Assembly: GCA_017541105.1 (NCBI GenBank)
Contig: JAFXZS010000007.1
Span: 1 to 63,928 of the forward strand
Reading direction: 5' to 3'
From: Clostridia bacterium
GTDB lineage: Bacteria; Bacillota; Clostridia; Christensenellales; Aristaeellaceae
Length of the DNA: 63,928 nucleotides
Shown here: piece by piece, positions 1 to 63,928 of the stretch
Layout: every line of letters begins with the position of its first letter
How positions within the stretch are numbered: the first letter of the stretch is position 1
Program-made: the position numbers and the translations under genes
Notes under the pieces: model-generated
The model's input: the letters and a program-made list of their open reading frames with translations, nothing else
The model's database searches: none
Told to the model about the DNA's origin: nothing

Positions 1-2895
1 AACGTGGCTGACACGGCTGACGGCAACAACCCGATCGCCGAAGGCTACAAGATCATGCACGGCGATGAAGACGTGACCGCGAGCTATACGATCACGCCTG
101 TGGCGGGCAAGCTGACAATCAACCCGAAGACTGTGACGGTAACGGCGCAGGATAAGGAATTCACCTACAACGGAACAGCGCAGAGCTGGGCTGAGTACGA
201 CGTAGAGGGCCTGGAAGGTGACGACGAAATCAGTGCGGTCGTAACAGGCAGCATCACGTTCCCGAGCGAGAGCCCGGTAACGAACAAACTGACGAGCTAC
301 GAGTTCACGACCGGCACACCGGGCAACTACAGCGTAACGACAGCGGATGGCGAGCTGACGATGGTGAACGCCTCTGTGGCGATCACAATCACGGCGGCAA
401 GCCAGAGCTGGACGTACAATGGCGCTGCGCACAGCAACAATAGCGTGACCGTGACGAGCGGCGAACTGCTGAGCGGCGATGAACTGGTAGCGACGGCGAC
501 CGGCAGCGTGACGAACGTGGCTGACACGGCTGACGGCAACAACCCGATCGCTGAAGGCTACAAGATCATGCACGGCGATGAAGACGTGACCGCGAACTAT
601 ACGATCACGCCTGTGGCGGGCAAGCTGACAATCAACCCGATCAGCGCAGTTGTGACGATTACCGGACATACTGTGAACACTGTGTTCGACGGTGATGAGC
701 ACACCGCTTCCGGATATGATGTTGAAACCAGCAATCCTCTGTACACGGAAGCTGACTTCGCCTTCAGCGGAGACGCCACCGCGGCGCGCAGGGATGCCGG
801 TACAACCGATATGGGCCTGGCTGGGGATCAGTTCACGAACACGAATCCGAACTTCACGAACGTAACCTTCACTGTCGAGGACGGCTATATCACCATTACC
901 CGGAAGCCTGTCACCGTAAGCGCAAACAGCCAGAACAAGACCTACGGCGAAGCGGATCAGCCTCTGACGGCTGAGGTCACAGGAACGGTCGGCAGCGATA
1001 CCGTGGACTACACGCTGACCCGCGAAGAGGGAGAAAACGCAGGAACGTACACGATCCATGTGACAGGGACGGAAATCCAGGGCAACTACGAAGTATCCTA
1101 CACCGACGCACTGATGACGATCAGCCAGGTGCCGGATGTGACGGTCACCATCGTCGGGAACCGCAATGACAGCGCGGTTTACAACGGCGGTACCCAGAAC
1201 GTCGACGGCTACCGAGTGGAGGCCATCAGCCATCCGCTGTACAGCGAAAGCGACTTCAGCTTCACCGGTACGGCGAATGCGGCGGGCAGGGATGCCGGCA
1301 CCTACTACATGGGAGTGACCGCGGCGAACTTCACGAACCTGAACGGGAACTTTGCACATGTTACCTTCGATGTGGATGACGGGTACCTGAAGATCAGCCC
1401 GAAGGATGTGACAGTCCGGCCGGATGACCAGGGCAAGATTTACGGCGAGCCCGATCAGGACGATTCCTGGACCTGGACATCGACACCGCTGGAAGGCAGG
1501 GATGTACTGGTACCGACAGCCATCACACGCGATGCCGGCGAGGATGCGGGTGAATACACCATGTACATCACCGTCGCGCCGGACCCGAATTACAACTTCA
1601 TTCTGGAAACCGGAGTGTTCACCATTGAACGCGCGACCGCAACGGTCACCGCGGACGACAAGACGAAGGTATTCGGAGAAGAAGATCCGGATCTGACGGC
1701 TACCGTGACCGGACTGGTGAACGGCGACGGTGAGAATGCGATCAGCTACAACGCGCTGACGCGGACACCGGGTGAGGACGCCGGAGAATACACGATCAAC
1801 GTAAGCGGCGAAGCGGTACAGGGCAACTACAACGTGGAATATGTACCGGGCACCTTTACAATTACTCCGGAAGGAACAGTTGTTATCACAATCAGAGGCT
1901 ATTCGGACGAACTCACCTATGACGGCAACGAACACGACCTGAGCGGATACGAAGTGGTAAGCATCAGTGACGATGCCTACACAGCGGCAGATATCAGCTT
2001 CATCGGAGACACGGCTCATTTCGCGCTGAAGGGAACGGATGCGGGCACCTATCAGACCGCACTCACTCCGGATGATTTCATGCTGAACAGCGAGAACGCC
2101 GCAAGCGTCACGTTCGTCATCGAGAAGCAAGGCCAGCTGAATATCCTTCCGCGGCAGATTATCCTGACCAGCGCGACGGACACGAAGGTCTATGACGGCG
2201 AGCCGCTGATGAATGATGAAATCGCCGTGACCGGCGACGGATTCGTGAAGAATGACGGTGTCACCGTGATTGTGACCGGCAGGATCACGAACCCCGGCAC
2301 AGTGGAGAACACATTCACCTGGGAGTTCACAGGTGGTACCAACGAGAACAACTATCGTGTGACGGAGTATTTCGGCACCCTGACCGTGACACCTACGACG
2401 ACGCACAGACTGCATATCACGTATGTGGATGAGAATGGCAGGCAGATCAGCGTCTTTGACAAGGAGTACGCCACCGGTGAAACCTATGACGTGATTACTC
2501 CGACGCTGAAGGGCTACGAAGCTGACCGCGAGAGAGTGACCGGCAGGATGGGCGACGAGGATATCTACATCACCGTGACGTACAGGCCGATCACTTACGC
2601 GCTGATTATCCGCTATGAGTCGGCAACGACCGGCGACGAGATCTCCGCGTCCACTACGCTGCGGCTGAAGGCCGGTGAGGAATACGCGGTTCAGGTACCG
2701 GCTCTGGAAGGATATACCAGCCTTGTACCGATCGTGACGGGAACCATGCCCGCGAGCGACAGGCAGATTACCATCCTGTATCTGGAAGACACGGCTGAAC
2801 CGGGCACGACCATTGTTCCGATCCTCATCGAAGACTATGGCACACCGCTGGGAATTCCCAACAGCGTGCTGGGCAGCGGCGAGGTTATCGAGTAA
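1..2895 (+). CDS. Large secreted repeat protein with MBG/YDG-like and MucBP-like domains (5' end outside window)
   Basis: The reading frame is open from the first base, so the start and signal peptide lie upstream; 964 residues are visible. They form successive beta-rich repeats of about 80-90 residues. Some open like MBG-type domains (VTVSANSQNKTYGE..., ATVTADDKTKVFGEEDPDL, with the typical YGE/FGE-D-L pattern), alternating with units of the type VTI.G...VFDG.EHTASGYDV. The last ~165 residues contain two MucBP-like units (HITYVDENGRQ, ALIIRYESATTGDE). Such domains are known from adhesins and mucus- or polysaccharide-binding proteins; attachment is inferred. There is no LPXTG motif and no C-terminal membrane segment: the protein ends EDYGTPLGI plus 12 residues. 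The first 129 bases recur almost exactly 513 bp further on. A hairpin follows the gene, then an orphan solute-binding protein gene. Confidence 0.8.
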   Translation, partial: NVADTADGNNPIAEGYKIMHGDEDVTASYTITPVAGKLTINPKTVTVTAQDKEFTYNGTAQSWAEYDVEGLEGDDEISAVVTGSITFPSESPVTNKLTSYEFTTGTPGNYSVTTADGELTMVNASVAITITAASQSWTYNGAAHSNNSVTVTSGELLSGDELVATATGSVTNVADTADGNNPIAEGYKIMHGDEDVTANYTITPVAGKLTINPISAVVTITGHTVNTVFDGDEHTASGYDVETSNPLYTEADFAFSGDATAARRDAGTTDMGLAGDQFTNTNPNFTNVTFTVEDGYITITRKPVTVSANSQNKTYGEADQPLTAEVTGTVGSDTVDYTLTREEGENAGTYTIHVTGTEIQGNYEVSYTDALMTISQVPDVTVTIVGNRNDSAVYNGGTQNVDGYRVEAISHPLYSESDFSFTGTANAAGRDAGTYYMGVTAANFTNLNGNFAHVTFDVDDGYLKISPKDVTVRPDDQGKIYGEPDQDDSWTWTSTPLEGRDVLVPTAITRDAGEDAGEYTMYITVAPDPNYNFILETGVFTIERATATVTADDKTKVFGEEDPDLTATVTGLVNGDGENAISYNALTRTPGEDAGEYTINVSGEAVQGNYNVEYVPGTFTITPEGTVVITIRGYSDELTYDGNEHDLSGYEVVSISDDAYTAADISFIGDTAHFALKGTDAGTYQTALTPDDFMLNSENAASVTFVIEKQGQLNILPRQIILTSATDTKVYDGEPLMNDEIAVTGDGFVKNDGVTVIVTGRITNPGTVENTFTWEFTGGTNENNYRVTEYFGTLTVTPTTTHRLHITYVDENGRQISVFDKEYATGETYDVITPTLKGYEADRERVTGRMGDEDIYITVTYRPITYALIIRYESATTGDEISASTTLRLKAGEEYAVQVPALEGYTSLVPIVTGTMPASDRQITILYLEDTAEPGTTIVPILIEDYGTPLGIPNSVLGSGEVIE

Positions 2896-2916
2896 AGCCC
2901 CAAAGAGTAAAAAACG

Positions 2917-2950
2917 GGCCGGGCATATGAAAATATGTCCGGCCTCTTTC
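2917..2950 (+). terminator. Probable intrinsic terminator after the surface-protein gene
   Basis: A 12-bp stem (2917-2928 with 2933-2944, one G-T wobble, GAAA loop) is followed by TCTTTC. It separates the repeat protein from the binding-protein gene. The T tract is weak, so some readthrough is possible. Confidence 0.55.
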
Positions 2951-3099
2951 AACAGGGAAGGGAGATTTCCGTATACCGCCCGGCTGCTGATGCGGGATGG
3001 AAAATTGCAGGAGCGGCAGGAAAAGGATACGGAAATCTCGAAATAGTATTATGTCAATTTATGGAATTCCATATCGATCCGAAAAGGAGTAGTTTGCAT

Positions 3100-4941
3100 A
3101 TGAAGAAGATCCTTGCTCTCATTCTCGCCCTGGTACTTCTGGCAGGCTGCTGCGCAGCGGCTGCCGAAGAAGCCGATGAAAAATACGATCATCTGACAGT
3201 GGGCGTGACTACAGCTTTCAGCGGGAATTTTCTGAGCGACGCGATCGGGAGCAATATCAGCGACCAGGATGTGCGGAAGCTGATTCATTCCTACGGGCTG
3301 GTGACATGGGATTCCGACGAGGGCCTGTACCGGATGAATGCCCAGGTGGTGACCAACGCGTATCAGGACGGCGGGAACGGATACCGGATCATTCTGAACC
3401 GGGATCTGACCTACAGCGACGGAACGCCGATTACCGCGAAGGATTACGCTTTCTCGTTCCTGCTGCTGACTTCCCGCCAGCTGCTGGAAGCCGCCGGCTC
3501 CCGAATGGACGGCGGCCATCTGCTGGGCTGGAAGGAATACGATGAGGGAACCGCGCAGGCGGTTGCCGGGTTCCGGATGATCGGAGATTACCAGATTTCC
3601 GTGACCCTGGCGCCGGAATACCTGCCGTACTTTTTCGAAATGAAAGCGGTGGATTTCTTTCCGCTGCCGATCCACGAGATTCTGCCGGACTGTGAGGTGG
3701 CGGATGACGGGGAAGGAATTTATATCCGGGGAAGTTTCAGCGCGGATCAGCTGAGGGAAACGCTGCTGGATCCGGAGACGGGATACGCTTCCCATCCCAC
3801 CGCGGTGTCCGGCCCCTATGTCATGACAAGCTATGACGGTACTACCGTGGAACTGGCAGAAAACCCGCAATACAAGGGAGACGCGGAGGGCGAGAAGCCC
3901 ACGATTCCCAATATTACGGTGCGCACGGCCGGCGCCGATGAAATCATCAGCGAGCTTGCCTTTGGCGAGATTGATCTGGCGGTGCGGTGCGCAAGAACAG
4001 AACAGATTGCGGCAGGAACGGACCTGATGGGCGGCGGGGATTATTCCCGCTCCGTATACAGCCGGAACGGACTGAGCTTCATCAGCTTCTGCGGCGAGAA
4101 GGGCCCCACGGCGGACGTGAAGGTGCGGCAGGCGATTGCCATGTGCCTGGACAAGGAAACGCTGACTGGGGACTACCTGGGGAATCTGGGGACTCCCGTC
4201 AAGGGCTATTACGGCATCGGCCAGTGGATGTTCCTGGTGACCCAGGGAACACTGAAGCCTGAGCGGACGGACGAGAACGGAGAGCCTATCGGAGAAGAAG
4301 TGGACTGGGAGTCTCTGAATCTGAACGGGATGAAGGAATATCCGCTGGATGTCGAAGGAGCGAAGAAGCTGCTGACTGAAGCGGGATACAACGGAGCCGA
4401 GCCAATCCGGCTGAAGCTGATTTATCCGGATCAGAACCAGGCCGGACCGCTGCTGGACGAAGTGTTTATCCCGTATCTGCAGGAAGCGGGCATCGAACTG
4501 GAAACCGAAGCAGTCCCCATGCCGGAACTGCTGCAAAAATACTACGGCTTCACGGAACGGGACTGTGACATGATCCTGCTCGGAACCAATTTCTCAGATG
4601 TGTTTGACCCGAGTGTGAATTATGACGCGGAAGGAACAGACCGCCTGAACGGCATCACGGACCCGGAGCTGGCACGGCTGGCAACGGAGATGCGGAAGAC
4701 CGAACCCGGCGACGCGGTGGAATATGTGCGGCGGTGGATTCAGTTCCAGGAATACCGCTCGGAAGTGCTGCCCGAAATCCCGCTGTACAGCAACGCGTAC
4801 ATGGATTTCTACATCAGCGCGCTGCAAAACTATGCTCCCGGAAACTATTCCAGCTGGGCAGAGGCGATTCAGTACGCGATGCTGAGTGACTATGCGGACA
4901 TTGAGGAAGCTGAAGAAGGCGACGAGATGTTCTTTGACTGA
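3100..4941 (+). CDS. Orphan ABC-type solute-binding lipoprotein, family 5 (peptide/oligosaccharide-binding fold)
   Basis: 613 residues. The start is the ATG at 3100, with AAAGGAG 9 bp upstream and directly preceding the lipoprotein signal MKKILALILALVLLAGC (lipobox LAGC, Cys17); an in-frame ATG further upstream lacks such a signal. The body has SBP_bac_5 features: a start-of-domain stretch DVRKLIHSYGLVTWD, NRDLTYSDGTPITAKDYAFS, and the VRQAIAMCLDKE motif in the second half. No permease or ATPase gene lies nearby, so it is an orphan and may sense or capture a ligand rather than import it here. It is clearly paralogous to the protein encoded at 51967-54285 (DVRALIHGYNLVNWD; shared MRKTEPGD near the C terminus). 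It ends in an acidic tail closing with MFFD. The GGDEF gene begins 29 bp downstream and is probably co-transcribed. Ligand unknown. Confidence 0.82.
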   Translation: MKKILALILALVLLAGCCAAAAEEADEKYDHLTVGVTTAFSGNFLSDAIGSNISDQDVRKLIHSYGLVTWDSDEGLYRMNAQVVTNAYQDGGNGYRIILNRDLTYSDGTPITAKDYAFSFLLLTSRQLLEAAGSRMDGGHLLGWKEYDEGTAQAVAGFRMIGDYQISVTLAPEYLPYFFEMKAVDFFPLPIHEILPDCEVADDGEGIYIRGSFSADQLRETLLDPETGYASHPTAVSGPYVMTSYDGTTVELAENPQYKGDAEGEKPTIPNITVRTAGADEIISELAFGEIDLAVRCARTEQIAAGTDLMGGGDYSRSVYSRNGLSFISFCGEKGPTADVKVRQAIAMCLDKETLTGDYLGNLGTPVKGYYGIGQWMFLVTQGTLKPERTDENGEPIGEEVDWESLNLNGMKEYPLDVEGAKKLLTEAGYNGAEPIRLKLIYPDQNQAGPLLDEVFIPYLQEAGIELETEAVPMPELLQKYYGFTERDCDMILLGTNFSDVFDPSVNYDAEGTDRLNGITDPELARLATEMRKTEPGDAVEYVRRWIQFQEYRSEVLPEIPLYSNAYMDFYISALQNYAPGNYSSWAEAIQYAMLSDYADIEEAEEGDEMFFD

Positions 4942-4970
4942 TTTCCTATACGAAAGGAGATGGACCGAGG

Positions 4971-6893
4971 ATGCTGTCCGGACAGAGAAAGACCATCGGA
5001 GCCTTTTTGTGCAAAGCGTATTCTCTGTTCGACAGCGCGGTGTATCATGCACTGGAAGAGGAAGCGCAGCGGCTGAACTATAACATCATCGTGTTTACGA
5101 CGGTGGGCTATTTTGCCAGCCAGAATGACTACGACATTCAGGAAAAGCGCATGTTTTCCTTTGCGCCGATCGAGGAACTGGACGGGATCATCATGGCGCC
5201 GGACACCTATGAAATCGAGGGGTTCCGGGAGGAACTGTGCACGGCGATCCGGGAAAGGGCGCACTGCCCGGTGGTGGCAATCCGGCATACCAGCGATGAG
5301 TTTGACTGCGTTTATACGGATGCGCAGGCAAGCTTTCAGCCGCTGATGACACATCTGATTGAGGAGCACGGATTACGGAAGATCCGTTTTCTGGCAGGAT
5401 ACGAAGGACATCCGGACAGCGAAAAACGCCTGACGGTTTATCGGGAAGAGATGGCAGCACACGGGCTGCCTGTGGATGAACAGAAGGATATCTGCCACGG
5501 AAACATGTGGTATGACTGCGGACCGGCGGCATACCGGCATCTTTTCGGAGATCCGGAGGACCGGCCCGAGGCAGTGGCCTGCGCCAACGACTACATGGCT
5601 GTAGGGCTGATGCGCGCATTGCAGGAGGAAGGGCTGCGCATTCCGGAAGATGTGATCGTGACCGGATTTGACAACGTTCCGAATATTTCAACAAACACGC
5701 CGATTCTGACGACGGTGGAACAGGATTTCGCCGGGATGGCCCATACGGCGATGGCGGAGCTGGACCGGCAGATCCGGGAGTGGGACGCGCGGAAGCAGCG
5801 GAAGGAGAACCGCCGGATCGGGATTTCCGGAAAGCTGGTATTCGGTGAAAGCTGCGGATGCGGCCGGCGGGGCGATCATTTTCTTACCGAACTGGACCAG
5901 GAGAATGTCCGCACAATCGACAGCCTGAACAACCGGGTCGTGGGGATGACATACCTGAACATTGAGATGAACGGGTGTGATGACCTGAAGCAGATGCACC
6001 GTGTGCTGATTGCCAAGAAATCAGACACGCCGACACTGCCGGATCTGTATGTCTGCCTGTTTGAAAGCGGGCGGACGGAAAGCGGCGAACCGGTGTTTGC
6101 CAAGGAGATTACGGACCGGGTCTGCCTGGTCCATATGATGAAGGACAAACAGGACTGCGGGATGCCGATGGTTTCGTTCGACCGGGCGCAGCTGCTGCCG
6201 GCGCTTGCGGAACGGACGGAAACGCAGGTGCTGTATCTGATGGGCCTGCATCAGAACGCGGATGCCTTCGGGTACGCGGTATTCCACTACTATCCGGGGA
6301 ACATTCCCAGCACTTTCTTCCAGCACTGGAATGTAATTCTCTCCAGTACACTGAGCAATATTCACAAGCGGAATGAGATTCTGGCCCTGTATGAAGAACG
6401 GCGGCTGAGCAGCATCACGGATGTGATGACGCATCTGCTGAACCGGCGGGGGCTGGAGGAAAAACTAACGCCGGACTGGCGCAGCATGTGCAGCCGGCGG
6501 GAACATATGGCTTTTATCATGTTTGACATGGATCATCTGAAGGAAATCAATGATACTTACGGCCACCATGCCGGGGATTACGCCATCCGCACGCTGGCGA
6601 ACGCCATACACACTGCCGCACCGAAGAACGCGGTGATTGCGCGTATGGGCGGGGATGAATTCCTGATGGTGCTGCCCGGGGCGGACAGGAAGAAGGCAGA
6701 AAACTATCTGCGGAAATTCGAAAAGACGCTGGATGAGATCAACCGGAGGGAAAACAGGAGTTTCCGGGTGGAAGCCAGCTATGGATTCAGCCTTGTGGCA
6801 CTGGATGAGATGAGTACGCTTGAGCAATGCATCCGCATGGGAGATGAGGCCATGTACAAAGCAAAGGAAGAGCGGCACGCGCAAAGGCAGTAA
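4971..6893 (+). CDS. GGDEF diguanylate cyclase with LacI-type sugar-binding sensor domain
   Basis: 640 residues. About residues 8-290 match the periplasmic-binding-protein fold of LacI/GalR regulators (ANDYMAVGLMRALQEEGLRIPEDVIVTGFDN is diagnostic when read in pieces), but there is no helix-turn-helix and no signal peptide, so it is a cytoplasmic sensor. Residues ~290-470 are a linker/sensor region without a recognised motif. Residues ~480-638 form a GGDEF domain (FDMDHLKEINDTYGHHAGD, then RMGGDEF near residue 560), expected to make cyclic di-GMP from GTP. The RxxD inhibitory site normally five residues before GGDEF is absent (the position reads PKNA), so product inhibition may be missing. 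It is preceded by GAAAGGAGA and lies 29 bp behind the binding-protein gene. A role in linking a small ligand to c-di-GMP and surface behaviour is inferred. Confidence 0.85.
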   Translation: MLSGQRKTIGAFLCKAYSLFDSAVYHALEEEAQRLNYNIIVFTTVGYFASQNDYDIQEKRMFSFAPIEELDGIIMAPDTYEIEGFREELCTAIRERAHCPVVAIRHTSDEFDCVYTDAQASFQPLMTHLIEEHGLRKIRFLAGYEGHPDSEKRLTVYREEMAAHGLPVDEQKDICHGNMWYDCGPAAYRHLFGDPEDRPEAVACANDYMAVGLMRALQEEGLRIPEDVIVTGFDNVPNISTNTPILTTVEQDFAGMAHTAMAELDRQIREWDARKQRKENRRIGISGKLVFGESCGCGRRGDHFLTELDQENVRTIDSLNNRVVGMTYLNIEMNGCDDLKQMHRVLIAKKSDTPTLPDLYVCLFESGRTESGEPVFAKEITDRVCLVHMMKDKQDCGMPMVSFDRAQLLPALAERTETQVLYLMGLHQNADAFGYAVFHYYPGNIPSTFFQHWNVILSSTLSNIHKRNEILALYEERRLSSITDVMTHLLNRRGLEEKLTPDWRSMCSRREHMAFIMFDMDHLKEINDTYGHHAGDYAIRTLANAIHTAAPKNAVIARMGGDEFLMVLPGADRKKAENYLRKFEKTLDEINRRENRSFRVEASYGFSLVALDEMSTLEQCIRMGDEAMYKAKEERHAQRQ

Positions 6894-6899
6894 GGCGGG

Positions 6900-7496
6900 C
6901 TATGTCCGGGAATACCCGCAGCCGCAGTAATTCTGCCTGTACAGGCCATATTCTTCCGAAAGCTGCAGGGAACGAAGATAACCGTTTTTCTTTTTAAAAT
7001 CCGCAACGAGATATTTCACACCGGATCGGAGGGATGCTTCCCGGCCGATCCGGTTCAGTATTTCCGCGTTTTTGTGAGGGCTGACGGAAAGCGTGGTGGT
7101 AAAATATTCAAAGCCATGTTCCGCGGCCCGGTCCGCCGTATAGTTCAGGCGCAGGGCAAAGCAGGCCATGCAGCGCTTTCCGCCTTCCGGCTCCGCCGCC
7201 ATTCCCGGCGCAAAGGCTTCAAACGCCTCATGATCATAGGGACAGGGCATCCAGCCGATCTCCTCCCCGAGGAGATTGAGCAGGCGCTGCTGTTCGCGCA
7301 GCCGGTGCAGGTATTCCTCCTCCGGCTCTATATTCGGATTGTAGTACAGGACGGTCAACCGGAAGTGCTCCCGAAGGCGCTCCAGAACAGCGCTGGAACA
7401 GGGGCCGCAGCAGCTGTGCAGCAGGAGCGTGGGCCGGCGGCCCTTCAGGCGGGATATTTCTTCTTCCATTTCAAGCTGATAGTTCTGTTTGTTCAC
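6900..7496 (-). CDS. queH: Epoxyqueuosine reductase QueH
   Basis: 198 residues with GTG start, preceded by GAAAGGA. The DUF208/QueH family catalyses the last step of queuosine synthesis, reduction of epoxyqueuosine in tRNA, using iron-sulfur chemistry. Diagnostic features are LLHSCCGPCSS (Cys29, Cys30, Cys33), YYNPNIEPEEEY, the internal CMAC pair near residue 107, and the C-terminal NYCGCGYS (Cys191, Cys193). Length and motif order are those of the family. It is convergent with the GGDEF gene, whose stop codon lies 6 bp away, and its upstream side abuts a block of intergenic repeats. Confidence 0.92.
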   Translation of the reverse strand: MNKQNYQLEMEEEISRLKGRRPTLLLHSCCGPCSSAVLERLREHFRLTVLYYNPNIEPEEEYLHRLREQQRLLNLLGEEIGWMPCPYDHEAFEAFAPGMAAEPEGGKRCMACFALRLNYTADRAAEHGFEYFTTTLSVSPHKNAEILNRIGREASLRSGVKYLVADFKKKNGYLRSLQLSEEYGLYRQNYCGCGYSRT

Positions 7497-7527
7497 TGGA
7501 TGATGGTCCTTTCTTCAGGGGGAGGAG

Positions 7528-7795
7528 GAGGATCCTTCGCTTGCGCTCAGGATGACACGGGGGAGAATCAGGACGATACGGGGTGAGACGCGGGAGATCT
7601 CTCCACGCGCTTCGCTTGGTCGAGATGACACGGGGAGGAGGATCCTTCGCTGCGCTCAGGATGACACGGGGGAGGATCAGGACGATACGAGGTGAGACGT
7701 GGGAGATCTCTCCACGCGCTTCGCTTGGTCGAGATGACACGGGGAGGAAGATCCTTCGCTGCGCTCAGGATGACACGGGGCGTTCAGGATGACGC
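7528..7795. repeat. Tandem array of hairpin-forming intergenic repeats (types A and B)
   Basis: Three type A units (core GATCCTTCGCTGCGCTCAGG, starting 7531, 7641 and 7750) alternate with two type B units (core GAGATCTCTCCACGCGCTTC followed by GCTTGGTCGAGATGACAC), giving an about 110-bp tandem period. Each unit is an imperfect palindrome able to form a stem-loop and ends GATGACAC. The same two unit types recur at 22049-22094, 26977-27035, 28497-28580, 30343-30440 and 31105-31315. They resemble REP-type elements; there is no transposase. Confidence 0.85.
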
Positions 7796-8824
7796 TTCAT
7801 TCCGCTTCTCACGGCGGAGAAGGAATTTTTCATTGATGACAGTGAAGAGGCCGACGATCAGGAACAGATAATAGGTAAAAAAACGCCAGATCAGAAGGCC
7901 AAGGCCGATGGTTCCGTCCCGGAAGATGTCTCTGAAATACAGCAGGAAGCCGCCTTCCTGGGCACCGCTGGCACCGGGAAGAGGAGTGTAACTGGCGCTG
8001 ACAAACAACAGGCTGCTGAGCGTCAGTACCCGCGGCCAGGGGATTCCGCGCTGGCCCAGGGCATAATAGGTGAAGACTACGCTGCCCGTCAGGCCCAGCA
8101 GGCTGATGACACTGCAAATCAGCTGGAGCAGGATCTGTCCGGGCCGGTGCATCAGCTCCGTCAGTGCTTCGTGATAGGTATCCAGCGCTTCCGTGGCGTG
8201 TGCAACCGCTTCTTCCGGATCCCGGACGAGGCGGATTTTTGCTCCCAGCGCGATCAGCCTTTCCGTCAGACGCTGCAGCCCTTTCCGCCAGAAAGCGGCC
8301 AGCAGTACCAGCGGTACAGCAGCGAAATTGATCACAAGACCGATGCGGGCAGCCCAGAGGACGCCGCCCAGCTGCCCGCGGACAAACTCCCGGTTCAGCA
8401 GCCAAAGGACAAGGCTGAGCAGACAGATGACAAACTGGTTCGCCGCAAAGCGCACGGTAATGGCCAGGGTGCCATACCCCACGGGGATGCCGGCTTTGCG
8501 CAGGGAATTGATCTGCATGGGCTGGCCGCCTGCCGCGCTGGGAGTGATATTGCTGTAATAGAACCCGATCAGCGTACTGCCCAGAACCCGGGGCAGACGG
8601 ATGCCGTATCCCTGCCCGCGAAGATAGAACCAGGTGCCCGCGGCCTCAAAGAAGGCATATCCAACCCAGCACAGGAAAATCCCCGACAGCCAGGTTCTGT
8701 CCAGCCGGGAGATGGCTTCCCAGGCGTTTCCCAGTTCCTGATTGCTGAAAGCGATGACCACTACCGCGGCAATGGAGAACAGGATGAACAGGGCGCTCAG
8801 CACCCGCTTGACCTTCGGACTCAT
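7784..8824 (-). CDS. LPG synthase transmembrane-region-like integral membrane protein (flippase-like)
   Basis: 346 residues, ATG at 8824 behind a GGGGGAG site. Several hydrophobic segments and the motif block ITPSAAGGQPMQ and TPLPGASGAQEGGF identify the lysylphosphatidylglycerol synthase TM/YbhN-like family. Members of this family flip lipids or act with glycosyltransferases; there is no C-terminal aminoacyl-transfer domain here, so only the membrane part is present and the substrate cannot be named. The gene has its own promoter (8860-8888) behind the terminator of the GH13 gene. The last codons (TCA TCC TGA) are contributed by an adjoining intergenic repeat. Confidence 0.85.
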   Translation of the reverse strand: MSPKVKRVLSALFILFSIAAVVVIAFSNQELGNAWEAISRLDRTWLSGIFLCWVGYAFFEAAGTWFYLRGQGYGIRLPRVLGSTLIGFYYSNITPSAAGGQPMQINSLRKAGIPVGYGTLAITVRFAANQFVICLLSLVLWLLNREFVRGQLGGVLWAARIGLVINFAAVPLVLLAAFWRKGLQRLTERLIALGAKIRLVRDPEEAVAHATEALDTYHEALTELMHRPGQILLQLICSVISLLGLTGSVVFTYYALGQRGIPWPRVLTLSSLLFVSASYTPLPGASGAQEGGFLLYFRDIFRDGTIGLGLLIWRFFTYYLFLIVGLFTVINEKFLLRREKRNEASS

Positions 8825-8859
8825 CCGGCTCCCCCCTCACTGTGACTTTTACTGCCCCT

Positions 8860-8888
8860 ATCTTATCCTTTTTTGGGTCCGGTGACAA
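8860..8888 (-). promoter_or_regulatory. Sigma-A-type promoter for the LPG-synthase-like gene
   Basis: On the minus strand TTGTCA (8883-8888), 17-bp spacer, TAAGAT (8860-8865), placed 36 bp before the start codon. Confidence 0.65.
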
Positions 8889-8942
8889 GGAAAAACAGCC
8901 GCAGATCCACGGGAAAGGTATTCTGCCGCAGGAAGAAGAGGA

Positions 8943-8963
8943 CCCGCGGCTTTCGGCCGCGGG
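8943..8963 (-). terminator. Intrinsic terminator after the GH13 gene
   Basis: Perfect 8-bp stem CCCGCGGC/GCCGCGGG with 5-nt loop just beyond the GH13 stop codon, followed on the minus strand by TCCTCTTCTTCC. Confidence 0.7.
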
Positions 8964-8969
8964 CTGGGA

Positions 8970-11039
8970 TCAGGTATTGGAAAGAACGGCGGAAGAGAAG
9001 GGAGCCAGGTCAAAGGAAAGATAACCGTCGGTGACAACGCCCCACTTTTCAGGCTCTGTGGCGTGGCACCCCTGCGTTGTCTGGATGCGGCGGTAATAGA
9101 CTTCGCCTTCCTTCGCACCGGCATTCCGGACAAAGAGACGAAAATCCGCCCATTCACCGGTATTGTTGACTGCCACGACGCACCGGCTGCTTTCGTCAAA
9201 ACGGGCATAGGCAATGCGCCCGTAGTCCGCAAGGAGCGGCTTCAGGCTGCCGGAAACCAGCACGGGGAGTTCCCTGCGCAGGCGGATCAGATCCCTGTGA
9301 AGATCCACCAGGGAAGTATCCTCATGCCCCCAGGGATAAGTTCGGCGGTTATCCGGATCGGTCCAGCCGACCTGGCCGGCTTCGTCTGCATAATAGACTG
9401 TCGGGGCGCCGGGCCAGGTCATCTGGATGGTTACGGCTTCCCGGAAGATTCCCTTGTTGATTCCCTGGGAAGCCGCGCCTGGCCCCATGGTCGCGGTTCG
9501 CCCTACCGTCCGGTTTGTACGGGTAAGGAAGCGGGAATGGTCATGATTGCTCAGCTCATTCATGGCACACAGAAGAGAAGGATACTGGAAGCGGGCCATT
9601 TTATCCTGCATGATGCCGAAGAAGGCCGCCCCGTTCTGATACAGATCATCCCGATAGGAATCGGAATGCTTTTCCATGCCTGTCAGGAACCAGGAGACCG
9701 GTTCCATAAACGCGTCATAGTTCATGACGGAATCCCACTCCAGCCCGTTGAACCAGGGAGACGGATCGCCGTAATGCTCCGCAACGATCAGGGCATCCGG
9801 ATTGACTGCCTTGACACGGGCCCGGAACATCTGCCAGAACCGGTGGTTGAACTCCGTACTGTGCCCCAGATCCGCCGCCACATCCAGGCGCCAGCCATCG
9901 ATACAGTAAGGAGGGGAAAGCCATTTTTCGGCGATGCGGAGAATCTCCTCCTGAAGTTCCGGAGAATCCTCATAATTCAGTTTGGGCAAAGTGGAATAAC
10001 CCCACCAGCCTTCATAGACCGGAGAATGGCCGTTGTTGTTGTCGTTGAAATGGAAGAAGGAACGATAGGGGCTGTGGATGCTCTGGAAGGCACCGGGCTG
10101 GAAGCCGGCCTTTCCCAGATAGATCCCCTCATGATCCATCCATTTGTTGAAGGAACCGCAGTGATTGAAAACACCGTCCAGAATAATGCGCATGCCGCGG
10201 GCGTGCAGCTCCCGGCAGAGCTTGGCGAAGAGGTCATCGCTCTTTTCCAGGTTTTCCATGGAGGTGACGCGGCGGATATACTTTGCCGCATCGCCGTTAT
10301 GCTTATCCCATGCATGCATGACATGGTCCACATCGTCCGTAATGACTCCGAAATGCGGATCGATATGCTCGTAATCCTGACAGTCATATTTATGGCTGGA
10401 GGGGGACACGAAGACCGGGTTGAGATAGAGCACTTCAATACCCAGATCCTGCAGATAATCCAGCTTGTCGAGAATGCCCTGCAGATCCCCGCCGTAAAAA
10501 CAGCGGATATCCGTGTCCGACGGAGGCGCATCCCAGTTGTCCACATGCTTGGAATGCCCGATGGTATAATAATACTCGTTATCCACGACATCATTGGAAG
10601 GATCCCCGTTGCAGAAACGATCCGTGAAAATCTGATACTGTACGGCGCCTTTGGCCCACGCGGGCACATGGAAACCCGGGATGAAGCGGAAGGCAAAGGC
10701 CGGGTTGAAATCCGGGACATTACCTGTTTCCCGCGCACCGCACTTGTCATAGATGACACGGGAACCGTCCGCACACTCGATCAGAAAACGGTAGATGAGC
10801 TCCTTCCGGCCGCAGACTACACTGGCTTCATAGAAGTCAAAGAATTCATCAGAACGAACCTTCGCCATCAGGGAGCCTTCTTCCAGCGACTCAAAGAACA
10901 GAATCACGCGGGAAGCGCTGCTTTTGGCGACGCGGAGACGGATCGCCACAGAATTGCCGGGATCCGGTTCAGAAGGAAACCGGAAAGAGGGGGATTCATC
11001 GCTGAATATGGCGGACAGCACGGCGGGACTGACAGACAT
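8970..11039 (-). CDS. GH13 alpha-amylase family enzyme (neopullulanase/cyclomaltodextrinase-like)
   Basis: 689 residues, no signal peptide, so it acts inside the cell on imported maltodextrins or on storage glucan (inference). It starts at the ATG at 11039 with AGGAGG 8 bp upstream. The N-terminal ~130 residues resemble the beta-sandwich domain of neopullulanase-type enzymes, followed by AVQYQIFTDRFCNGDPSND. The catalytic TIM barrel shows the conserved regions: DGVFNHCG, DGWRLDVAADLG (nucleophile Asp, ~381), VAEHYGD (acid/base Glu, ~418) and NHDHSR (third Asp, ~498). A C-terminal beta domain ends the protein. It starts 30 bp behind the GT2 gene, so the two are likely one operon, and is followed by a hairpin terminator. 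Confidence 0.92.
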   Translation of the reverse strand: MSVSPAVLSAIFSDESPSFRFPSEPDPGNSVAIRLRVAKSSASRVILFFESLEEGSLMAKVRSDEFFDFYEASVVCGRKELIYRFLIECADGSRVIYDKCGARETGNVPDFNPAFAFRFIPGFHVPAWAKGAVQYQIFTDRFCNGDPSNDVVDNEYYYTIGHSKHVDNWDAPPSDTDIRCFYGGDLQGILDKLDYLQDLGIEVLYLNPVFVSPSSHKYDCQDYEHIDPHFGVITDDVDHVMHAWDKHNGDAAKYIRRVTSMENLEKSDDLFAKLCRELHARGMRIILDGVFNHCGSFNKWMDHEGIYLGKAGFQPGAFQSIHSPYRSFFHFNDNNNGHSPVYEGWWGYSTLPKLNYEDSPELQEEILRIAEKWLSPPYCIDGWRLDVAADLGHSTEFNHRFWQMFRARVKAVNPDALIVAEHYGDPSPWFNGLEWDSVMNYDAFMEPVSWFLTGMEKHSDSYRDDLYQNGAAFFGIMQDKMARFQYPSLLCAMNELSNHDHSRFLTRTNRTVGRTATMGPGAASQGINKGIFREAVTIQMTWPGAPTVYYADEAGQVGWTDPDNRRTYPWGHEDTSLVDLHRDLIRLRRELPVLVSGSLKPLLADYGRIAYARFDESSRCVVAVNNTGEWADFRLFVRNAGAKEGEVYYRRIQTTQGCHATEPEKWGVVTDGYLSFDLAPFSSAVLSNT

Positions 11040-11069
11040 GGAAAACTCCTCCTGCTCGATTGATCTTCA

Positions 11070-11888
11070 TTAATCCAGGCCGACCCGGAACAAATACATC
11101 CACAGGCGGGACCGGTAGCGGCCATACTGGCCGCGGGCGAGATACAGATCCTTCAGATGGCGGTAAAGCAGTATTTTCATCCGAATATTCCGGATCGGAT
11201 GACGGATGGAATCCAGCACCTGTGTCACGGTCATGGAGCCGGGCTGGCGCCGGTAATCATACAGGTAATCCTTCAGGAAGGCGACCCTGCCGGCACCCTG
11301 CAGATAATCCATGACAAAGGCAAAATCCTCTCCCCAGGTTACGCCGTCCATAAAATGAACTCCCCGGGACTCCACGCGTTCCCGGGAGAAAAGCTTATTC
11401 CAGAGGACACCGTAAAAATATGAATTGGAGTGAGGGCAGAGGAGACGGAGCACCTCGTCACAGGGCAGGGTGTCCTCCCGGTTCTCCAGGTTTTTCCGGC
11501 GGACAATATCACCCATATACATGGTGTAGCCGCCGATCACCAGATCGGCGCCTTCCAGCTCGGCCTTGAGGACCATGCGTTCCATAGAATCGGAAGGAAG
11601 CGTGTCATCCCCGTCCACAAAGCGGATGTATTTTCCCCGGCAGAGGGAAAGGCCGAGATTACGGGCAGAGGAGACACCGGCATTGGGCTGGGAAAGCACC
11701 GTGACCCTGGGATCTTCTGCCTCGAAATCACGGGCAATGGAGAGGGTGCAGTCAGAACTGCCGTCATCCACCACGATGACCTGCAGCGCGCTCCAGGACT
11801 GGGCCAGCACACTCTGCAGCGTACGCTTCAGAGTCTTTTCCGCATTCCAGGCCGGAATGACTACGCTGACCAGGGGCTGTGCATCCAA
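11070..11888 (-). CDS. Family 2 glycosyltransferase (GT2)
   Basis: 272 residues from a TTG start at 11888. This start is chosen because AAAGAGGTG lies 7 bp upstream and because a promoter (11923-11951) would lie inside a longer frame beginning at 11951. The sequence begins with the GT-A fold signature LVSVVIPAWNAEKTL, then VVDDGSSD and FVDGDDTLP (DXD-type metal/UDP-sugar site). No transmembrane segment is evident. Acceptor and sugar cannot be told from sequence. The next gene in the operon is the intracellular GH13 enzyme, which may hint at a glucan or glycolipid context but is not proof. Confidence 0.88.
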   Translation of the reverse strand: MDAQPLVSVVIPAWNAEKTLKRTLQSVLAQSWSALQVIVVDDGSSDCTLSIARDFEAEDPRVTVLSQPNAGVSSARNLGLSLCRGKYIRFVDGDDTLPSDSMERMVLKAELEGADLVIGGYTMYMGDIVRRKNLENREDTLPCDEVLRLLCPHSNSYFYGVLWNKLFSRERVESRGVHFMDGVTWGEDFAFVMDYLQGAGRVAFLKDYLYDYRRQPGSMTVTQVLDSIRHPIRNIRMKILLYRHLKDLYLARGQYGRYRSRLWMYLFRVGLD

Positions 11889-11922
11889 GCAACCGCACCT
11901 CTTTCCGAACAATCTTGCAGCT

Positions 11923-11951
11923 ATTCTATCATGAAAACAGGCCCGGTTCAA
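11923..11951 (-). promoter_or_regulatory. Extended -10 promoter of the GT2-GH13 operon
   Basis: Minus strand TTGAAC (11946-11951), 17-bp spacer ending TGA, then TAGAAT (11923-11928). Transcription would start near 11916, just before the ribosome site for the TTG start. Confidence 0.7.
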
Positions 11952-11960
11952 GGATGAGAC

Positions 11961-11989
11961 TTGCTCTTTGCCGTTCTCTCTGCTATCCT
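11961..11989 (+). promoter_or_regulatory. Divergent promoter for the DUF1653 gene
   Basis: TTGCTC (11961-11966), 17-bp spacer ending TGC, TATCCT (11984-11989). Its -35 lies only 9 bp from the -35 of the divergent GT2 promoter, so the two could interfere with each other. Confidence 0.55.
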
Positions 11990-12037
11990 GATCTCCGGAA
12001 ACGGCAGGCCATTCAACAGGAAACGAGGGAAACCGCC

Positions 12038-12511
12038 ATGACGTATGAAGAAGCAGCCCGGAGGATTCTGCCCGGGATTTACCGCCACTTCAAGGGGAAT
12101 GCCTATCAGGTGATCGGTGTCGCACGGCACAGTGAAACGACGGAAGCCGTGGTCGTGTACAGAGCGCTCTACGGAGAGGGCGGACTGTGGGTCCGGCCCG
12201 CGGAGATGTGGAACGAGACCGTGGAACAGGGCGGAATCCGTGTTCCGCGGTTCCGCCGAATGGACACCGAAGAGCGAATTACCTTTTATGAGCAGATCTA
12301 TGATGAACTGAGCAGCGGACAGGCGGATATGCCGGACGCAAGGCGGAAACTGGACATCCTGGAAGATTACTATACTTCCGGCCGGTGGCGTGCCGATTAT
12401 GAGGCGGATGAAGCAGGAAAGCTTCCGGAGAGCCTGAAGCGCGGCGTGCTTTCACAGGACGGAGTCTATAATCTTCTGGCGGAATGGCAGGAAAGAAGGC
12501 TGGAGGAATAG
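12038..12511 (+). CDS. DUF1653 domain protein
   Basis: 157 residues; ATG at 12038 preceded by GAAACGAGG. Residues ~12-75 are the DUF1653 domain (GIYRHFKGNAYQVIGVARHSET...VVYRALYGEGGLWVRPAEMW), a small beta-domain of unknown biochemical role that is widespread in bacteria as a short stand-alone protein. The C-terminal ~80 residues are charged and mostly helical, with no motif I recognise. It is monocistronic, with a shared terminator against the lacI-type gene coming the other way. Confidence 0.85.
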   Translation: MTYEEAARRILPGIYRHFKGNAYQVIGVARHSETTEAVVVYRALYGEGGLWVRPAEMWNETVEQGGIRVPRFRRMDTEERITFYEQIYDELSSGQADMPDARRKLDILEDYYTSGRWRADYEADEAGKLPESLKRGVLSQDGVYNLLAEWQERRLEE

Positions 12512-12512
12512 G

Positions 12513-12541
12513 AAAACCGTGCCTGACGGCACAGGTTTTTC
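12513..12541. terminator. Bidirectional intrinsic terminator
   Basis: AAAACCGTGCC / GGCACAGGTTTTT form a stem with one bulge around a TGAC loop. A tracts and T tracts on both sides let it serve both the DUF1653 gene and the convergent regulator gene. Confidence 0.8.
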
Positions 12542-12550
12542 CTTCCGGAC

Positions 12551-13543
12551 CTAATCCCTCCGGACGAGATCTACGGGGAGGCAGATCTGCTGCGGGGGCA
12601 GGGACCGGTCGTGGATGCGCTTCCGGATCAGGTCGATGGCAGTGCAGGCTTCCGTCTTCAGATGGCAGTCCACGGAAGAGATCGGCTTTGGGAAACTGAT
12701 ATAACCGAGGATATTATCAAAACCGACTACCGTCAGATCCTCCGGGACACGAAAGCCGGCGCTTTCCAGCAGGGTGATGGTATGCCAGGCTTCCACATCG
12801 CAGAAGGAGAAGAGGCCTGTGACTCCCTGGGTCATCCAGATTTTCAGCTGCTGAAGAATGGCGGATGAATCATTCAGGCAGGCATAAAAAACATGATCAT
12901 CCGGCAGGCCGGATTCCGCGCAGGCTCTGCGGAATCCGGAAAAGCGCTCCCGGGAGGAAAAAACCACCTGATGATAGGTCAGCATAGCCAGTTTTCTGTG
13001 GCCGGTCTCCGCCAGGTATTTCCCGGCCAGATAACCGCCTTCGGCATCGTTGCAGTAAACACAGTCGTCCAGCGTTCCGTCCTGATAGCGGCTGAGAAGA
13101 ACGAAAGGGATGCCGGCATTGCGCAGGGTGGAAAGAGCGGGGGAGTCGAAGGAGCAAGGGGTGATCAGCACCCCGTCCACCTGCCTGGAAATGGCCATCT
13201 CCACAGCCTGAAGCTCTGTATCCGGATCATCCTGAGAGGAGAGAATAATCAGGCTGTACCCCAGGCGGACGGCTTCCCGCTGAATCAGGTCCGCCAGGAT
13301 GGCGTAGAAGGGATTGATCATGGAACCGGCAATCATAGCCAGGGTTTTCGTCCGGCCGGAGCGGAGGGAACTGGCAAGATAGTTACGGACATAGCCCATG
13401 TCCCGGGCGACTGCCTGAATATGCCGGCAGGTGTCCCGGGAGATATCTTCCTTGTTTTTCAGCGCTCTTGAAACGGTATTGACAGTATAGCCTGTCGCGG
13501 CGGCGATATCCTGGAGCGTCACCCGTCCTTTATCCGTACTCAT
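12551..13543 (-). CDS. LacI-family transcriptional regulator of the arabinan cluster
   Basis: 330 residues. An N-terminal LacI helix-turn-helix (VTLQDIAAATGYTVNTVSRA, residues ~8-27) with hinge helix YVRNYLASSLRSG is followed by a periplasmic-binding-protein-type effector domain (TKTLAMIAGSMINPFYAILADLIQ... GFDNILGYISFPKPISSVD). It is divergent from the transporter/glycosidase operon. The intergenic region carries palindromes of the LacI type, one just downstream of its own promoter, so autorepression and repression of the operon are both expected. The effector is probably arabinose or an arabino-oligosaccharide, judged only from the target genes. Confidence 0.92.
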   Translation of the reverse strand: MSTDKGRVTLQDIAAATGYTVNTVSRALKNKEDISRDTCRHIQAVARDMGYVRNYLASSLRSGRTKTLAMIAGSMINPFYAILADLIQREAVRLGYSLIILSSQDDPDTELQAVEMAISRQVDGVLITPCSFDSPALSTLRNAGIPFVLLSRYQDGTLDDCVYCNDAEGGYLAGKYLAETGHRKLAMLTYHQVVFSSRERFSGFRRACAESGLPDDHVFYACLNDSSAILQQLKIWMTQGVTGLFSFCDVEAWHTITLLESAGFRVPEDLTVVGFDNILGYISFPKPISSVDCHLKTEACTAIDLIRKRIHDRSLPPQQICLPVDLVRRD

Positions 13544-13558
13544 GCTGCTTTTTCCTTT

Positions 13559-13574
13559 CCATTAACGTTCATGG
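13559..13574. promoter_or_regulatory. LacI-type operator O1 (autoregulatory)
   Basis: CCATTAACGTTCATGG, a 16-bp palindrome with a single asymmetric base pair, centred on the AACGTT core. It lies between the regulator's own -10 box and its start codon. Confidence 0.8.
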
Positions 13575-13586
13575 AAATCCGGGGGT

Positions 13587-13615
13587 ATCGTACCAGAATA
13601 TGGGAAAGATGTCAA
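13587..13615 (-). promoter_or_regulatory. Promoter of the LacI-family regulator gene
   Basis: Minus strand TTGACA (13610-13615), 17-bp spacer ending TGG, TACGAT (13587-13592). Start of transcription near 13580 would run directly into operator O1. Confidence 0.75.
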
Positions 13616-13649
13616 TCTGGAGGGAGAAAAAATAATTTTCGGACAGGGG

Positions 13650-13678
13650 TTGACAGAGAGGGTTCACAGTGATATAGT
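13650..13678 (+). promoter_or_regulatory. Promoter of the arabinan operon
   Basis: TTGACA (13650-13655), 17-bp spacer, TATAGT (13673-13678): close to consensus. Transcription would begin near 13685, immediately before operator O2. Confidence 0.8.
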
Positions 13679-13692
13679 GATTTTCGACGAGA

Positions 13693-13717
13693 CATTAACG
13701 ATAATGTTAACGTTAAT
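13693..13717. promoter_or_regulatory. Overlapping LacI-type operators O2
   Basis: CATTAACGATAATG (13693-13706) overlaps TGTTAACGTTAAT (13705-13717); both share the ATTAACG half-site found in O1 and O3. Position just after the promoter suits steric repression. Confidence 0.75.
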
Positions 13718-13760
13718 CTATGGACGGTATCCTGGAAAGTCCCTTTTATTTTTCCCTGAT

Positions 13761-13776
13761 ACATTAACGTTAATGT
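13761..13776. promoter_or_regulatory. LacI-type operator O3, perfect palindrome
   Basis: ACATTAACGTTAATGT is a perfect 16-bp palindrome in the leader of the operon, about 55 bp after O2. The spacing could allow looping or a roadblock. Confidence 0.85.
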
Positions 13777-13833
13777 TCCTGCGGAATGTTGAGCATCAAA
13801 TGCTCTTCAGAACAAAAAAGGAGGAACCAAACC

Positions 13834-15300
13834 ATGAAAAAACTGCTGGCTGTGCTGCTGACCGTATGCCTGCTGTCCACGCTCTGGACGGCGATCGCGT
13901 TGGCGGACGAAAAACCCACCATCGTCGTGAACACTTTCGCCCAGGAACATGAAAAAGCCATGTACGAAGAGGTCATCAGACAGTTCGAGGAAGAGAACAA
14001 CTGCATCGTTGACTTCCGCGTGTCCGGCGACCAGTACTGGCCTGAACTGGAAGCTTCCCTGACCGCGGGCAACGCGCCTGATGTTTTCTATCTGGGCCTG
14101 GCAGACGTCCGCAAACGGGTCTGGACGGAAGCTGTTCTTCCCCTGGATGATCTGCTGGATGTTTCCACGCTGAGCACCATCTGGCCGGAAGCCCTGAATC
14201 TGTACAAGTTTGACGCTGAGACCAACACCATGGGCGAAGGCAAAATCTATGGCCTGCCCAAGGACTTCTCCGCCGTTTCCATGACCGTGAACAAGGCCAT
14301 CATCAACAAGCGTGATGCGGAAATCCGCCAGGCGATCGCGGACGGCATCCTGCCCTTCTATCCGGAAATCGACGAAAACGGCAATCTGCCGGTTTATACC
14401 TTCACCGAGTTTGCCGAGCTGTGCAAAATCCTGACCTTCGAAGATCCCACCCTGCCCGAGACGGCCGGTTCCAAGCAGGTCTACGGCACCCATCTGTGGG
14501 AAGACTTCACCCTGCCTCCCTTCATCTGGGGCGCCGGCGGCGAATATCTGAACGAGGATGCCACCGAGGTGCTGTTCAGCAGCGACAAGTTCATCGAAGG
14601 CTATGAAGGCTTCATGAAGATCGTAGAGCTGGGCGGTTCCGGATCCTCCACGGACGAAACCTCCGGTTACCTGAAGTTCCTGGCCGGCCGCTGCGCCTAC
14701 TTCCCCTGCGGCACCTGGGACGTGGCTGCTTTCCAGGCGATCGAGGACGATGAAGCGGTCAACCCCGGCAAGAGCTGGTTCGATTTCGATGTGGCTCCGT
14801 GGCCCATCAGCGATTCCTACAAGGATCTGTCCATTGAAGAACGCCAGGACAAGTGGGCTGGCCGCGTGGACTCCGTCGGCTTCTGCGTGAGCGCCCAGTC
14901 CAAGTATCCGGAACTGGCTGCCAAGTTTGCCTATCAGATGAGCGCCAACGAGGACGTACAGCGCTTCCTGGCCAAGAAGGGCGGACAGCTGCCGAACATC
15001 GTTTCCATGGCTGAAGGCGAATATCTGACCGACGATTCCTACTTCCCGGAAAGCCGCGTGGTATTTGTGAGAATGCTCCAGGGCCAGAACGGCCACCGTG
15101 TTCCCACTGTGCCCACCTGGAACGCCCTGTGGTACAGCGAAGGCTTCATCACCGGCGTAGGTTCCGTCTGGAGCTACTACGAGCAGAAGGACGCCGGCGT
15201 CCAGCCCATGAGCTGCCGCGAATACTGCGAATCCATCCAGGACAACGCGCAGATGCTGCTCCAGGATTCCATTGACGACATGGAAGCCATGATGCCCTGA
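13834..15300 (+). CDS. Carbohydrate ABC transporter substrate-binding protein (family 1)
   Basis: 488 residues; ATG at 13834 with AAGGAGG upstream. An N-terminal export signal (MKKLLAVLLTVCLLSTLW...ALA/DEK) is followed by the family 1 sugar-binding fold (VVNTFAQEHEKAMYEEVIRQFEEENN, GNAPDVFYLGLADV, KFLAGRCAYFPCGTWD). The Cys in the signal is not in a good lipobox, so anchoring is uncertain. As first gene of a LacI-controlled operon with MalF/MalG-type permeases, two GH43 enzymes and GH51, it probably binds arabino-oligosaccharides (inference). Hairpins follow the gene, as is common between an abundant binding protein and its permeases. Confidence 0.9.
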   Translation: MKKLLAVLLTVCLLSTLWTAIALADEKPTIVVNTFAQEHEKAMYEEVIRQFEEENNCIVDFRVSGDQYWPELEASLTAGNAPDVFYLGLADVRKRVWTEAVLPLDDLLDVSTLSTIWPEALNLYKFDAETNTMGEGKIYGLPKDFSAVSMTVNKAIINKRDAEIRQAIADGILPFYPEIDENGNLPVYTFTEFAELCKILTFEDPTLPETAGSKQVYGTHLWEDFTLPPFIWGAGGEYLNEDATEVLFSSDKFIEGYEGFMKIVELGGSGSSTDETSGYLKFLAGRCAYFPCGTWDVAAFQAIEDDEAVNPGKSWFDFDVAPWPISDSYKDLSIEERQDKWAGRVDSVGFCVSAQSKYPELAAKFAYQMSANEDVQRFLAKKGGQLPNIVSMAEGEYLTDDSYFPESRVVFVRMLQGQNGHRVPTVPTWNALWYSEGFITGVGSVWSYYEQKDAGVQPMSCREYCESIQDNAQMLLQDSIDDMEAMMP

Positions 15301-15316
15301 GTGAGTGACTGAAACC

Positions 15317-15400
15317 GGAAGGGGGAGGAAAACCTCCTCCTTCCTTTCTTCCCGGAAGGCTTTTCCGGTCCGCCGCGCTTCAGCGCCGGGGGGCGGACGG
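15317..15400 (+). terminator. Intercistronic stem-loops between binding-protein and permease genes
   Basis: Three stems in a row: GGAAGGGGGAGG/CCTCCTCCTTCC (15317-15344, AAAA loop, then TTTCTT), CCGGAA/TTCCGG (~15352-15368) and GTCCGCC/GGCGGAC (~15368-15399). The first looks like a partial terminator or mRNA 3'-end protector, which would raise the binding protein over the permeases. Confidence 0.65.
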
Positions 15401-15433
15401 GGGAAGCGGAATGATTGAAAGGATGGCAGTACA

Positions 15434-16369
15434 ATGCAGCAAGTGGCCGGAAAACAAGTGGCGGCTCCGGATCTGCGTCAGCGAGGCCTGAATTACCGCC
15501 AGAAGGACGCCCTGTGGGGATATGCGCTGATCGCCATTCCGCTCATCGGAATGCTGATCTTCGTCGTGATTCCCTTCGGGATGTCCATCTATTCCAGTTT
15601 TACCTCCTGGCCGATGGGACAGCCGATTGAAAAAGCGAAAATCGTCGGCTTAAAGAACTATGTGGACATGTTCAACAACAAGCTCTTCTGGCAGAGCCTG
15701 GGGAATACGTTCTTCTATATGATCGGTATCCCGATCGGCCTGGCGCTGTCGCTGATCCTGGCGGCGGCCATGAACCGCGGAACCGGTTACGAAAAAGCGT
15801 TCCGCGTCATCTATTACGTTCCCGTGATCTCCAGCGTGGTCGCGATTACCTTCGTGTTCCAGCAGATCTTCAACGCGGACGTCGGCATCATCAACGAAGG
15901 CCTCCGGGGCATCGGCATTTCCGATCCGCCGAACTGGATGAGCCACGCGGGCTATACCAAGTGGGTCATTATCATTCTGAGCGTCTGGAAGGGCCTGGGC
16001 AGTTCCATCATCCTGTATATCGCGGGCATGCAGGGAATCTCCCGCTCCTACTATGAAGCGGCCCAGGTGGACGGAGCCAACTGGTGGCAGACCTTCACCC
16101 GGATCACCCTGCCCCTGCTGATGCCCGTCACCTTCTATCTGATCGTCACCGGCGTCATTGGCGGCGCGCAGATGTATGTGGAACCCCGCCTGATGTTCAC
16201 CGGCAACGGACCGGCGAACTCCACCTTCACCACCGTCATCCACCTGTATGACCGGACCTTTGTGAATTCCAAGGCGGGCTACGGCTCCGCGGTGGCGGTC
16301 TTCCTGGCGGTGATCATCTTTATCCTGACGCTGATCCAGTTCAGGGTGAACGGAAAGGGGGACAAGTAA
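15434..16369 (+). CDS. Sugar ABC transporter permease, MalF-type
   Basis: 311 residues with about six hydrophobic segments beginning at WGYALIAIPLIGMLIFVVIPF. The binding-protein-dependent transport signature (EAA loop) is present as EAAQVDGANWWQTFTRITLP near residue 210 and would contact the ATPase subunit. The stop codon abuts the GTG start of the next permease, so translation is coupled. No ATPase gene is in the cluster; as in many Firmicutes a shared MsmK/MsmX-type ATPase is probably encoded elsewhere. Confidence 0.92.
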   Translation: MQQVAGKQVAAPDLRQRGLNYRQKDALWGYALIAIPLIGMLIFVVIPFGMSIYSSFTSWPMGQPIEKAKIVGLKNYVDMFNNKLFWQSLGNTFFYMIGIPIGLALSLILAAAMNRGTGYEKAFRVIYYVPVISSVVAITFVFQQIFNADVGIINEGLRGIGISDPPNWMSHAGYTKWVIIILSVWKGLGSSIILYIAGMQGISRSYYEAAQVDGANWWQTFTRITLPLLMPVTFYLIVTGVIGGAQMYVEPRLMFTGNGPANSTFTTVIHLYDRTFVNSKAGYGSAVAVFLAVIIFILTLIQFRVNGKGDK

Positions 16370-17218
16370 GTGAAGGCGAAAAGACGGATTGTCAATATTG
16401 TGATCTTCACGATTCTGGCCCTCGGTTCCATCCTGATGCTGTACCCGTTTGTCTGGATGATCTTCACTTCCTTCAAGCCGAAGCTGCACGTCTATATCGG
16501 CGGACTGCTGCCGCAGGTGTGGACCACCGAAAGCTATACCCAGATCTGGGGCGAGATCGACCTGGTGCGCGGCTTCCTGAATACGATCCTGTATTCCATC
16601 CCGCCGGTGGTCGTCGGCTCCCTGGTTTCGGTCGCGGCGGCGTATGCTTTCGCGAAGATCCAGTTCAAGGGCAGGAACGCGCTCTTCCTGGTTCTGCTCG
16701 GATCCATCATGATCCCGTTCCCGTCCATCATGGTGCCGCAGTATGTGCTGTTCAGCGGACAGTTCTGGATTTTCAAGGCGAACCTTCTCCAGTCCCCGTG
16801 GCCGCTGATCCTGCCGAAGATCACCGGCAACGTGATGATGATCTTCTTCCTGCGCCAGTATCTCTTCGGCGTGCCGGATTCCCTGGTGGAGGCGGCCAAG
16901 ATTGACGGCTGTTCCCATCTGAGGATTTACTGGCAGATGATCCTGCCCATTGCCGTTCCCGCGCTTAGCGCCCACGGCGTGCTGTGGTTCATCGGCGCCT
17001 GGAACGATTACCTTGCTCCCACGATGTTCATCAAAAACCCGGACTGGCATCCGGTGACCGTGATGATCGCCAAGTTCAACGAGCAGTACGCCATCAACAA
17101 CCACGTGCCGCGGATTATGGCCGGCAGCGTGATGCTGATTGTTCCCGTACTGATTATCTACGGCCTGTTCCAGCGGTGGATCATCGAATCCATGATGTTC
17201 TCCTCCGTGAAGGAGTAA
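16370..17218 (+). CDS. Sugar ABC transporter permease, MalG-type
   Basis: 282 residues, GTG start immediately after the TAA of the MalF-type gene. It has six predicted membrane segments starting IVNIVIFTILALGSILMLYPFVWMIFTSFK, a classic MalG opening, and the EAA motif EAAKIDGCSHLRIYWQMILP near residue 180. It would form the heterodimeric channel with the preceding permease. The first GH43 gene follows after 23 bp. Confidence 0.92.
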   Translation: MKAKRRIVNIVIFTILALGSILMLYPFVWMIFTSFKPKLHVYIGGLLPQVWTTESYTQIWGEIDLVRGFLNTILYSIPPVVVGSLVSVAAAYAFAKIQFKGRNALFLVLLGSIMIPFPSIMVPQYVLFSGQFWIFKANLLQSPWPLILPKITGNVMMIFFLRQYLFGVPDSLVEAAKIDGCSHLRIYWQMILPIAVPALSAHGVLWFIGAWNDYLAPTMFIKNPDWHPVTVMIAKFNEQYAINNHVPRIMAGSVMLIVPVLIIYGLFQRWIIESMMFSSVKE

Positions 17219-17241
17219 AACAGGCCTGAGGAGAGGTTACT

Positions 17242-18643
17242 GTGAAACTGCTGTTTCTTCTGCTGATCATTTTCAGCCTGGGTCTGCCCGGATCAGGCCT
17301 GTGCGCTTCCTTCAGCGATCTGGGGAAGGAAAGCCTGGTCCGGGACCCTGCCTCGTGGGGCGCGGTGAATGCCCACGATCCTTCCATCGTGAAAGGGGAT
17401 GACGGCCGGTGGTATGTTTTTTCCACCGATGCCAGCGTGGGGGATGTCCACCGCTGCGGTATCCAGGTGCGCGTTTCGGACGATCTGATTCACTGGGAAT
17501 ACCTGGGTACGGCCTTTGAGGATTACGAAACCCAGTGCGCGGAGGAGATCCGGGCCGCCGGGCTAGACCCGGCGAAGCACCAGGGCCTGTGGGCGCCCGA
17601 GGCGGTCAAAGCGGGCGGTCAGTGGCGGCTGTATTACAGCGCGTCCACGTTCGGATCCACCCGCTCGGCCATCGGCATGGCGGTATCGGACAGCCTGGCC
17701 GGCCCCTGGACGGATCAGGGCATCGTCGTCCGCAGCGACGCGAACGCGGTTTCAAAGCCCAATGCCATCGACCCCTGCCTGTTCACGGATCCCTCCGGGA
17801 AGCAGTACATGACCTGGGGCAGCTTTTTCGGCGGTATCTGGCTCACCGCGCTGGATGAGAACGGCTTCGCGGAGGGGGAACCCGTGCGGATCGCCGGCTT
17901 CCGCGGCTGCCGGGCGGAGGGAAGCTATCTGATCTGGCTGCCCGAAACGGAATACTATTATCTCTTTTTATCCTACGGTTCCCTGTCGTCGGATTACAAT
18001 ATCCGGGTCGGCCGGTCCCGGACCGTGGAAGGGCCGTATCTGGACGCTAACGGACGGAACCTGGCGGATCTGGTGGCGGCCAATGAGGACCGCATCGGCG
18101 TGAAGCTCATGGGCGGGTACCATCTGCGCCATGAGCCCGGAGCCGGTTTCTCCAAGGGAATCAAGGCCCCCGGCCACTGCTCCGTGGCAGTCGACGGGGA
18201 CCGGATCTGGCTGTGCCATCATACCCGGACGCAGTCGCTGCCGGAATACTGGTTTGCCATGCAGATCCGCCCGATGGTGCTTTCCCGGGACGGCTGGCCG
18301 CTGGTGATGCCCATGAGCTATCAGGGGGAAAGCCTGGCCCCGGTTTCGAAGATCCCGGAGGGGGAATATAACCTGATTCTCCACGGGACAGACAGCAACC
18401 GGGAACCGAAAAAATCTGAACGGATCCTGCTCTCGGGCGGAAAGCTGGGAGACCGGGGCAGCTATGCCCTGGATCCGGACGGCAGGATCACCCTCACCCT
18501 GGACGGCATGGATTATGACGGCGCGGCCCTGTGGCAGACGGACGACGAACGGGGCGGCTGGGTGATGAGCATTTCCGCCGTCAGCGCGGACGGCCAGTGC
18601 CTCTGGCTGAGCGAAGAAGCAAGACATGAAAAGGAGGGCGCAG

Positions 18644-18660
<17 letters not shown>
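17242..18660 (+). CDS. Secreted GH43 arabinanase-like glycoside hydrolase
   Basis: 472 residues; GTG start after GAGGAGAGG. An N-terminal export signal (LLFLLLIIFSLGLPGSGLCA) makes this the extracellular enzyme of the cluster. The five-bladed propeller of GH43 is indicated by AHDPSIVKGDDGRWYVFSTD (catalytic base Asp in HDPSI), HQGLWAPEAVKAGGQWRLYYSAS, NAIDPCLFTDPSGKQYMTWGS (pKa-modulating Asp) and RAEGSYLIW (acid Glu in AEGSYL). Together these fit endo-1,5-alpha-L-arabinanase-type GH43 enzymes, which cut arabinan into oligosaccharides for the transporter. The C-terminal ~90 residues form a small beta domain. The gene overlaps the next start by 17 bp. Confidence 0.88.
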
Positions 18661-21096
<2,436 letters not shown>

Positions 21097-21128
21097 GGAT
21101 AGACATACTTTAGCGGACATTTAAAAAC

Positions 21129-21157
21129 TTGTATTTCTCAGACGGCCATGCTATACT
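21129..21157 (+). promoter_or_regulatory. Extended -10 promoter upstream of the secreted 236-aa protein
   Basis: TTGTAT (21129-21134), 17-bp spacer ending TGC, TATACT (21152-21157). Start near 21164 leaves a leader of about 90 nt. Confidence 0.6.
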
Positions 21158-21252
21158 TCTCTTACTACAGATTGAACATATATACTCATCGCAATCAGGA
21201 AGCTGCGGCGTGAACCGGCGCTGCCAGGTAAGGAACCGAAAGGAGTATCGAT

Positions 21253-21963
21253 ATGAGGCGGAAAGCAGTTGTCCTGCTGCTGGTCGCGGCATTGCTGCTT
21301 TGTGTTGTTCCGGCATCTGCGTCAGACGTTCCTTCTGACGGATACATCCCCGAAAGGGAGGTACGCCTGTCCAACGGCCATGGCAGCTACATGCCGGACG
21401 ATCAATGCAAGTGGTACAGCAATACTGTCTGTGTGCTTGGCCTGCCCCTGCGGGAGCTGGATCCGGAACTGACGGACAGATGGTACCAGATCGTGCCCGT
21501 GGATGTGTCAGCAGATGCCGTATACACTTATCCGATGGTCGCCGGCAGCATCTATTATCTCGGAGAATGCCGGGTCACGGTCCGGAACGGCCAGGTGACA
21601 ACGGATTACCTGCTCCCGGAGGGCCGGGTCTTTCCGAAGGAACATTGCCTCATGTGGTTTACCAGCCTGAATGAAATCACTGCGGAGTTCCTGGACAATC
21701 CGGTCAGTTCCTTCCGTTTCGGCGAGCCTGTATCAGTCGCGGAGAAACTGAACGGGCAGAGAAGCGCGCTGCTTTTCATTTGCAACCGGGCAAGCTACAG
21801 GATGCCGGTTCTGTACAGTGAAGAGTCCGTGCTGAGGCGGTTTTACAGCACAAACGCGGAGGTGACCGCTCTGCGCGCGGAAATGACCGAACTGCTGAAA
21901 ACCAACGAAATCAACGCATCTGTCAGAAACGGTTTTCTTCTTCTCATGAAACCGGACGAATAG
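21253..21963 (+). CDS. Secreted protein of unknown function (236 aa)
   Basis: ATG at 21253 with AAAGGAG 7 bp upstream. A clear signal peptide (RRKAVVLLLVAALLLCVVPASAS, cleavage likely after ASA) precedes a ~210-residue domain. It has alternating beta stretches and several aromatic pairs (CKWYSNTVCVLGLP, WYQIVPVD, IYYLGECRVTVRNGQV), four cysteines that could pair outside the cell, and a short C-terminal helix with heptad spacing (EVTALRAEMTELLKTNEI). I do not recognise the family. It is monocistronic, with its own promoter and terminator, and sits between the arabinan operon and the coiled-coil protein gene; no functional link can be inferred. Confidence 0.75.
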   Translation: MRRKAVVLLLVAALLLCVVPASASDVPSDGYIPEREVRLSNGHGSYMPDDQCKWYSNTVCVLGLPLRELDPELTDRWYQIVPVDVSADAVYTYPMVAGSIYYLGECRVTVRNGQVTTDYLLPEGRVFPKEHCLMWFTSLNEITAEFLDNPVSSFRFGEPVSVAEKLNGQRSALLFICNRASYRMPVLYSEESVLRRFYSTNAEVTALRAEMTELLKTNEINASVRNGFLLLMKPDE

Positions 21964-21973
21964 TGTTTTTTCG

Positions 21974-22000
21974 GAGCCGCCATCCGGCTCTTTGTTTTCT
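21974..22000 (+). terminator. Intrinsic terminator
   Basis: GAGCCG/CGGCTC stem (5-nt loop) followed by TTTGTTTTCT, directly after the secreted-protein gene. Confidence 0.75.
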
Positions 22001-22048
22001 GCCGGCCGGTTTTTCAGAAAGCATTCGGCAATCATAGTAAGCGGCTTA

Positions 22049-22094
22049 AGATTCTTCGAGTTCGGCTGCGCCTGCACTCAGGATGACACGAAGG
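22049..22094. repeat. Degenerate type A intergenic repeat
   Basis: A diverged copy of the type A unit (GATTCTTCGAGTTCGGCTGC... ending CACTCAGGATGACACG). Single unit between the terminator of the secreted-protein gene and the coiled-coil gene. Confidence 0.6.
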
Positions 22095-22211
22095 GTTGTT
22101 CTTCATCCGGAAAAGAAAATGCCGTTCACTATACATACCGGAAAGATTAAAACAGACAACGGTTTTTCGAAGCAAAATGACTTATTGCAGCAGAAGTGAA
22201 GGAGGAACACC

Positions 22212-24311
22212 ATGAAGAAGGGAACAGCGCTGGCTCTAATCTCCATCTTTGCCGTTCTGGCTGTCGTGTTCTGCGTGATCTATATCACGAATAACGACAG
22301 CAAGACAAAACAGATTAAAGCGCTGACAGCCGATATCGCGGACAAAGGCGCGCAGATCGAAAACCTGAATGCGGACGTTGCGGATAAAACAAGCCAGATC
22401 GAAAGCCTGAGTGCGGACGTTGCGGATAAAACAAGCCAGATCGAAAGCCTGAGTGCAGATGTGGCGGACAAAACAACGCAGATTGAGACTTTGAATACGG
22501 AAGTGGCAGACCAGGGCGCCCAAATTGAAGCTTTGAAAGCAGACGTGGCTGAGAAAAATACCAAAATCGAAGCTCTGAACGCGGATACCGCCGACAAGGC
22601 CGATCAGATCACCACGCTGCACGCAGACGCCGAAAAGGCAGCTGAAGCTTCTTCCGCAAAAATCAGTGCGCTGCAGGCAGACAAGGACGCCCTGATCACC
22701 CAAGTGGACACAGTCAATGCGGATATCGCGGAAAAAACCTTACAGATCGAAGCGCTGAATGCGGATGCATCAGAAAAGGCCGCGCAGATCAATACCCTCA
22801 ATGCCGATATTGCAGAAAAAAAGAAACAGATTAATGCGCTCAACGCGGATGCTGCCAAGAAAGACGAACAGATTAATGCCCTCAATGCCGATATTGCGGC
22901 GAAAAAAGAACAGATTGATGTGCTGATCGCGGATGCGGCCGACAAGGCGGACCAGATTGATACCCTCAGCGCGAGTATTGCGGACAAGGAAGCACAGATT
23001 GAAGCGCTGAATGCGGATGCGGCCGATAAGGCGGATCAGATTGACACCCTCAGTGCGAATATTGCGGATAAGGAAGCACAGATTGATGCGCTGAATGCGG
23101 ATGCGGCCGATAAGGCGGCCAAGATTGACACCCTGAATGCGGATGCCGCTGATAAGGCTGCACAGATTCAGAACCAACTGGCAGAAGCCACGAAAGCCGC
23201 TGAGGCTGCCTCTGTTAAAATCGATGCGCTGCAGGCAGACAAGAAGGCTCTCACTGCCCAGGTTGAAGCGCTGAACGCGGACGCTGCCGACAAGGCTTCC
23301 CAGATTGAGACCCTGAAGGCCGACGCTGCCGGCAAAGCCTCCGAGATTGAAACCCTGAAGGCGGACGTCACCGACAAGGCTTCCCAGATCGAAACGCTGA
23401 AGGCGGACGCCGCCGACAAAGCTTCCCAGATCAAAACGCTGAAGGCGGACACCGCCGACAAAGCTTCCCAGATCGAAACGCTGAAGGCAGACGCTGCCGA
23501 CAAAGCTTCCCAGATCGAAACCCTGAAGGCAGACACCGCCGACAAGGCTTCCCAGATCGAAACCCTGGAGGCGGACGCCGCAGACAAGGCTTCCCAGATC
23601 GAAACCCTGAACGCCGACGCTGCCGACAAAGCATCTGAGATTGAAGCCCTGAACACGGACGCTGCCGATAAGGCTTCCCAGATTGAAACCCTGAAGAAGG
23701 AAGCTGCCGAACAGCAGGCTGTCATCGACAGCCAGACAACCAGCCTTGCTTCGAAAGATGAAAAGATCAGCGAACTGGAGGACGTGGTGGCCAGGCAGGA
23801 ATCTGAGATCGGTTTCCTGAACACGCCTCTCATTCACACCGATTATGATGATTTCATTCTGGAGACCCATTTCCCGGTTGATTCCGGCGAACAAGCGCCG
23901 GAAGGCACCCTGTTCAAGGGCGTTCCTTTTGCGGAAATGGGGGACGAGGAAACAAAGATCCTCTCTTCCGTGATCCGCGGAGTGGATTTGTCCGGCTATA
24001 CGCCTGAAAACTACACCGAAACGGTCCGGGAACTTGAACCGGATTTGCGCGGGAAGTATGAGGAACTCGGCTTCACCGTAAATGGGCTTGAAATCGCTGA
24101 CGCTGTGGAAACAGAGGTCGGGGGAAAGAAAGCATTCCGGGTTGAACTCAGCTGGGATGTGGAACGTTCCGGCCGGCAGATGGAGATCCTGCAGCGCCAA
24201 TATCTGGTGTTCAACGGTACAAAAGGGTATAATTTTACGCTGACCGCATCCGATGCAGAAAAAATGGAGAAAGCAGACCAGACGCTGATGGCTTCCCTGT
24301 GGTGGAAATAA
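22212..24311 (+). CDS. Membrane-anchored long coiled-coil protein of 14-residue repeats with C-terminal globular domain
   Basis: 699 residues, ATG at 22212 with AAGGAGG. Residues ~5-26 are one uncleaved membrane anchor (ALALISIFAVLAVVFCVIYI). Residues ~35-520 consist of more than 30 copies of a 14-residue (two-heptad) unit, consensus ADAADKASQIETLK, predicted as a long coiled coil. The pattern is interrupted twice by a related longer segment (KAAEASSAKISALQADKDAL and KAAEAASVKIDALQADKKAL), showing a higher-order duplication. The last ~160 residues (from HTDYDDFILETHFPVD) form a compact mixed alpha/beta domain with RELEPDLRGKYEELGF and QRQYLVFNGTKGYNFTLTA, reminiscent of small PsbP/DUF1795-like folds (weak). 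It would form a rod displaying a head domain outside the membrane. Function unknown. Confidence 0.85.
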   Translation: MKKGTALALISIFAVLAVVFCVIYITNNDSKTKQIKALTADIADKGAQIENLNADVADKTSQIESLSADVADKTSQIESLSADVADKTTQIETLNTEVADQGAQIEALKADVAEKNTKIEALNADTADKADQITTLHADAEKAAEASSAKISALQADKDALITQVDTVNADIAEKTLQIEALNADASEKAAQINTLNADIAEKKKQINALNADAAKKDEQINALNADIAAKKEQIDVLIADAADKADQIDTLSASIADKEAQIEALNADAADKADQIDTLSANIADKEAQIDALNADAADKAAKIDTLNADAADKAAQIQNQLAEATKAAEAASVKIDALQADKKALTAQVEALNADAADKASQIETLKADAAGKASEIETLKADVTDKASQIETLKADAADKASQIKTLKADTADKASQIETLKADAADKASQIETLKADTADKASQIETLEADAADKASQIETLNADAADKASEIEALNTDAADKASQIETLKKEAAEQQAVIDSQTTSLASKDEKISELEDVVARQESEIGFLNTPLIHTDYDDFILETHFPVDSGEQAPEGTLFKGVPFAEMGDEETKILSSVIRGVDLSGYTPENYTETVRELEPDLRGKYEELGFTVNGLEIADAVETEVGGKKAFRVELSWDVERSGRQMEILQRQYLVFNGTKGYNFTLTASDAEKMEKADQTLMASLWWK

Positions 24312-24338
24312 ATCCAGGATTTGAATCCATCCCGCTGC

Positions 24339-24372
24339 CAGGAGCCCCGGAAGCCGGGGCTCCTGCTTCTTT
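24339..24372 (+). terminator. Intrinsic terminator after the coiled-coil gene
   Basis: AGGAGCCCCGG/CCGGGGCTCCT, 11 bp with a 3-nt loop (extended by one C-G), then CTTCTTTT. Confidence 0.88.
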
Positions 24373-24436
24373 TCCGGGAACGCCTTTAACCCGTTTCGCC
24401 GCGCTTTCTTTTCCCGGGACAAACCGTATTTCCCTA

Positions 24437-24473
24437 TTGACAAATAAAATATATTGAGTAAAATATAATTTGT
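24437..24473 (+). promoter_or_regulatory. Promoter of the redox operon with overlapping AT-rich dyad
   Basis: TTGACA (24437-24442) with TAAAAT at 24459 (16-bp spacer). An AT-rich imperfect inverted repeat bounded by ACAAAT (24440-24445) and ATTTGT (24468-24473) covers the promoter. AT-rich dyads of this kind are typical of OhrR/MarR operators, and such a regulator is encoded in the operon; the pairing of site and regulator is inference. Confidence 0.55.
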
Positions 24474-24499
24474 AAAAAGATTATGGGAGGAGGAAGGCT

Positions 24500-25378
24500 G
24501 TGGAACGGGTGGATATCGCCATTATCGGGACGGGGCCGGCGGGGGTCTCCGCGGCACTGACCGCAGCGAACCGGAACAAGAGCATTCTGCTACTCGGCAG
24601 CCGGGCAATGAGCGAAAAGGTGGCCAAAGCACACGAGATCCGGAATTACCCCGGACTGCCCTCCATCCGGGGGGAGGATCTGGCCGCAGCCTTCCGGAAG
24701 CATCTGGAACAGGCCGGGATTGGGATCACGGAGCAGCGGGTCGGCGCGGTGTATGCGATGGGAGACTATTTTGCCCTGCAGCTCGGCGCGGAAATGCGGG
24801 AAGCGAAAGCGGTGATTCTGGCGACGGGCACCGTGCAGGCGAATCTCCTGCCGGGGGAGAAGGAATGGCTGGGCCGGGGTGTCAGTTACTGTGCCACGTG
24901 CGACGCGCCGCTGTACCGGGGAAAGCGCGCGGCGGTCATCGGCTACAGCCCTCGGGAGGAAGCGGAAGCAGCCTTCCTGAGCGAGGTATGCAGCGAGGTG
25001 CTTTACTTTCCGGTGTACCGGGAGGAGACAAAGCTGCCGGAGAGCGTGCGCGTGATCCGGGAGAAGGTCAACGGGATTGAGAAGGAGGGCAGTATGATTC
25101 TCCGAACGGCGGAAAACCTTTATTCCGCGGACGGGGTATTCGTGCTGCGGGAAGCCGCACCGCCGGATCAGCTGGTACCCGGACTGGAAACGGAAGGGCC
25201 GCATGTGAAGGTGAACCGGAAGATGGAGACGAACCTGCCGGGCGTTTTCGCCTGCGGGGATCTGGCCGGGACGCCCTACCAGTATATCAAGGCGGCCGGG
25301 GAAGGAAATGTGGCGGCGATCAGCGCTTCCATGTGGCTGGACAAAAACAGGAAAGAAAAAGGAGGAGACGCAGAATGA
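24500..25378 (+). CDS. Thioredoxin reductase-like flavoprotein without NADPH motif (FFTR-like)
   Basis: 292 residues; GTG at 24500 chosen because GGGAGGAGG lies just upstream. The FAD site GTGPAG (10-15), the redox pair CATC (Cys131, Cys134) and the C-terminal FAD motif GVFACGDLAG are intact. The second Rossmann domain, however, reads VIGYSPREEAEAAF where NADPH-dependent enzymes have GGGDSAxEEA, and no HRRxxxR motif follows (LYFPVYREETKLP). This combination is known from ferredoxin-dependent flavin thioredoxin reductases of clostridia, so the electron donor may be ferredoxin; this is an inference. The stop overlaps the start of the thioredoxin gene (ATGA), and the pair is evidently one redox couple. 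Confidence 0.88.
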   Translation: MERVDIAIIGTGPAGVSAALTAANRNKSILLLGSRAMSEKVAKAHEIRNYPGLPSIRGEDLAAAFRKHLEQAGIGITEQRVGAVYAMGDYFALQLGAEMREAKAVILATGTVQANLLPGEKEWLGRGVSYCATCDAPLYRGKRAAVIGYSPREEAEAAFLSEVCSEVLYFPVYREETKLPESVRVIREKVNGIEKEGSMILRTAENLYSADGVFVLREAAPPDQLVPGLETEGPHVKVNRKMETNLPGVFACGDLAGTPYQYIKAAGEGNVAAISASMWLDKNRKEKGGDAE

Positions 25379-25689
25379 TTACCAAAATCAATGAACAGGA
25401 ATTTCAAACCAAGGTGATGAACGAACCGGCGGCGGTGGTAGATTTTTCCGCGACCTGGTGCGGACCCTGCCGGATGCTGGCGCCGGTGCTGGAGCAGCTC
25501 TCCGAGGAGCTGGGCAGCAAGGTGAAGTTCTATAACGTGGATGTGGACGACGACGGCGCACTGGCAGCCGGATTCTTCATCAGTTCGGTTCCCACGGTGC
25601 TGCTGCTCAAGAACGGCAAAGTCGTGGACCGGTCTATCGGATTCCAGCCCGGTCCCGCGATGAAGAGCTGGATTGAAAAAAATCTGTGA
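25375..25689 (+). CDS. trxA: Thioredoxin
   Basis: 104 residues, ATG at 25375 overlapping the stop of the reductase gene, with AAAGGAGGAG upstream. Canonical active site WCGPC (Trp28, Cys29, Cys32), cis-Pro in SSVPTVLL and NVDVDDDGALAAGFFI. It reduces protein disulfides with electrons from the upstream flavoprotein. It is co-transcribed with the reductase and the MarR-family regulator. Other thioredoxins may exist elsewhere, so the symbol denotes family only. Confidence 0.95.
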   Translation: MITKINEQEFQTKVMNEPAAVVDFSATWCGPCRMLAPVLEQLSEELGSKVKFYNVDVDDDGALAAGFFISSVPTVLLLKNGKVVDRSIGFQPGPAMKSWIEKNL

Positions 25690-25719
25690 GAGGGCCTGAA
25701 ACACACGGGAGCAGAACGT

Positions 25720-26172
25720 ATGATGGATGAGGAAAAACGGGAAGAATATCCGCAGCTGCTGCTGGACGGGCAGCTGTGTTTCCCGCTGTACGCGGCGGCC
25801 CGGAAGGTCGTTAACGAATACAACCCGCTGCTGAAATCTTACGGACTGACCTATACGCAGTACATCGTTTTCCTTGCCCTGTGGGAACAGGGCTGCAGGA
25901 CGAAGGTCGGGGATCTGGGCCGCAGGCTGTACCTGGACTGCGGTACGCTGACGCCGCTGCTGAAGAAGATGGAGGAAAGCGGATGGATTACCCGGTGCCG
26001 CTGCAAGGTGGATGAGCGGGTGGTGTATGTGTCGCTGACCGAGGACGGCTGGGCGCTGCGGGAGAAGGTCAAGGACATTCCGGAACGGATAGGGAAATGT
26101 ATGACAATGGACAGGGAGGACGCGTATTCTCTTTATTCATTGCTGCATAAACTGTTGGACAGCATGGAATAA
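25720..26172 (+). CDS. MarR-family regulator, OhrR-like peroxide sensor
   Basis: 150 residues. The winged-helix core is GLTYTQYIVFLALWEQGCRTKVGDLGRRLYLDCGTLTPLLKKMEESGWITR. The N-terminal helix carries LCFPLYAA with Cys20, the position of the reactive cysteine in OhrR-type sensors of organic hydroperoxides or hypochlorite. In that family oxidation of this Cys releases DNA. Placement behind thioredoxin and its reductase supports a redox-sensing role and probable autoregulation at the AT-rich dyad near 24440. The amino-acid binding-protein gene begins 19 bp downstream, so thiol supply may be under the same control. Confidence 0.87.
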   Translation: MMDEEKREEYPQLLLDGQLCFPLYAAARKVVNEYNPLLKSYGLTYTQYIVFLALWEQGCRTKVGDLGRRLYLDCGTLTPLLKKMEESGWITRCRCKVDERVVYVSLTEDGWALREKVKDIPERIGKCMTMDREDAYSLYSLLHKLLDSME

Positions 26173-26191
26173 GCTGAAGGAGGAAAAGGAA

Positions 26192-26977
26192 ATGAAGAAG
26201 GCACTGATCTGGCTGGCGGTTCTGGCTTTGGGACTCAGTATTTTCGCGGGTGCCGCGGCGGAAGGGCAGGATGCCCTGGCGAAGATCCGGGAAAAGGGCA
26301 CGCTGACCATTGCCATGGAAGGCGTATGGCAGCCCTGGACGTATCACGATGAGAGCGGCGCGCTGACGGGATTCGACGTGGAAGTCGGCGAACTGATCGC
26401 GGAAGGCCTTGGCGTGACGCCGGAATTCATGGAGACAGCGTGGGACGGCATTCTGGCCGGCGTGGAATCCGGACGGTTCGACATTGCCTGCAACGGTGTC
26501 GGATATACGGAAGAGCGGGCGGAGAAATACAGCTTTTCCGAGCCCTATGTGTACACTGAAATGGTGCTGGTGGTCCGGGCGGACAACGATGATATTCACA
26601 GCCTGGAGGACCTGAAGGGCAAAAAGACCGTTAATTCTCCGAACTCGACATATGCCCTGCGGGCGGAAGCGGCCGGCGCGGAAGTCATCTATGTGGACAA
26701 GCTGGATGAAACCATGGCGCTGCTGGTGCAGGGCCGGGCGGACGCCACGCTGAATGCGAAGGATTCTGTCGAGAGCTATCTGAGCGAGCATCCGGAAGCG
26801 CAGATCAAGATCGTGCAGACGGTGGCGGGCGAACCGGTGGCGGTGCCGATCCGGAAGAGCGCGGAGACGGAGAGCCTGGTGGCGGAGATTAACCGGATTC
26901 TGCAGGAAGCCCGGGAGGACGGGAGACTGGCAGCACTGTCCGAAAAGTACTTCGGACAGGATCTGACAAAACGGTGA
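26192..26977 (+). CDS. Amino-acid ABC transporter binding protein, cystine/polar amino acid type (family 3)
   Basis: 261 residues, ATG at 26192 after AAGGAGG. Signal peptide (KKALIWLAVLALGLSIFAGAAA) without lipobox Cys, then the SBP_bac_3 fold: GTLTIAMEGVWQPWTYHDES, LTGFDVEVGELIAEGLGV, GRFDIACNGVGYTEERAEKYSFSEPY. These motifs resemble TcyA-type cystine binders; substrate identity is an inference strengthened by the thioredoxin/OhrR neighbours. Permease and ATPase genes follow after a short gap containing an intergenic repeat. Confidence 0.88.
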   Translation: MKKALIWLAVLALGLSIFAGAAAEGQDALAKIREKGTLTIAMEGVWQPWTYHDESGALTGFDVEVGELIAEGLGVTPEFMETAWDGILAGVESGRFDIACNGVGYTEERAEKYSFSEPYVYTEMVLVVRADNDDIHSLEDLKGKKTVNSPNSTYALRAEAAGAEVIYVDKLDETMALLVQGRADATLNAKDSVESYLSEHPEAQIKIVQTVAGEPVAVPIRKSAETESLVAEINRILQEAREDGRLAALSEKYFGQDLTKR

Positions 26978-27035
26978 GATGAGACGAGGGGGATTTCTCC
27001 GCGCGCTTCGCCTGGCCGAAGCGACACAGAAAGAC
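26977..27035. repeat. Type B intergenic repeat inside the transporter operon
   Basis: GGGGGATTTCTCCGCGCGC... CGCCTGGCCGAAGCGACAC, a diverged type B unit between the binding-protein and permease genes, where a stem-loop could lower downstream expression. Confidence 0.65.
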
Positions 27036-27067
27036 TCAGCCTTAACATGGGATAACGAGGGATATCG

Positions 27068-27745
27068 ATGAACGAGCGACTCTGGCAAATCCTGGTGGAT
27101 TCTTTCCCCAAACTGCTGGAATACGGTGTGAAAGTGACGCTGCCTCTGACGGTGCTTTCGTTTGCGCTGGCGCTGGCGGTGGCGCTGCTGGTTGCCCTGA
27201 TCCAGTATGCACGGGTGAAGGGAATCCGCCAGCTTTGCCGGTTCTACATCTGGGTGACGCGGGGTACGCCGCTGCTGGTGCAGCTGTACATTGTTTTCTA
27301 CGGGCTGCCCAGCGTGGGGATTGTGCTGGACGCTTTTCCGGCGGCGGTTGTGGTGCTGGGACTGAATGAAGCCGCCTACATGGCAGAAACCATCCGCGGT
27401 ACGCTGGAAAGCGTCAGCAAAGGCCAGCTGGAAGCCGGATACTGCGTGGGAATGACCTGGCCGAAGATCATGTGGCATGTGGTGCTGCCCCAGGCGATGC
27501 GTACGGCTTTTCCCGCACTCTCCAATTCCATGATTGCGATGCTGAAGGAAACCTCCATGGCCGCGACGATCACGGTCATGGAGATGTTCCGCCAGGCGCA
27601 GGTTATCAACGGCCGGGTATATGAATCCCTGGGGCTGTACGTCGAGGCGGCGCTGATCTACCTGATCTTCTGCACGATTCTCACGTGGATTCAGCGGCGG
27701 GGCGAGAAGCGCCTGGCTGCCTACGGAGGAGGCGCGAGAGCATGA
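27068..27745 (+). CDS. Amino-acid ABC transporter permease (HisM/TcyB type)
   Basis: 225 residues with about five membrane segments (VTLPLTVLSFALALAVALLVALI first). Family marks are the GTPLLVQLYIVFYGLP block and the EAA loop EAGYCVGMTWPKIMWHVVLPQA near residue 130. It probably forms a homodimeric channel. The stop overlaps the ATG of the ATPase gene. Confidence 0.93.
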   Translation: MNERLWQILVDSFPKLLEYGVKVTLPLTVLSFALALAVALLVALIQYARVKGIRQLCRFYIWVTRGTPLLVQLYIVFYGLPSVGIVLDAFPAAVVVLGLNEAAYMAETIRGTLESVSKGQLEAGYCVGMTWPKIMWHVVLPQAMRTAFPALSNSMIAMLKETSMAATITVMEMFRQAQVINGRVYESLGLYVEAALIYLIFCTILTWIQRRGEKRLAAYGGGARA

Positions 27746-28494
27746 TGCTGGAAATCCGGGATGTCCGGAAAAAGTTTGACGGAATGACCGTGCTGGACGG
27801 CATCAGCATGGACGTGGAGAAGGGGGACGTGGCGGCCATTCTCGGCCCCAGCGGTTCCGGGAAGACCACTTTCCTGCGGTGCCTGAACTTCCTCGAGCGG
27901 GCGGACAGCGGAACGCTTGTTTTTGACGGAGAGAAGGTGGATCTGCATACCGCCGGGAAGGCGCAGATTGCCCGGGTGAGGAAAAAGACGGCTTTCGTGT
28001 TTCAGAACTACAACCTGTTTCTGAACAAGACGGTACTGCGGAACGTGACTCTCGGGCTGACTTCCGGCGCGGGAATGGAGAAGAAGCAGGCGGAGGCGAT
28101 TGCCGTCCGGGCACTGGAAAAGGTCGGGATGGCGGACCGGCTGGATGCCTATCCCAGCCAGCTGTCCGGCGGACAGCAGCAGCGGGTGGCGATTGCGCGG
28201 GCGCTGGCCACGGGTCCGGAAATCATTTATTTTGACGAGCCTACCAGCGCGCTGGATCCGGAGCTGATCGGCGAGGTGCTGGCAGTTATGCGGCAGCTGG
28301 CGGAGGAAGGGATGACCATGCTGGTCGTCACGCACGAGATGGATTTCGCCCGGAATGTGAGCAGCAAGGTGCTGTTCATGGAAGGGGGACAGGTGATCGA
28401 AAGCGGGCCGTCGAGGGAATTTTTCGACAACCCGCGGGAAGAGCGGAGCAGGGAGTTTATCCGGGCGGTACTGAGAGAACGCACGGGAGACTGA
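27742..28494 (+). CDS. Amino-acid ABC transporter ATP-binding protein (GlnQ/TcyC type)
   Basis: 250 residues from ATG 27742 (a second ATG follows directly); the start overlaps the permease stop as ATGA. Walker A GPSGSGKTT, signature LSGGQQQR, Walker B IIYFDEPTSALDP and the switch His in VVTHEMDFA are all intact. It powers uptake by the three-gene system. A type B repeat follows the stop codon. Confidence 0.95.
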   Translation: MMLEIRDVRKKFDGMTVLDGISMDVEKGDVAAILGPSGSGKTTFLRCLNFLERADSGTLVFDGEKVDLHTAGKAQIARVRKKTAFVFQNYNLFLNKTVLRNVTLGLTSGAGMEKKQAEAIAVRALEKVGMADRLDAYPSQLSGGQQQRVAIARALATGPEIIYFDEPTSALDPELIGEVLAVMRQLAEEGMTMLVVTHEMDFARNVSSKVLFMEGGQVIESGPSREFFDNPREERSREFIRAVLRERTGD

Positions 28495-28496
28495 AG

Positions 28497-28580
28497 CAGG
28501 AGATTTCTCCACGCGCTTCGCTTGGTCGAAATGACACGGGGGAGATTTCTCCGCGCGCTTCGCCCGGCGAAATGACATGA
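28497..28580. repeat. Two type B intergenic repeats
   Basis: Two successive type B units (GAGATTTCTCCACGCGCTTC... and GAGATTTCTCCGCGCGCTTC...) fill the gap between the ATPase gene and the TPR gene. The end of the second (TGACATGAGGA) also supplies the weak ribosome site of the TPR gene. Confidence 0.8.
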
Positions 28581-28589
28581 GGATACTCT

Positions 28590-29414
28590 ATGAAGCTGGA
28601 AAAGGAAGACTATATTGATCCGAACTGTGTCCCGTGCGGGAAGCCCGGGGAAACGGAACCGGCGCGGCCGGTGCCGATGGACCGGATCATGAACAAGATG
28701 CGGGAATACGAGGACGCCTCCGACTGGGAGGGGGCGGAACGCCACCTGCGCTACTGGCTTGCGGAAGCGGAAATGAACCGGGACGAGCGGGGAGAACTGA
28801 CGCTGTGCAACGAGCTGATGGGTTTTTACCGGAAACAGGGCAAGCGGGATGAAGCGCTGGGCTACGCGGACCGGGCCGTCCGCCTGATTGGCAGGCTTGG
28901 CATGGAGGATACGGTGACCGCCGGCACGACCTGGGTCAACACGGGCACGGTACACGACGCTTTCGGGGATGCTGAGGGCGGACTGCGCTGGTTTGAGCGG
29001 GCGCGGGAAAATTACGAACGGAATCTGTTCGGGAGCGACGCACGGCTGGGAGGCCTGTACAACAACATGGCCCTGGCCCTGTCGGGATGCGGCAGGACAG
29101 AGGAAGCACTGGAACTGTTCCGCAAAGCGCTGGCGGTGATGGAACAGCAGGAGCATGGGGAAGCCGAGCAGGCCATCACCTGGCTGAATATGGCGGATAC
29201 CCTGGAGGCGGAACTGGGACCGGAGGAGGCGGCGGACGCCGCGGAGGAATACCTGGACAGGGCCGCGGCATTGCTGGATACGCCGGATCTTCCCCGGAAC
29301 GGATACTACGCCTTCGTCTGCGAGAAATGTGCTCCGGTTTTCGGCCATTACGGATATTTCGCGGCCGAAACGGAGCTGAAAAGGCGGGTGAAGGAGATCC
29401 ATGAAAGGGCTTGA
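28590..29414 (+). CDS. Tetratricopeptide-repeat protein paired with DUF4037
   Basis: 274 residues, no signal peptide. After a short N-terminal part with NCVPCG, helical TPR-type repeats run from about residue 30: DASDWEGAERHLRYWL, KQGKRDEALGYADRAVRLI, DAEGGLRWFERARENYE, SGCGRTEEALELFRKALAVM, EEYLDRAAALLD. TPR arrays bind partner proteins. The gene overlaps the DUF4037 gene by 14 bp, so the two products are translated together and probably interact. Ribosome site GAGGA comes from the end of the preceding repeat. Confidence 0.8.
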   Translation: MKLEKEDYIDPNCVPCGKPGETEPARPVPMDRIMNKMREYEDASDWEGAERHLRYWLAEAEMNRDERGELTLCNELMGFYRKQGKRDEALGYADRAVRLIGRLGMEDTVTAGTTWVNTGTVHDAFGDAEGGLRWFERARENYERNLFGSDARLGGLYNNMALALSGCGRTEEALELFRKALAVMEQQEHGEAEQAITWLNMADTLEAELGPEEAADAAEEYLDRAAALLDTPDLPRNGYYAFVCEKCAPVFGHYGYFAAETELKRRVKEIHERA

Positions 29415-30342
29415 GCTCTGTGAGCGGTATTACGAGGCCTTTGGGGCGCCGATGCTCCGGGAGCAGTTTCCCGAGCTGGAAGGTGTGCTGGCGGCAGGGC
29501 TGACGGGCAGCGGTTCGGAATGCTACGGCTATGACGACGAGATATCCCGGGATCATGATTTTGAGCCCGGGTTTTGCCTATATCTGCCGGGAGAGGAAAC
29601 GGTCGACCGGCGGACGGCTTTCCGGCTGGAACGGGCCTACGCGAAGCTGCCGGCAGAATTTGAAGGCATCCGGCGGCAGAAGATGCGGCCGGCGGGCGGG
29701 CAGCGGCGGGGAGTATTCCGGACAGAGGAATATTTCCGGGAAAAGATCGGCTGCCTGCCGCGGGAGATGACCGCGCAGGATTGGCTGGCCGTGCCGGACT
29801 ATGCCCTGGCGGAAGCGGTCAACGGAAAGATCTTTTGGGACGGAGCCGGGGAGATCACCCGGGAACGGGAAATCCTGCGGAACATGCCGGAAGACTGCCG
29901 AAGGAAGCGAATGGCCGGCCATCTGCTGATGATGGCCCAGAGCGGACAGTACAACTATCGCCGGTGCCTGCAGCATGGGGAGACCGGTGCGGCACAGCTG
30001 GCGGCGGGGCAGTTCGCGGACCACACGCTGAGCATGGCGTTCCTGCTGGAAAAGCAGTACCGCCCTTACTACAAGTGGAGTTTCCGGGCACTGCGGGCAT
30101 TGCCGGGCGGAGAGGATCTGGAGCGGTCGCTGGAGTGGCTGCTGACGACGGAGAACGGGCCGGACATCGCAGAGGATAAATACTTCTGCATGGAAGGGAT
30201 CGCATCTGACGTGATTGAGAAGCTGCAGGCACAGGGACTGACAGAGGCGGCCTGCGGGGATCTGGAGAAGCACGCGTATTCGGTAAACGACGAGATTGCG
30301 GACAGCGGGATCCGGAACCTGAATATACTGTGCTGCGTGTGA
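29401..30342 (+). CDS. DUF4037 nucleotidyltransferase-like protein
   Basis: 313 residues, ATG at 29401 with AAGGAGATCC inside the end of the TPR gene. The N-terminal part carries LTGSGSECYGYDDEISRDHDFEPGF, the hallmark of DUF4037: a GS..D.D arrangement like nucleotidyltransferase (MNT-type) active sites. The helical remainder includes LPREMTAQDWLAVPDYALAEAVNGKIFWD and QYNYRRCLQHGE. Chemistry is not established for this family; nucleotide transfer is only suggested by the motif. Coupling with a TPR partner suggests a two-component unit. Repeats follow the stop. Confidence 0.82.
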   Translation: MKGLELCERYYEAFGAPMLREQFPELEGVLAAGLTGSGSECYGYDDEISRDHDFEPGFCLYLPGEETVDRRTAFRLERAYAKLPAEFEGIRRQKMRPAGGQRRGVFRTEEYFREKIGCLPREMTAQDWLAVPDYALAEAVNGKIFWDGAGEITREREILRNMPEDCRRKRMAGHLLMMAQSGQYNYRRCLQHGETGAAQLAAGQFADHTLSMAFLLEKQYRPYYKWSFRALRALPGGEDLERSLEWLLTTENGPDIAEDKYFCMEGIASDVIEKLQAQGLTEAACGDLEKHAYSVNDEIADSGIRNLNILCCV

Positions 30343-30440
30343 GGATCCTTCGGCAAGCTCAGGATGACACGGGGAGGATCCTTCGGCAGGCTCAGGATGA
30401 CACGGGGAGGATCCTTCGGCAAGCTCAGGAGGACACGGAA
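30343..30440. repeat. Three tandem type A intergenic repeats
   Basis: Three copies of GGATCCTTCGGCAAGCTCAG or GGATCCTTCGGCAGGCTCAG plus GATGACACGGGGA (period about 34 bp), the last ending AGGACACGG. Confidence 0.85.
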
Positions 30441-30484
30441 GGTTTCAGGATCACAATTAGGGCAGAGTTGGGAGTGCGAAGAAA

Positions 30485-31135
30485 TTGAACAAACAGGATA
30501 CCATGCTGATTTTTGACCTGGACGGGACGCTGTGGGATTCCGCGGAGGCGGTGGCGGAAGCGTGGAACGAGATATTTCTGCGGGAGGATCCGTCGCTGCC
30601 GAAACTGACGGAGGAAGATATCCACGGTGTCATGGGTATGACGATGAAGGAAATCGGCCAGGTGCTGCAGCCGATGCTGGCGCAGGACCGGCGGGAAAGA
30701 GTTTTTGAGGAATGCTGCCGGTACGAGGTTGAATATCTGCTCAGCCATACCGGAAAGCTGTATCCGGGACTGCGGGAAACGATGGAAGCCCTGCGGGCCC
30801 GGGGATATTCCCTGGCGATCGTCAGCAACTGCCAGCTTGGCTATGTCGAGGCATTCATGAAAGGGAGCGGCATGAGGGATCTGTTTGACGATTACGAGGA
30901 GTGGGAGCGGACCGGCCTGCTGAAGGGGGAGAATATCCGCCTGGTCATGGAACGGAACGGATTCAGGAAGGCTGTGTATATCGGGGATACGGCAAAGGAC
31001 CAGGAGGCCGCGAAGCTGGCCGGGGTTCCGTTTGTGCACGCGGCGTACGGATTCGGGAAGGCGGAGAAGCCGGAGGGAGTGATCCGCGCGCTGACGGAAC
31101 TGCCGGAGGAGATCTCTCGACTTCGCTCGAGATGA
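30485..31135 (+). CDS. HAD-superfamily phosphatase (phosphoglycolate-phosphatase-like)
   Basis: 216 residues from a TTG at 30485; an ATG at 30503 is the alternative start, and neither has a strong ribosome site. HAD motif I is MLIFDLDGTLWDS (nucleophile Asp), motif II IVSNC, motif III Lys in LLKGENIR, motif IV YIGDTAKDQEAA. Substrate cannot be deduced. The last residues (EEISRLRSR) and the stop codon are encoded by a type B intergenic repeat that runs into the gene, so the native C terminus was probably replaced when the repeat arrived. Confidence 0.88.
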   Translation: MNKQDTMLIFDLDGTLWDSAEAVAEAWNEIFLREDPSLPKLTEEDIHGVMGMTMKEIGQVLQPMLAQDRRERVFEECCRYEVEYLLSHTGKLYPGLRETMEALRARGYSLAIVSNCQLGYVEAFMKGSGMRDLFDDYEEWERTGLLKGENIRLVMERNGFRKAVYIGDTAKDQEAAKLAGVPFVHAAYGFGKAEKPEGVIRALTELPEEISRLRSR

Positions 31136-31315
31136 CACGGGGAACGGGGGAGGATTCTTCGCTGCGCTCAGAATGACACGGGGGTTCAGGATGACACGGG
31201 GAAGGAGCGCGCAGGAGATCTCTCCACGCGCTGCGCTTGGTCGAGATGACACGGGGAACGGGGGAGGATTCTTCGCTGCGCTCAGAATGACACGGGGGTT
31301 CAGGATGACACGGGA
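31105..31315. repeat. Composite block of type A and B repeats (gap before gdhA)
   Basis: The unit order is B (31108-31136, overlapping the HAD gene end), A, short GTTCAGGATGACACGGG, B, A, short unit. A segment of about 70 bp (GAGATGACACGGGGAACGGG... GTTCAGGATGACACGGG) is present twice. No gene is visible between 31136 and the leader peptide-free gdhA promoter; the rest of this 340-bp gap holds the gdhA promoter and leader. Confidence 0.85.
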
Positions 31316-31351
31316 ACAATGCGGAAAAACACGATTAATGCAGAGTACACA

Positions 31352-31381
31352 TTGACAATCAACAGTTTCCGGGAATAGAAT
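31352..31381 (+). promoter_or_regulatory. gdhA promoter
   Basis: TTGACA (31352-31357), 18-bp spacer, TAGAAT (31376-31381). Start near 31388 gives a leader of about 88 nt. Confidence 0.75.
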
Positions 31382-31389
31382 TGCTCGCG

Positions 31390-31442
31390 TAAAGGCAATG
31401 GCGTCTTTAACCATGTTGTGTGTTAAAGGCGTTTTGTTCTTT
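31390..31442 (+). promoter_or_regulatory. Attenuator-like leader of gdhA
   Basis: An 11-bp hairpin (31401-31411 with 31422-31432, two G-T wobbles, 10-nt loop) followed by TTTTGTTCTTT looks like an intrinsic terminator placed 33 nt before the gdhA start. A competing upstream stem (TAAAGGC 31390-31396 with GTCTTTA 31403-31409) uses the same left arm, so two exclusive structures are possible. The trigger is unknown. Confidence 0.5.
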
Positions 31443-31451
31443 CAACGATGA

Positions 31452-32810
<1,359 letters not shown>

Positions 32811-32821
32811 CGGCACACATC

Positions 32822-32867
32822 GCGGAGCGCGGGCAGAACACGAAAAAAACAGTCCGCGCTCCGCTTT
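32822..32867 (+). terminator. Intrinsic terminator of gdhA
   Basis: Perfect 11-bp stem GCGGAGCGCGG/CCGCGCTCCGC with a 21-nt A-rich loop, then TTT. Confidence 0.8.
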
Positions 32868-32871
32868 CCCG

Positions 32872-32900
32872 TTGACATGTGTCCGCTGTGGGAGTATGAT
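32872..32900 (+). promoter_or_regulatory. Strong promoter of the paaK-ACT operon
   Basis: TTGACA (32872-32877), 17-bp spacer, TATGAT (32895-32900). Predicted start near 32907, leaving a structured leader of about 190 nt before paaK. Confidence 0.82.
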
Positions 32901-32946
32901 GCACCTGTCTTAAGACGACGACACTGATTCAGGGAGATTAATTGTG

Positions 32947-32994
32947 ATGATGTACAGTGCGGCTTTCTTCTTTAGCAGCATTGCGATGGATTGA
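32947..32994 (+). CDS. Phenylalanine-rich leader peptide (15 aa)
   Basis: Sequence MMYSAAFFFSSIAMD, stop TGA at 32992-32994. AGGGAG at 32931-32936 is a good ribosome site, and an in-frame GTG at 32944 would add one residue. Three consecutive Phe codons (TTC TTC TTT, 32965-32973), with one Tyr codon, recall the pheA and pheST leader peptides of enteric bacteria. The final codons overlap the sequence GCGATGGATT (32983-32992), which can pair with the left arm of the downstream terminator, so ribosome position would decide the fold. Confidence 0.72.
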   Translation: MMYSAAFFFSSIAMD

Positions 32995-33055
32995 TAAGCG
33001 CCCGGGAGCGCGAGAATCCACCGCCTTTTGAGGTTGAAAGGCGGTGGATTTTTTT
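32983..33055 (+). promoter_or_regulatory. Transcription attenuator upstream of paaK
   Basis: Terminator: perfect 14-bp stem (33015-33028 with 33037-33050), 8-nt loop, then seven T. Antiterminator: GCGATGGATT (32983-32992) pairs with AATCCACCGC (33015-33024) with one A-C mismatch, using the terminator's left arm. A ribosome stalled at the Phe codons leaves the first strand free (antitermination). A ribosome reaching the stop codon at 32992 covers it (termination). Structures seen by eye; the regulatory logic is inferred. Confidence 0.72.
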
Positions 33056-33094
33056 GTAGCTCTCCATCATCCGCAGAAAGGGAGGATTCAGACT

Positions 33095-34402
33095 ATGAGC
33101 AGGTATTACCAACCGGAAATCGAAACCGCGCCGCGGGAGAAAATCCTGGAAATCCAGAACGAGAAGATTGTGCGCCAGGTACAGCATGTGTGGGACAATG
33201 TTCCGTATTACCGGCACCTGATGGAAGAGAAAGGGCTGACCCCGGCGGATATCCGCGGGGTGGAGGATATTCACAAGCTGCCCTTCCTCAGCAAGGCGGA
33301 TCTGCGGGACGCTTACCCCTACGGCCTGCTGGGCACGGACCTGAAGAACTGCGTCCGTATTCAGTCCACCTCCGGTACGACGGGGAAGCGTGTTGTAGCC
33401 TTCTACACGCAGCATGACGTGGACCTGTGGGAGGAATGCACCGCGCGGGCGATCGTGGCTGCGGGCGGAACGGAAGAGGACGTTGTACAGGTGTGCTACG
33501 GCTACGGCCTGTTCACCGGCGGCCCCGGGCTGCATGGCGGATCCCACAAGGTGGGCTGCCTGACGCTGCCCATGTCCTCCGGCAACACGGAACGGCAGAT
33601 TCAGTTCATGATGGACCTGGAAGCCACGATCCTGTGCTGCACGCCTTCCTATGCGGCGTATATCGGTGAATCCCTGGCGGAGCGCGGATTCAAGCCGGAG
33701 GATAACAAGCTGAAGGCCGGCATTTTCGGCGCGGAACCATGGACGGAGGAAATGCGCAGGGATATTGAGAAAAAACTCGGAATCAAGGCCTATGATATCT
33801 ACGGTCTGACAGAGATCAGCGGCCCCGGTGTATCCTTCGAATGCGAGGAACAGAAGGGCATGCATATCAACGAGGACCACTTTTATGTGGAAATCATCAA
33901 CCCGGAAACAGGAGAAGTGCTGCCGGACGGCGAAAAAGGGGAATTGGTATTCACCTGTCTGGACAAGGAAGCGTTCCCGCTGCTGCGGTACCGTACCCGG
34001 GATATCTGCGTGCTGAACCGCACGCCCTGTTCATGCGGCCGCACCCATGTGCGCATGACCAAGCCAATGGGCCGCAGCGACGATATGCTGATCATCCGCG
34101 GCGTCAACGTTTTCCCGAGCCAGATCGAGACTGTACTGCTGAATGAGGGCTATACGCCCAATTACCAGATCGTGCTGGACCGGGAGCGCAACACCGATAC
34201 CTTTGACGTGTATGTGGAAGTCGGGGCGGATCAGTTCTCCGACCTGATGTCCCAGATCCAGAAGATGGAAAAGAACCTGGAGGGCGCGCTGCGCACGATG
34301 CTGGGCATCAGCCCGAAGGTTCACCTCGTCGCTCCGAAAACCATTACCCGCAGCGAAGGCAAAGCCGTCCGCGTCATCGACAAGCGGAAGCTGCATGACT
34401 GA
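33095..34402 (+). CDS. paaK: Phenylacetate-CoA ligase family enzyme (arylacetate-CoA ligase)
   Basis: 435 residues, the usual PaaK length; ATG at 33095 with AAAGGGAGG. It activates phenylacetate or a related aryl acid to its CoA thioester with ATP. Visible marks are YYQPEIETAPREKILEIQ, the nucleotide loop TSGTTGK (92-98), FGAEPWTEEMR, AYDIYGLTEISGPGVSFEC, and the C-terminal domain YRTRDIC ... MGRSDDMLIIRGVNVFPSQIE. In anaerobes such enzymes work with indolepyruvate-type ferredoxin oxidoreductases, in aromatic amino-acid fermentation or, in rumen bacteria, in making phenylalanine from phenylacetate. Control by a Phe-rich leader would fit the biosynthetic direction. An ACT protein gene follows 21 bp downstream; iorAB is not in the window. 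Confidence 0.9.
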   Translation: MSRYYQPEIETAPREKILEIQNEKIVRQVQHVWDNVPYYRHLMEEKGLTPADIRGVEDIHKLPFLSKADLRDAYPYGLLGTDLKNCVRIQSTSGTTGKRVVAFYTQHDVDLWEECTARAIVAAGGTEEDVVQVCYGYGLFTGGPGLHGGSHKVGCLTLPMSSGNTERQIQFMMDLEATILCCTPSYAAYIGESLAERGFKPEDNKLKAGIFGAEPWTEEMRRDIEKKLGIKAYDIYGLTEISGPGVSFECEEQKGMHINEDHFYVEIINPETGEVLPDGEKGELVFTCLDKEAFPLLRYRTRDICVLNRTPCSCGRTHVRMTKPMGRSDDMLIIRGVNVFPSQIETVLLNEGYTPNYQIVLDRERNTDTFDVYVEVGADQFSDLMSQIQKMEKNLEGALRTMLGISPKVHLVAPKTITRSEGKAVRVIDKRKLHD

Positions 34403-34423
34403 CCGATAAGGAGGGAAAGCATT

Positions 34424-34849
34424 ATGGCAATCTCGCAATTATCCCTGTTTCTGATGAATCAGCCCGGGCAGCTGGTGGACGCCGTCGGGGCCATTTCCGG
34501 CACCGGCGCGAACATTCGCGCCATGAGCATTGCCGAGGCCAACGATTTCGGTATTCTCCGGGCGATCGTAACAAATTCGGAAGCCGTATGCAATGCATTG
34601 AAGAACAATTATCTGATTACCCGCACACCTGTGGTGGCGGCAAAGATGGACGACAGGACCGGAGCGCTGTTTCCCATTCTGAATGTTCTGAACGAAGCGA
34701 ATATCAATATTGAGTATATGTACGCGTTTACGGGGACGGGCCCTGACGAAGCTTATGTGGTGCTGCGGGTCAATGACCCCGACACCGCGGAAGCGGTGCT
34801 CCATGCCGCCGGCATCGGGACGCTTTCGGATGATAACCTGAAAATCTAA
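34424..34849 (+). CDS. Tandem ACT-domain protein associated with PaaK
   Basis: 141 residues, ATG at 34424 with AAGGAGGG. Two ACT folds: residues ~3-70 (LSLFLMNQPGQLVDAVGAISGTGANIRAMSIAEANDFGILRAI) and ~72-141 (AAKMDDRTGALFPILNVLNEANINIEYMYAFTGTG). ACT domains bind amino acids and regulate enzymes. Stand-alone pairs next to paaK are frequent in anaerobes; a role in sensing an aromatic amino acid for the ligase is an inference. Its stop codon overlaps the end of bioY coming from the other strand by 4 bp. Confidence 0.88.
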   Translation: MAISQLSLFLMNQPGQLVDAVGAISGTGANIRAMSIAEANDFGILRAIVTNSEAVCNALKNNYLITRTPVVAAKMDDRTGALFPILNVLNEANINIEYMYAFTGTGPDEAYVVLRVNDPDTAEAVLHAAGIGTLSDDNLKI

Positions 34850-35397
34850 AAATGCACCGATTTCCGGACGCGAACGGCGAGCTGGTCTGCGAGGAAAAGC
34901 TTCAGGGCGTCCGGAACCAGGTAAGGGAAAACACAAACGGATACCGCCTGCAGGAAGCCGACCGGGCTTCCTGCATTTCCTTTGACAACGCAGAACCAGA
35001 CCGTACCGAAGGCATAACAGACCAGGAGGCCCGCGGCCAGGAGCACATTTTCCCGCAGGCGGGAAGCGCCCGGAGCTCCGGCGGCACAGAACAGCACTCC
35101 GGCCAGCAGAAAACCGGCAATATACCCGCCGGTCGGCCCCAGCAGGACGCCGATGCCGGCACCGAACCCGGAGAAGACCGGAACGCCTGCTGCTCCAAGC
35201 AGGATATACAGGGCGATGGCCAGGGTTCCCTTTCGGCCGCCGAGCAGCCGGAGGGTCACGAAAACGCCGAAGGTCTGCATGGTGAAGGGAACGGTAAAGG
35301 GCACCGTAATCCAGGCGCAGACGGCCATGAGGGCAGCCATCATGCCGACCGTGGCCGTATCCCGGACGGTCAGTTTCCGCCGCGCCGCTTTCTCCAT
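34846..35397 (-). CDS. bioY: Biotin transporter BioY (ECF S component)
   Basis: 183 residues from ATG 35397 with AAGGAGGTG 7 bp upstream; a longer frame upstream has no ribosome site. Six hydrophobic segments. BioY marks: WITVPFTVPFTMQTFGVFVTLRLLGG near the N terminus, LYILLGAAGVPVFSGFGAGIGVLLGPTGGYIAGF in the middle. It captures biotin and works alone or with an ECF module encoded elsewhere. It has its own promoter (35439-35467) and is convergent with the ACT gene. Confidence 0.93.
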   Translation of the reverse strand: MEKAARRKLTVRDTATVGMMAALMAVCAWITVPFTVPFTMQTFGVFVTLRLLGGRKGTLAIALYILLGAAGVPVFSGFGAGIGVLLGPTGGYIAGFLLAGVLFCAAGAPGASRLRENVLLAAGLLVCYAFGTVWFCVVKGNAGSPVGFLQAVSVCVFPYLVPDALKLFLADQLAVRVRKSVHF

Positions 35398-35438
35398 CCG
35401 CAGGCACCTCCTTCGCGAATCCTTTGAAACCGGGACGT

Positions 35439-35467
35439 ATTCTATCACAGAGGCAGGGCGGAAGCAA
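35439..35467 (-). promoter_or_regulatory. Promoter of bioY
   Basis: Minus strand TTGCTT (35462-35467), 17-bp spacer ending TGA, TAGAAT (35439-35444). No BirA-type operator recognised. Confidence 0.6.
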
Positions 35468-35527
35468 CGCTGTTTTTTTTCGGGTTTTCTCTCCGGAGGG
35501 GCCGAAACCCGTTGAAAATGCAGCATT

Positions 35528-35583
35528 TGGTCAACTTTTGACCATTGCAGGCCATTGTACGGAAGGATTTAATATGGTAGAAT
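35528..35583 (+). promoter_or_regulatory. Promoter with upstream inverted repeat for the 75-aa protein
   Basis: TTGTAC (35555-35560), 17-bp spacer ending TGG, TAGAAT (35578-35583). Just upstream lies the perfect inverted repeat TGGTCAA-CTT-TTGACCA (35528-35544), a plausible binding site for a dimeric regulator. Confidence 0.65.
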
Positions 35584-35648
35584 ACCGCCTGCGTGAAACG
35601 TCACGTATTCATTCTAAGGAGCGCGCACGCGCGAAAGGAAGAAGAAGC

Positions 35649-35876
35649 ATGAAGAAGGTCATTTGCAAGATCGAGTACGATACTGAAGCTTCCGAACTCA
35701 TTCAGAAGAAGGTTTTCGGTGCGTTCGGCGATCCGGCGGGTTACGAAGAGTGCCTGTTCAAGACCCCGGAAGGAAAGTTCTTCCTGTACGGACTGGGCGG
35801 CCCCGAGTCTCCCTACAAGGAAGAGACCATCAAGCGTCTGGCTGCCGACAAAGTCAAGGCCTGGCAGAACGCCTGA
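35649..35876 (+). CDS. Small conserved-looking cytoplasmic protein (75 aa)
   Basis: ATG at 35649 preceded by AAAGGAAGAAG. The protein (MKKVICKIEYDTEASELIQK ... KVKAWQNA) has an alternating hydrophobic start, then FGDPAGYEECLFKTPEGKFFLYGLGGPESPYKEETIKRL, suggesting a small alpha/beta fold with no membrane segment. I do not recognise a named family. Its own promoter, inverted repeat, long leader and very strong terminator, together with favourable codons, indicate a well-expressed independent gene. Confidence 0.8.
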   Translation: MKKVICKIEYDTEASELIQKKVFGAFGDPAGYEECLFKTPEGKFFLYGLGGPESPYKEETIKRLAADKVKAWQNA

Positions 35877-35888
35877 GGCGATCCCCAC

Positions 35889-35914
35889 AAACCCCCGCTT
35901 TTGCGGGGGTTTTG
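35889..35914 (+). terminator. Intrinsic terminator of the 75-aa protein gene
   Basis: AAACCCCCGC-TTTT-GCGGGGGTTT, a near-perfect GC-rich stem with T tail. Confidence 0.92.
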
Positions 35915-35938
35915 CCATGCCCGGAGGCAGGGAAAGGA

Positions 35939-35968
35939 TTGACACGAGGCGGAAAAATATGGTATAAG
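35939..35968 (+). promoter_or_regulatory. Promoter of the DegV-family gene
   Basis: TTGACA (35939-35944), 18-bp spacer ending TGG, TATAAG (35963-35968). Confidence 0.7.
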
Positions 35969-36014
35969 TTTTCGTCGCCTCTTTTGCAGAGAGCAGGTGT
36001 GAGGAGGGTGCAGA

Positions 36015-36872
36015 ATGGATTATGTGATGATTACCGATTCCGCGTGTGATATCCTGCCGGAGAAGCTGCGGGAATGGGGCGTGGAACTGATCCGGATGCC
36101 ATATTTCTTCACGGATGAGAACATGGAACGGCTGGATCATGACCAGTCCATGGCAGAGTTTTACGCAGCGATGCGCAGCGGACGGGTGGCGAAGACTTCC
36201 GGGCTGAACGCGGAAAGTTTTATCAATGCTTTTACTCCGTTCCTTGAAGCGGGAAAGGATATCCTGTATCTCGCGTTTTCCAGCGGGTTAAGCGTAACCT
36301 GCGAGTCGGGCCAGACAGCGGCGGAACAGCTGGCTAGGAGCTTTCCGGAGCGGACGATCCGGGTGGTGGACACCCTTTGCGCTTCTGCCGGGGAGGGCAT
36401 GCTGGTCTTCCTGGCCAAGCAGAATCGGGATCGCGGGCTGGATCTTAACGAGAACGCCGAAGACCTGGAGGCAAACAAGCTGCATCTGTGCCATTGGTTC
36501 ACGGTCGAGGATCTGGTGTATCTGAAGAGGGGCGGACGCGTCAGCGCGGCGACGGCTCTGCTGGGTGCCGCACTCAACGTAAAGCCCGTGCTCCATGTGG
36601 ATAATGAGGGACATCTGATCAAGGTGACGCAGGTGCACGGCAGAAAGAAATCCATCCGCAGGATGGCGGAGAAGCTGGGGGAAACGATTCTGGAGGGATC
36701 TCCGATCTTCATTTCCCATGGGGACTGCCTGGGGGATGCGAAGATGCTTGCGCAGATTCTGAAGGACGAGTACGGGAAGGAAGTTCAGCTGATCACCGGG
36801 GTGGGTTCCCTGATCGGAGCTCATTCGGGACCCGGGACGCTGGCACTGTTCTTCAGGGGAACAGAGAGATGA
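36015..36872 (+). CDS. DegV-family fatty-acid-binding protein
   Basis: 285 residues; ATG at 36015 with GAGGAGGG. Family marks: VMITDSACDILPE at the N terminus, SGRVAKTSGLNAESF, ILYLAFSSGLSVTCESGQ, HWFTVEDLVYLKRGGRVSAATALLGAALNVKPVLHVDNEG, ISHGDC and the closing SLIGAHSGPGTLALFF. DegV (FakB-type) proteins hold a fatty acid, and in Firmicutes some present it to the kinase FakA for phosphorylation. No fakA gene is nearby, so the partner is unknown. It has its own promoter and terminator. Confidence 0.92.
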   Translation: MDYVMITDSACDILPEKLREWGVELIRMPYFFTDENMERLDHDQSMAEFYAAMRSGRVAKTSGLNAESFINAFTPFLEAGKDILYLAFSSGLSVTCESGQTAAEQLARSFPERTIRVVDTLCASAGEGMLVFLAKQNRDRGLDLNENAEDLEANKLHLCHWFTVEDLVYLKRGGRVSAATALLGAALNVKPVLHVDNEGHLIKVTQVHGRKKSIRRMAEKLGETILEGSPIFISHGDCLGDAKMLAQILKDEYGKEVQLITGVGSLIGAHSGPGTLALFFRGTER

Positions 36873-36879
36873 GGCAAAG

Positions 36880-36912
36880 GGAAGCAGCGGCAACATGCTG
36901 CTTCCTTTTTTA
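36880..36912 (+). terminator. Intrinsic terminator of the DegV gene
   Basis: GGAAGCAGC/GCTGCTTCC 9-bp stem, 8-nt loop, then TTTTTT. Confidence 0.9.
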
Positions 36913-36971
36913 CACCGCAAAAAGAGGGCGGAAACGGAAAGATATCAGGAGATAATTTGCCGTTTTCAGTG

Positions 36972-37001
36972 TTTACAGGGGGAAAGGCGGGCTGATATAA
37001 T
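36972..37001 (+). promoter_or_regulatory. Promoter of the SPFH-addB genes
   Basis: TTTACA (36972-36977), 18-bp spacer ending TGA, TATAAT (36996-37001). Confidence 0.72.
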
Positions 37002-37075
37002 AACCGCGTGACCGGGAAGGAACGGAACGAGAATCTTCCCGGGATCCGACAGGACCAGCAAGGAGGAAAAGGAAG

Positions 37076-37978
37076 ATGAAAAAGATGAAAAAAGGCGCTG
37101 TGATTGCGGGAATTGCAGTAGTGGTTCTGCTGCTGATTTCCCTGACCTGCACCGCGACGGTGGAGACAGGATATACCGGCATCGTAACGACCTTCGGCCG
37201 GGTTGAGGATGTGACCCTGGAGGCCGGGCTGCATTTCAAGAGCCCGTTCCAGCGCATTATTGCCATGGACAACCGGGAACAGAAGACCAGCTTTACCACG
37301 GAAGCCTTCTCCAGCGATATTCAGCAGGTGAATATTACGGGCAGCATCAACTATGCCATTAACAAGGCCACGGCCATGAATCTTTTCAAGGAAGTCGGCA
37401 CGGACTATTTCAACAAGCTCGTTTATCCGCGGATGCTGGAGATTACGAAGGGTGTATTCAGCAAGTACAGTGCGGAAAACCTGGTGGCCAACCGCCAGAA
37501 GCTGAGCGAATCCATCCGGGACGGCCTTTACAGCGAGCTGAAGGATTATGGGATCAACGTCATCAGCCTGAGCATTGAAAACCTGGACTTCACCGATGCG
37601 TTTACCGACGCGGTCGAAGCCAAGCAGGTGGCCGCGCAGCGGAAACTGCAGGCAGAGATTGAGCAGGCGCAGATGACCATGGAAACCCAGCAGCAGGCCG
37701 AACGCCAGCGGATTAACGCGGAGGCGCAGGCCAACGTGGCCAAGATCAACGCGGACGCGGATGCCTACGCGACCAAAGTACGCAGCGAGGCAGAGGCGGA
37801 AGCCAACAAGAAGATCGCCGAGTCCCTGACAGAGACCCTGATCAAATTTAATGAGATCAAGGCCTGGGACGGCAAGCTGCCCACCTATATGGCCGGCGAA
37901 GGAACGACGACGGTGCCGGTGCTTCAGCTGGGCGTGACGGATACGGCTGAAGGCGGAAAAACCGCGGGACAGGAATAA
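37076..37978 (+). CDS. SPFH/Band 7 (prohibitin-like) membrane protein
   Basis: 300 residues, ATG at 37076 with AAGGAGG. One N-terminal membrane anchor (AVIAGIAVVVLLLISLTCTA), then the SPFH domain (VETGYTGIVTTFGRVEDVTLEAGLHFKSPFQRI, MLEITKGVFSKYSAENLVANR, YGINVISLSIENLDFTDAFTDAVEAKQVAAQ), then a helical charged region with QQQAERQRINAEAQANVAKINADADAYATK that drives oligomerisation. Such proteins form ring- or cage-like scaffolds in the membrane and often modulate proteases. No NfeD or FtsH partner is adjacent; addB starts 60 bp later without an obvious promoter. Confidence 0.92.
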   Translation: MKKMKKGAVIAGIAVVVLLLISLTCTATVETGYTGIVTTFGRVEDVTLEAGLHFKSPFQRIIAMDNREQKTSFTTEAFSSDIQQVNITGSINYAINKATAMNLFKEVGTDYFNKLVYPRMLEITKGVFSKYSAENLVANRQKLSESIRDGLYSELKDYGINVISLSIENLDFTDAFTDAVEAKQVAAQRKLQAEIEQAQMTMETQQQAERQRINAEAQANVAKINADADAYATKVRSEAEAEANKKIAESLTETLIKFNEIKAWDGKLPTYMAGEGTTTVPVLQLGVTDTAEGGKTAGQE

Positions 37979-38038
37979 ACAATCATTCGGACTGCGGTGG
38001 CGGCAGAAATCCGGAATCATCAACAAGGACGGGACAGC

Positions 38039-41000
38039 ATGGGAACGGTGAAAATCATCGCAGGACGGAACGGCCGGCTCTGGCCGGCCGTTCTGCGTTC
38101 TGTCCGGGAAAGCCGGGCACGGGAACGCAGGATTGTGCTGTACGTGCCGGAGCAGCTGACACTTCAGACAGAGCGGGATCTGATTACAGACCTGAATCTG
38201 AAAGGGCTGCTGGACCTTGAAGTCATCAGTCCCCGGAAACTGCGCCAGCGGGTGCGGGAGGCCGCGGGGAGCGGATCCCGGAACGCGCTGGATGATCTGG
38301 GCAAGGCCCTGGCGGTGCACCGGGCAATGACGGAAACGGCGGAAGAACTGCATTACTATCGGAATATGACAGAGCTGCCCGGCGCGGTGGGCCGGGTCCG
38401 CGAGGCGCTTGCCGAACTGCAGGAGAGCGAGTGGACACCGGAAGACCTGGCGGAGCATGCCGGGAGCGTTACCGGCAGTGCCCAGAAAGCGAAAATCCTG
38501 GATCTGAGCCGGATCTGGAGCGCCTATTCCGCACTGGTGGCAGAAAGATTTGAGGACGAAAAAACCGCCTGGACAGACCTGGTGAACCGGCTGGAGAAGT
38601 CGGAGGTCCTTCATGGCGCGGATCTGATGGTCTATGGCTTTGACAGTATCCGGCCGGATTTGCGGGAACTGCTGGTCCGGGCGGCGGGGGTGACAGAGGA
38701 AATCCTGGTTTTCCTGATGATGGATCAGGCAGACGCACCCGACGGGATGCTGTTCGAGGAGCAGCGGCGGAGCATGGAAAGCTTGCGGGAAGCGCTGCGG
38801 GAAGCCGGACAGGAGCTCCGTATATCCCGTGAAACCTTTTCGCGGAACTGCGCGCCGGAACTTGCGTGGCTTGAGCGGCAGCTGTTCGCCCGGGAACCTG
38901 CACCGTGGCCGGAGAAACCGGAGAACGCCGTCTGCCTGTACGCAGGAGCCGGACCGTGGGAAGAGGCGGAAAGAATCACCGGGCGCCTGCGGGAGTGGCA
39001 CAGGGAAGGCATTCCGTGGGAACGGATGGCGGTGGCACTGCCAAAGGAATCCGATCTGGAAGGCGTGCTGCGATCCAGGCTGACACTGAATGAGATTCCC
39101 TTCTATGCCGCGGAGAAAATACCGGCAGCGGCACACGGCGTAAGCCGGATGCTGCTGGGAGCGCTGGCGTGCATCAGCGAAGGATACACCGCCGCGGATG
39201 TGACGGCGGTGGCTCGGAGCGGTTTCTGCACGCTGACGGAAGAGGAAGGACAGCAGATTGAAGCCTATGCGCTGGCACACGGCATTGAGGGCAGCCGCTG
39301 GCGGAAACCCTTCGAAAAGGGAACGGACGCGGCAGCGGCGGAAGCTCTGCGGCAGAAACTGCTGGCGCCGATGGAAGAGCTGCGGAAGGAACTGAAGGGC
39401 GCGCGGACGGCCGCTGCTTCGGTGGAGGCGCTGGTTCATTTCCTTGAGGCCGAGGGCGTATGGAAACGCCTGCAGGAACGGGAAGAAGAACTGCTGGAAG
39501 CGGAAATGTACCGGGAGGCGGTGGCGGACCGCCAGGTCTGGCAGCTGCTGATGGAGCTGCTGGACCGGCTGTGGACCCTGCTGGGGGAACGCAGGACCTC
39601 CCTGCGGGATCTGAAGAGCATGCTGGAAGGGTCCCTGGGAAGCGCATCCGTCGCAACGCTGCCGGAAACGGAGAGCGGCGTGATTCTCGGCGAGGTCGGC
39701 CATATGCTGGCGGGGGATACGGAAGCGCTTGTGCTGGCTGGATGCCAGGAAGGGATTCTGTCGGCGCCGGAGAGCGGATGGCTGCCGGATCGGGAGCGAA
39801 ACGCGCTGGAGCATGCCGGCGGAAAGGAAATCGGCCTGAGCCGGGAGCGGCGGGGATGGATTCGCAGATGCGATTATTACCGGACACTGACGCTGCCGAC
39901 CCGCCATCTGATGGTTTCCTGGAGCCTGCGGGATGACGCGGGCAGCCCCCGGTCCGAGGACGGCCTGATCGGCCGGCTGCGGATGGTCTTCCCGCTGGCT
40001 GAGACGGAGGGCGGCGTAACGGAGAAAGAGGATCCGACCCATCCGGAGACACCTCTGAAAGCGCTGGAAACCATGGGCAGGGCAATCCGGGAGACACCGG
40101 AGAGCGTTCTGATCGCCTTGCTGCACAGCGAGAGCTGCGGACAGACAGCCCGGGCAATGCTGACGCGGACGGCCGGAGAGAAAGCGAGCCTTTCCCCGGA
40201 AACGGCAAGACGGCTTTTTCACACGGATGTGCTGAGCATCAGCCGGCTGGAGCGGTATGCCGCCTGTCCCTACCGGCATTTCATTGAGTACGGCCTGAGG
40301 CCGGTGCGGCAGGAGACCTTTTCCTTCGAGGACAGCGACGCGGGGGTCTTTTTCCACGCGGCACTGGACCGGTTTATGAAGGACGCAGGAGCAGAGCGGG
40401 AATGGCCGGACCTGTCCGACGAAAAAGTGGACGGGATGATGGACGCGATCTGCGCGGAGCTGACACGGGAATGGGAAGAAGGCCCGCTGCGGGAAGATGC
40501 CCTGGGCATTTGGCAGGGAGAGGACTGCCTGCGCCGTGTGCATTACGCGGCACGGGTGCTGACGCGCTTCGCCGCGAACAGCGATTTCCGCACCATTGCC
40601 ACGGAACAGAGCTTCGGAACGGTGGAGAAACTGCCTCCGCTGCGCCTGCGGCTGGCGGACGGCAGCGAGACCGCGATCCGGGGCATCATTGACCGGATTG
40701 ACACCTACCGGAGCGGAGAGGGCGTCTGGCTGCGGGTGGTGGACAACAAGAGCGGATTCAAAAAGCCGGATGCCGCGAAGATGGCGGACGGGGAGCAGCT
40801 TCAGCTGATGATCTATCTGAAAACAGCGACGGAAGCGTATCCGGAAGCCCGTCCTGCGGGCGCCATGTTCTTTTCGGTCCAGGACGCGGAAGTTTCCACA
40901 GAGGAGGAAACAGCGGAGCGGATTGACGCGGAACGCCTGAAAAAAGTGCGGATGAAAGGCCTGATTACCGCGGAACCGGATGTGGTGCGGGCGATGGACC

Positions 41001-41362
41001 GGGACCGGCATCCATGGTCTGTGGATCAGGTGTTCAACAAGGACGGCAGCGTCAGCAAATCCGCTTCCTGGGCAGTCGAAGAGGATTTGATGCGGGGACT
41101 TATGGACGCCGCGGCGGAGAAAGCCGGAGAACTGTGCGCGGATATGCGTGCCGGCCGGATCGAGGCAGCCCCGCGGGGAACGGAGGAGGACAACGTCTGC
41201 AGGACATGCGGATATCAGACAATCTGCCATGTGCGCCAGGATTGCAGGCGGCCCCGGGAGGAAGGAATCACGTTCCGGGAGGCGGCCATGCGCGCGAAAA
41301 GGAAAAACACGTTGCGCGATGAGCCTAAAAGCGGTATAATATTCCAAGAAACAATACCATAA
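38039..41362 (+). CDS. addB: ATP-dependent nuclease subunit AddB-like
   Basis: 1107 residues from ATG 38039 (an upstream ATG lacks a ribosome site). AddB pairs with AddA to resect double-strand DNA ends for recombination. Visible are the UvrD-like core (YVPEQLTLQTERDLI, RIWSAYSALVAERF, LMVYGFDSIRPDLREL), the C-terminal nuclease with RLERYAACPYRHFIEYGL (first cluster Cys) and GIIDRIDTYRSGEGVWLRVVDNKSG (D..K active site), and the cluster cysteines VCRTCGYQTICHVRQDC that hold the 4Fe-4S staple. The N-terminal Walker A is degenerate: IIAGRNGRLWPAVL lacks GK[TS]. No addA gene is in the window, since the next gene is a small P-loop protein. A promoter for that gene lies inside the 3' end. Confidence 0.9.
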   Translation: MGTVKIIAGRNGRLWPAVLRSVRESRARERRIVLYVPEQLTLQTERDLITDLNLKGLLDLEVISPRKLRQRVREAAGSGSRNALDDLGKALAVHRAMTETAEELHYYRNMTELPGAVGRVREALAELQESEWTPEDLAEHAGSVTGSAQKAKILDLSRIWSAYSALVAERFEDEKTAWTDLVNRLEKSEVLHGADLMVYGFDSIRPDLRELLVRAAGVTEEILVFLMMDQADAPDGMLFEEQRRSMESLREALREAGQELRISRETFSRNCAPELAWLERQLFAREPAPWPEKPENAVCLYAGAGPWEEAERITGRLREWHREGIPWERMAVALPKESDLEGVLRSRLTLNEIPFYAAEKIPAAAHGVSRMLLGALACISEGYTAADVTAVARSGFCTLTEEEGQQIEAYALAHGIEGSRWRKPFEKGTDAAAAEALRQKLLAPMEELRKELKGARTAAASVEALVHFLEAEGVWKRLQEREEELLEAEMYREAVADRQVWQLLMELLDRLWTLLGERRTSLRDLKSMLEGSLGSASVATLPETESGVILGEVGHMLAGDTEALVLAGCQEGILSAPESGWLPDRERNALEHAGGKEIGLSRERRGWIRRCDYYRTLTLPTRHLMVSWSLRDDAGSPRSEDGLIGRLRMVFPLAETEGGVTEKEDPTHPETPLKALETMGRAIRETPESVLIALLHSESCGQTARAMLTRTAGEKASLSPETARRLFHTDVLSISRLERYAACPYRHFIEYGLRPVRQETFSFEDSDAGVFFHAALDRFMKDAGAEREWPDLSDEKVDGMMDAICAELTREWEEGPLREDALGIWQGEDCLRRVHYAARVLTRFAANSDFRTIATEQSFGTVEKLPPLRLRLADGSETAIRGIIDRIDTYRSGEGVWLRVVDNKSGFKKPDAAKMADGEQLQLMIYLKTATEAYPEARPAGAMFFSVQDAEVSTEEETAERIDAERLKKVRMKGLITAEPDVVRAMDRDRHPWSVDQVFNKDGSVSKSASWAVEEDLMRGLMDAAAEKAGELCADMRAGRIEAAPRGTEEDNVCRTCGYQTICHVRQDCRRPREEGITFREAAMRAKRKNTLRDEPKSGIIFQETIP
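41312..41340 (+). promoter_or_regulatory. Promoter inside the end of addB
   Basis: TTGCGC (41312-41317), 17-bp spacer, TATAAT (41335-41340), 38 bp before the ATG of the P-loop protein gene. Confidence 0.6.
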
Positions 41363-41377
41363 AGGAGGCGTATTCCC

Positions 41378-41788
41378 ATGATACAGGTCATCGCAGGCAA
41401 GAAGGGCTCCGGTAAAACGAAGCGGCTGATTGACCTGACGAACAGCACTGCGAGGGAAGCGGTGCACGATGTGATTTTCCTGGATGACGACAATCGTTAC
41501 ATGTTCGACGTGGACCACAAAGTACGGTTTATCAACGCCGAAGATTATCATATTCACAATGCCGATATGTTTATCGGCTTCCTCTGCGGGATGCTTTCTT
41601 CCAACTTTGATATCGGCACGGTCTTTATCGACGCATTCCTGAAGTTATGCCGCACGGAACTGGCGGATACGGAGGGTGTGGTAAACACCCTGGCGGAGCT
41701 GGGAACGAAGCACAAGGTGGACTTCGTGCTCAGCCTGAGCGCCGATCCGGAAGAACTGCCTGAATTCATGAAAAAGTATCTGATCTGA
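41378..41788 (+). CDS. Small P-loop ATPase-like protein (136 aa)
   Basis: ATG at 41378 with AAAGGAGG. Walker A GKKGSGKTK (7-15) and a likely Walker B FIDAFLKL or NVDFVLSLSAD-type strand end (KVDFVLSLSADPEELPEF). No membrane segment. Short P-loop proteins of this kind are often automatically labelled PilT-like twitching-motility proteins, but nothing else here supports pili. The real role is unknown. It has its own promoter and is followed by a strong hairpin. Confidence 0.8.
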   Translation: MIQVIAGKKGSGKTKRLIDLTNSTAREAVHDVIFLDDDNRYMFDVDHKVRFINAEDYHIHNADMFIGFLCGMLSSNFDIGTVFIDAFLKLCRTELADTEGVVNTLAELGTKHKVDFVLSLSADPEELPEFMKKYLI

Positions 41789-41804
41789 GACATCATTTAT
41801 TCTT

Positions 41805-41832
41805 GAAAAAGAGGCGGAAAAGCCTCTTTTTC
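41805..41832 (+). terminator. A/T-tract hairpin terminator just before thrC
   Basis: GAAAAAGAGGC-GGAAAA-GCCTCTTTTTC: an 11-bp perfect stem whose core GAGGC/GCCTC is flanked by A and T tracts. It ends only 16 nt before the thrC start codon. Confidence 0.85.
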
Positions 41833-41848
41833 TGAAGGGGTTTTGCGT

Positions 41849-43342
41849 ATGTCGTTTTTTTCCACCCGCGGCGGAAGCTGCGTAACGGCCAGCCAGGCCA
41901 TTCTCCGGGGTATCGCTCCTGACGGCGGGCTGTATGTGCCGGCCATGTTCCCGACGGTCTCCATGGCGAAGATCTCCGCCATGGCGGAGATGAGCTATCC
42001 CGAGCGGGCGGTAGCTGTGCTGAAGCTGTTTTTGGAAGATTTTTCCATTCCCGAGATCGACCGGGCGGTTCGCGCCGCCTACAGCCCGGAACGCTTCGGG
42101 GATCCGGCTGTTGCCCCGCTGAAAAAGCTGGACGACGGGAACTGGGTGCTGGAACTGTTCCACGGGCCGACGCTGGCCTTTAAGGACATGGCGCTGCAGC
42201 TGCTGCCGCACCTGCTGAAGATGTCAGCGGAGAAGAACGGGGAGAACCGGGAAGTCTGCATCCTGGTTGCCACCAGCGGGGATACGGGAAAGGCTGCCCT
42301 GGAAGGCTTCCGGGATGTGCCGGGGACCAGCTGTACGGTCTTCTATCCGCTGGACGGTGTCAGCGATGTACAAAAGCTGCAGATGGTTACCACCGGGGGG
42401 AGCAATACCCGGGTGATCGCCGTACGCGGGAATTTTGACGATGCCCAGACCGGCGTGAAGGAGCTGTTCGGTTCTGAGGAGTTCATTGAGGAGATGAACA
42501 GGCGGGGGAAGACGCTGTCCTCTGCCAACAGCATCAATCTGGGGCGTCTGGTACCGCAGGTGGTTTATTATTTCTCCGCCTACGCGGACCTGGTCAGGGA
42601 GCATGCCATCCTGGCGGGAGATCCCGTCAACTTCTGCGTACCCACCGGAAATTTCGGAAATATCCTTGCCGGCTACTATGCCCGGAATATGGGGCTGCCG
42701 GTGGGAAGGCTGATCTGCGCAAGCAACCGGAATAACGTGCTGACAGACTTCTTCCACAGCGGCATTTATTCCACGCACCGCACTTTCTTCAAAACGCTGA
42801 GTCCCAGCATGGATATTCTGGTTTCCTCCAACCTGGAAAGGCTGCTGTATGAAGCGGCGGACCGGGACGGGGACCTGATCCGCGTCTGGATGAACCAGCT
42901 GAAAGAATGCGGCAGCTATTCCGTCGGCGACCAGCGGCGGGAATGGATGGAGAGCATGTTCTACGGCGACTGCGCGGACAACAAGGACACCCTGGCGGAA
43001 ATCCGCAGGCGCTGGGAGGACAACGGTTATCTCCTGGATCCGCATACGGCGGTCGCCAGCCATGTGCTTCACCAGTACCGCCTGAGCAACGGACTGGACG
43101 ATACGCCCACCGTCATCGTGGCGACGGCCAGCCCGTACAAGTTTGCGGCGGACGTGCTGCGGGCCCTGTCGGCGGACAGCGGGGAAACCGATCCCTTTAC
43201 CGCGGGCGAGGAGCTGGAACGGATGACCGGCGTGCCCATGCCGGAATCGGTGCGCAGGCTGCGGGAGCTGCCTGTGCGGCATACAGCGGAGTGCGACCGG
43301 GATAAAATGGGGGAAGCGCTTTTCAAATCCATGGATTTATGA
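41849..43342 (+). CDS. thrC: Threonine synthase
   Basis: 497 residues; ATG at 41849 with GAAGGGG 8 bp upstream (a TTG six bases earlier is less likely). It converts phosphohomoserine to threonine with pyridoxal phosphate. Marks are FFSTRGG and GIAPDGGLYVP near the N terminus, the PLP lysine in GPTLAFKDMALQL (~112), VATSGDTGKAALEGF (phosphate loop), ANSINLGRLVPQVVYYF and FCVPTGNFGNILAGYYA. The length matches the long ThrC type of Gram-negative bacteria and clostridia. It lies directly behind a terminator-like hairpin. A peptidase gene starts 54 bp downstream. Confidence 0.95.
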   Translation: MSFFSTRGGSCVTASQAILRGIAPDGGLYVPAMFPTVSMAKISAMAEMSYPERAVAVLKLFLEDFSIPEIDRAVRAAYSPERFGDPAVAPLKKLDDGNWVLELFHGPTLAFKDMALQLLPHLLKMSAEKNGENREVCILVATSGDTGKAALEGFRDVPGTSCTVFYPLDGVSDVQKLQMVTTGGSNTRVIAVRGNFDDAQTGVKELFGSEEFIEEMNRRGKTLSSANSINLGRLVPQVVYYFSAYADLVREHAILAGDPVNFCVPTGNFGNILAGYYARNMGLPVGRLICASNRNNVLTDFFHSGIYSTHRTFFKTLSPSMDILVSSNLERLLYEAADRDGDLIRVWMNQLKECGSYSVGDQRREWMESMFYGDCADNKDTLAEIRRRWEDNGYLLDPHTAVASHVLHQYRLSNGLDDTPTVIVATASPYKFAADVLRALSADSGETDPFTAGEELERMTGVPMPESVRRLRELPVRHTAECDRDKMGEALFKSMDL

Positions 43343-43396
43343 TAAAATCTCCTTCAGGGGTTCCGCGGCATGGAAGCCCGGAAAGGCGAGGATGAG

Positions 43397-44470
43397 ATGA
43401 CTGCTGCAGAACGACTGATGGATCAGTTCCGGCTGGGTTCGGCCGCGGCCGCTGTGATTCATGATCCGTCCAACATGTTTTATCTGACGGAGGGGTACAC
43501 CGGGGAAGGCCTGGTGTTCATTTCCCAGGCCCGCCGGGTGATTGTGACGGACTTCCGGTATACCGAACAGGCAGAGCGCCAGGCTCCCGGTTTTGAAGTC
43601 ATCATGACCGAAAAAGGGCGCGGGGCGGATCAGGTGCTTGCGGAGCTGGCGAAGGAGGGAAAGATTTCGGAGCTCCGCGCCGAGACCAACTACCTGTCTG
43701 TGGACGCATATGAGAAAATGCGCGCTGCCCTGGGGGAGGAGATCAGCTGTGTACCGCTGGATGGAGCACCCCAGAAGCTGCGCCAGGTCAAGACGCCGGC
43801 GGAGGTCATGATTATCCGCAAGGCGTGCGACATTACTTCCGAAGCGTTCCGCGCGATTCTGCCAAAGATCCGGGAAGGCATGACGGAGAAGGAGCTCCAG
43901 ATCGAGCTGGATTTCACCATGCTGCGGCTGGGCGCAGACCGGCTGGCCTTTGACACGATCGTTGCTTCCGGCGAGAACGGCAGCCTGCCTCATGCCATTC
44001 CGGGACCCAGGACGATTCAGCGCGGGGATATGATTACGCTGGATTTCGGAGCCAAGGTCGGCAACTACTGCGCGGATATGACCCGGACGGTCGCTTTCGG
44101 CCAGCCGTCCGATGAGATGCGCCGGATCTACGATACGGTGCTGCGCGCGCAAACCATGTGCGAGGATGCGCTGGCCGCCGGGAAGAAATGCTTCGATATC
44201 GACAAGCTTGCCCGGGATTATATCGATGCCCGGGGATACGCGGGGCGTTTCGGCCACGGCCTGGGGCATTCGGTGGGCATTGATATCCACGAGGAGCCGA
44301 GGCTGAGCCCGGTTTGCCAGGAGATTCTGAAGGCGGGCGTCGTGATTACGGTGGAGCCCGGCGTGTACGTGCCCGGCGTGGGCGGCGTGCGGATCGAGAA
44401 TACCTGCCTGGTGAAGGAAAACGGCTGCGATCCCCTGACAACAGCGGACAAACAGCTGATCATCCTGTAA
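43397..44470 (+). CDS. pepP: M24 family Xaa-Pro aminopeptidase
   Basis: 357 residues from ATG 43397, the usual length of short clostridial Xaa-Pro peptidases (an ATG at 43370 is possible). The creatinase-like N-terminal domain contains VIHDPSNMFYLTEGYTGEG. The pita-bread catalytic domain has the metal ligands in ITLDFGAKVGNYCADMTR (two Asp), FGHGLGHSVGIDIHEEP (His), VITVEPGVYV (Glu) and GGVRIENTCLV (Glu). It removes N-terminal residues preceding proline. It stands just before efp, an arrangement common in Firmicutes, and is probably co-transcribed with it (43-bp gap). Confidence 0.93.
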   Translation: MTAAERLMDQFRLGSAAAAVIHDPSNMFYLTEGYTGEGLVFISQARRVIVTDFRYTEQAERQAPGFEVIMTEKGRGADQVLAELAKEGKISELRAETNYLSVDAYEKMRAALGEEISCVPLDGAPQKLRQVKTPAEVMIIRKACDITSEAFRAILPKIREGMTEKELQIELDFTMLRLGADRLAFDTIVASGENGSLPHAIPGPRTIQRGDMITLDFGAKVGNYCADMTRTVAFGQPSDEMRRIYDTVLRAQTMCEDALAAGKKCFDIDKLARDYIDARGYAGRFGHGLGHSVGIDIHEEPRLSPVCQEILKAGVVITVEPGVYVPGVGGVRIENTCLVKENGCDPLTTADKQLIIL

Positions 44471-44513
44471 GGGAATCATATAAGATGAAATAGAATAACG
44501 GAGGGAACAGAAC

Positions 44514-45071
44514 ATGATTACAGCGGGAGATTTCAAGAAGGGCATCACCATTGAATGGGACGGCGGCGTATGGAACATTGTTGATTTCCAGCACGTGAAG
44601 CCCGGCAAAGGCGCGGCTTTCGTCCGTACCAAGATCAAGAACGTGATGACCGGCGCGGTGGTGGAGCGCAGCTTCAACCCCACGGATAAGATGCCCAAGG
44701 CCATCATCGAGACAAAGGAAATGCAGTACGTCTACAACGACGGTGACCTGTATTACTTTATGGACACAGAAACCTATGAGCAGCTGCCCCTGAGCAAAGA
44801 CCAGGTGGAGGATGCCATTCCCTTCGTCAAGGAAGGCACCAATGTGACCGTACGCTTCTTTAAAGGCAGCGCCTTCTCCGTGGAAGCACCGAACTTTGTG
44901 GTGCTTGAGGTAACGGATACCGAGCCCGGCTTTGCAGGAGACACCGCGTCCAATACCTACAAGCCCGCCACGCTCGAGACCGGTTTCAGCCTGCAGGTGC
45001 CGCTGTTCATCAACACCGGCGACAAGATTCAGATTGATACCCGGAGCGGCGAGTATCTGAAGCGCGCGTAA
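44514..45071 (+). CDS. efp: Translation elongation factor P
   Basis: 185 residues, standard EF-P length; ATG at 44514 with GGAGGGA. Domain I has the acceptor loop [10 protein letters not shown] with Lys32 at the tip, the residue that is modified in many bacteria. Domains II and III follow, with [28 protein letters not shown] and [27 protein letters not shown] relieves ribosome stalling at polyproline. No epmA/epmB or other modification gene is seen nearby. Confidence 0.97.
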
Positions 45072-45090
45072 TCCGAAAGGAAAAGGAACA

Positions 45091-45516
45091 ATGAGCAAGC
45101 TGACAGACAAAATCAGTTATCTGCAGGGCCTGGCGGAGGGCATGAAGCTGAATCCGGACAAGGATTCCCATCGGCTGATTCTGGGAATTCTGGATGTGCT
45201 GGGCGGCGTGGGTGAGTCGTTTGAAGCCCTGGCGGAATCCCATGAGGAACTGAGTGACTACGTCGAGAGCATCGATGAGGACCTGGCGGATCTGGAAGCT
45301 GATCTGTACGATGACGAGAATGAGGAGCAGGCTGAGGACGAGGAGGACGAAAACTTCGAAAGTACGATTGAGTACGAATGTCCCCACTGCGGCACAATGA
45401 TTCCCCTGGATCCGGACAACGTGGACTTCGACGAGGATGCCCTGTGCCCCGAATGCGGCAAGGAACTGTTTCCTGAACTGCCGGAAGGAGCCGAGGAAGA
45501 ACCGGAAGAAGAATAA
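45091..45516 (+). CDS. CD1247-type protein with C-terminal zinc ribbon
   Basis: 141 residues, ATG at 45091, 19 bp behind efp. The N-terminal helical part (LTDKISYLQGLAEGMKLNPDKDSHRLILGILDVLGGVGESFEAL) matches the CD1247 N-terminal domain conserved in Clostridia. A very acidic linker (YDDENEEQAEDEEDENFE) follows, then two CxxC knuckles (YECPHCGTM and LCPECGKEL) making a zinc ribbon. Role unknown; consistent linkage to efp suggests a translation- or ribosome-related function, which is inference. Confidence 0.87.
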   Translation: MSKLTDKISYLQGLAEGMKLNPDKDSHRLILGILDVLGGVGESFEALAESHEELSDYVESIDEDLADLEADLYDDENEEQAEDEEDENFESTIEYECPHCGTMIPLDPDNVDFDEDALCPECGKELFPELPEGAEEEPEEE

Positions 45517-45529
45517 GCCGATCACAATC

Positions 45530-45570
45530 AACCCCCGGGAGCAGGTTATATCTCCCGGGGGTTCATCTTT
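45530..45570 (+). terminator. Intrinsic terminator of the pepP-efp operon
   Basis: AACCCCCGGGAG/CTCCCGGGGGTT, 12-bp perfect stem with 10-nt loop, then CATCTTTT. It can also serve the convergent ktr operon. Confidence 0.9.
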
Positions 45571-45631
45571 TCCGCGTATCCGCATACGAGGCACGGCTTG
45601 TATGCTTTTTTAATGTGCGGCTGGAAACACC

Positions 45632-46279
45632 TTACAGCTTTTTCAGCTGATTGATGGTTTTGTAATTACCGAGCATGACAAGAACCGTGGTATCTTCAAT
45701 GGGCAGATTAATGTCCGGCGGGATGCTCAAAGCATCCCCATCGCGCAGGGCAATGACGTTCGCGCCGTAACGGGAGCGGAGATCCAGCTGGCGGATCGAC
45801 TTGCCGTACCAGCTTTCCGGCGGATTCATCTCCACAATGCCGTACTCTTCGGACAGCTCGATGTATTCCATAATGCCGGTCGTGGTCAGTCCAAGGGAGA
45901 GCTTGTCCGCCATCTCCCGCTCCGGAATGATGACCCGGTCAGCTCCGAGCTTTTCCAGGATTTCCCGATAGGTATCATCATGGGCTTTACAGAGGATATA
46001 GGGCACGCCCAGCGCCTTCAGGTTCATGGTGATCAGGGCGGAGGCGGCCAGATCGGAACCCACTGCCACGATGGCGCGGTCACAGTTTTCCACACCGAGC
46101 TTCTTCAGCACGTCGGGATCCCGCCCGTCGGCAGCGACAGCCCGGGTCACCCGGTCCGCAAACTTGTCGATCAGGTTTTCATCGGTATCGATCGCCAGAA
46201 CGTCCTCACCGCATTCATAGAGCTTCGCGGCCATCTCCATGCCGAAGCGGCCCAGGCCGATTACCACATAGGATTTCAC
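45632..46279 (-). CDS. ktrA: Potassium uptake regulatory subunit KtrA (RCK domains)
   Basis: 215 residues. N-terminal RCK_N Rossmann fold with VVIGLGRFGMEMA (GLGRFG, 8-13) and the acidic ribose-binding AIDTDENL; C-terminal RCK_C from ~140 (GIVEMNPPESWYGKSIRQLDLRSRYGANVIALRDG). It forms the cytosolic gating ring of the KtrAB potassium transporter; in this family nucleotides act on the N domain and c-di-AMP often on the C domain. The gene lies 16 bp behind ktrB on the same strand. Confidence 0.93.
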   Translation of the reverse strand: MKSYVVIGLGRFGMEMAAKLYECGEDVLAIDTDENLIDKFADRVTRAVAADGRDPDVLKKLGVENCDRAIVAVGSDLAASALITMNLKALGVPYILCKAHDDTYREILEKLGADRVIIPEREMADKLSLGLTTTGIMEYIELSEEYGIVEMNPPESWYGKSIRQLDLRSRYGANVIALRDGDALSIPPDINLPIEDTTVLVMLGNYKTINQLKKL

Positions 46280-46295
46280 GGAAAAACGCCTCCTT

Positions 46296-47669
46296 TTATC
46301 CGATCAGCAGATCGGTGTTCGCATACTTGAATCTTTCCCCGGCCGGTTTCTTCTTCAGGAAGCCGAAAGAAATGGTCAGCACGCCGACACGGCCGAAGTA
46401 CATGAACAGGATAATCATGATTTTCGCCGCGGGGCGGAGCGCCGGCGTAATCCCTGTGGTGAGCCCCACCGTCCCGATGGCGGATACTGCCTCATAAAGC
46501 CCGTCGGCAAAGGATACCGCGGAAGTGGCACAGATGAAGACTCCCCCGAAAAAGCTCAGGCTCCACATCAGGAAGAAGATCGTAATGGCATTGAGCACAT
46601 GATCGTCGGAGATGGTGCGGTGGAAAACGCTGACTGTGTAGCGCCCGCGGATCCGGTTCCAGAGGAACATAATCAGCACCACAAGTGTCACGGTCTTCAG
46701 GCCGCCGGCGGTGGATCCGGAGGAGCCGCCGATGAGCATCAGGAAAACAGACACCGCCTTGGAGGCCGGAGTCAGAAGCGCCTGATCCAGCCCGGCGAAG
46801 CCCGCGGTACGCAGCGTCATGGACTGGAAGAGGGCAGCCAGCAGCTTTTCCCCGAGGGAAAGGGGCCCCAGCGTTTTCGGATTGTTCCACTCCAGCAGGC
46901 AGGTCAGCACGATGCCCGTGCACAGCAGGATCCCGGTCGTGATGATGACCAGCTTAGTATAGACGCTCCAGCGGGAAGGCCTGTGCTCCCGAAGAACCTC
47001 ATCCCACACCAGGAAGCCCAGGCCGCCGAGCACGACCAGCGCGGTCAGCGTCAGGCAGATCACCGGATCGGTATGGTACAGCATGAGGCTGGTCCCGGGA
47101 GCCTTGAACCCCAGGATATCGAACCCCGCATTGCAGAAAGCGGAGATCGAATGGAAAACGCCCAGCTTCAGCGCCTGGGGGAAGGGAAACTCAAAGGCGA
47201 AGCGCGCTGTCAGGACCGCGGCACCGATCCCCTCCACGGTAAAGGCGCGGATCATCAGCTTCCGCTGGTGATCGGTGATATCGCTCATACTGCTGGCTCC
47301 GATAGCTTCGGCCATGACCAGCCGGGAGCGCATCCCGATTTTTTTCCGCAGGGTAAAATAGGCCAGCGAGGCAGCAGACATGAAGCCCAGGCCTCCGACC
47401 TGGATCATCAGAAGGATGACGCCCTGCCCAAAGGGAGACCACATGGAATAGGTATCCCCCATCACCAGTCCGGTGACGCAGGTGGCGGAGGTCGCAGTAA
47501 ACAGCGCAGTCAGTACCCCGTGGGAGCGCCCCGTGCGGGAGGCGGCCGGCAGAGTCAGCAGGAAAGCACCCAGCACGATGATGCCCAGAAAGGTAAAGGC
47601 CATGATCCGGCTGATGCTGACGGACCGGCGCTGTTTCCGGGCTTTCCCGAGAGGTCTGACCTGGCGCAT
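46296..47669 (-). CDS. ktrB: Potassium transporter membrane subunit KtrB/TrkH type
   Basis: 457 residues from ATG 47669, chosen because AGAAGGG stands 8 bp upstream and a promoter lies further out at 47696-47725, which excludes longer frames. Multiple membrane segments with TrkH/KtrB pore-loop sequences: FTATSATCVTGLVMGDTYS, AFCNAGFDILGF, MTLRTAGFAGLD, and AVSAIGTVGLTTGITP, each ending in the selectivity Gly. It imports K+ and is gated by the KtrA ring. Confidence 0.93.
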   Translation of the reverse strand: MRQVRPLGKARKQRRSVSISRIMAFTFLGIIVLGAFLLTLPAASRTGRSHGVLTALFTATSATCVTGLVMGDTYSMWSPFGQGVILLMIQVGGLGFMSAASLAYFTLRKKIGMRSRLVMAEAIGASSMSDITDHQRKLMIRAFTVEGIGAAVLTARFAFEFPFPQALKLGVFHSISAFCNAGFDILGFKAPGTSLMLYHTDPVICLTLTALVVLGGLGFLVWDEVLREHRPSRWSVYTKLVIITTGILLCTGIVLTCLLEWNNPKTLGPLSLGEKLLAALFQSMTLRTAGFAGLDQALLTPASKAVSVFLMLIGGSSGSTAGGLKTVTLVVLIMFLWNRIRGRYTVSVFHRTISDDHVLNAITIFFLMWSLSFFGGVFICATSAVSFADGLYEAVSAIGTVGLTTGITPALRPAAKIMIILFMYFGRVGVLTISFGFLKKKPAGERFKYANTDLLIG

Positions 47670-47695
47670 GTGCATTTCCCTTCTTTCCGGGGAGA

Positions 47696-47725
47696 AGTAT
47701 ACACCCAAGGGCACGGGAAGATCAA
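47696..47725 (-). promoter_or_regulatory. Promoter of ktrBA
   Basis: Minus strand TTGATC (47720-47725), 18-bp spacer, TATACT (47696-47701). No ydaO-type c-di-AMP riboswitch is present, as the leader is only about 20 nt. Confidence 0.65.
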
Positions 47726-47802
47726 GCAGCGGCGAATTGTTTTGAATCATGCGCTTTCCGGCTTTGGCCCAACGATTATTTTCCGCACTGCAGGATATCG
47801 GC

Positions 47803-47831
47803 TTTACACTTGCCTGCGTTTTTGCTATATT
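47803..47831 (+). promoter_or_regulatory. Extended -10 promoter of the peptidoglycan-binding-protein gene
   Basis: TTTACA (47803-47808), 17-bp spacer ending TGC, TATATT (47826-47831). A short AGGGG/CCCCT hairpin sits in the leader. Confidence 0.65.
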
Positions 47832-47885
47832 GGATCCATCGAAAAGAACAGGGGGAGTTCCCCTCTTTCAAAGGAGGCAACCACC

Positions 47886-48689
47886 ATGATTCGCAGAACG
47901 CTTTGTGTGCTGACGGTGTTTGTGCTGGCACTGTCGGTTATCGCACCGGCAATGGCCGCAAGCGGCGTTAACCTGTTTTCCGGAGATTATTCAACGCTTT
48001 CCCCACAGGATGTGGGTGAACGGGTGCGCATTCTCCAGAAAGCCCTGATTACCCTGAAATACCTGACTGCGCGGAATCTGGGGACATACGGACCGAAGAC
48101 GGAACGGGCTATCAAGATCTTCCAGCAGAAGAACAAGCTGCCAATTACCGGTATCGCTGACAAGAAAACCCTGAAGGCCGTTGAGAAAGCAGTCAAGAAG
48201 AAAAAGGTCTATAAGCCGACGGAGATAACCGGCAAGACACCGGACGGCAAACCGATCCGCCTGCTGCACTGGTTTAACGATATACGGCCGAAGCTGAACA
48301 AAGGCGCGCACCTGCTGGTCTATGATCCCGAGACAAAGATCAGCTGGACGCTCAGCGTGTCCTCCCGGGGGAATCATGCCGACTGCGAACCGCTGACGAA
48401 GAAGGACACCAAGCAGATGCTGAAGGCATTCGGGGGTGTGAATACATGGTGGCAGAAGCCTGTGTATGTCAAACTGCCTTCCGGCATCTGGACCGTCGCG
48501 GCAACCCATGACATGCCTCATCTGAACGGACTGATCAAAAACAACGACTTCGACGGGCACCTGTGCGTGCACTTCCTGCGCGACATGGCGGAGGCGGAGG
48601 AGAACGATCCGAATTACGGCGTCTCGAACCAGTATACCATCCGGGAATTCTGGTACTCCCTGTCGGGTGAAGAAGTCATTGATAATTAA
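47886..48689 (+). CDS. Secreted protein with peptidoglycan-binding domain and uncharacterised C-terminal domain
   Basis: 267 residues, ATG at 47886 with AAAGGAGG. Signal peptide IRRTLCVLTVFVLALSVIAPAMA/A. Residues ~35-105 are a PG_binding_1 domain (DVGERVRILQKALITLKYLTARNLGTYGPKTERAIKIFQQKNKLPITGIADKKTL, in pieces). After a KKKKVYKP linker, the ~140-residue C-terminal domain has LLHWFNDIRPKL, LLVYDPETKISWTLSVSS, GIWTVAATHDMPHLNG and the striking NNDFDGHLCVHFLRDM. That His/Cys-bearing motif suggests a catalytic site, but not the SHGC motif of YkuD L,D-transpeptidases; the domain is known to me only from uncharacterised clostridial proteins. A cell-wall role is inferred. A GT2 gene starts 17 bp later. 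Confidence 0.83.
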   Translation: MIRRTLCVLTVFVLALSVIAPAMAASGVNLFSGDYSTLSPQDVGERVRILQKALITLKYLTARNLGTYGPKTERAIKIFQQKNKLPITGIADKKTLKAVEKAVKKKKVYKPTEITGKTPDGKPIRLLHWFNDIRPKLNKGAHLLVYDPETKISWTLSVSSRGNHADCEPLTKKDTKQMLKAFGGVNTWWQKPVYVKLPSGIWTVAATHDMPHLNGLIKNNDFDGHLCVHFLRDMAEAEENDPNYGVSNQYTIREFWYSLSGEEVIDN

Positions 48690-48706
48690 CAGGGAAGGAA
48701 AGCACC

Positions 48707-49750
48707 ATGGAAGCAAGGCCCGTACTGTGGATCGTTATTCCATGCTATAACGAGGAGCAGGTGCTGCCCCTCACAGCCCCGATGTTCCTCAGCAAGCTGG
48801 AGCAGCTGACAGGGGCAGGGAAGATCAGCCGGAACAGCCGGGTACTGTTCGTCAACGACGGATCGACGGATCGGACCTGGGAGATCATCCGGCAGCTGGC
48901 GGAGGAGCATGAGCAGGTGCTCGGCATCTGCCAGAGCCGGAACCGGGGACATCAGAACGCCGTGCTGGCGGGGCTCATGGAAGCCAAGGATCACTGTGAT
49001 ATCACGATTTCCATCGACTGTGACGGCCAGGATGACCTGAACGCCATGGATGAGATGGTCGACAGGTATCTGGAAGGCGCCGAAGTGGTTTACGGTGTGC
49101 GCTCCGAGCGGAAGACGGACACCTGGTTCAAGCGAAACACCGCGCTGTTCTTTTATCGCCTGATGAAATTCATGGGGGCGGAAATTGTCTTCAACCACGC
49201 GGATTACCGGCTGATTTCCGCAAGAGTGCTGAAGCATTTTGCCGATTTTGAGGAAGTGAATATCTTCCTGCGGGGCATGGTTCCCATGGTGGGATTTCCC
49301 TCCGCAACCGTGACCTATGAGCGGGCCGCCCGCCTGGCGGGGAAAAGCCATTACCCGCTGAGAAAGATGATCAATCTTGCTTTTAACGGCATTACCAGTC
49401 TGTCTGTCAAACCGATTACCCTGATTACGGGTGCCGGCGTCGGTTTCAGCATGCTGGGCCTCGTTCTGATGATCTGGGCCATTATCCGGGCATGCCAGGG
49501 AAGCACCGTGGCCGGCTGGACCTCCACCGTGTGCATTATCTGCCTTCTGGGAGGGATTCAGCTGATCAGCCTGGGAGTCCTGGGCCAGTATATCGGCAAA
49601 ACATATCTGGAAACGAAACGCCGTCCCCGGTATATTATCTCCGCAAGAACCTGGGAGACGGAGGGGAGACGATGGATCGAAGAGGCCGACGCGGAACCGG
49701 ACGCGGCGAAGACACAGAAAGAACAGCATTCCAGAATCTGGAAATCATAA
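48707..49750 (+). CDS. Membrane GT2 glycosyltransferase (DPM1/GtrB-like)
   Basis: 347 residues, ATG at 48707 with AGGGAAGGA. N-terminal GT-A domain: LWIVIPCYNEEQVLPLTAPMF, FVNDGSTDRTWEII, and SIDCDGQDD (DXD-type). C-terminal ~110 residues contain two membrane segments (PITLITGAGVGFSMLGLVLMIWAII and STVCIICLLGGIQLISLGVLGQYIGKTYLE), the arrangement of polyprenyl-phosphate glucosyltransferases. It probably makes a lipid-linked sugar for wall or surface glycosylation. Overlap of context with the peptidoglycan-binding protein supports an envelope role. Confidence 0.9.
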   Translation: MEARPVLWIVIPCYNEEQVLPLTAPMFLSKLEQLTGAGKISRNSRVLFVNDGSTDRTWEIIRQLAEEHEQVLGICQSRNRGHQNAVLAGLMEAKDHCDITISIDCDGQDDLNAMDEMVDRYLEGAEVVYGVRSERKTDTWFKRNTALFFYRLMKFMGAEIVFNHADYRLISARVLKHFADFEEVNIFLRGMVPMVGFPSATVTYERAARLAGKSHYPLRKMINLAFNGITSLSVKPITLITGAGVGFSMLGLVLMIWAIIRACQGSTVAGWTSTVCIICLLGGIQLISLGVLGQYIGKTYLETKRRPRYIISARTWETEGRRWIEEADAEPDAAKTQKEQHSRIWKS

Positions 49751-49808
49751 CATCTGGGACAAATTGGGAAAAAATTGACCGATTCAGACCAGAAAACGTT
49801 TTTTTTGC

Positions 49809-49837
49809 TTGCTTTTTGCAGACGCTCAAACTATAAT
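49809..49837 (+). promoter_or_regulatory. Promoter of the second surface-protein/binding-protein module
   Basis: TTGCTT (49809-49814), 17-bp spacer, TATAAT (49832-49837), after a run of eight T. The leader is about 105 nt. Confidence 0.7.
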
Positions 49838-49949
49838 TGATTCTGTAAAAGTATGCCTGTAGGGCAGACGCTTAATTTGTGCACCATCTTTTCGGAAAGA
49901 CGTTCCGAGAGGTAACCACAATCGAGAACACCAAAAGGGAGAAACACAC

Positions 49950-51869
49950 ATGAACAAAAGGCTGCAGCGAATTCTTTCCGCCCTGTGTATCCTGGCCCTG
50001 ATCATGGGCTGCTTTGCCATGGCTTCTTCGGAGGAAGAAAAGGAGAAGAAGCAACCGAACCGGGTGATTACCGTGCAGTGGAATGACGAGGACAACTATG
50101 AAGCTCTCCGTCCCGACTCCCTGCAGGTGTCCATCGGCGATACAGCGGTTACGCTGAACGCGGCGAACGGGTGGACGGGCAGCGCATACGCGGAGGAGGG
50201 GACCGAATGGTCGGTGCCTGAGGTTCCCGGTTACGCACACACTGCTACCGGAACAGAAGTGACCTCCGTGATCTATCGGCATCCGGTGGCCCGGACTCAG
50301 CTGAGCGCCAGTGTTACCTGGATGGACAACGGAGATGCCGCAGGCAAGAGGCCGGATTCGGTCAAGCTGAGGTTGCTGGCGGACGGGAAAGCTTTCGGTT
50401 CTTCTCTGCCGGCCAATTATGCCAACAACTGGACCGTCACCTGGGAGAACCTGCCGGTAAACCGCAAGGGTTCCACAGAATCTGTGATTTACAGCATCGA
50501 ACAGGTTGACAAACTGACGGCCTATGACTGCGCCGTTTCCGGTTCCATTGTGACAAATACGCTGAAGACCGGCGGCCTGTCCCTTGAAGCATCTGTGGCC
50601 AACGTTCCGGAAGGCGCGGATGTCAGCGGGCTGAGCCTGACGGTATCGGGCCCTGATCCCAGCATGCCGCGGACGCTGAGCTACGCGGAGGTCGCAAACG
50701 GATACAGTTTCGGCCAGGTGGTCCCCGGGGCTTACGTGGTGAAGGACAACAACGGCAGTTCCCTGGTGGAAGGGTATGTTCTGGATGCTTCCGCCAGCCA
50801 TGTGGCGGACGCTGTCATGGTTAATGCCGGAGAGGAGTCGAGCCTGTCCTTCCAGTACGCCTGGCGGGTGTCTTCGGAACAGGAGGAGAACGACGATCCC
50901 CTTGCGAACGCAGGCAGCCTGACATTCCAGATTATCGGGCCGGATCCCCGGATGCCCATGACCGTGACCTACGCGGAATTCACAGACGGCACCTTCCAGC
51001 TGGACAATCTGGTGCCCGGTGACTATGCTGTGGTGGAAACGAACGCGGAAGGCCTCATAGAGGCATATAATCTGAGCAGTGAGAGCATTACCGCCATGAC
51101 CGTGAAGGTTTCGGCAGACGGGACCGCAACTGCAAGCCTGTACAATAAGTACACACCTGAACCCACTCCTACGCCTGAACCGGAGGAAGAGGAAGAACTG
51201 ATTGATGTTCCGGTGTCCAAGGTCTGGGTGGATAATGACAACAAGGACGGCAACCGTCCCGATTCCGTATCCGTGACACTTTATGCGAACGGCGTGGTGA
51301 ATGATTCCGCCACGCTCAGCGCCGGCAACGGATGGAGCTATATCTTCACCGGCCTGCCTGCAAAGGACGCGCAGGGCAATGACATTACCTACAGCGTGAG
51401 TGAAGTATCGGTTCCCATGTATCAAACCAGCGTGAGCGGAACGACGATTGTCAATACCTATATGCCTGAAACCACTTCCGCTTCCGTATCCAAGGTATGG
51501 GACGATGGCGGCGACGAAGCAAACCGGCCGCAGAGTGTGACGGTATTCCTGATGCCGACTGGAGCTTCCTATGTGCTGTCCGCGGAGAACGGATGGTCCG
51601 TGACGGTGAACGATCTGCCCACAGTCCTCAGCGGACAAACCGTGAGCTACTCCTGGATTGAAGGCGAGGTGCTCGGATATACGCAGGTTGCGTCCGACGC
51701 CGCCGGAGCCAACGCGGTCTTTACCAACCGGCCGGTTACTACCGCAAAGGTGCCGGAAACGGTGGCTCAACCGAAGACGCCCGGTGTGACGCTGACGGTT
51801 TTCGAGGATTACGATACCGCCCTGGGCATCAACGTACTGATTAACCATGTAGGCGACTGTTTCGACTGA
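49950..51869 (+). CDS. Secreted Cna-B-repeat surface protein with EDYxTxLGI C terminus
   Basis: 639 residues; ATG at 49950 with AAAAGGGAG. Signal peptide with a lipobox-like IMGC (LCILALIMGCFAMASSEEE), so lipid anchoring is possible. Cna-B-type beta domains begin VTVQWNDEDNYEALRPDSLQV-like (residue ~30), SASVTWMDNGDAAGKRPDSVKLRLLADG, VSKVWVDNDNKDGNRPDSVSVTLYANG and SVSKVWDDGGDEANRPQSVTVFL. In between are two domains with the LTVSGPDPSMPRTLSYAEV / FQIIGPDPRMPMTVTYAEF pattern and a proline linker PEPTPTPEPEEEEE. Cna-B domains form stalks of Gram-positive adhesins. There is no LPXTG: the end is EDYDTALGI plus 12 residues closing GDCFD, matching in length and pattern the protein at 1-2895. A binding-protein gene follows 97 bp later. 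Confidence 0.85.
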   Translation: MNKRLQRILSALCILALIMGCFAMASSEEEKEKKQPNRVITVQWNDEDNYEALRPDSLQVSIGDTAVTLNAANGWTGSAYAEEGTEWSVPEVPGYAHTATGTEVTSVIYRHPVARTQLSASVTWMDNGDAAGKRPDSVKLRLLADGKAFGSSLPANYANNWTVTWENLPVNRKGSTESVIYSIEQVDKLTAYDCAVSGSIVTNTLKTGGLSLEASVANVPEGADVSGLSLTVSGPDPSMPRTLSYAEVANGYSFGQVVPGAYVVKDNNGSSLVEGYVLDASASHVADAVMVNAGEESSLSFQYAWRVSSEQEENDDPLANAGSLTFQIIGPDPRMPMTVTYAEFTDGTFQLDNLVPGDYAVVETNAEGLIEAYNLSSESITAMTVKVSADGTATASLYNKYTPEPTPTPEPEEEEELIDVPVSKVWVDNDNKDGNRPDSVSVTLYANGVVNDSATLSAGNGWSYIFTGLPAKDAQGNDITYSVSEVSVPMYQTSVSGTTIVNTYMPETTSASVSKVWDDGGDEANRPQSVTVFLMPTGASYVLSAENGWSVTVNDLPTVLSGQTVSYSWIEGEVLGYTQVASDAAGANAVFTNRPVTTAKVPETVAQPKTPGVTLTVFEDYDTALGINVLINHVGDCFD

Positions 51870-51966
51870 TCCGCTGGGGGAGAACGGATCGGAACCGCAC
51901 AGGCGGGAAGACAGATATTTATCCAGAGGAATTCTGGACAGAATATGAAGGAAGGATCTGATCATC

Positions 51967-54285
51967 TTGAGTAGGCTGAAAAGGTTTCTGAGTGTGCTGC
52001 TGTCCGCGGTGCTGCTGCTGACCTGGGCACCCCTGGCGTCCCAGGCGGAAGACATTGACGTACCGTTAACGGAAGATGTCGATGTACCGGCGGAAGATAT
52101 TGAATTCCCCGATGAGCTGATTGTCGGGCACCCCACCATCACCAAGGGGGACTTCTTTACGGAGATGTTCGGCAACGATACGGCCGATATCGACGTACGC
52201 GCGCTGATTCACGGATACAACCTGGTGAACTGGGATCAGAACCAGGGCACCTATGTGTTCGACCCCAGCGTTGTCCGGAAGGTCGAGGTTCAGCAGGACG
52301 AACTGGGGAACAAGATCTATACCATGGTGCTGGCAGACAATCTGTACTATTCCAACGGTGAGAAGATTACTGCCTGGGATTATGCCTTCTCCATCCTCCT
52401 GATGATGAGTCCGGAGATTGAGCAGATCGGGGGCAAAATCTACCGTGCCGAGCATCTGATGGGCTATGATGACTATATTGCCACCCGCCGCAAGGTGATG
52501 AAGGGTGAAGCGATCAATCCGATCGTGGATGTGGATTATCTCAGCGGCGTTACCGTGCTGGGGGACTATCAGCTCCGGTTCTTCCTGAACCATGAGTTTC
52601 TGCCCTACTTCTTTGAAACCGGCCTGCTGATGACCGTGCCTTATCCGATCAGCGAGATCGCTCCCGGATGCAAGGTCGCTCCCGGCTATGTGGATGAGGC
52701 AGGCAACACGCTGGGCATCAAGATCGTCAATGAGGACGAGAGCGTTGCAGAGCCGATCTATACCGCGGATCTGCTGAAGAAGACCATCCTGGATCCGGAA
52801 ACCGGCTACAATACGTTCCCCGCAGTGGTCTCCGGACCTTATACGATCAAGTCCTGGGACGGCGTGACCGGACACTTTGAGATCAACGAATATTTCAAAG
52901 GCGCCTGGATGGTGAACAATCTGCCCGGCCAGGTCGTAGCCCGCGCCACCGAGCACGGCAACGTCGTTCCTGACGTGGACGCCTTCGGGAATCCCGTGCT
53001 GGATGACAACGGCGAGGAAATCATGCTGGTGAAGCCTACCATTGAGAAGATCGCCTTCACGGTGGCAGACAACGATACCATGATCGGAGAGCTTACTGCC
53101 GGCAATCTGCACCTGGTCAACAAGGTGACCTATGCTCCGACCATTACCGAAGGCTTGGCCGCACAGCCGGAGATTCAGAACGACAACTATCCCCGGATCG
53201 GCCTCAGCTTCCTGACCTTCACCTATGAGTGGCCGACCGTGCATGACATGCAGGTCCGCCAGGCAATCGCCTGGTGCATGGACAGGGATCTGCTGACCCG
53301 GGAGTACTGCGGAGGCTTCGGCCTGCGCATGGACGGGTACCATGGCATGCATCAGTGGGAATACATGCTGCTGACCCGCCAGATTGATTTCCCCGTGAAT
53401 TTCCTGCCCACGCAGGACGCGCTGGGGACGCCGATCGAGTATGAGGATGAAGAACTTCGTCAGATGCTGAACATGACGAACAGATGGGTGCAGACAGAAG
53501 AGGAATACCAGGCGGCCCTGTCTGCCTGGAATGCGCTGGCGACAGAGTGGGACGACGGGGAAGGGAATACCCTGCTGACCAAGTACACCGTTGATCTCGA
53601 CAAGGCCAATGCCCTGCTGAATGACGCCAAGTGGATCCTGAACCGGAACGGCGAAGCCTATCAGCCCGGCGTGGACGATGTCCGCTGCAAGCTGGTGGAC
53701 GGGGAAATTATTCCTCTGGAGCTGAAGATGATGTATCCTGCGGGCAACCATATGGCTGACTTTATGCAGGAAGAAGGGAACTTTGTAGATAATCTGGCCC
53801 AGGTCGGCATCAGGCTGGAACTGGTGCCCACTCCCATGGAAGACCTGCTCCATTCCTATTACAGAGAGACGGAGCGGACCACGGATATGATCTACCTGGC
53901 CACCAACTTCCATGTGATCGTGGATCCGTCTATCACTTACAGCACCGACAGCACGGTCGGACATGAAGTCTGGAACAATACCTATTCCGACGACAATGAG
54001 CTGTTCTATGACGCTGTAAGCATGCGGAAGACCGAACCCGGCGACGTATACGAATATGTCAGCAAATGGATGGCTTTCCAGAAGCGCTACAACGAAGTGC
54101 TGCCCACGATTCCGATTTATTCCAACGTGTACTTTGACTTCTTTACCCAGTACCTGCAGAACTATGAAATAACCGCGCAGGTGACCTGGTCCCAGGCGAT
54201 TCTGCTGGCCTACTTCGGCCTGCCGGAAACTCCTGCCGAGGAAGAAGCTGACGAACTGGGCGAGGATGATGCCTTCTTCGAATAA
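51967..54285 (+). CDS. Second orphan solute-binding protein, family 5, paralogue of 3100-4941
   Basis: 772 residues from a TTG at 51967 (AAGGATC upstream). Signal peptide SRLKRFLSVLLSAVLLLTWAPLASQA without lipobox Cys, so unlike its paralogue it is not obviously a lipoprotein. An acidic stretch (EDIDVPLTEDVDVPAEDIEF) precedes the SBP_bac_5 fold: DIDVRALIHGYNLVNWD, SNGEKITAWDYAFSILL, VVSGPYTIKSWDGVTGH, VRQAIAWCMDRDLLTREY, SMRKTEPGDVYEYVSKWMAFQ. At 772 residues it is longer than usual binding proteins because of insertions and tails. It ends GEDDAFFE, comparable to GDEMFFD of the paralogue. No permease or ATPase gene is near. Probably co-transcribed with the Cna-B protein. Ligand unknown. Confidence 0.84.
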   Translation: MSRLKRFLSVLLSAVLLLTWAPLASQAEDIDVPLTEDVDVPAEDIEFPDELIVGHPTITKGDFFTEMFGNDTADIDVRALIHGYNLVNWDQNQGTYVFDPSVVRKVEVQQDELGNKIYTMVLADNLYYSNGEKITAWDYAFSILLMMSPEIEQIGGKIYRAEHLMGYDDYIATRRKVMKGEAINPIVDVDYLSGVTVLGDYQLRFFLNHEFLPYFFETGLLMTVPYPISEIAPGCKVAPGYVDEAGNTLGIKIVNEDESVAEPIYTADLLKKTILDPETGYNTFPAVVSGPYTIKSWDGVTGHFEINEYFKGAWMVNNLPGQVVARATEHGNVVPDVDAFGNPVLDDNGEEIMLVKPTIEKIAFTVADNDTMIGELTAGNLHLVNKVTYAPTITEGLAAQPEIQNDNYPRIGLSFLTFTYEWPTVHDMQVRQAIAWCMDRDLLTREYCGGFGLRMDGYHGMHQWEYMLLTRQIDFPVNFLPTQDALGTPIEYEDEELRQMLNMTNRWVQTEEEYQAALSAWNALATEWDDGEGNTLLTKYTVDLDKANALLNDAKWILNRNGEAYQPGVDDVRCKLVDGEIIPLELKMMYPAGNHMADFMQEEGNFVDNLAQVGIRLELVPTPMEDLLHSYYRETERTTDMIYLATNFHVIVDPSITYSTDSTVGHEVWNNTYSDDNELFYDAVSMRKTEPGDVYEYVSKWMAFQKRYNEVLPTIPIYSNVYFDFFTQYLQNYEITAQVTWSQAILLAYFGLPETPAEEEADELGEDDAFFE

Positions 54286-54318
54286 TGTGAAGCAGGAACC
54301 CGATCCCATCCATACGAT

Positions 54319-54360
54319 ACAGGCCGGTATGAAGACAACCTCATACCGGCCTGTTTTTTC
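54319..54360 (+). terminator. Strong intrinsic terminator ending the second module
   Basis: ACAGGCCGGTATGA/TCATACCGGCCTGT, perfect 14-bp stem, 8-nt loop, then TTTTTC. Confidence 0.93.
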
Positions 54361-55105
54361 CTTATTTATTCGATGATTTTCCCGGATTTGCTCTGAAATA
54401 CTGCCAAATACGACGAAACGTACTTCGGTCCAAAAAGAATTTCGGACTTTGGTCTGTACATTTCAGGCCACACAAATTGGAGAGCGCACAGGCGCATCAG
54501 GACGAACCTGGCTGCTGAAGGCATGCCAAAAGTATCAAAAAGCCTATACAATTGGATAATCAGGTCTGCTTTTGTCCAGAAACGACATTTTGTCAATCCC
54601 CCCGAACAAAAAAACAGGAAGAAGCCAGAGCCCCTTGAAAGGCAGGAAAATCAAGCTTTTCAGGGAATCGTTTCTTCCATATGAAGCAAAAAAAGCAAGA
54701 AATGAGAAAAAGGGGAGAAATATCACAGAAAAGGATCTGAAATGTTGTCTCAAATGACCAAAAAGGCGTTCAATATCCCATATAGCTTATTGAAACCGAT
54801 ACCAATGAAGATATATCAATTATTGCCGGCATTTTTAGAATCGAATGGCAAAGTTCGCGAAAACGGAAAAATGTGATAACTGGCGTATAAACAGACCAAA
54901 ATTACCAATAAATGGGCGATAAAATCCCTGCCAGTCCACCGAAAACCCCTCAAAAAAGATCGCAAAATGTGACAAATTAGTTACATAATAATAATATGCG
55001 AAAAACACCGAATAACCAGTGTAAAAATCCAGAAAACCCTTGAAATTAAAAGCCTGGTGAGCATTTATCCCGTATGGTTGCAGATTCTTCAGGAAATTAT
55101 CGAAA
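54361..55105. other. AT-rich intergenic stretch without recognised genes
   Basis: About 750 bp, visibly much richer in A and T than the flanks. The reading frames inside it (61-76 codons) lack ribosome sites and family features. A weak inverted pair GAAACGTAC / GTACATTTC spans 54415-54466. I see no RNA gene or riboswitch. It may be a regulatory island or the remains of an insertion. Confidence 0.6.
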
Positions 55106-55109
55106 AAGC

Positions 55110-55138
55110 TTGCAGACCTGTTTTTTTTATGCTATTAT
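55110..55138 (+). promoter_or_regulatory. Promoter of the acidic protein/giant adhesin genes
   Basis: TTGCAG (55110-55115), 17-bp spacer containing eight T and ending TGC, TATTAT (55133-55138). The leader to the first ATG is about 145 nt. Confidence 0.65.
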
Positions 55139-55289
55139 TTTGCTGGGTTTGTATGCCCATTTTGAGGCACTTTGAAACGCTCAAAATTCCTGATATGTAA
55201 CTTTCATGTAACGGAAACAGGAAATTGGGCGAAAATGGATGCGAGCCCGAAGTACGGCGTACCAGGACGACAGAAGCGAGGTAAGGATC

Positions 55290-57812
55290 ATGATGAATCG
55301 GTTCAAGAAGCTGCTCTCCCTGCTGTGCATCATTTCCCTGCTGGTGACGGGCACAATGATGGCCTTTGCAGAAGACGAAGAGCCCATAATGGAAACTCCC
55401 ATCTATGAAGAAGTTTCTGTTACGGAAGAAGCTCCTGCGGAAGAAGACTATTCCGACAGGGATGATACTCCCGATCTGACGGGGGATTCCATCCAGGAAG
55501 AAGATACTTTCGATACGGATGAGATTATTCCGGTGGAAGATCCCACCCCATCTGCGGAAGAGCATACGGATGATCCTGCCGGCGAACCGGAAAACAATGA
55601 TCCGGAAGCGGAACAGACGGCTTCCGGTCCTGAGGACGATGACGCCTCTTCTCAGGATGAGGAAGAAGACCTGCCTTCTCAGGATGGCGGAGAAAACATT
55701 CCTTCCCAAAGCCTCGAGGAAGAGCCTTCTTCCCCGGACGTCCAGGAGGATGTTACCCTGCAGGAGGGCGTCGAGGATACGGCACCCCAGCAGGATGGGG
55801 AAAATGCGCCTTCTCAGGATACGGAAGAAATCCCCTCTATTATTAATGAAGAGACTCCTGCCAAAAACCAGGAAGGCACGGAAGAATCCGATGTTCCTGC
55901 CGATGAGGAAGAGGACGCGGAAGAATCCGATGTTCCTGGCAATGAGGACACGGATGAGGATGAATCCGGCGTTCCTGCCGATGTGGAAGAGGACGCGGAT
56001 GATCCCGATATGATTATCATCGAAGGGGAGAACGATGATGATTTTGACGCGGATCCTCAGCCCGGTGAAGAAGTAGATTATGAATATATTCCGGATTCTT
56101 TCGTTGCACAAATCGATCAGGAAGTTGTCGACCGGAACATTAAGCCGATTACCGACGAAATGAAGTTCCCCGGCCTCCAGGATCTGGGGATGAATGATTC
56201 CGTAAGCGGGAGTATCGTTCCGAACGAAGACGCCCCTGTCCGCTATATCGCTGAAAGCAGCCAGACCATCGTCCTTGGCCTGTTCACTTCCTGCGAAGAC
56301 GTGACACTCAGGGTGAATGACACAAAGAAAAAGCTGACTGCCGCTGCCAATCCTGAAGGAGACGGCCGCCTTTACTTCGAGTGCAAACTGAATGTTACCG
56401 CCGGTCAGAAATACTTCATCATCCTTACATCTTCTCAGAATGTGTCCTATAAACTGACCGCAGAAATCTACACCGAAGACACGGAGGATATTGAAGAGAT
56501 TATTGAAGTGCAGCCGGAGGAAATTCCGGAAGCCGCTGACGAAACGAACACCGGGGACGGCACAGCGGATCTCCCTGAAGATCCGGCGGATGAAACGGAT
56601 CCCTCCATGGAGGATGTTTTCTCCGGAGACGAAGACGATGAAACCGGGGACGAAGACGGGGAAATTGGAAGCGAAGACGGGGAGAACGGCGAAGACGAAA
56701 CCGAGGACGAAACCGAGGACGAAACCGAAGGCGATACTGAAGACGAAACAGAATATGACGGCGATACAACCGAACAACCCATGAACGGCGCGGATATTCT
56801 TCGCGAGATTGAAAACAGCCCCCATGAAGACGGAACGGATGACGGAGAGGGTGACGCGGCAGATCTGACCGGAACAGATGGTCAGGGTGATCCGCAGGAC
56901 GAAGAGCCTGAAGCTGCCATCGAAGCCTGGATTACCGCAAATGCGGCGGAATTTGCCGTCGGAGATACCGTGATCCTCCAGGCAAACGCAAGCGTAGATC
57001 TTGAAAACCAGGTTGTCTGGCAGGTCAGCGAGAACGGAACAGACTGGAACAAGTGCAATTACGGCGAAACCCTGACAATTGAGCTGACGGAAGAAAACAT
57101 CGGCAACATTTACCGCTTCAAGACGATAAACGATACTTTCTCAGCAGAATTCCGGTTCACGGTGAGCATCGCAGATGAAGAAACCGCTGCGGAGGACGCA
57201 GAATCTGCAGATACCGCGGAAACCGGAGATCCCGCGGACTCCGCAGATCCGGCTGATACCGCCAAAAACGAAGAACCCGCGGATTCCGAAGAACCCGCTG
57301 ACGCTACCGAATCCGCAGAACCCACTGAATCCACTGTATCCACTGAATCCTCTGAATCCTCTGATTCCACAGAGCCTGCTGACACCGCCGAATCCGCAGA
57401 ACCTGCTGATTCCGGGGAGGAGGAAGATGCAGGAGAAGTAGCAGTGGATGCCGAAGATACTGAAGACAAAGAAAAAGAAACAGCATCCACCAGGACCTAC
57501 GAAATTGAGGTTCCTGTTCATTCGACATTGGATGATCAGCCGGTGGATTTCGGTGACGTCTGTACGCTGAAAGCGGATCTTACCGGGCTGGAAGGCGCAA
57601 AAGTCCAATGGTTCTATTCCGATGACGGAAGAAAGACCTGGAATCTGATTGAAGACGCTCAGGATCTTTCCTATGCATATATAATGGGCAGCAATAACTG
57701 GTATTATCGGTGGAAAGCAGTGGCGATTGTAACGACTGAAGAAGCTGCGCAGCCAACCGATGAACAGGCAGACCCCCAAAGCGCGCCAGAGGCGGATAGC
57801 TCCGCGGAATGA
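55290..57812 (+). CDS. Highly acidic secreted protein with Ig-like domains
   Basis: 840 residues, ATG at 55290 (a second ATG follows directly) with GAGGT upstream. Signal peptide NRFKKLLSLLCIISLLVTGTMMAFA/EDEE. Residues ~28-265 are a low-complexity Glu/Asp-rich region with degenerate repeats (EESDVPADEEEDAEESDVPG). About 270-405 is a beta-rich domain (SFVAQIDQEVVDRNIKPITDEMKFPG ... VTAGQKYFIILTSSQNVSYKLTAEI). A second acidic linker with EDETEDETEDETEGDTEDET follows, then an Ig-like unit at ~550-635 (FAVGDTVILQANASVDLENQVVWQVSENGTDW), a Ser/Asp/Ala linker (DPADSADPADTA) and a final Ig-like unit (VQWFYSDDGRKTW). No sorting motif or C-terminal membrane segment. It is followed 66 bp later by the giant adhesin, probably in one transcript. 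Function unknown; calcium or cation binding by the acidic runs is possible. Confidence 0.82.
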   Translation: MMNRFKKLLSLLCIISLLVTGTMMAFAEDEEPIMETPIYEEVSVTEEAPAEEDYSDRDDTPDLTGDSIQEEDTFDTDEIIPVEDPTPSAEEHTDDPAGEPENNDPEAEQTASGPEDDDASSQDEEEDLPSQDGGENIPSQSLEEEPSSPDVQEDVTLQEGVEDTAPQQDGENAPSQDTEEIPSIINEETPAKNQEGTEESDVPADEEEDAEESDVPGNEDTDEDESGVPADVEEDADDPDMIIIEGENDDDFDADPQPGEEVDYEYIPDSFVAQIDQEVVDRNIKPITDEMKFPGLQDLGMNDSVSGSIVPNEDAPVRYIAESSQTIVLGLFTSCEDVTLRVNDTKKKLTAAANPEGDGRLYFECKLNVTAGQKYFIILTSSQNVSYKLTAEIYTEDTEDIEEIIEVQPEEIPEAADETNTGDGTADLPEDPADETDPSMEDVFSGDEDDETGDEDGEIGSEDGENGEDETEDETEDETEGDTEDETEYDGDTTEQPMNGADILREIENSPHEDGTDDGEGDAADLTGTDGQGDPQDEEPEAAIEAWITANAAEFAVGDTVILQANASVDLENQVVWQVSENGTDWNKCNYGETLTIELTEENIGNIYRFKTINDTFSAEFRFTVSIADEETAAEDAESADTAETGDPADSADPADTAKNEEPADSEEPADATESAEPTESTVSTESSESSDSTEPADTAESAEPADSGEEEDAGEVAVDAEDTEDKEKETASTRTYEIEVPVHSTLDDQPVDFGDVCTLKADLTGLEGAKVQWFYSDDGRKTWNLIEDAQDLSYAYIMGSNNWYYRWKAVAIVTTEEAAQPTDEQADPQSAPEADSSAE

Positions 57813-57878
57813 CGACGAAGAAGCAACGAACCGTTCTTTTCATAGAGACCCTTACTTGAAGGATGGAGGAACCTGATC

Positions 57879-60800
57879 ATGAAGCGCATCGAGAGAAGGC
57901 TACTGGCGATTCTGCTTGCAATCTTCCAGATTGTATCGCTGATTCCCTCAACTGCCCTGGCAGAGACGAAACAAATTGTGGCCAGCACCGAGTTCAGCGG
58001 CACGATGAACGACCTTACGGGCAATTACTGGGTTGTGCTGGGCCATTGGGAAAGCGGCGCAATGTCCGCCGGCGCCTTAAACAAGAATAGCCAGACCACC
58101 TATTATTCTCCGAATCTGGAGGAGAATGATTTTGAATGGGTGATTCTGAAGAAAGCAGACAGTGAAAGCGCTGCACTGGGTCAGGGAACGGAAGATATTG
58201 TCCGGATCATCCCATCCGATTACGGCGGAGAAAAACTGACCGCCGATATGGAAGACGGAAAATACAGCGTTGAGCTGGTCAGCCTTGGAAATTCCAACTA
58301 CAAATTTGTCTTTACAAGAAAGCAGGTACCTCAGGGAGACGCTTTCAAGGCAAATATCAATTTCTATGATTTTAATGACAGTACACTGGTTGCCGCTCCG
58401 GCTCTGCAGGAAAACAAGAAGTATTACCTGATTGTTGCCTGCAATTCCGGAAGTTGGGACAGTATCGGTTCCTGGGCCAGCAATACGCCCTGGTGTATTC
58501 AGGAGATCGACCTTGCCGGAAGCAGCAGCACGTCCGTGACAGTGGATTATTTCTCAACAAACAATGGGTATTACAGTCCACAGCATGACCCCGGCAACGG
58601 CAAGACCTACAGCCAGCTGAGCGAAGAACAAAAATCCACCATTAAAGCCCGCCTGGTATGTACCAGCGAGACACTGTCGACCTTTGGTGATTTACAGAAC
58701 AAGGCTCAGTGGCAGACGGCAATCTACCAGTCCATCATGAACAGCAAGCCGCAGGGATTCGAAGCCTGCGGATCCGGCAACAGCACACATCAAAACGGAA
58801 TTGTCTACTCAGAAGATCACAACTACGAGATTAACTTTATCAAAGCACCCGGAAGACAGGTTAACCTCACCGTCAGTTTCGAGGATTCCGAAGACGCGAT
58901 TCCGATCAATACGGGAAAATACTTCGCGGTGTTTGAAGCGACAGGAGAAAACAACGCAAAGTATTATTATACAAAGCCCATTTCAATTGCACAGGGTCAG
59001 GCTTCCTGCTCGCTTCCGCTTGAGGGAAGCTGGTACGGCAACCAGGAGTTCTCGCCGAACTGGAATGTGCAGGTAAAGATTATCAAGGCAAACGACGGTG
59101 TTGAACTGACGGAGGGCGGATACAATCCGAGGACAAGCCAATACACAATACCTGACTTTATTGAGGGATATTCATACAGCGTCTCCCAGGAAGAGCCGTA
59201 TACGGATCTGGACAACCATATCAGCTATTATGAATATGTTCTGACGCTGAGAAAGGTCAGTTTCAGCGGAGCGCTTTCTCCCGAGGATATCCTGGGAGAT
59301 GCGGCGGAGTTCGGTATTGTCGCGAACAGATATGAACAATCCGGCCATACCGAAACAAACTTTGCCGTCAATTCGTTCTCCTGCAATTCCAACATTGATA
59401 TTGACGGCAGCGGTACAAGCGCGATTCCGTTCTACGTCGGAAACATTGATGAAGGCTCAGCACTGTGGCTTTCTGCGGGGAACAAAGTTCCGATTGACGT
59501 ATTTATCCGGCCGGAAGACTACACGCTGCATAACAATTCCACCAATGAATACGGAAAGATCCATATTACCTCCACACTGCCCACAAATGTCTACACCAAG
59601 TCTGAAAGTGAAATCAACGCGTATGTGAACGGGCTGATTTCCGCCGGCAGGGCAACTTCCCAGGCAATGGCCGGGAGATCAATCATTGCCCCCGTGACAG
59701 GCCAGAACAATAAAACCGTAGATTTCACCAGCTATCCAGATGACATTACAATCTATGTCGACACTACCAATATGTTCATCGGCGACGGCTGGGAAATTCA
59801 TAAACTCCCCGGGCAGAGCCTGGTCTTCAACATTCCGGATACCAACGCGCGCGTCGGAGAGTTCTATGTCAATGTGCATAAGGCAGACGGAAGTGTACAG
59901 CGGGTGCAGAGCACCACATCCGCGCTGAACGGTGACGCTGTCCATAACAAGGAAGTCGATGACGTCATCTTTGAGCACATCACATTCAACGCGTATAATG
60001 CGACCACGCTGCATATAAACAATGCCTCCGGACTTTTCCTTGCACCCAACGCGACACAGGTAACCCAGGACAACGGCGCGGGCTGGATTCTGACAGGCGG
60101 CACAGTGGTATCCGATAAAGAGTGGCACTTCTATCGCCATAACAGGCGTTATAAAGCCATCGGTGAGAAGGGACTTCAGATCACAAAGCGGCTGCTGAAG
60201 GACGGGGAGTCCATCAGTTCCGATGTTCCTTTCACATTCAGGATGTACGAATCGGATGCAACCTGGAAGCAGGGGAAAGAAGTCGACCATGTGACCGGTG
60301 TGACCGGGGAACTGCTGCACCTGAAGAAAATCAAGAAGGAACAGACGGATCTTGTAAAGAACAATGACGGATCCTACCAGGACGGCGTATTCTATTACAT
60401 TATCAAAGAAGACCATCCGACCGAAGAAGGCGCTGTCACGCTGGAAGACGGAACCACGCTGTACAATGATATCTATTACAGCGCGGAAGTGATCAAGCTG
60501 AAGCTGATTGCGCATAACGTGCCGGATCCGAATAATTCTCAGCAGGGAACCATCCAGATGAGCTTCCTGCGGGTTACGGACGAGCATCCGGAAGGAGAAC
60601 CGCTGACGGAAGCTGCGGACGGATCGATTGATCTTGAATACTTCACAAACAATAAAAAGCAGGATACAGGCAAAATCAGCGTCACAAAGATCGTGGAAGG
60701 CGTTCCTGATGACGCGATCCCGACGGATGACGATGCTGTATATGAGTTTACGATCACCAAAGACGGTGAGGCTTCACCTGTTGCGACGCTGTTGGTCAAG

Positions 60801-63800
60801 AGCGGCGAGACAAAGGAGACCGGGGAACTGGAGCTGGGCGATTACAACATTGCCGAGACCAGCTATGTCACGATTGACGGATATACATATGAAAGCTGCG
60901 ACCTTTCCGAAACGAGTGTAACGATTGACGAGAACACGAGCGGACAGACGATTGCGGTAACCGCGACGAACCACTACCATAAAACCGAGGGAAGCATCAA
61001 AGTCAAAAAGAACATCAAGGATGTACCCGCCGGCGCCATTCCCGCTGACGCAGAGTTCGAATTCACGATTACACGCGTGGGAGACAGCGAGCCTGCCGCG
61101 GTTCTGCATGTCAAGAACGGAGAGACTGCGACTGCCGAACATCTGGAACTGGGGAGTTATACCGTTTCCGAGACAGGACAGGTTCAGATCGACGATTATG
61201 AATTTGTCCGTGTGGACGGCATTCCTACCGTTCCTGTGGAAATCGACACAGACGGCAAAGAAGTCACAATTAACGCGGATAACTATTATAAGCATGAAGT
61301 CGGCAGCCTGACCGTCAGCAAGACCGTTAACGGCAATGTGGGACCGGCGGAAAATAACAAAGAATTCGAGTTTACCGTCGAGCTGTCAGACAAGACAATC
61401 AACGGACCGTACGGCGATATGACTTTCCGGAACGGCATAGCTACGTTCAAGCTGAAAAACGGACAGTCTAAGACCGCAACCGGCCTGCCGACGCAGATTA
61501 CCTATACGGTTACGGAAAAAGCAGACAATCAATTTGCAACGACTTCCACAGGAGAAACCGGAACAATCACCAAATCCAATCCGGCTGAAGCAGCGTTTGA
61601 AAACACGAAAAAAGAAGGCGGCCTGATGGTCACGAAGACGGTCGTCAGCGATCTCGCTTCAGACCATACCACAAAGAAGTTCCATTTCAAGGTTACCCTC
61701 TATTATGAATTTTGGGGAAATACAGTCCCATATTCATGGCCAATTTCATACAAGATCAATAACGTTCAACAGCCAGCAGCCAATGGAGGTACCGCGGAGT
61801 TTATTCTTGCTGACGGTGAATACGCTGTATTTACCGGATTGGGTTCCGGAGTATCTTATACTGTGACCGAAACGGATAATGACGGATTTACCACAACATA
61901 CAGCGGCGAAACCGGGACCATCACAGCAGGAGGACTGGGTGGAGGCGGAATGATCGGAATGCCTGGACCTGCTGGACCGGGCAATCATACCAGCGTTGCG
62001 GAGTTTACAAACACCCGTAAGACGGGAAATCTGAAGCTGAGCAAGGAACTGGTCAGCGATGCGGCTGCGGACGCCGGCAAGGAATTTACATTTACCATTA
62101 CGCTTTCTGATACCACAATCAATAAGACATACAGCGACGTTCAGTTTACCAACGGTGTGGCAACGGTGAAACTGAAGGGCGGCGAGGAAATCCTGATCGA
62201 AGGCCTGCCGGTCAGCGTCGGGTATACGATCACGGAAGCGAGCGCGACCGGCTTCAGCGTTGAAAAGAGCGGCGATACAGGAACGATCAGCACCACTCAG
62301 AGCAACGCGGTGTTTACGAACACTCGTGAGACGGGCGACCTGGAAGTCAACAAGACAGTGGTTAGCGACGCAGCGGCGGACGCAAACCAGACATTCCAGT
62401 TCACAGTCACACTGAGCGATAAGACCATTGGCGGCGACGCAGGCAAAGCCTACGGCGATATGACCTTCAAGAATGGCGTGGCGACGTTCACCCTGAAGGG
62501 CGGAGAGAAGAAGACCGCGACCGGCCTGCCGACAGACATCACGTACACAGTGACGGAAGCTGCGGACAACAGCTTCATCACAACGCAGACGGGCAATACG
62601 GGAACGATCAGTACAACCAAGTCGACAGCGGCATTCACGAACACCAGGAAGACCGGCAGTCTTGAACTGAGCAAGGTACTGGTCAGCGATGCTTCTGCGG
62701 ACAGCGACGTATCGTTTGAATTCACCATTACACTGGATGATACCAGCATCAATAAGACATACAGCGGCGTCCAGTTTATCAACGGTGTGGCCAACGTTTC
62801 TCTGCAGGGCGGCCAGAACAAGCTGATTGAAGGCCTGCCGACAGATGTCGGATATACGATTACAGAAGCAGCATCTGGAACGTATACGGTTGGAAAGACC
62901 GGCGATACCGGCACCATCAGTACAACAAAGTCTACCGCGACCTTTACAAATACCCGCAAGACCGGCAGCCTGGAACTCAGCAAGATTCTTGTCAGTGACG
63001 CGGCGGCCGATAAGGATACTGAGTTTACCTTCCATGTGGTTCTGACAGATCAGGGGATCACAAAGACGTATAACGGCATCAGCTTTGTTAACGGGGAAGC
63101 GACCGTAAAACTGAAGGGCGGCCAGACGAAACTGATTCCCGGCCTGCCCATCGGGATCGGATACACGGTGACGGAAGATTCCGTGCTCGGATTTGAACAG
63201 ACCGGAACCACCGATGTCGAAGGAACAATTCAAACAGGGAAAACGACTGCCATTATCACAAACAAACGTGATACGGGAGATCTGGTAATCAGCAAGACGG
63301 TGGTGAGCGACGCAGCAGCGGACGCGGACCAGGAATTCACTTTCACGGTTGAACTGAGCGATAAAACTATCACCAAACCCTATAACGGTGTCCAATTCAC
63401 TGAGGGCGTGGCGACGTTCACCCTGAAAGGCGGCGAAAGCAAGGAGATCAAGGGCCTGCCGACAGGGATCACGTATACCGTAACGGAAGTTGTGGACAAC
63501 AACTTCACCACAACGAAGACGGGCGATACGGGAACGATCAGTACAACGCAGTCGACCGCGGCGTTCACGAACACGCGGAAGACAGGCAATCTGGAAGTCA
63601 GCAAGACGGTTGACAGCCATACAGCCAACGACAACAGCATAGACTTCAGCTTTACTGTGACACTGAGCGACACAAGCATCGGCGGCACAGCGGGCAAAGC
63701 CTATGGTGATATGACCTTCAAGAACGGCGTGGCTTCCTTCACGCTGAAGAATGGCGAGACGAAGACAGCCGAAGGCCTGCCGACAGAGATTACCTATACA

Positions 63801-63928
63801 GTTGTCGAGGAGACTGCCGAGGGATTCGTCACCGTCAAGACCGGAGAGACCGGGACCATCACAACAGGTACACAGACCGCAGCCTTCAGCAACTCCAGGG
63901 ACGAGGGCGGCCTGAAGGTTACCAAGAC
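57879..63928 (+). CDS. Giant surface adhesin with choice-of-anchor-A-like and DUF7601/Cna-B-like repeats (3' end outside window)
   Basis: Open from ATG 57879 (GGATGGAGG upstream) to the window end: 2016 codons, still continuing. Signal peptide KRIERRLLAILLAIFQIVSLIPSTALA. The N-terminal ~460 residues hold beta-rich material (e.g. GNYWVVLGHWESG; FSTNNGYYSPQHDPGNGKTY). About 460-760 resembles choice-of-anchor-A domains (AAEFGIVANRYEQSGHTETNFAV, NASGLFLAPNATQVTQDNGAGW, TVVSDKEWHFYRHNRRYKA). From ~765 on come at least eleven beta domains of about 100 residues, consensus GxLxVSKTVVSDAAADxxxEFTFTVxLSDxxI...Y..V.F..GVATxxLKGGExKxxxGLP..I.YTVTE....FTTTKTGDTGTISTTxSTAAFTNTRK. One repeat near 1370 carries an insert GLGGGGMIGMPGPAGPG. 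Adhesion or matrix scaffolding is inferred from the domains. The anchor type cannot be seen because the C terminus is missing. Confidence 0.85.
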   Translation, partial: MKRIERRLLAILLAIFQIVSLIPSTALAETKQIVASTEFSGTMNDLTGNYWVVLGHWESGAMSAGALNKNSQTTYYSPNLEENDFEWVILKKADSESAALGQGTEDIVRIIPSDYGGEKLTADMEDGKYSVELVSLGNSNYKFVFTRKQVPQGDAFKANINFYDFNDSTLVAAPALQENKKYYLIVACNSGSWDSIGSWASNTPWCIQEIDLAGSSSTSVTVDYFSTNNGYYSPQHDPGNGKTYSQLSEEQKSTIKARLVCTSETLSTFGDLQNKAQWQTAIYQSIMNSKPQGFEACGSGNSTHQNGIVYSEDHNYEINFIKAPGRQVNLTVSFEDSEDAIPINTGKYFAVFEATGENNAKYYYTKPISIAQGQASCSLPLEGSWYGNQEFSPNWNVQVKIIKANDGVELTEGGYNPRTSQYTIPDFIEGYSYSVSQEEPYTDLDNHISYYEYVLTLRKVSFSGALSPEDILGDAAEFGIVANRYEQSGHTETNFAVNSFSCNSNIDIDGSGTSAIPFYVGNIDEGSALWLSAGNKVPIDVFIRPEDYTLHNNSTNEYGKIHITSTLPTNVYTKSESEINAYVNGLISAGRATSQAMAGRSIIAPVTGQNNKTVDFTSYPDDITIYVDTTNMFIGDGWEIHKLPGQSLVFNIPDTNARVGEFYVNVHKADGSVQRVQSTTSALNGDAVHNKEVDDVIFEHITFNAYNATTLHINNASGLFLAPNATQVTQDNGAGWILTGGTVVSDKEWHFYRHNRRYKAIGEKGLQITKRLLKDGESISSDVPFTFRMYESDATWKQGKEVDHVTGVTGELLHLKKIKKEQTDLVKNNDGSYQDGVFYYIIKEDHPTEEGAVTLEDGTTLYNDIYYSAEVIKLKLIAHNVPDPNNSQQGTIQMSFLRVTDEHPEGEPLTEAADGSIDLEYFTNNKKQDTGKISVTKIVEGVPDDAIPTDDDAVYEFTITKDGEASPVATLLVKSGETKETGELELGDYNIAETSYVTIDGYTYESCDLSETSVTIDENTSGQTIAVTATNHYHKTEGSIKVKKNIKDVPAGAIPADAEFEFTITRVGDSEPAAVLHVKNGETATAEHLELGSYTVSETGQVQIDDYEFVRVDGIPTVPVEIDTDGKEVTINADNYYKHEVGSLTVSKTVNGNVGPAENNKEFEFTVELSDKTINGPYGDMTFRNGIATFKLKNGQSKTATGLPTQITYTVTEKADNQFATTSTGETGTITKSNPAEAAFENTKKEGGLMVTKTVVSDLASDHTTKKFHFKVTLYYEFWGNTVPYSWPISYKINNVQQPAANGGTAEFILADGEYAVFTGLGSGVSYTVTETDNDGFTTTYSGETGTITAGGLGGGGMIGMPGPAGPGNHTSVAEFTNTRKTGNLKLSKELVSDAAADAGKEFTFTITLSDTTINKTYSDVQFTNGVATVKLKGGEEILIEGLPVSVGYTITEASATGFSVEKSGDTGTISTTQSNAVFTNTRETGDLEVNKTVVSDAAADANQTFQFTVTLSDKTIGGDAGKAYGDMTFKNGVATFTLKGGEKKTATGLPTDITYTVTEAADNSFITTQTGNTGTISTTKSTAAFTNTRKTGSLELSKVLVSDASADSDVSFEFTITLDDTSINKTYSGVQFINGVANVSLQGGQNKLIEGLPTDVGYTITEAASGTYTVGKTGDTGTISTTKSTATFTNTRKTGSLELSKILVSDAAADKDTEFTFHVVLTDQGITKTYNGISFVNGEATVKLKGGQTKLIPGLPIGIGYTVTEDSVLGFEQTGTTDVEGTIQTGKTTAIITNKRDTGDLVISKTVVSDAAADADQEFTFTVELSDKTITKPYNGVQFTEGVATFTLKGGESKEIKGLPTGITYTVTEVVDNNFTTTKTGDTGTISTTQSTAAFTNTRKTGNLEVSKTVDSHTANDNSIDFSFTVTLSDTSIGGTAGKAYGDMTFKNGVASFTLKNGETKTAEGLPTEITYTVVEETAEGFVTVKTGETGTITTGTQTAAFSNSRDEGGLKVTK

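Follow-up and report, generated by a model that had tools for sequence, protein, structure and literature searches.

In enteric bacteria, the pheL and pheM leaders of pheA and pheST combine a peptide containing Phe codons, a terminator with an antiterminator, and a downstream gene of phenylalanine metabolism. The same elements recur in a leader before a paaK-type arylacetate-CoA ligase gene in the window studied here, a stretch of 63,928 nucleotides from a Clostridia genome, but in this case the target is paaK together with an ACT-domain gene, the lineage is Clostridia, the module is reused with other codons, and no Rfam family matches it.

Phe attenuators in other species are mentioned in PMC1262725. 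The ilv attenuator Rli60 of Listeria, a Firmicute, is ribosome mediated and has been tested experimentally; its first structure is given as -10.3 and its terminator as -17.1 kcal/mol, so that the two rank as they do in the window leader, but Rli60 concerns branched-chain amino acids, and the comparison made here is one of energies and mechanism (PMC5864092). His leader attenuators predicted in the Bacillus cereus group, Eubacteriales, and Erysipelotrichales are likewise Firmicute leader peptides with runs of the regulated codon, but they concern histidine, and the excerpted text notes no module common to several targets (PMC9413887). The uORFC-13-1 motif before aroF in Acholeplasma is described as a predicted upstream ORF that contains a Phe codon and is followed by a terminator and the gene for a DAHP synthase; it differs in lineage and target, and it carries at least one Phe codon, not a run (PMC8632094). 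The T-box likewise reads tRNA charging by antitermination, whereas in the window leader the ribosome would be the sensor.

Among the papers listed in literature searches, none was recognized, from titles and abstract openings, as describing a leader of this kind before paaK. As attenuators are known in Firmicutes and none was recognized in this position, we rate the paaK leader as a new element of a known mechanism: the mechanism is of a known kind, while target, lineage, and exchangeable codon block appear to be new.

Leader upstream of paaK

All elements of the leader lie on the plus strand, with a glutamate dehydrogenase gene upstream. A sigma-70-type promoter spans 32872..32900 (TTGACA at 32872-32877, a 17-base spacer, TATGAT at 32895-32900), and its position predicts a transcript start near 32907. 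The ribosome-binding site GGGAGA (32932..32937), assigned from the sequence and from Shine-Dalgarno-like purine stretches in relatives, precedes an ORF at 32947..32994 that encodes the peptide MMYSAAFFFSSIAMD up to its stop codon, is conserved in relatives, and contains the control codons TTC TTC TTT for phenylalanine at 32965-32973. Strand 2, the first half of the putative antiterminator (GCGATGGATT, 32983..32992), covers the final codons of the ORF and reaches one base into the stop; by direct reading it pairs at 9 of 10 positions with AATCCACCGC, the exception being a single A.C mismatch. A small hairpin, GCGC/GCGC (32998..33011), lies within the loop of this 2:3 helix, where relatives have a hairpin with other bases. 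Strand 3, assigned from sequence and conservation, is the left terminator arm (33015..33028), and strand 4 comprises the right arm and seven T (33037..33055, with T7 at 33049-33055); direct reading gives a 14-bp terminator stem of 33015-33028 and 33037-33050. The paaK-type gene (33095..34402, ATG at 33095) encodes an arylacetate-CoA ligase of 435 aa matching PF14535, PF00501, and TIGR02155, and the second gene of the operon (34424..34849) encodes an ACT-domain-pair protein (PF19571, ACT_8).

An earlier sequence-only reading had claimed promoter, ribosome site, Phe ORF, strand 2, terminator, and paaK in this order, and the parts agree with it base for base. Folding of 32907-33094, a check that it had suggested, gives the 14-bp terminator as the most stable structure, with a z score of -2.49 and 3 of 200 shuffles equally stable, which is modest taken alone.

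We consider it highly probable that paaK-ACT is governed by a ribosome-mediated transcription attenuator sensing charged tRNA-Phe, a prediction built on sequence and modeled pairing. With ample Phe-tRNA, the ribosome would pass the Phe codons and reach the stop codon adjoining strand 2 (32983-32992); strand 2 being covered, the 3:4 terminator would fold and transcription would stop before paaK. Under a shortage of Phe-tRNA, the ribosome would stall at 32965-32973 and leave strand 2 exposed, and the free strand would pair with strand 3 (33015-33024), so that the terminator would come too late and paaK-ACT would be transcribed. Stalling, termination, and readthrough in the cell are what we infer from this arrangement.

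Other classes of RNA element gave no account of the leader. At gathering score, no Rfam 15 family, T-box (RF00230) included, matched the window, and a T-box was not found up to E 0.5 at two window-type leaders (L054, L079). A search of ten leader loci up to E 0.5 returned two Rfam matches, neither in a window-type locus, and a T-box or other Rfam element was rejected as the identity of the leader in view of the absence of a covariance-model match there. T-boxes occur at E 0.001 in 45 of 45 genomes of the window's genus (34 above the cut-off), so the two kinds of regulator coexist in the genus.

As a separate observation, minus-strand frames at about 30069-31400 of the window contain recurring words like CHSERSEESS and look like translated dispersed DNA repeats; similar-looking repeats lie between leader and paaK at L005.

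Conservation in the genus

The search for PaaK covered 45 genomes of the genus, among them the window's own. Near-full-length matches of at least 87% identity were taken as close orthologs (n = 26 with the window; a partial match of 90% in G022 was left out), and 21 of these 26 carry the leader upstream, with ORF, codons, strand, and terminator kept. The other five (G003, G004, G009, G010, G040) do not carry it. Leaders were located with the string CCACCGCCTTTT; a profile search that tolerates changes (R1) added no further paaK leader and had no match in those five genomes. Five of the genus mates are uncultured Clostridia metagenome-assembled genomes (MAGs), three of them labeled sheep rumen, sheep duodenum, and goat jejunum.

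Twenty genus leaders were aligned, omitting G001, whose peptide is identical to that of G031. Strand 2 (GCGATGGA) and TCCACCGCCTTTT are invariant in all 20, the first Phe codon is always TTC and the third always TTT, and the second position encodes Phe in 17 and Ala in 3, giving a peptide pattern of M...F[F/A]F...AMD. An ACT match adjoins paaK at each of the 21 leader-bearing loci. A loose promoter pattern, counted with no shuffled control, precedes 27 of 33 homologous leaders at a distance of 59-87 bases from the leader start. Outside the genus set, a 3.4-kb contig of a g10 genome (L131, G145:C160) bears a genus-type leader and paaK, and transfer or misbinning is possible.

Conservation in 21 of 26 close orthologs rules out a chance origin of the leader. 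Relatives that share the terminator keep the short ORF and its Phe codons as well, the opposite of the pattern named beforehand as fatal to the attenuator. The 14-bp hairpin is strong enough, and dominant enough in the fold, that one might see here a plain intrinsic terminator preceded by a chance ORF, yet such a terminator would hardly come with its own promoter-like sequence, an ORF conserved across many species, and a module that is found again upstream of pheA and aro genes at other places in the genomes. We regard that explanation as barely credible, and a chance ORF before the terminator is contradicted by conservation.

Predicted alternative pairing of the leader RNA

For 33 leaders of the window's type (29 distinct segments), located by GCGATGGA[TC] together with TCCACCG, the stretch bounded by strands 2 and 3 was folded alone, and the 2:3 helix was the minimum-free-energy structure in all 33. 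Its core, GCG.UGGA:UCCA.CGC, keeps the central A.C mismatch in 33 of 33, a count to be read knowing that the leaders were partly located by this core; the mismatch either tunes the switch or reflects the importance of the Met codon. Outside the core, differing paired bases lengthen the helix, as in GCUG:CAGC (the Tyr leader of G020, g1) and UUGU:ACAA (g35), and the inner hairpin of the 2:3 loop varies between leaders.

When a stalled ribosome was mimicked by holding 32955-32982 unpaired in an RNA ending at 33030, the 2:3 helix was predicted to form, and when a ribosome at the stop was mimicked (32977-33006 unpaired, full RNA), the terminator was predicted to form. With the stalled-ribosome mask on the full RNA, the predicted minimum was again the terminator. 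Antitermination must therefore be kinetic, since full-length RNA prefers the terminator even with the stalled ribosome masked. Among genus Phe leaders, the 2:3 segment has about -14 to -18 kcal/mol versus -18 to -26 for the terminator. G080 and 7 of 8 aro leaders show the reverse order, so one energy balance cannot serve all copies. In G080, G114, and the aro leader of G024 (L191, L189, L178), strand 2 begins 24-36 bases before the stop codon; as a ribosome at the stop would leave strand 2 partly uncovered, termination in these copies needs a different kinetic account.

The expectation that the antiterminator would show covariation was borne out in part. RNAalifold on the 20 genus leaders returned the terminator and a stem from the Shine-Dalgarno sequence to the Phe codons, with no antiterminator, whose core is invariant; because the core strands do not vary, core covariation is no test of the window-type family. 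The expectation holds for the extension and the inner hairpin, which change with pairing kept, and in other Clostridia, where a second architecture has its antiterminator rebuilt with other paired bases (below).

The same switch before other aromatic genes

In the genus, R1 gave 26 full-length matches with E up to 1e-6, of which 21 stand before paaK, 1 before a pheA-type gene of the window's own genome, 3 before a chorismate mutase-prephenate dehydratase gene or aroB, and 1 at a contig end. An aromatic gene thus follows all 25 strong matches with a readable downstream gene. The second copy in the window's own genome, MRPYVSGFFFSRSAMD (G000:C16:104367-104504), precedes genes for prephenate dehydratase and DAHP synthase. 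The three aro matches, with a weak one in G042 (E 0.059), are Tyr-rich leaders that retain AMD: MFAYSYFYFYSIAMDS, MFANSYYYFYSPAMDG, MMFAYAYYYFTGAMDGRG, and MRKVFGYYYFRNAMDG.

A model of the Tyr leaders (R2) was run in 308 genomes of the family and R1 in 300. These searches added MRRPDGYFYFISAMDG and MFMYYYFYFNTAMDGR in genus g12 and MRQIAYNRSFYFTVAMDCALLA in genus g35, all before a chorismate mutase gene, MKGYSYYFTGAMDERRDASV before aroB in G024 of the window's genus, and MRAMLMRFFSFFAFTSAMDCCTAPCRTE before paaK in g37. Copies with Tyr/Phe codons and a constant pairing module thereby stand before chorismate mutase or aro genes in three genera. Among 396 genomes of the order, R2 matched 6, all in the window's family. 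Of 45 matches to chorismate mutase-prephenate dehydratase genes in the genus, 30 were examined, and the module was present only at G000, G020, G006, and G042; the scan covered 330 bases before the assumed start, and some starts are doubtful (that of L147 lies inside the gene). Downstream genes were assigned by NCBIfam at L083, L085, L306, L307, and L310, and elsewhere by eye from the protein start.

Several candidates were discarded. Weak R1 matches in the genus (L076-L078, L088, L089) proved on reading not to be leaders, and G036:C50 was left out; family matches L132, L134, L135, and L137-L141 held a terminator alone or nothing and were dropped, with G048 and G208 left out. A loose pattern, GCGATGGAN{8,38}TCCACCG, matched 36 of 45 genomes, often outside leaders, and for that reason was not used for counts.

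Other architectures before paaK

To cover PaaK relatives, up to 700 upstream bases were scanned for ORFs at 80 named loci among the matches listed; within these, 3 loci had window-type leaders (genus mates) and 6 had a different Phe leader, exemplified by MNRKITANHTFGFIFSFTFSFTDIDSKVNLLC, in MAGs labeled Lachnospiraceae, Ruminococcus, and Eubacteriales. In an alignment of six sequences of this second architecture, 91.7% of antiterminator cells pair, and at one antiterminator pair three sequences have A-U and the other three G-C; the covariation score was reached by 24 of 500 shuffles and the number of covarying pairs (1) by 230 of 500. Its terminator has three doubly changed pairs (17 of 500 shuffles; score, 2 of 500).

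A model of the second architecture (R3) was run on 348 genomes of the family of G311 and matched 14, with a leader confirmed by reading in nine. Three of the nine precede paaK, one precedes genes for prephenate dehydratase and DAHP synthase (MNSRANLKSASYFFFFAFTSSRCKGNL), four precede a DAHP synthase gene, and one precedes a gene for a TrpB-like protein. The four leaders before DAHP synthase are of the Tyr/Phe kind, with prephenate dehydrogenase or chorismate mutase adjoining, and the last is a Trp version, MKNIRIANLFWWWRFTEKQ (L306, 1500-1700), before a TrpB-like pyridoxal phosphate (PLP) enzyme. Matches L312, L313, L314, and L316 showed no leader on reading, and L315 was left out. When segments from strand 2 to strand 3 were folded, the antiterminator formed in 11 of 14 with differing paired bases (GGUUAAU:AUUAACC, GGUUGAU:AUCGACC, GGUCG:CGACC, and others); with the segment ends chosen, it did not form in the remaining 3 (L308, L309, L310).

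A third architecture occurs in G037 and G011, before paaK genes 55-56% identical, with peptides that end in FWFFGFSFTLFPI and FCFFSFFFTPFPI; here a strand, CCCATCTGAAAG, pairs with the terminator loop. R3 had no match in 18 loci of other architectures, and R1 and R2 each had one weak match in 16 such loci (E 0.04 at L305 and 0.99 at L307). As these weak matches sit close to leaders, the architectures may share a remote origin. Apart from this, a subthreshold match to Clostridiales-1 RNA (RF01699; 37.2 bits versus a gathering score of 48) precedes a paaK leader by about 100 bases, on the minus strand of L304 at 1742-1895.

The codon block follows the gene

Leader peptides with at least two Tyr account for 0 of 25 distinct peptides (32 leaders) before paaK or pheA and for 12 of 12 upstream of aro or DAHP synthase genes; excluded from the count were G145, G024:C26, the Trp leader, and both leaders of the third architecture, which have no Tyr. 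Because the leaders are related to one another, the contrast is overstated by the Fisher p of 5e-10. The pattern of Tyr/Phe codons and targets is found in two separate architectures, and paaK leaders are Phe dominated in different architectures, with at most one Tyr per peptide.

This correspondence bears on whether the peptide itself, and not its codons, is what is sensed. An FxF..AMD nascent chain might arrest the ribosome with or without a ligand such as phenylacetate, codon sensing being secondary. AMD does stand in one frame in the 33 tabulated leaders, and the A.C mismatch is kept in all of them beyond any need of pairing, a constancy that is partly a selection effect because the leaders were partly located by the core. 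However, the peptide is variable between the Phe/Tyr block and AMD, the stop after AMD has no fixed position, F gives way to Y in the aromatic block according to the target gene, GCGATGGAT is required as strand 2 regardless of coding, and the peptide tail of the second architecture is quite different. Nascent-chain arrest is accordingly a very improbable account, and codon-sensing attenuation remains our preferred reading.

Role of PaaK and phenylalanine synthesis

The window PaaK is a predicted PaaK-like aryl-CoA ligase: it matches TIGR02155 at E 7.1e-155 with 515.7 bits, below the equivalog cut-off of 646.3, and its nearest solved relatives are 2y4o and 4r1l. Its production of phenylacetyl-CoA for reductive carboxylation to phenylpyruvate would fit the predicted induction under phenylalanine shortage. 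The sequence-only reading had proposed a search for iorAB elsewhere in the genome; the family model located iorA at G000:C16:9305-11095, and an iorB-like frame, recognized by eye, adjoins it, followed by a second paaK at 11745-12968. TIGR03336 (iorA) is present in 41 of the 45 genomes of the genus; among the 21 that have a paaK leader, 20 contain it, the exception being G038, which is about 60% complete.

No conserved Phe leader was found before iorA in 13 loci of genus iorAB-paaK operons. One isolated Phe-rich short ORF, MKPTGLFLFFR, precedes iorA at L288 and has no counterpart in the other loci; the iorA upstream regions also contain longer frames in which aromatic residues are scattered. 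T-box-like elements just below the cut-off begin about 80 bases downstream of the second paaK match (G007:C29:143334-143581, G001:C1:309530-309777, G031:C1:775710-775957).

The attenuator could be real and PaaK still serve some purpose other than phenylalanine synthesis, acting on another arylacetate or in phenylalanine fermentation, where phenylpyruvate goes to phenylacetate; this alternative concerns the metabolic role only and is compatible with the attenuator. In its favor, PaaK misses the TIGR02155 equivalog cut-off, and oxidoreductases of this superfamily take part in the fermentation of aromatic amino acids by other anaerobes, according to PMC13285125. Against such a role, the predicted expression on phenylalanine shortage suits synthesis rather than breakdown, Phe dominates the codon block of paaK leaders in different architectures, pheA of this genome is preceded by a copy of the switch, iorA is present, and rumen bacteria form phenylalanine from phenylacetate (Allison 1965, as cited in PMC7356843). 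We hold a nonbiosynthetic role to be unlikely, if a good deal less so than the alternatives to attenuation. Our analysis suggests instead that PaaK-ACT, with an indolepyruvate-type oxidoreductase encoded elsewhere in the genome, would serve phenylalanine synthesis from phenylacetate.

Discussion

The Phe attenuator proposed from the sequence is supported by the parts of the leader, their conservation, the predicted alternative pairing, and the match of codon block to gene. A short ORF with a ribosome site follows a promoter, as judged by sequence and conservation, and contains a run of codons for the regulated amino acid, with Tyr and Trp versions before other genes. The evidence for a terminator and a mutually exclusive antiterminator at the end of the ORF comes from predicted pairing and from conservation, not from covariation of the core. 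The downstream genes belong to the same metabolism, directly so for the own-genome prephenate dehydratase-DAHP synthase copy and presumably so for paaK.

More broadly, we think it reasonably probable that gut and rumen Clostridia possess an aromatic regulon in which a constant terminator/antiterminator module carries an exchangeable codon block (Phe, Tyr/Phe, Trp), in which paaK has Phe attenuators of at least three architectures, and in which the route from phenylacetate to phenylalanine is regulated. Leader-peptide attenuators would then stand beside T-boxes in Clostridia, their specificity altered by a codon swap on a fixed switch, and there is no Rfam family to detect attenuators of this kind.

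A ligase induced by phenylalanine shortage is most simply biosynthetic, so the leader would offer a cultivation-free sequence signature that hints at the direction of a pathway. If this picture is correct, the reductive carboxylation of phenylacetate to phenylalanine would be a regulated biosynthetic route, with paaK-ACT as the first step behind the 1965 rumen observation, and that old finding of phenylalanine formed from phenylacetate would become testable at definite genes.
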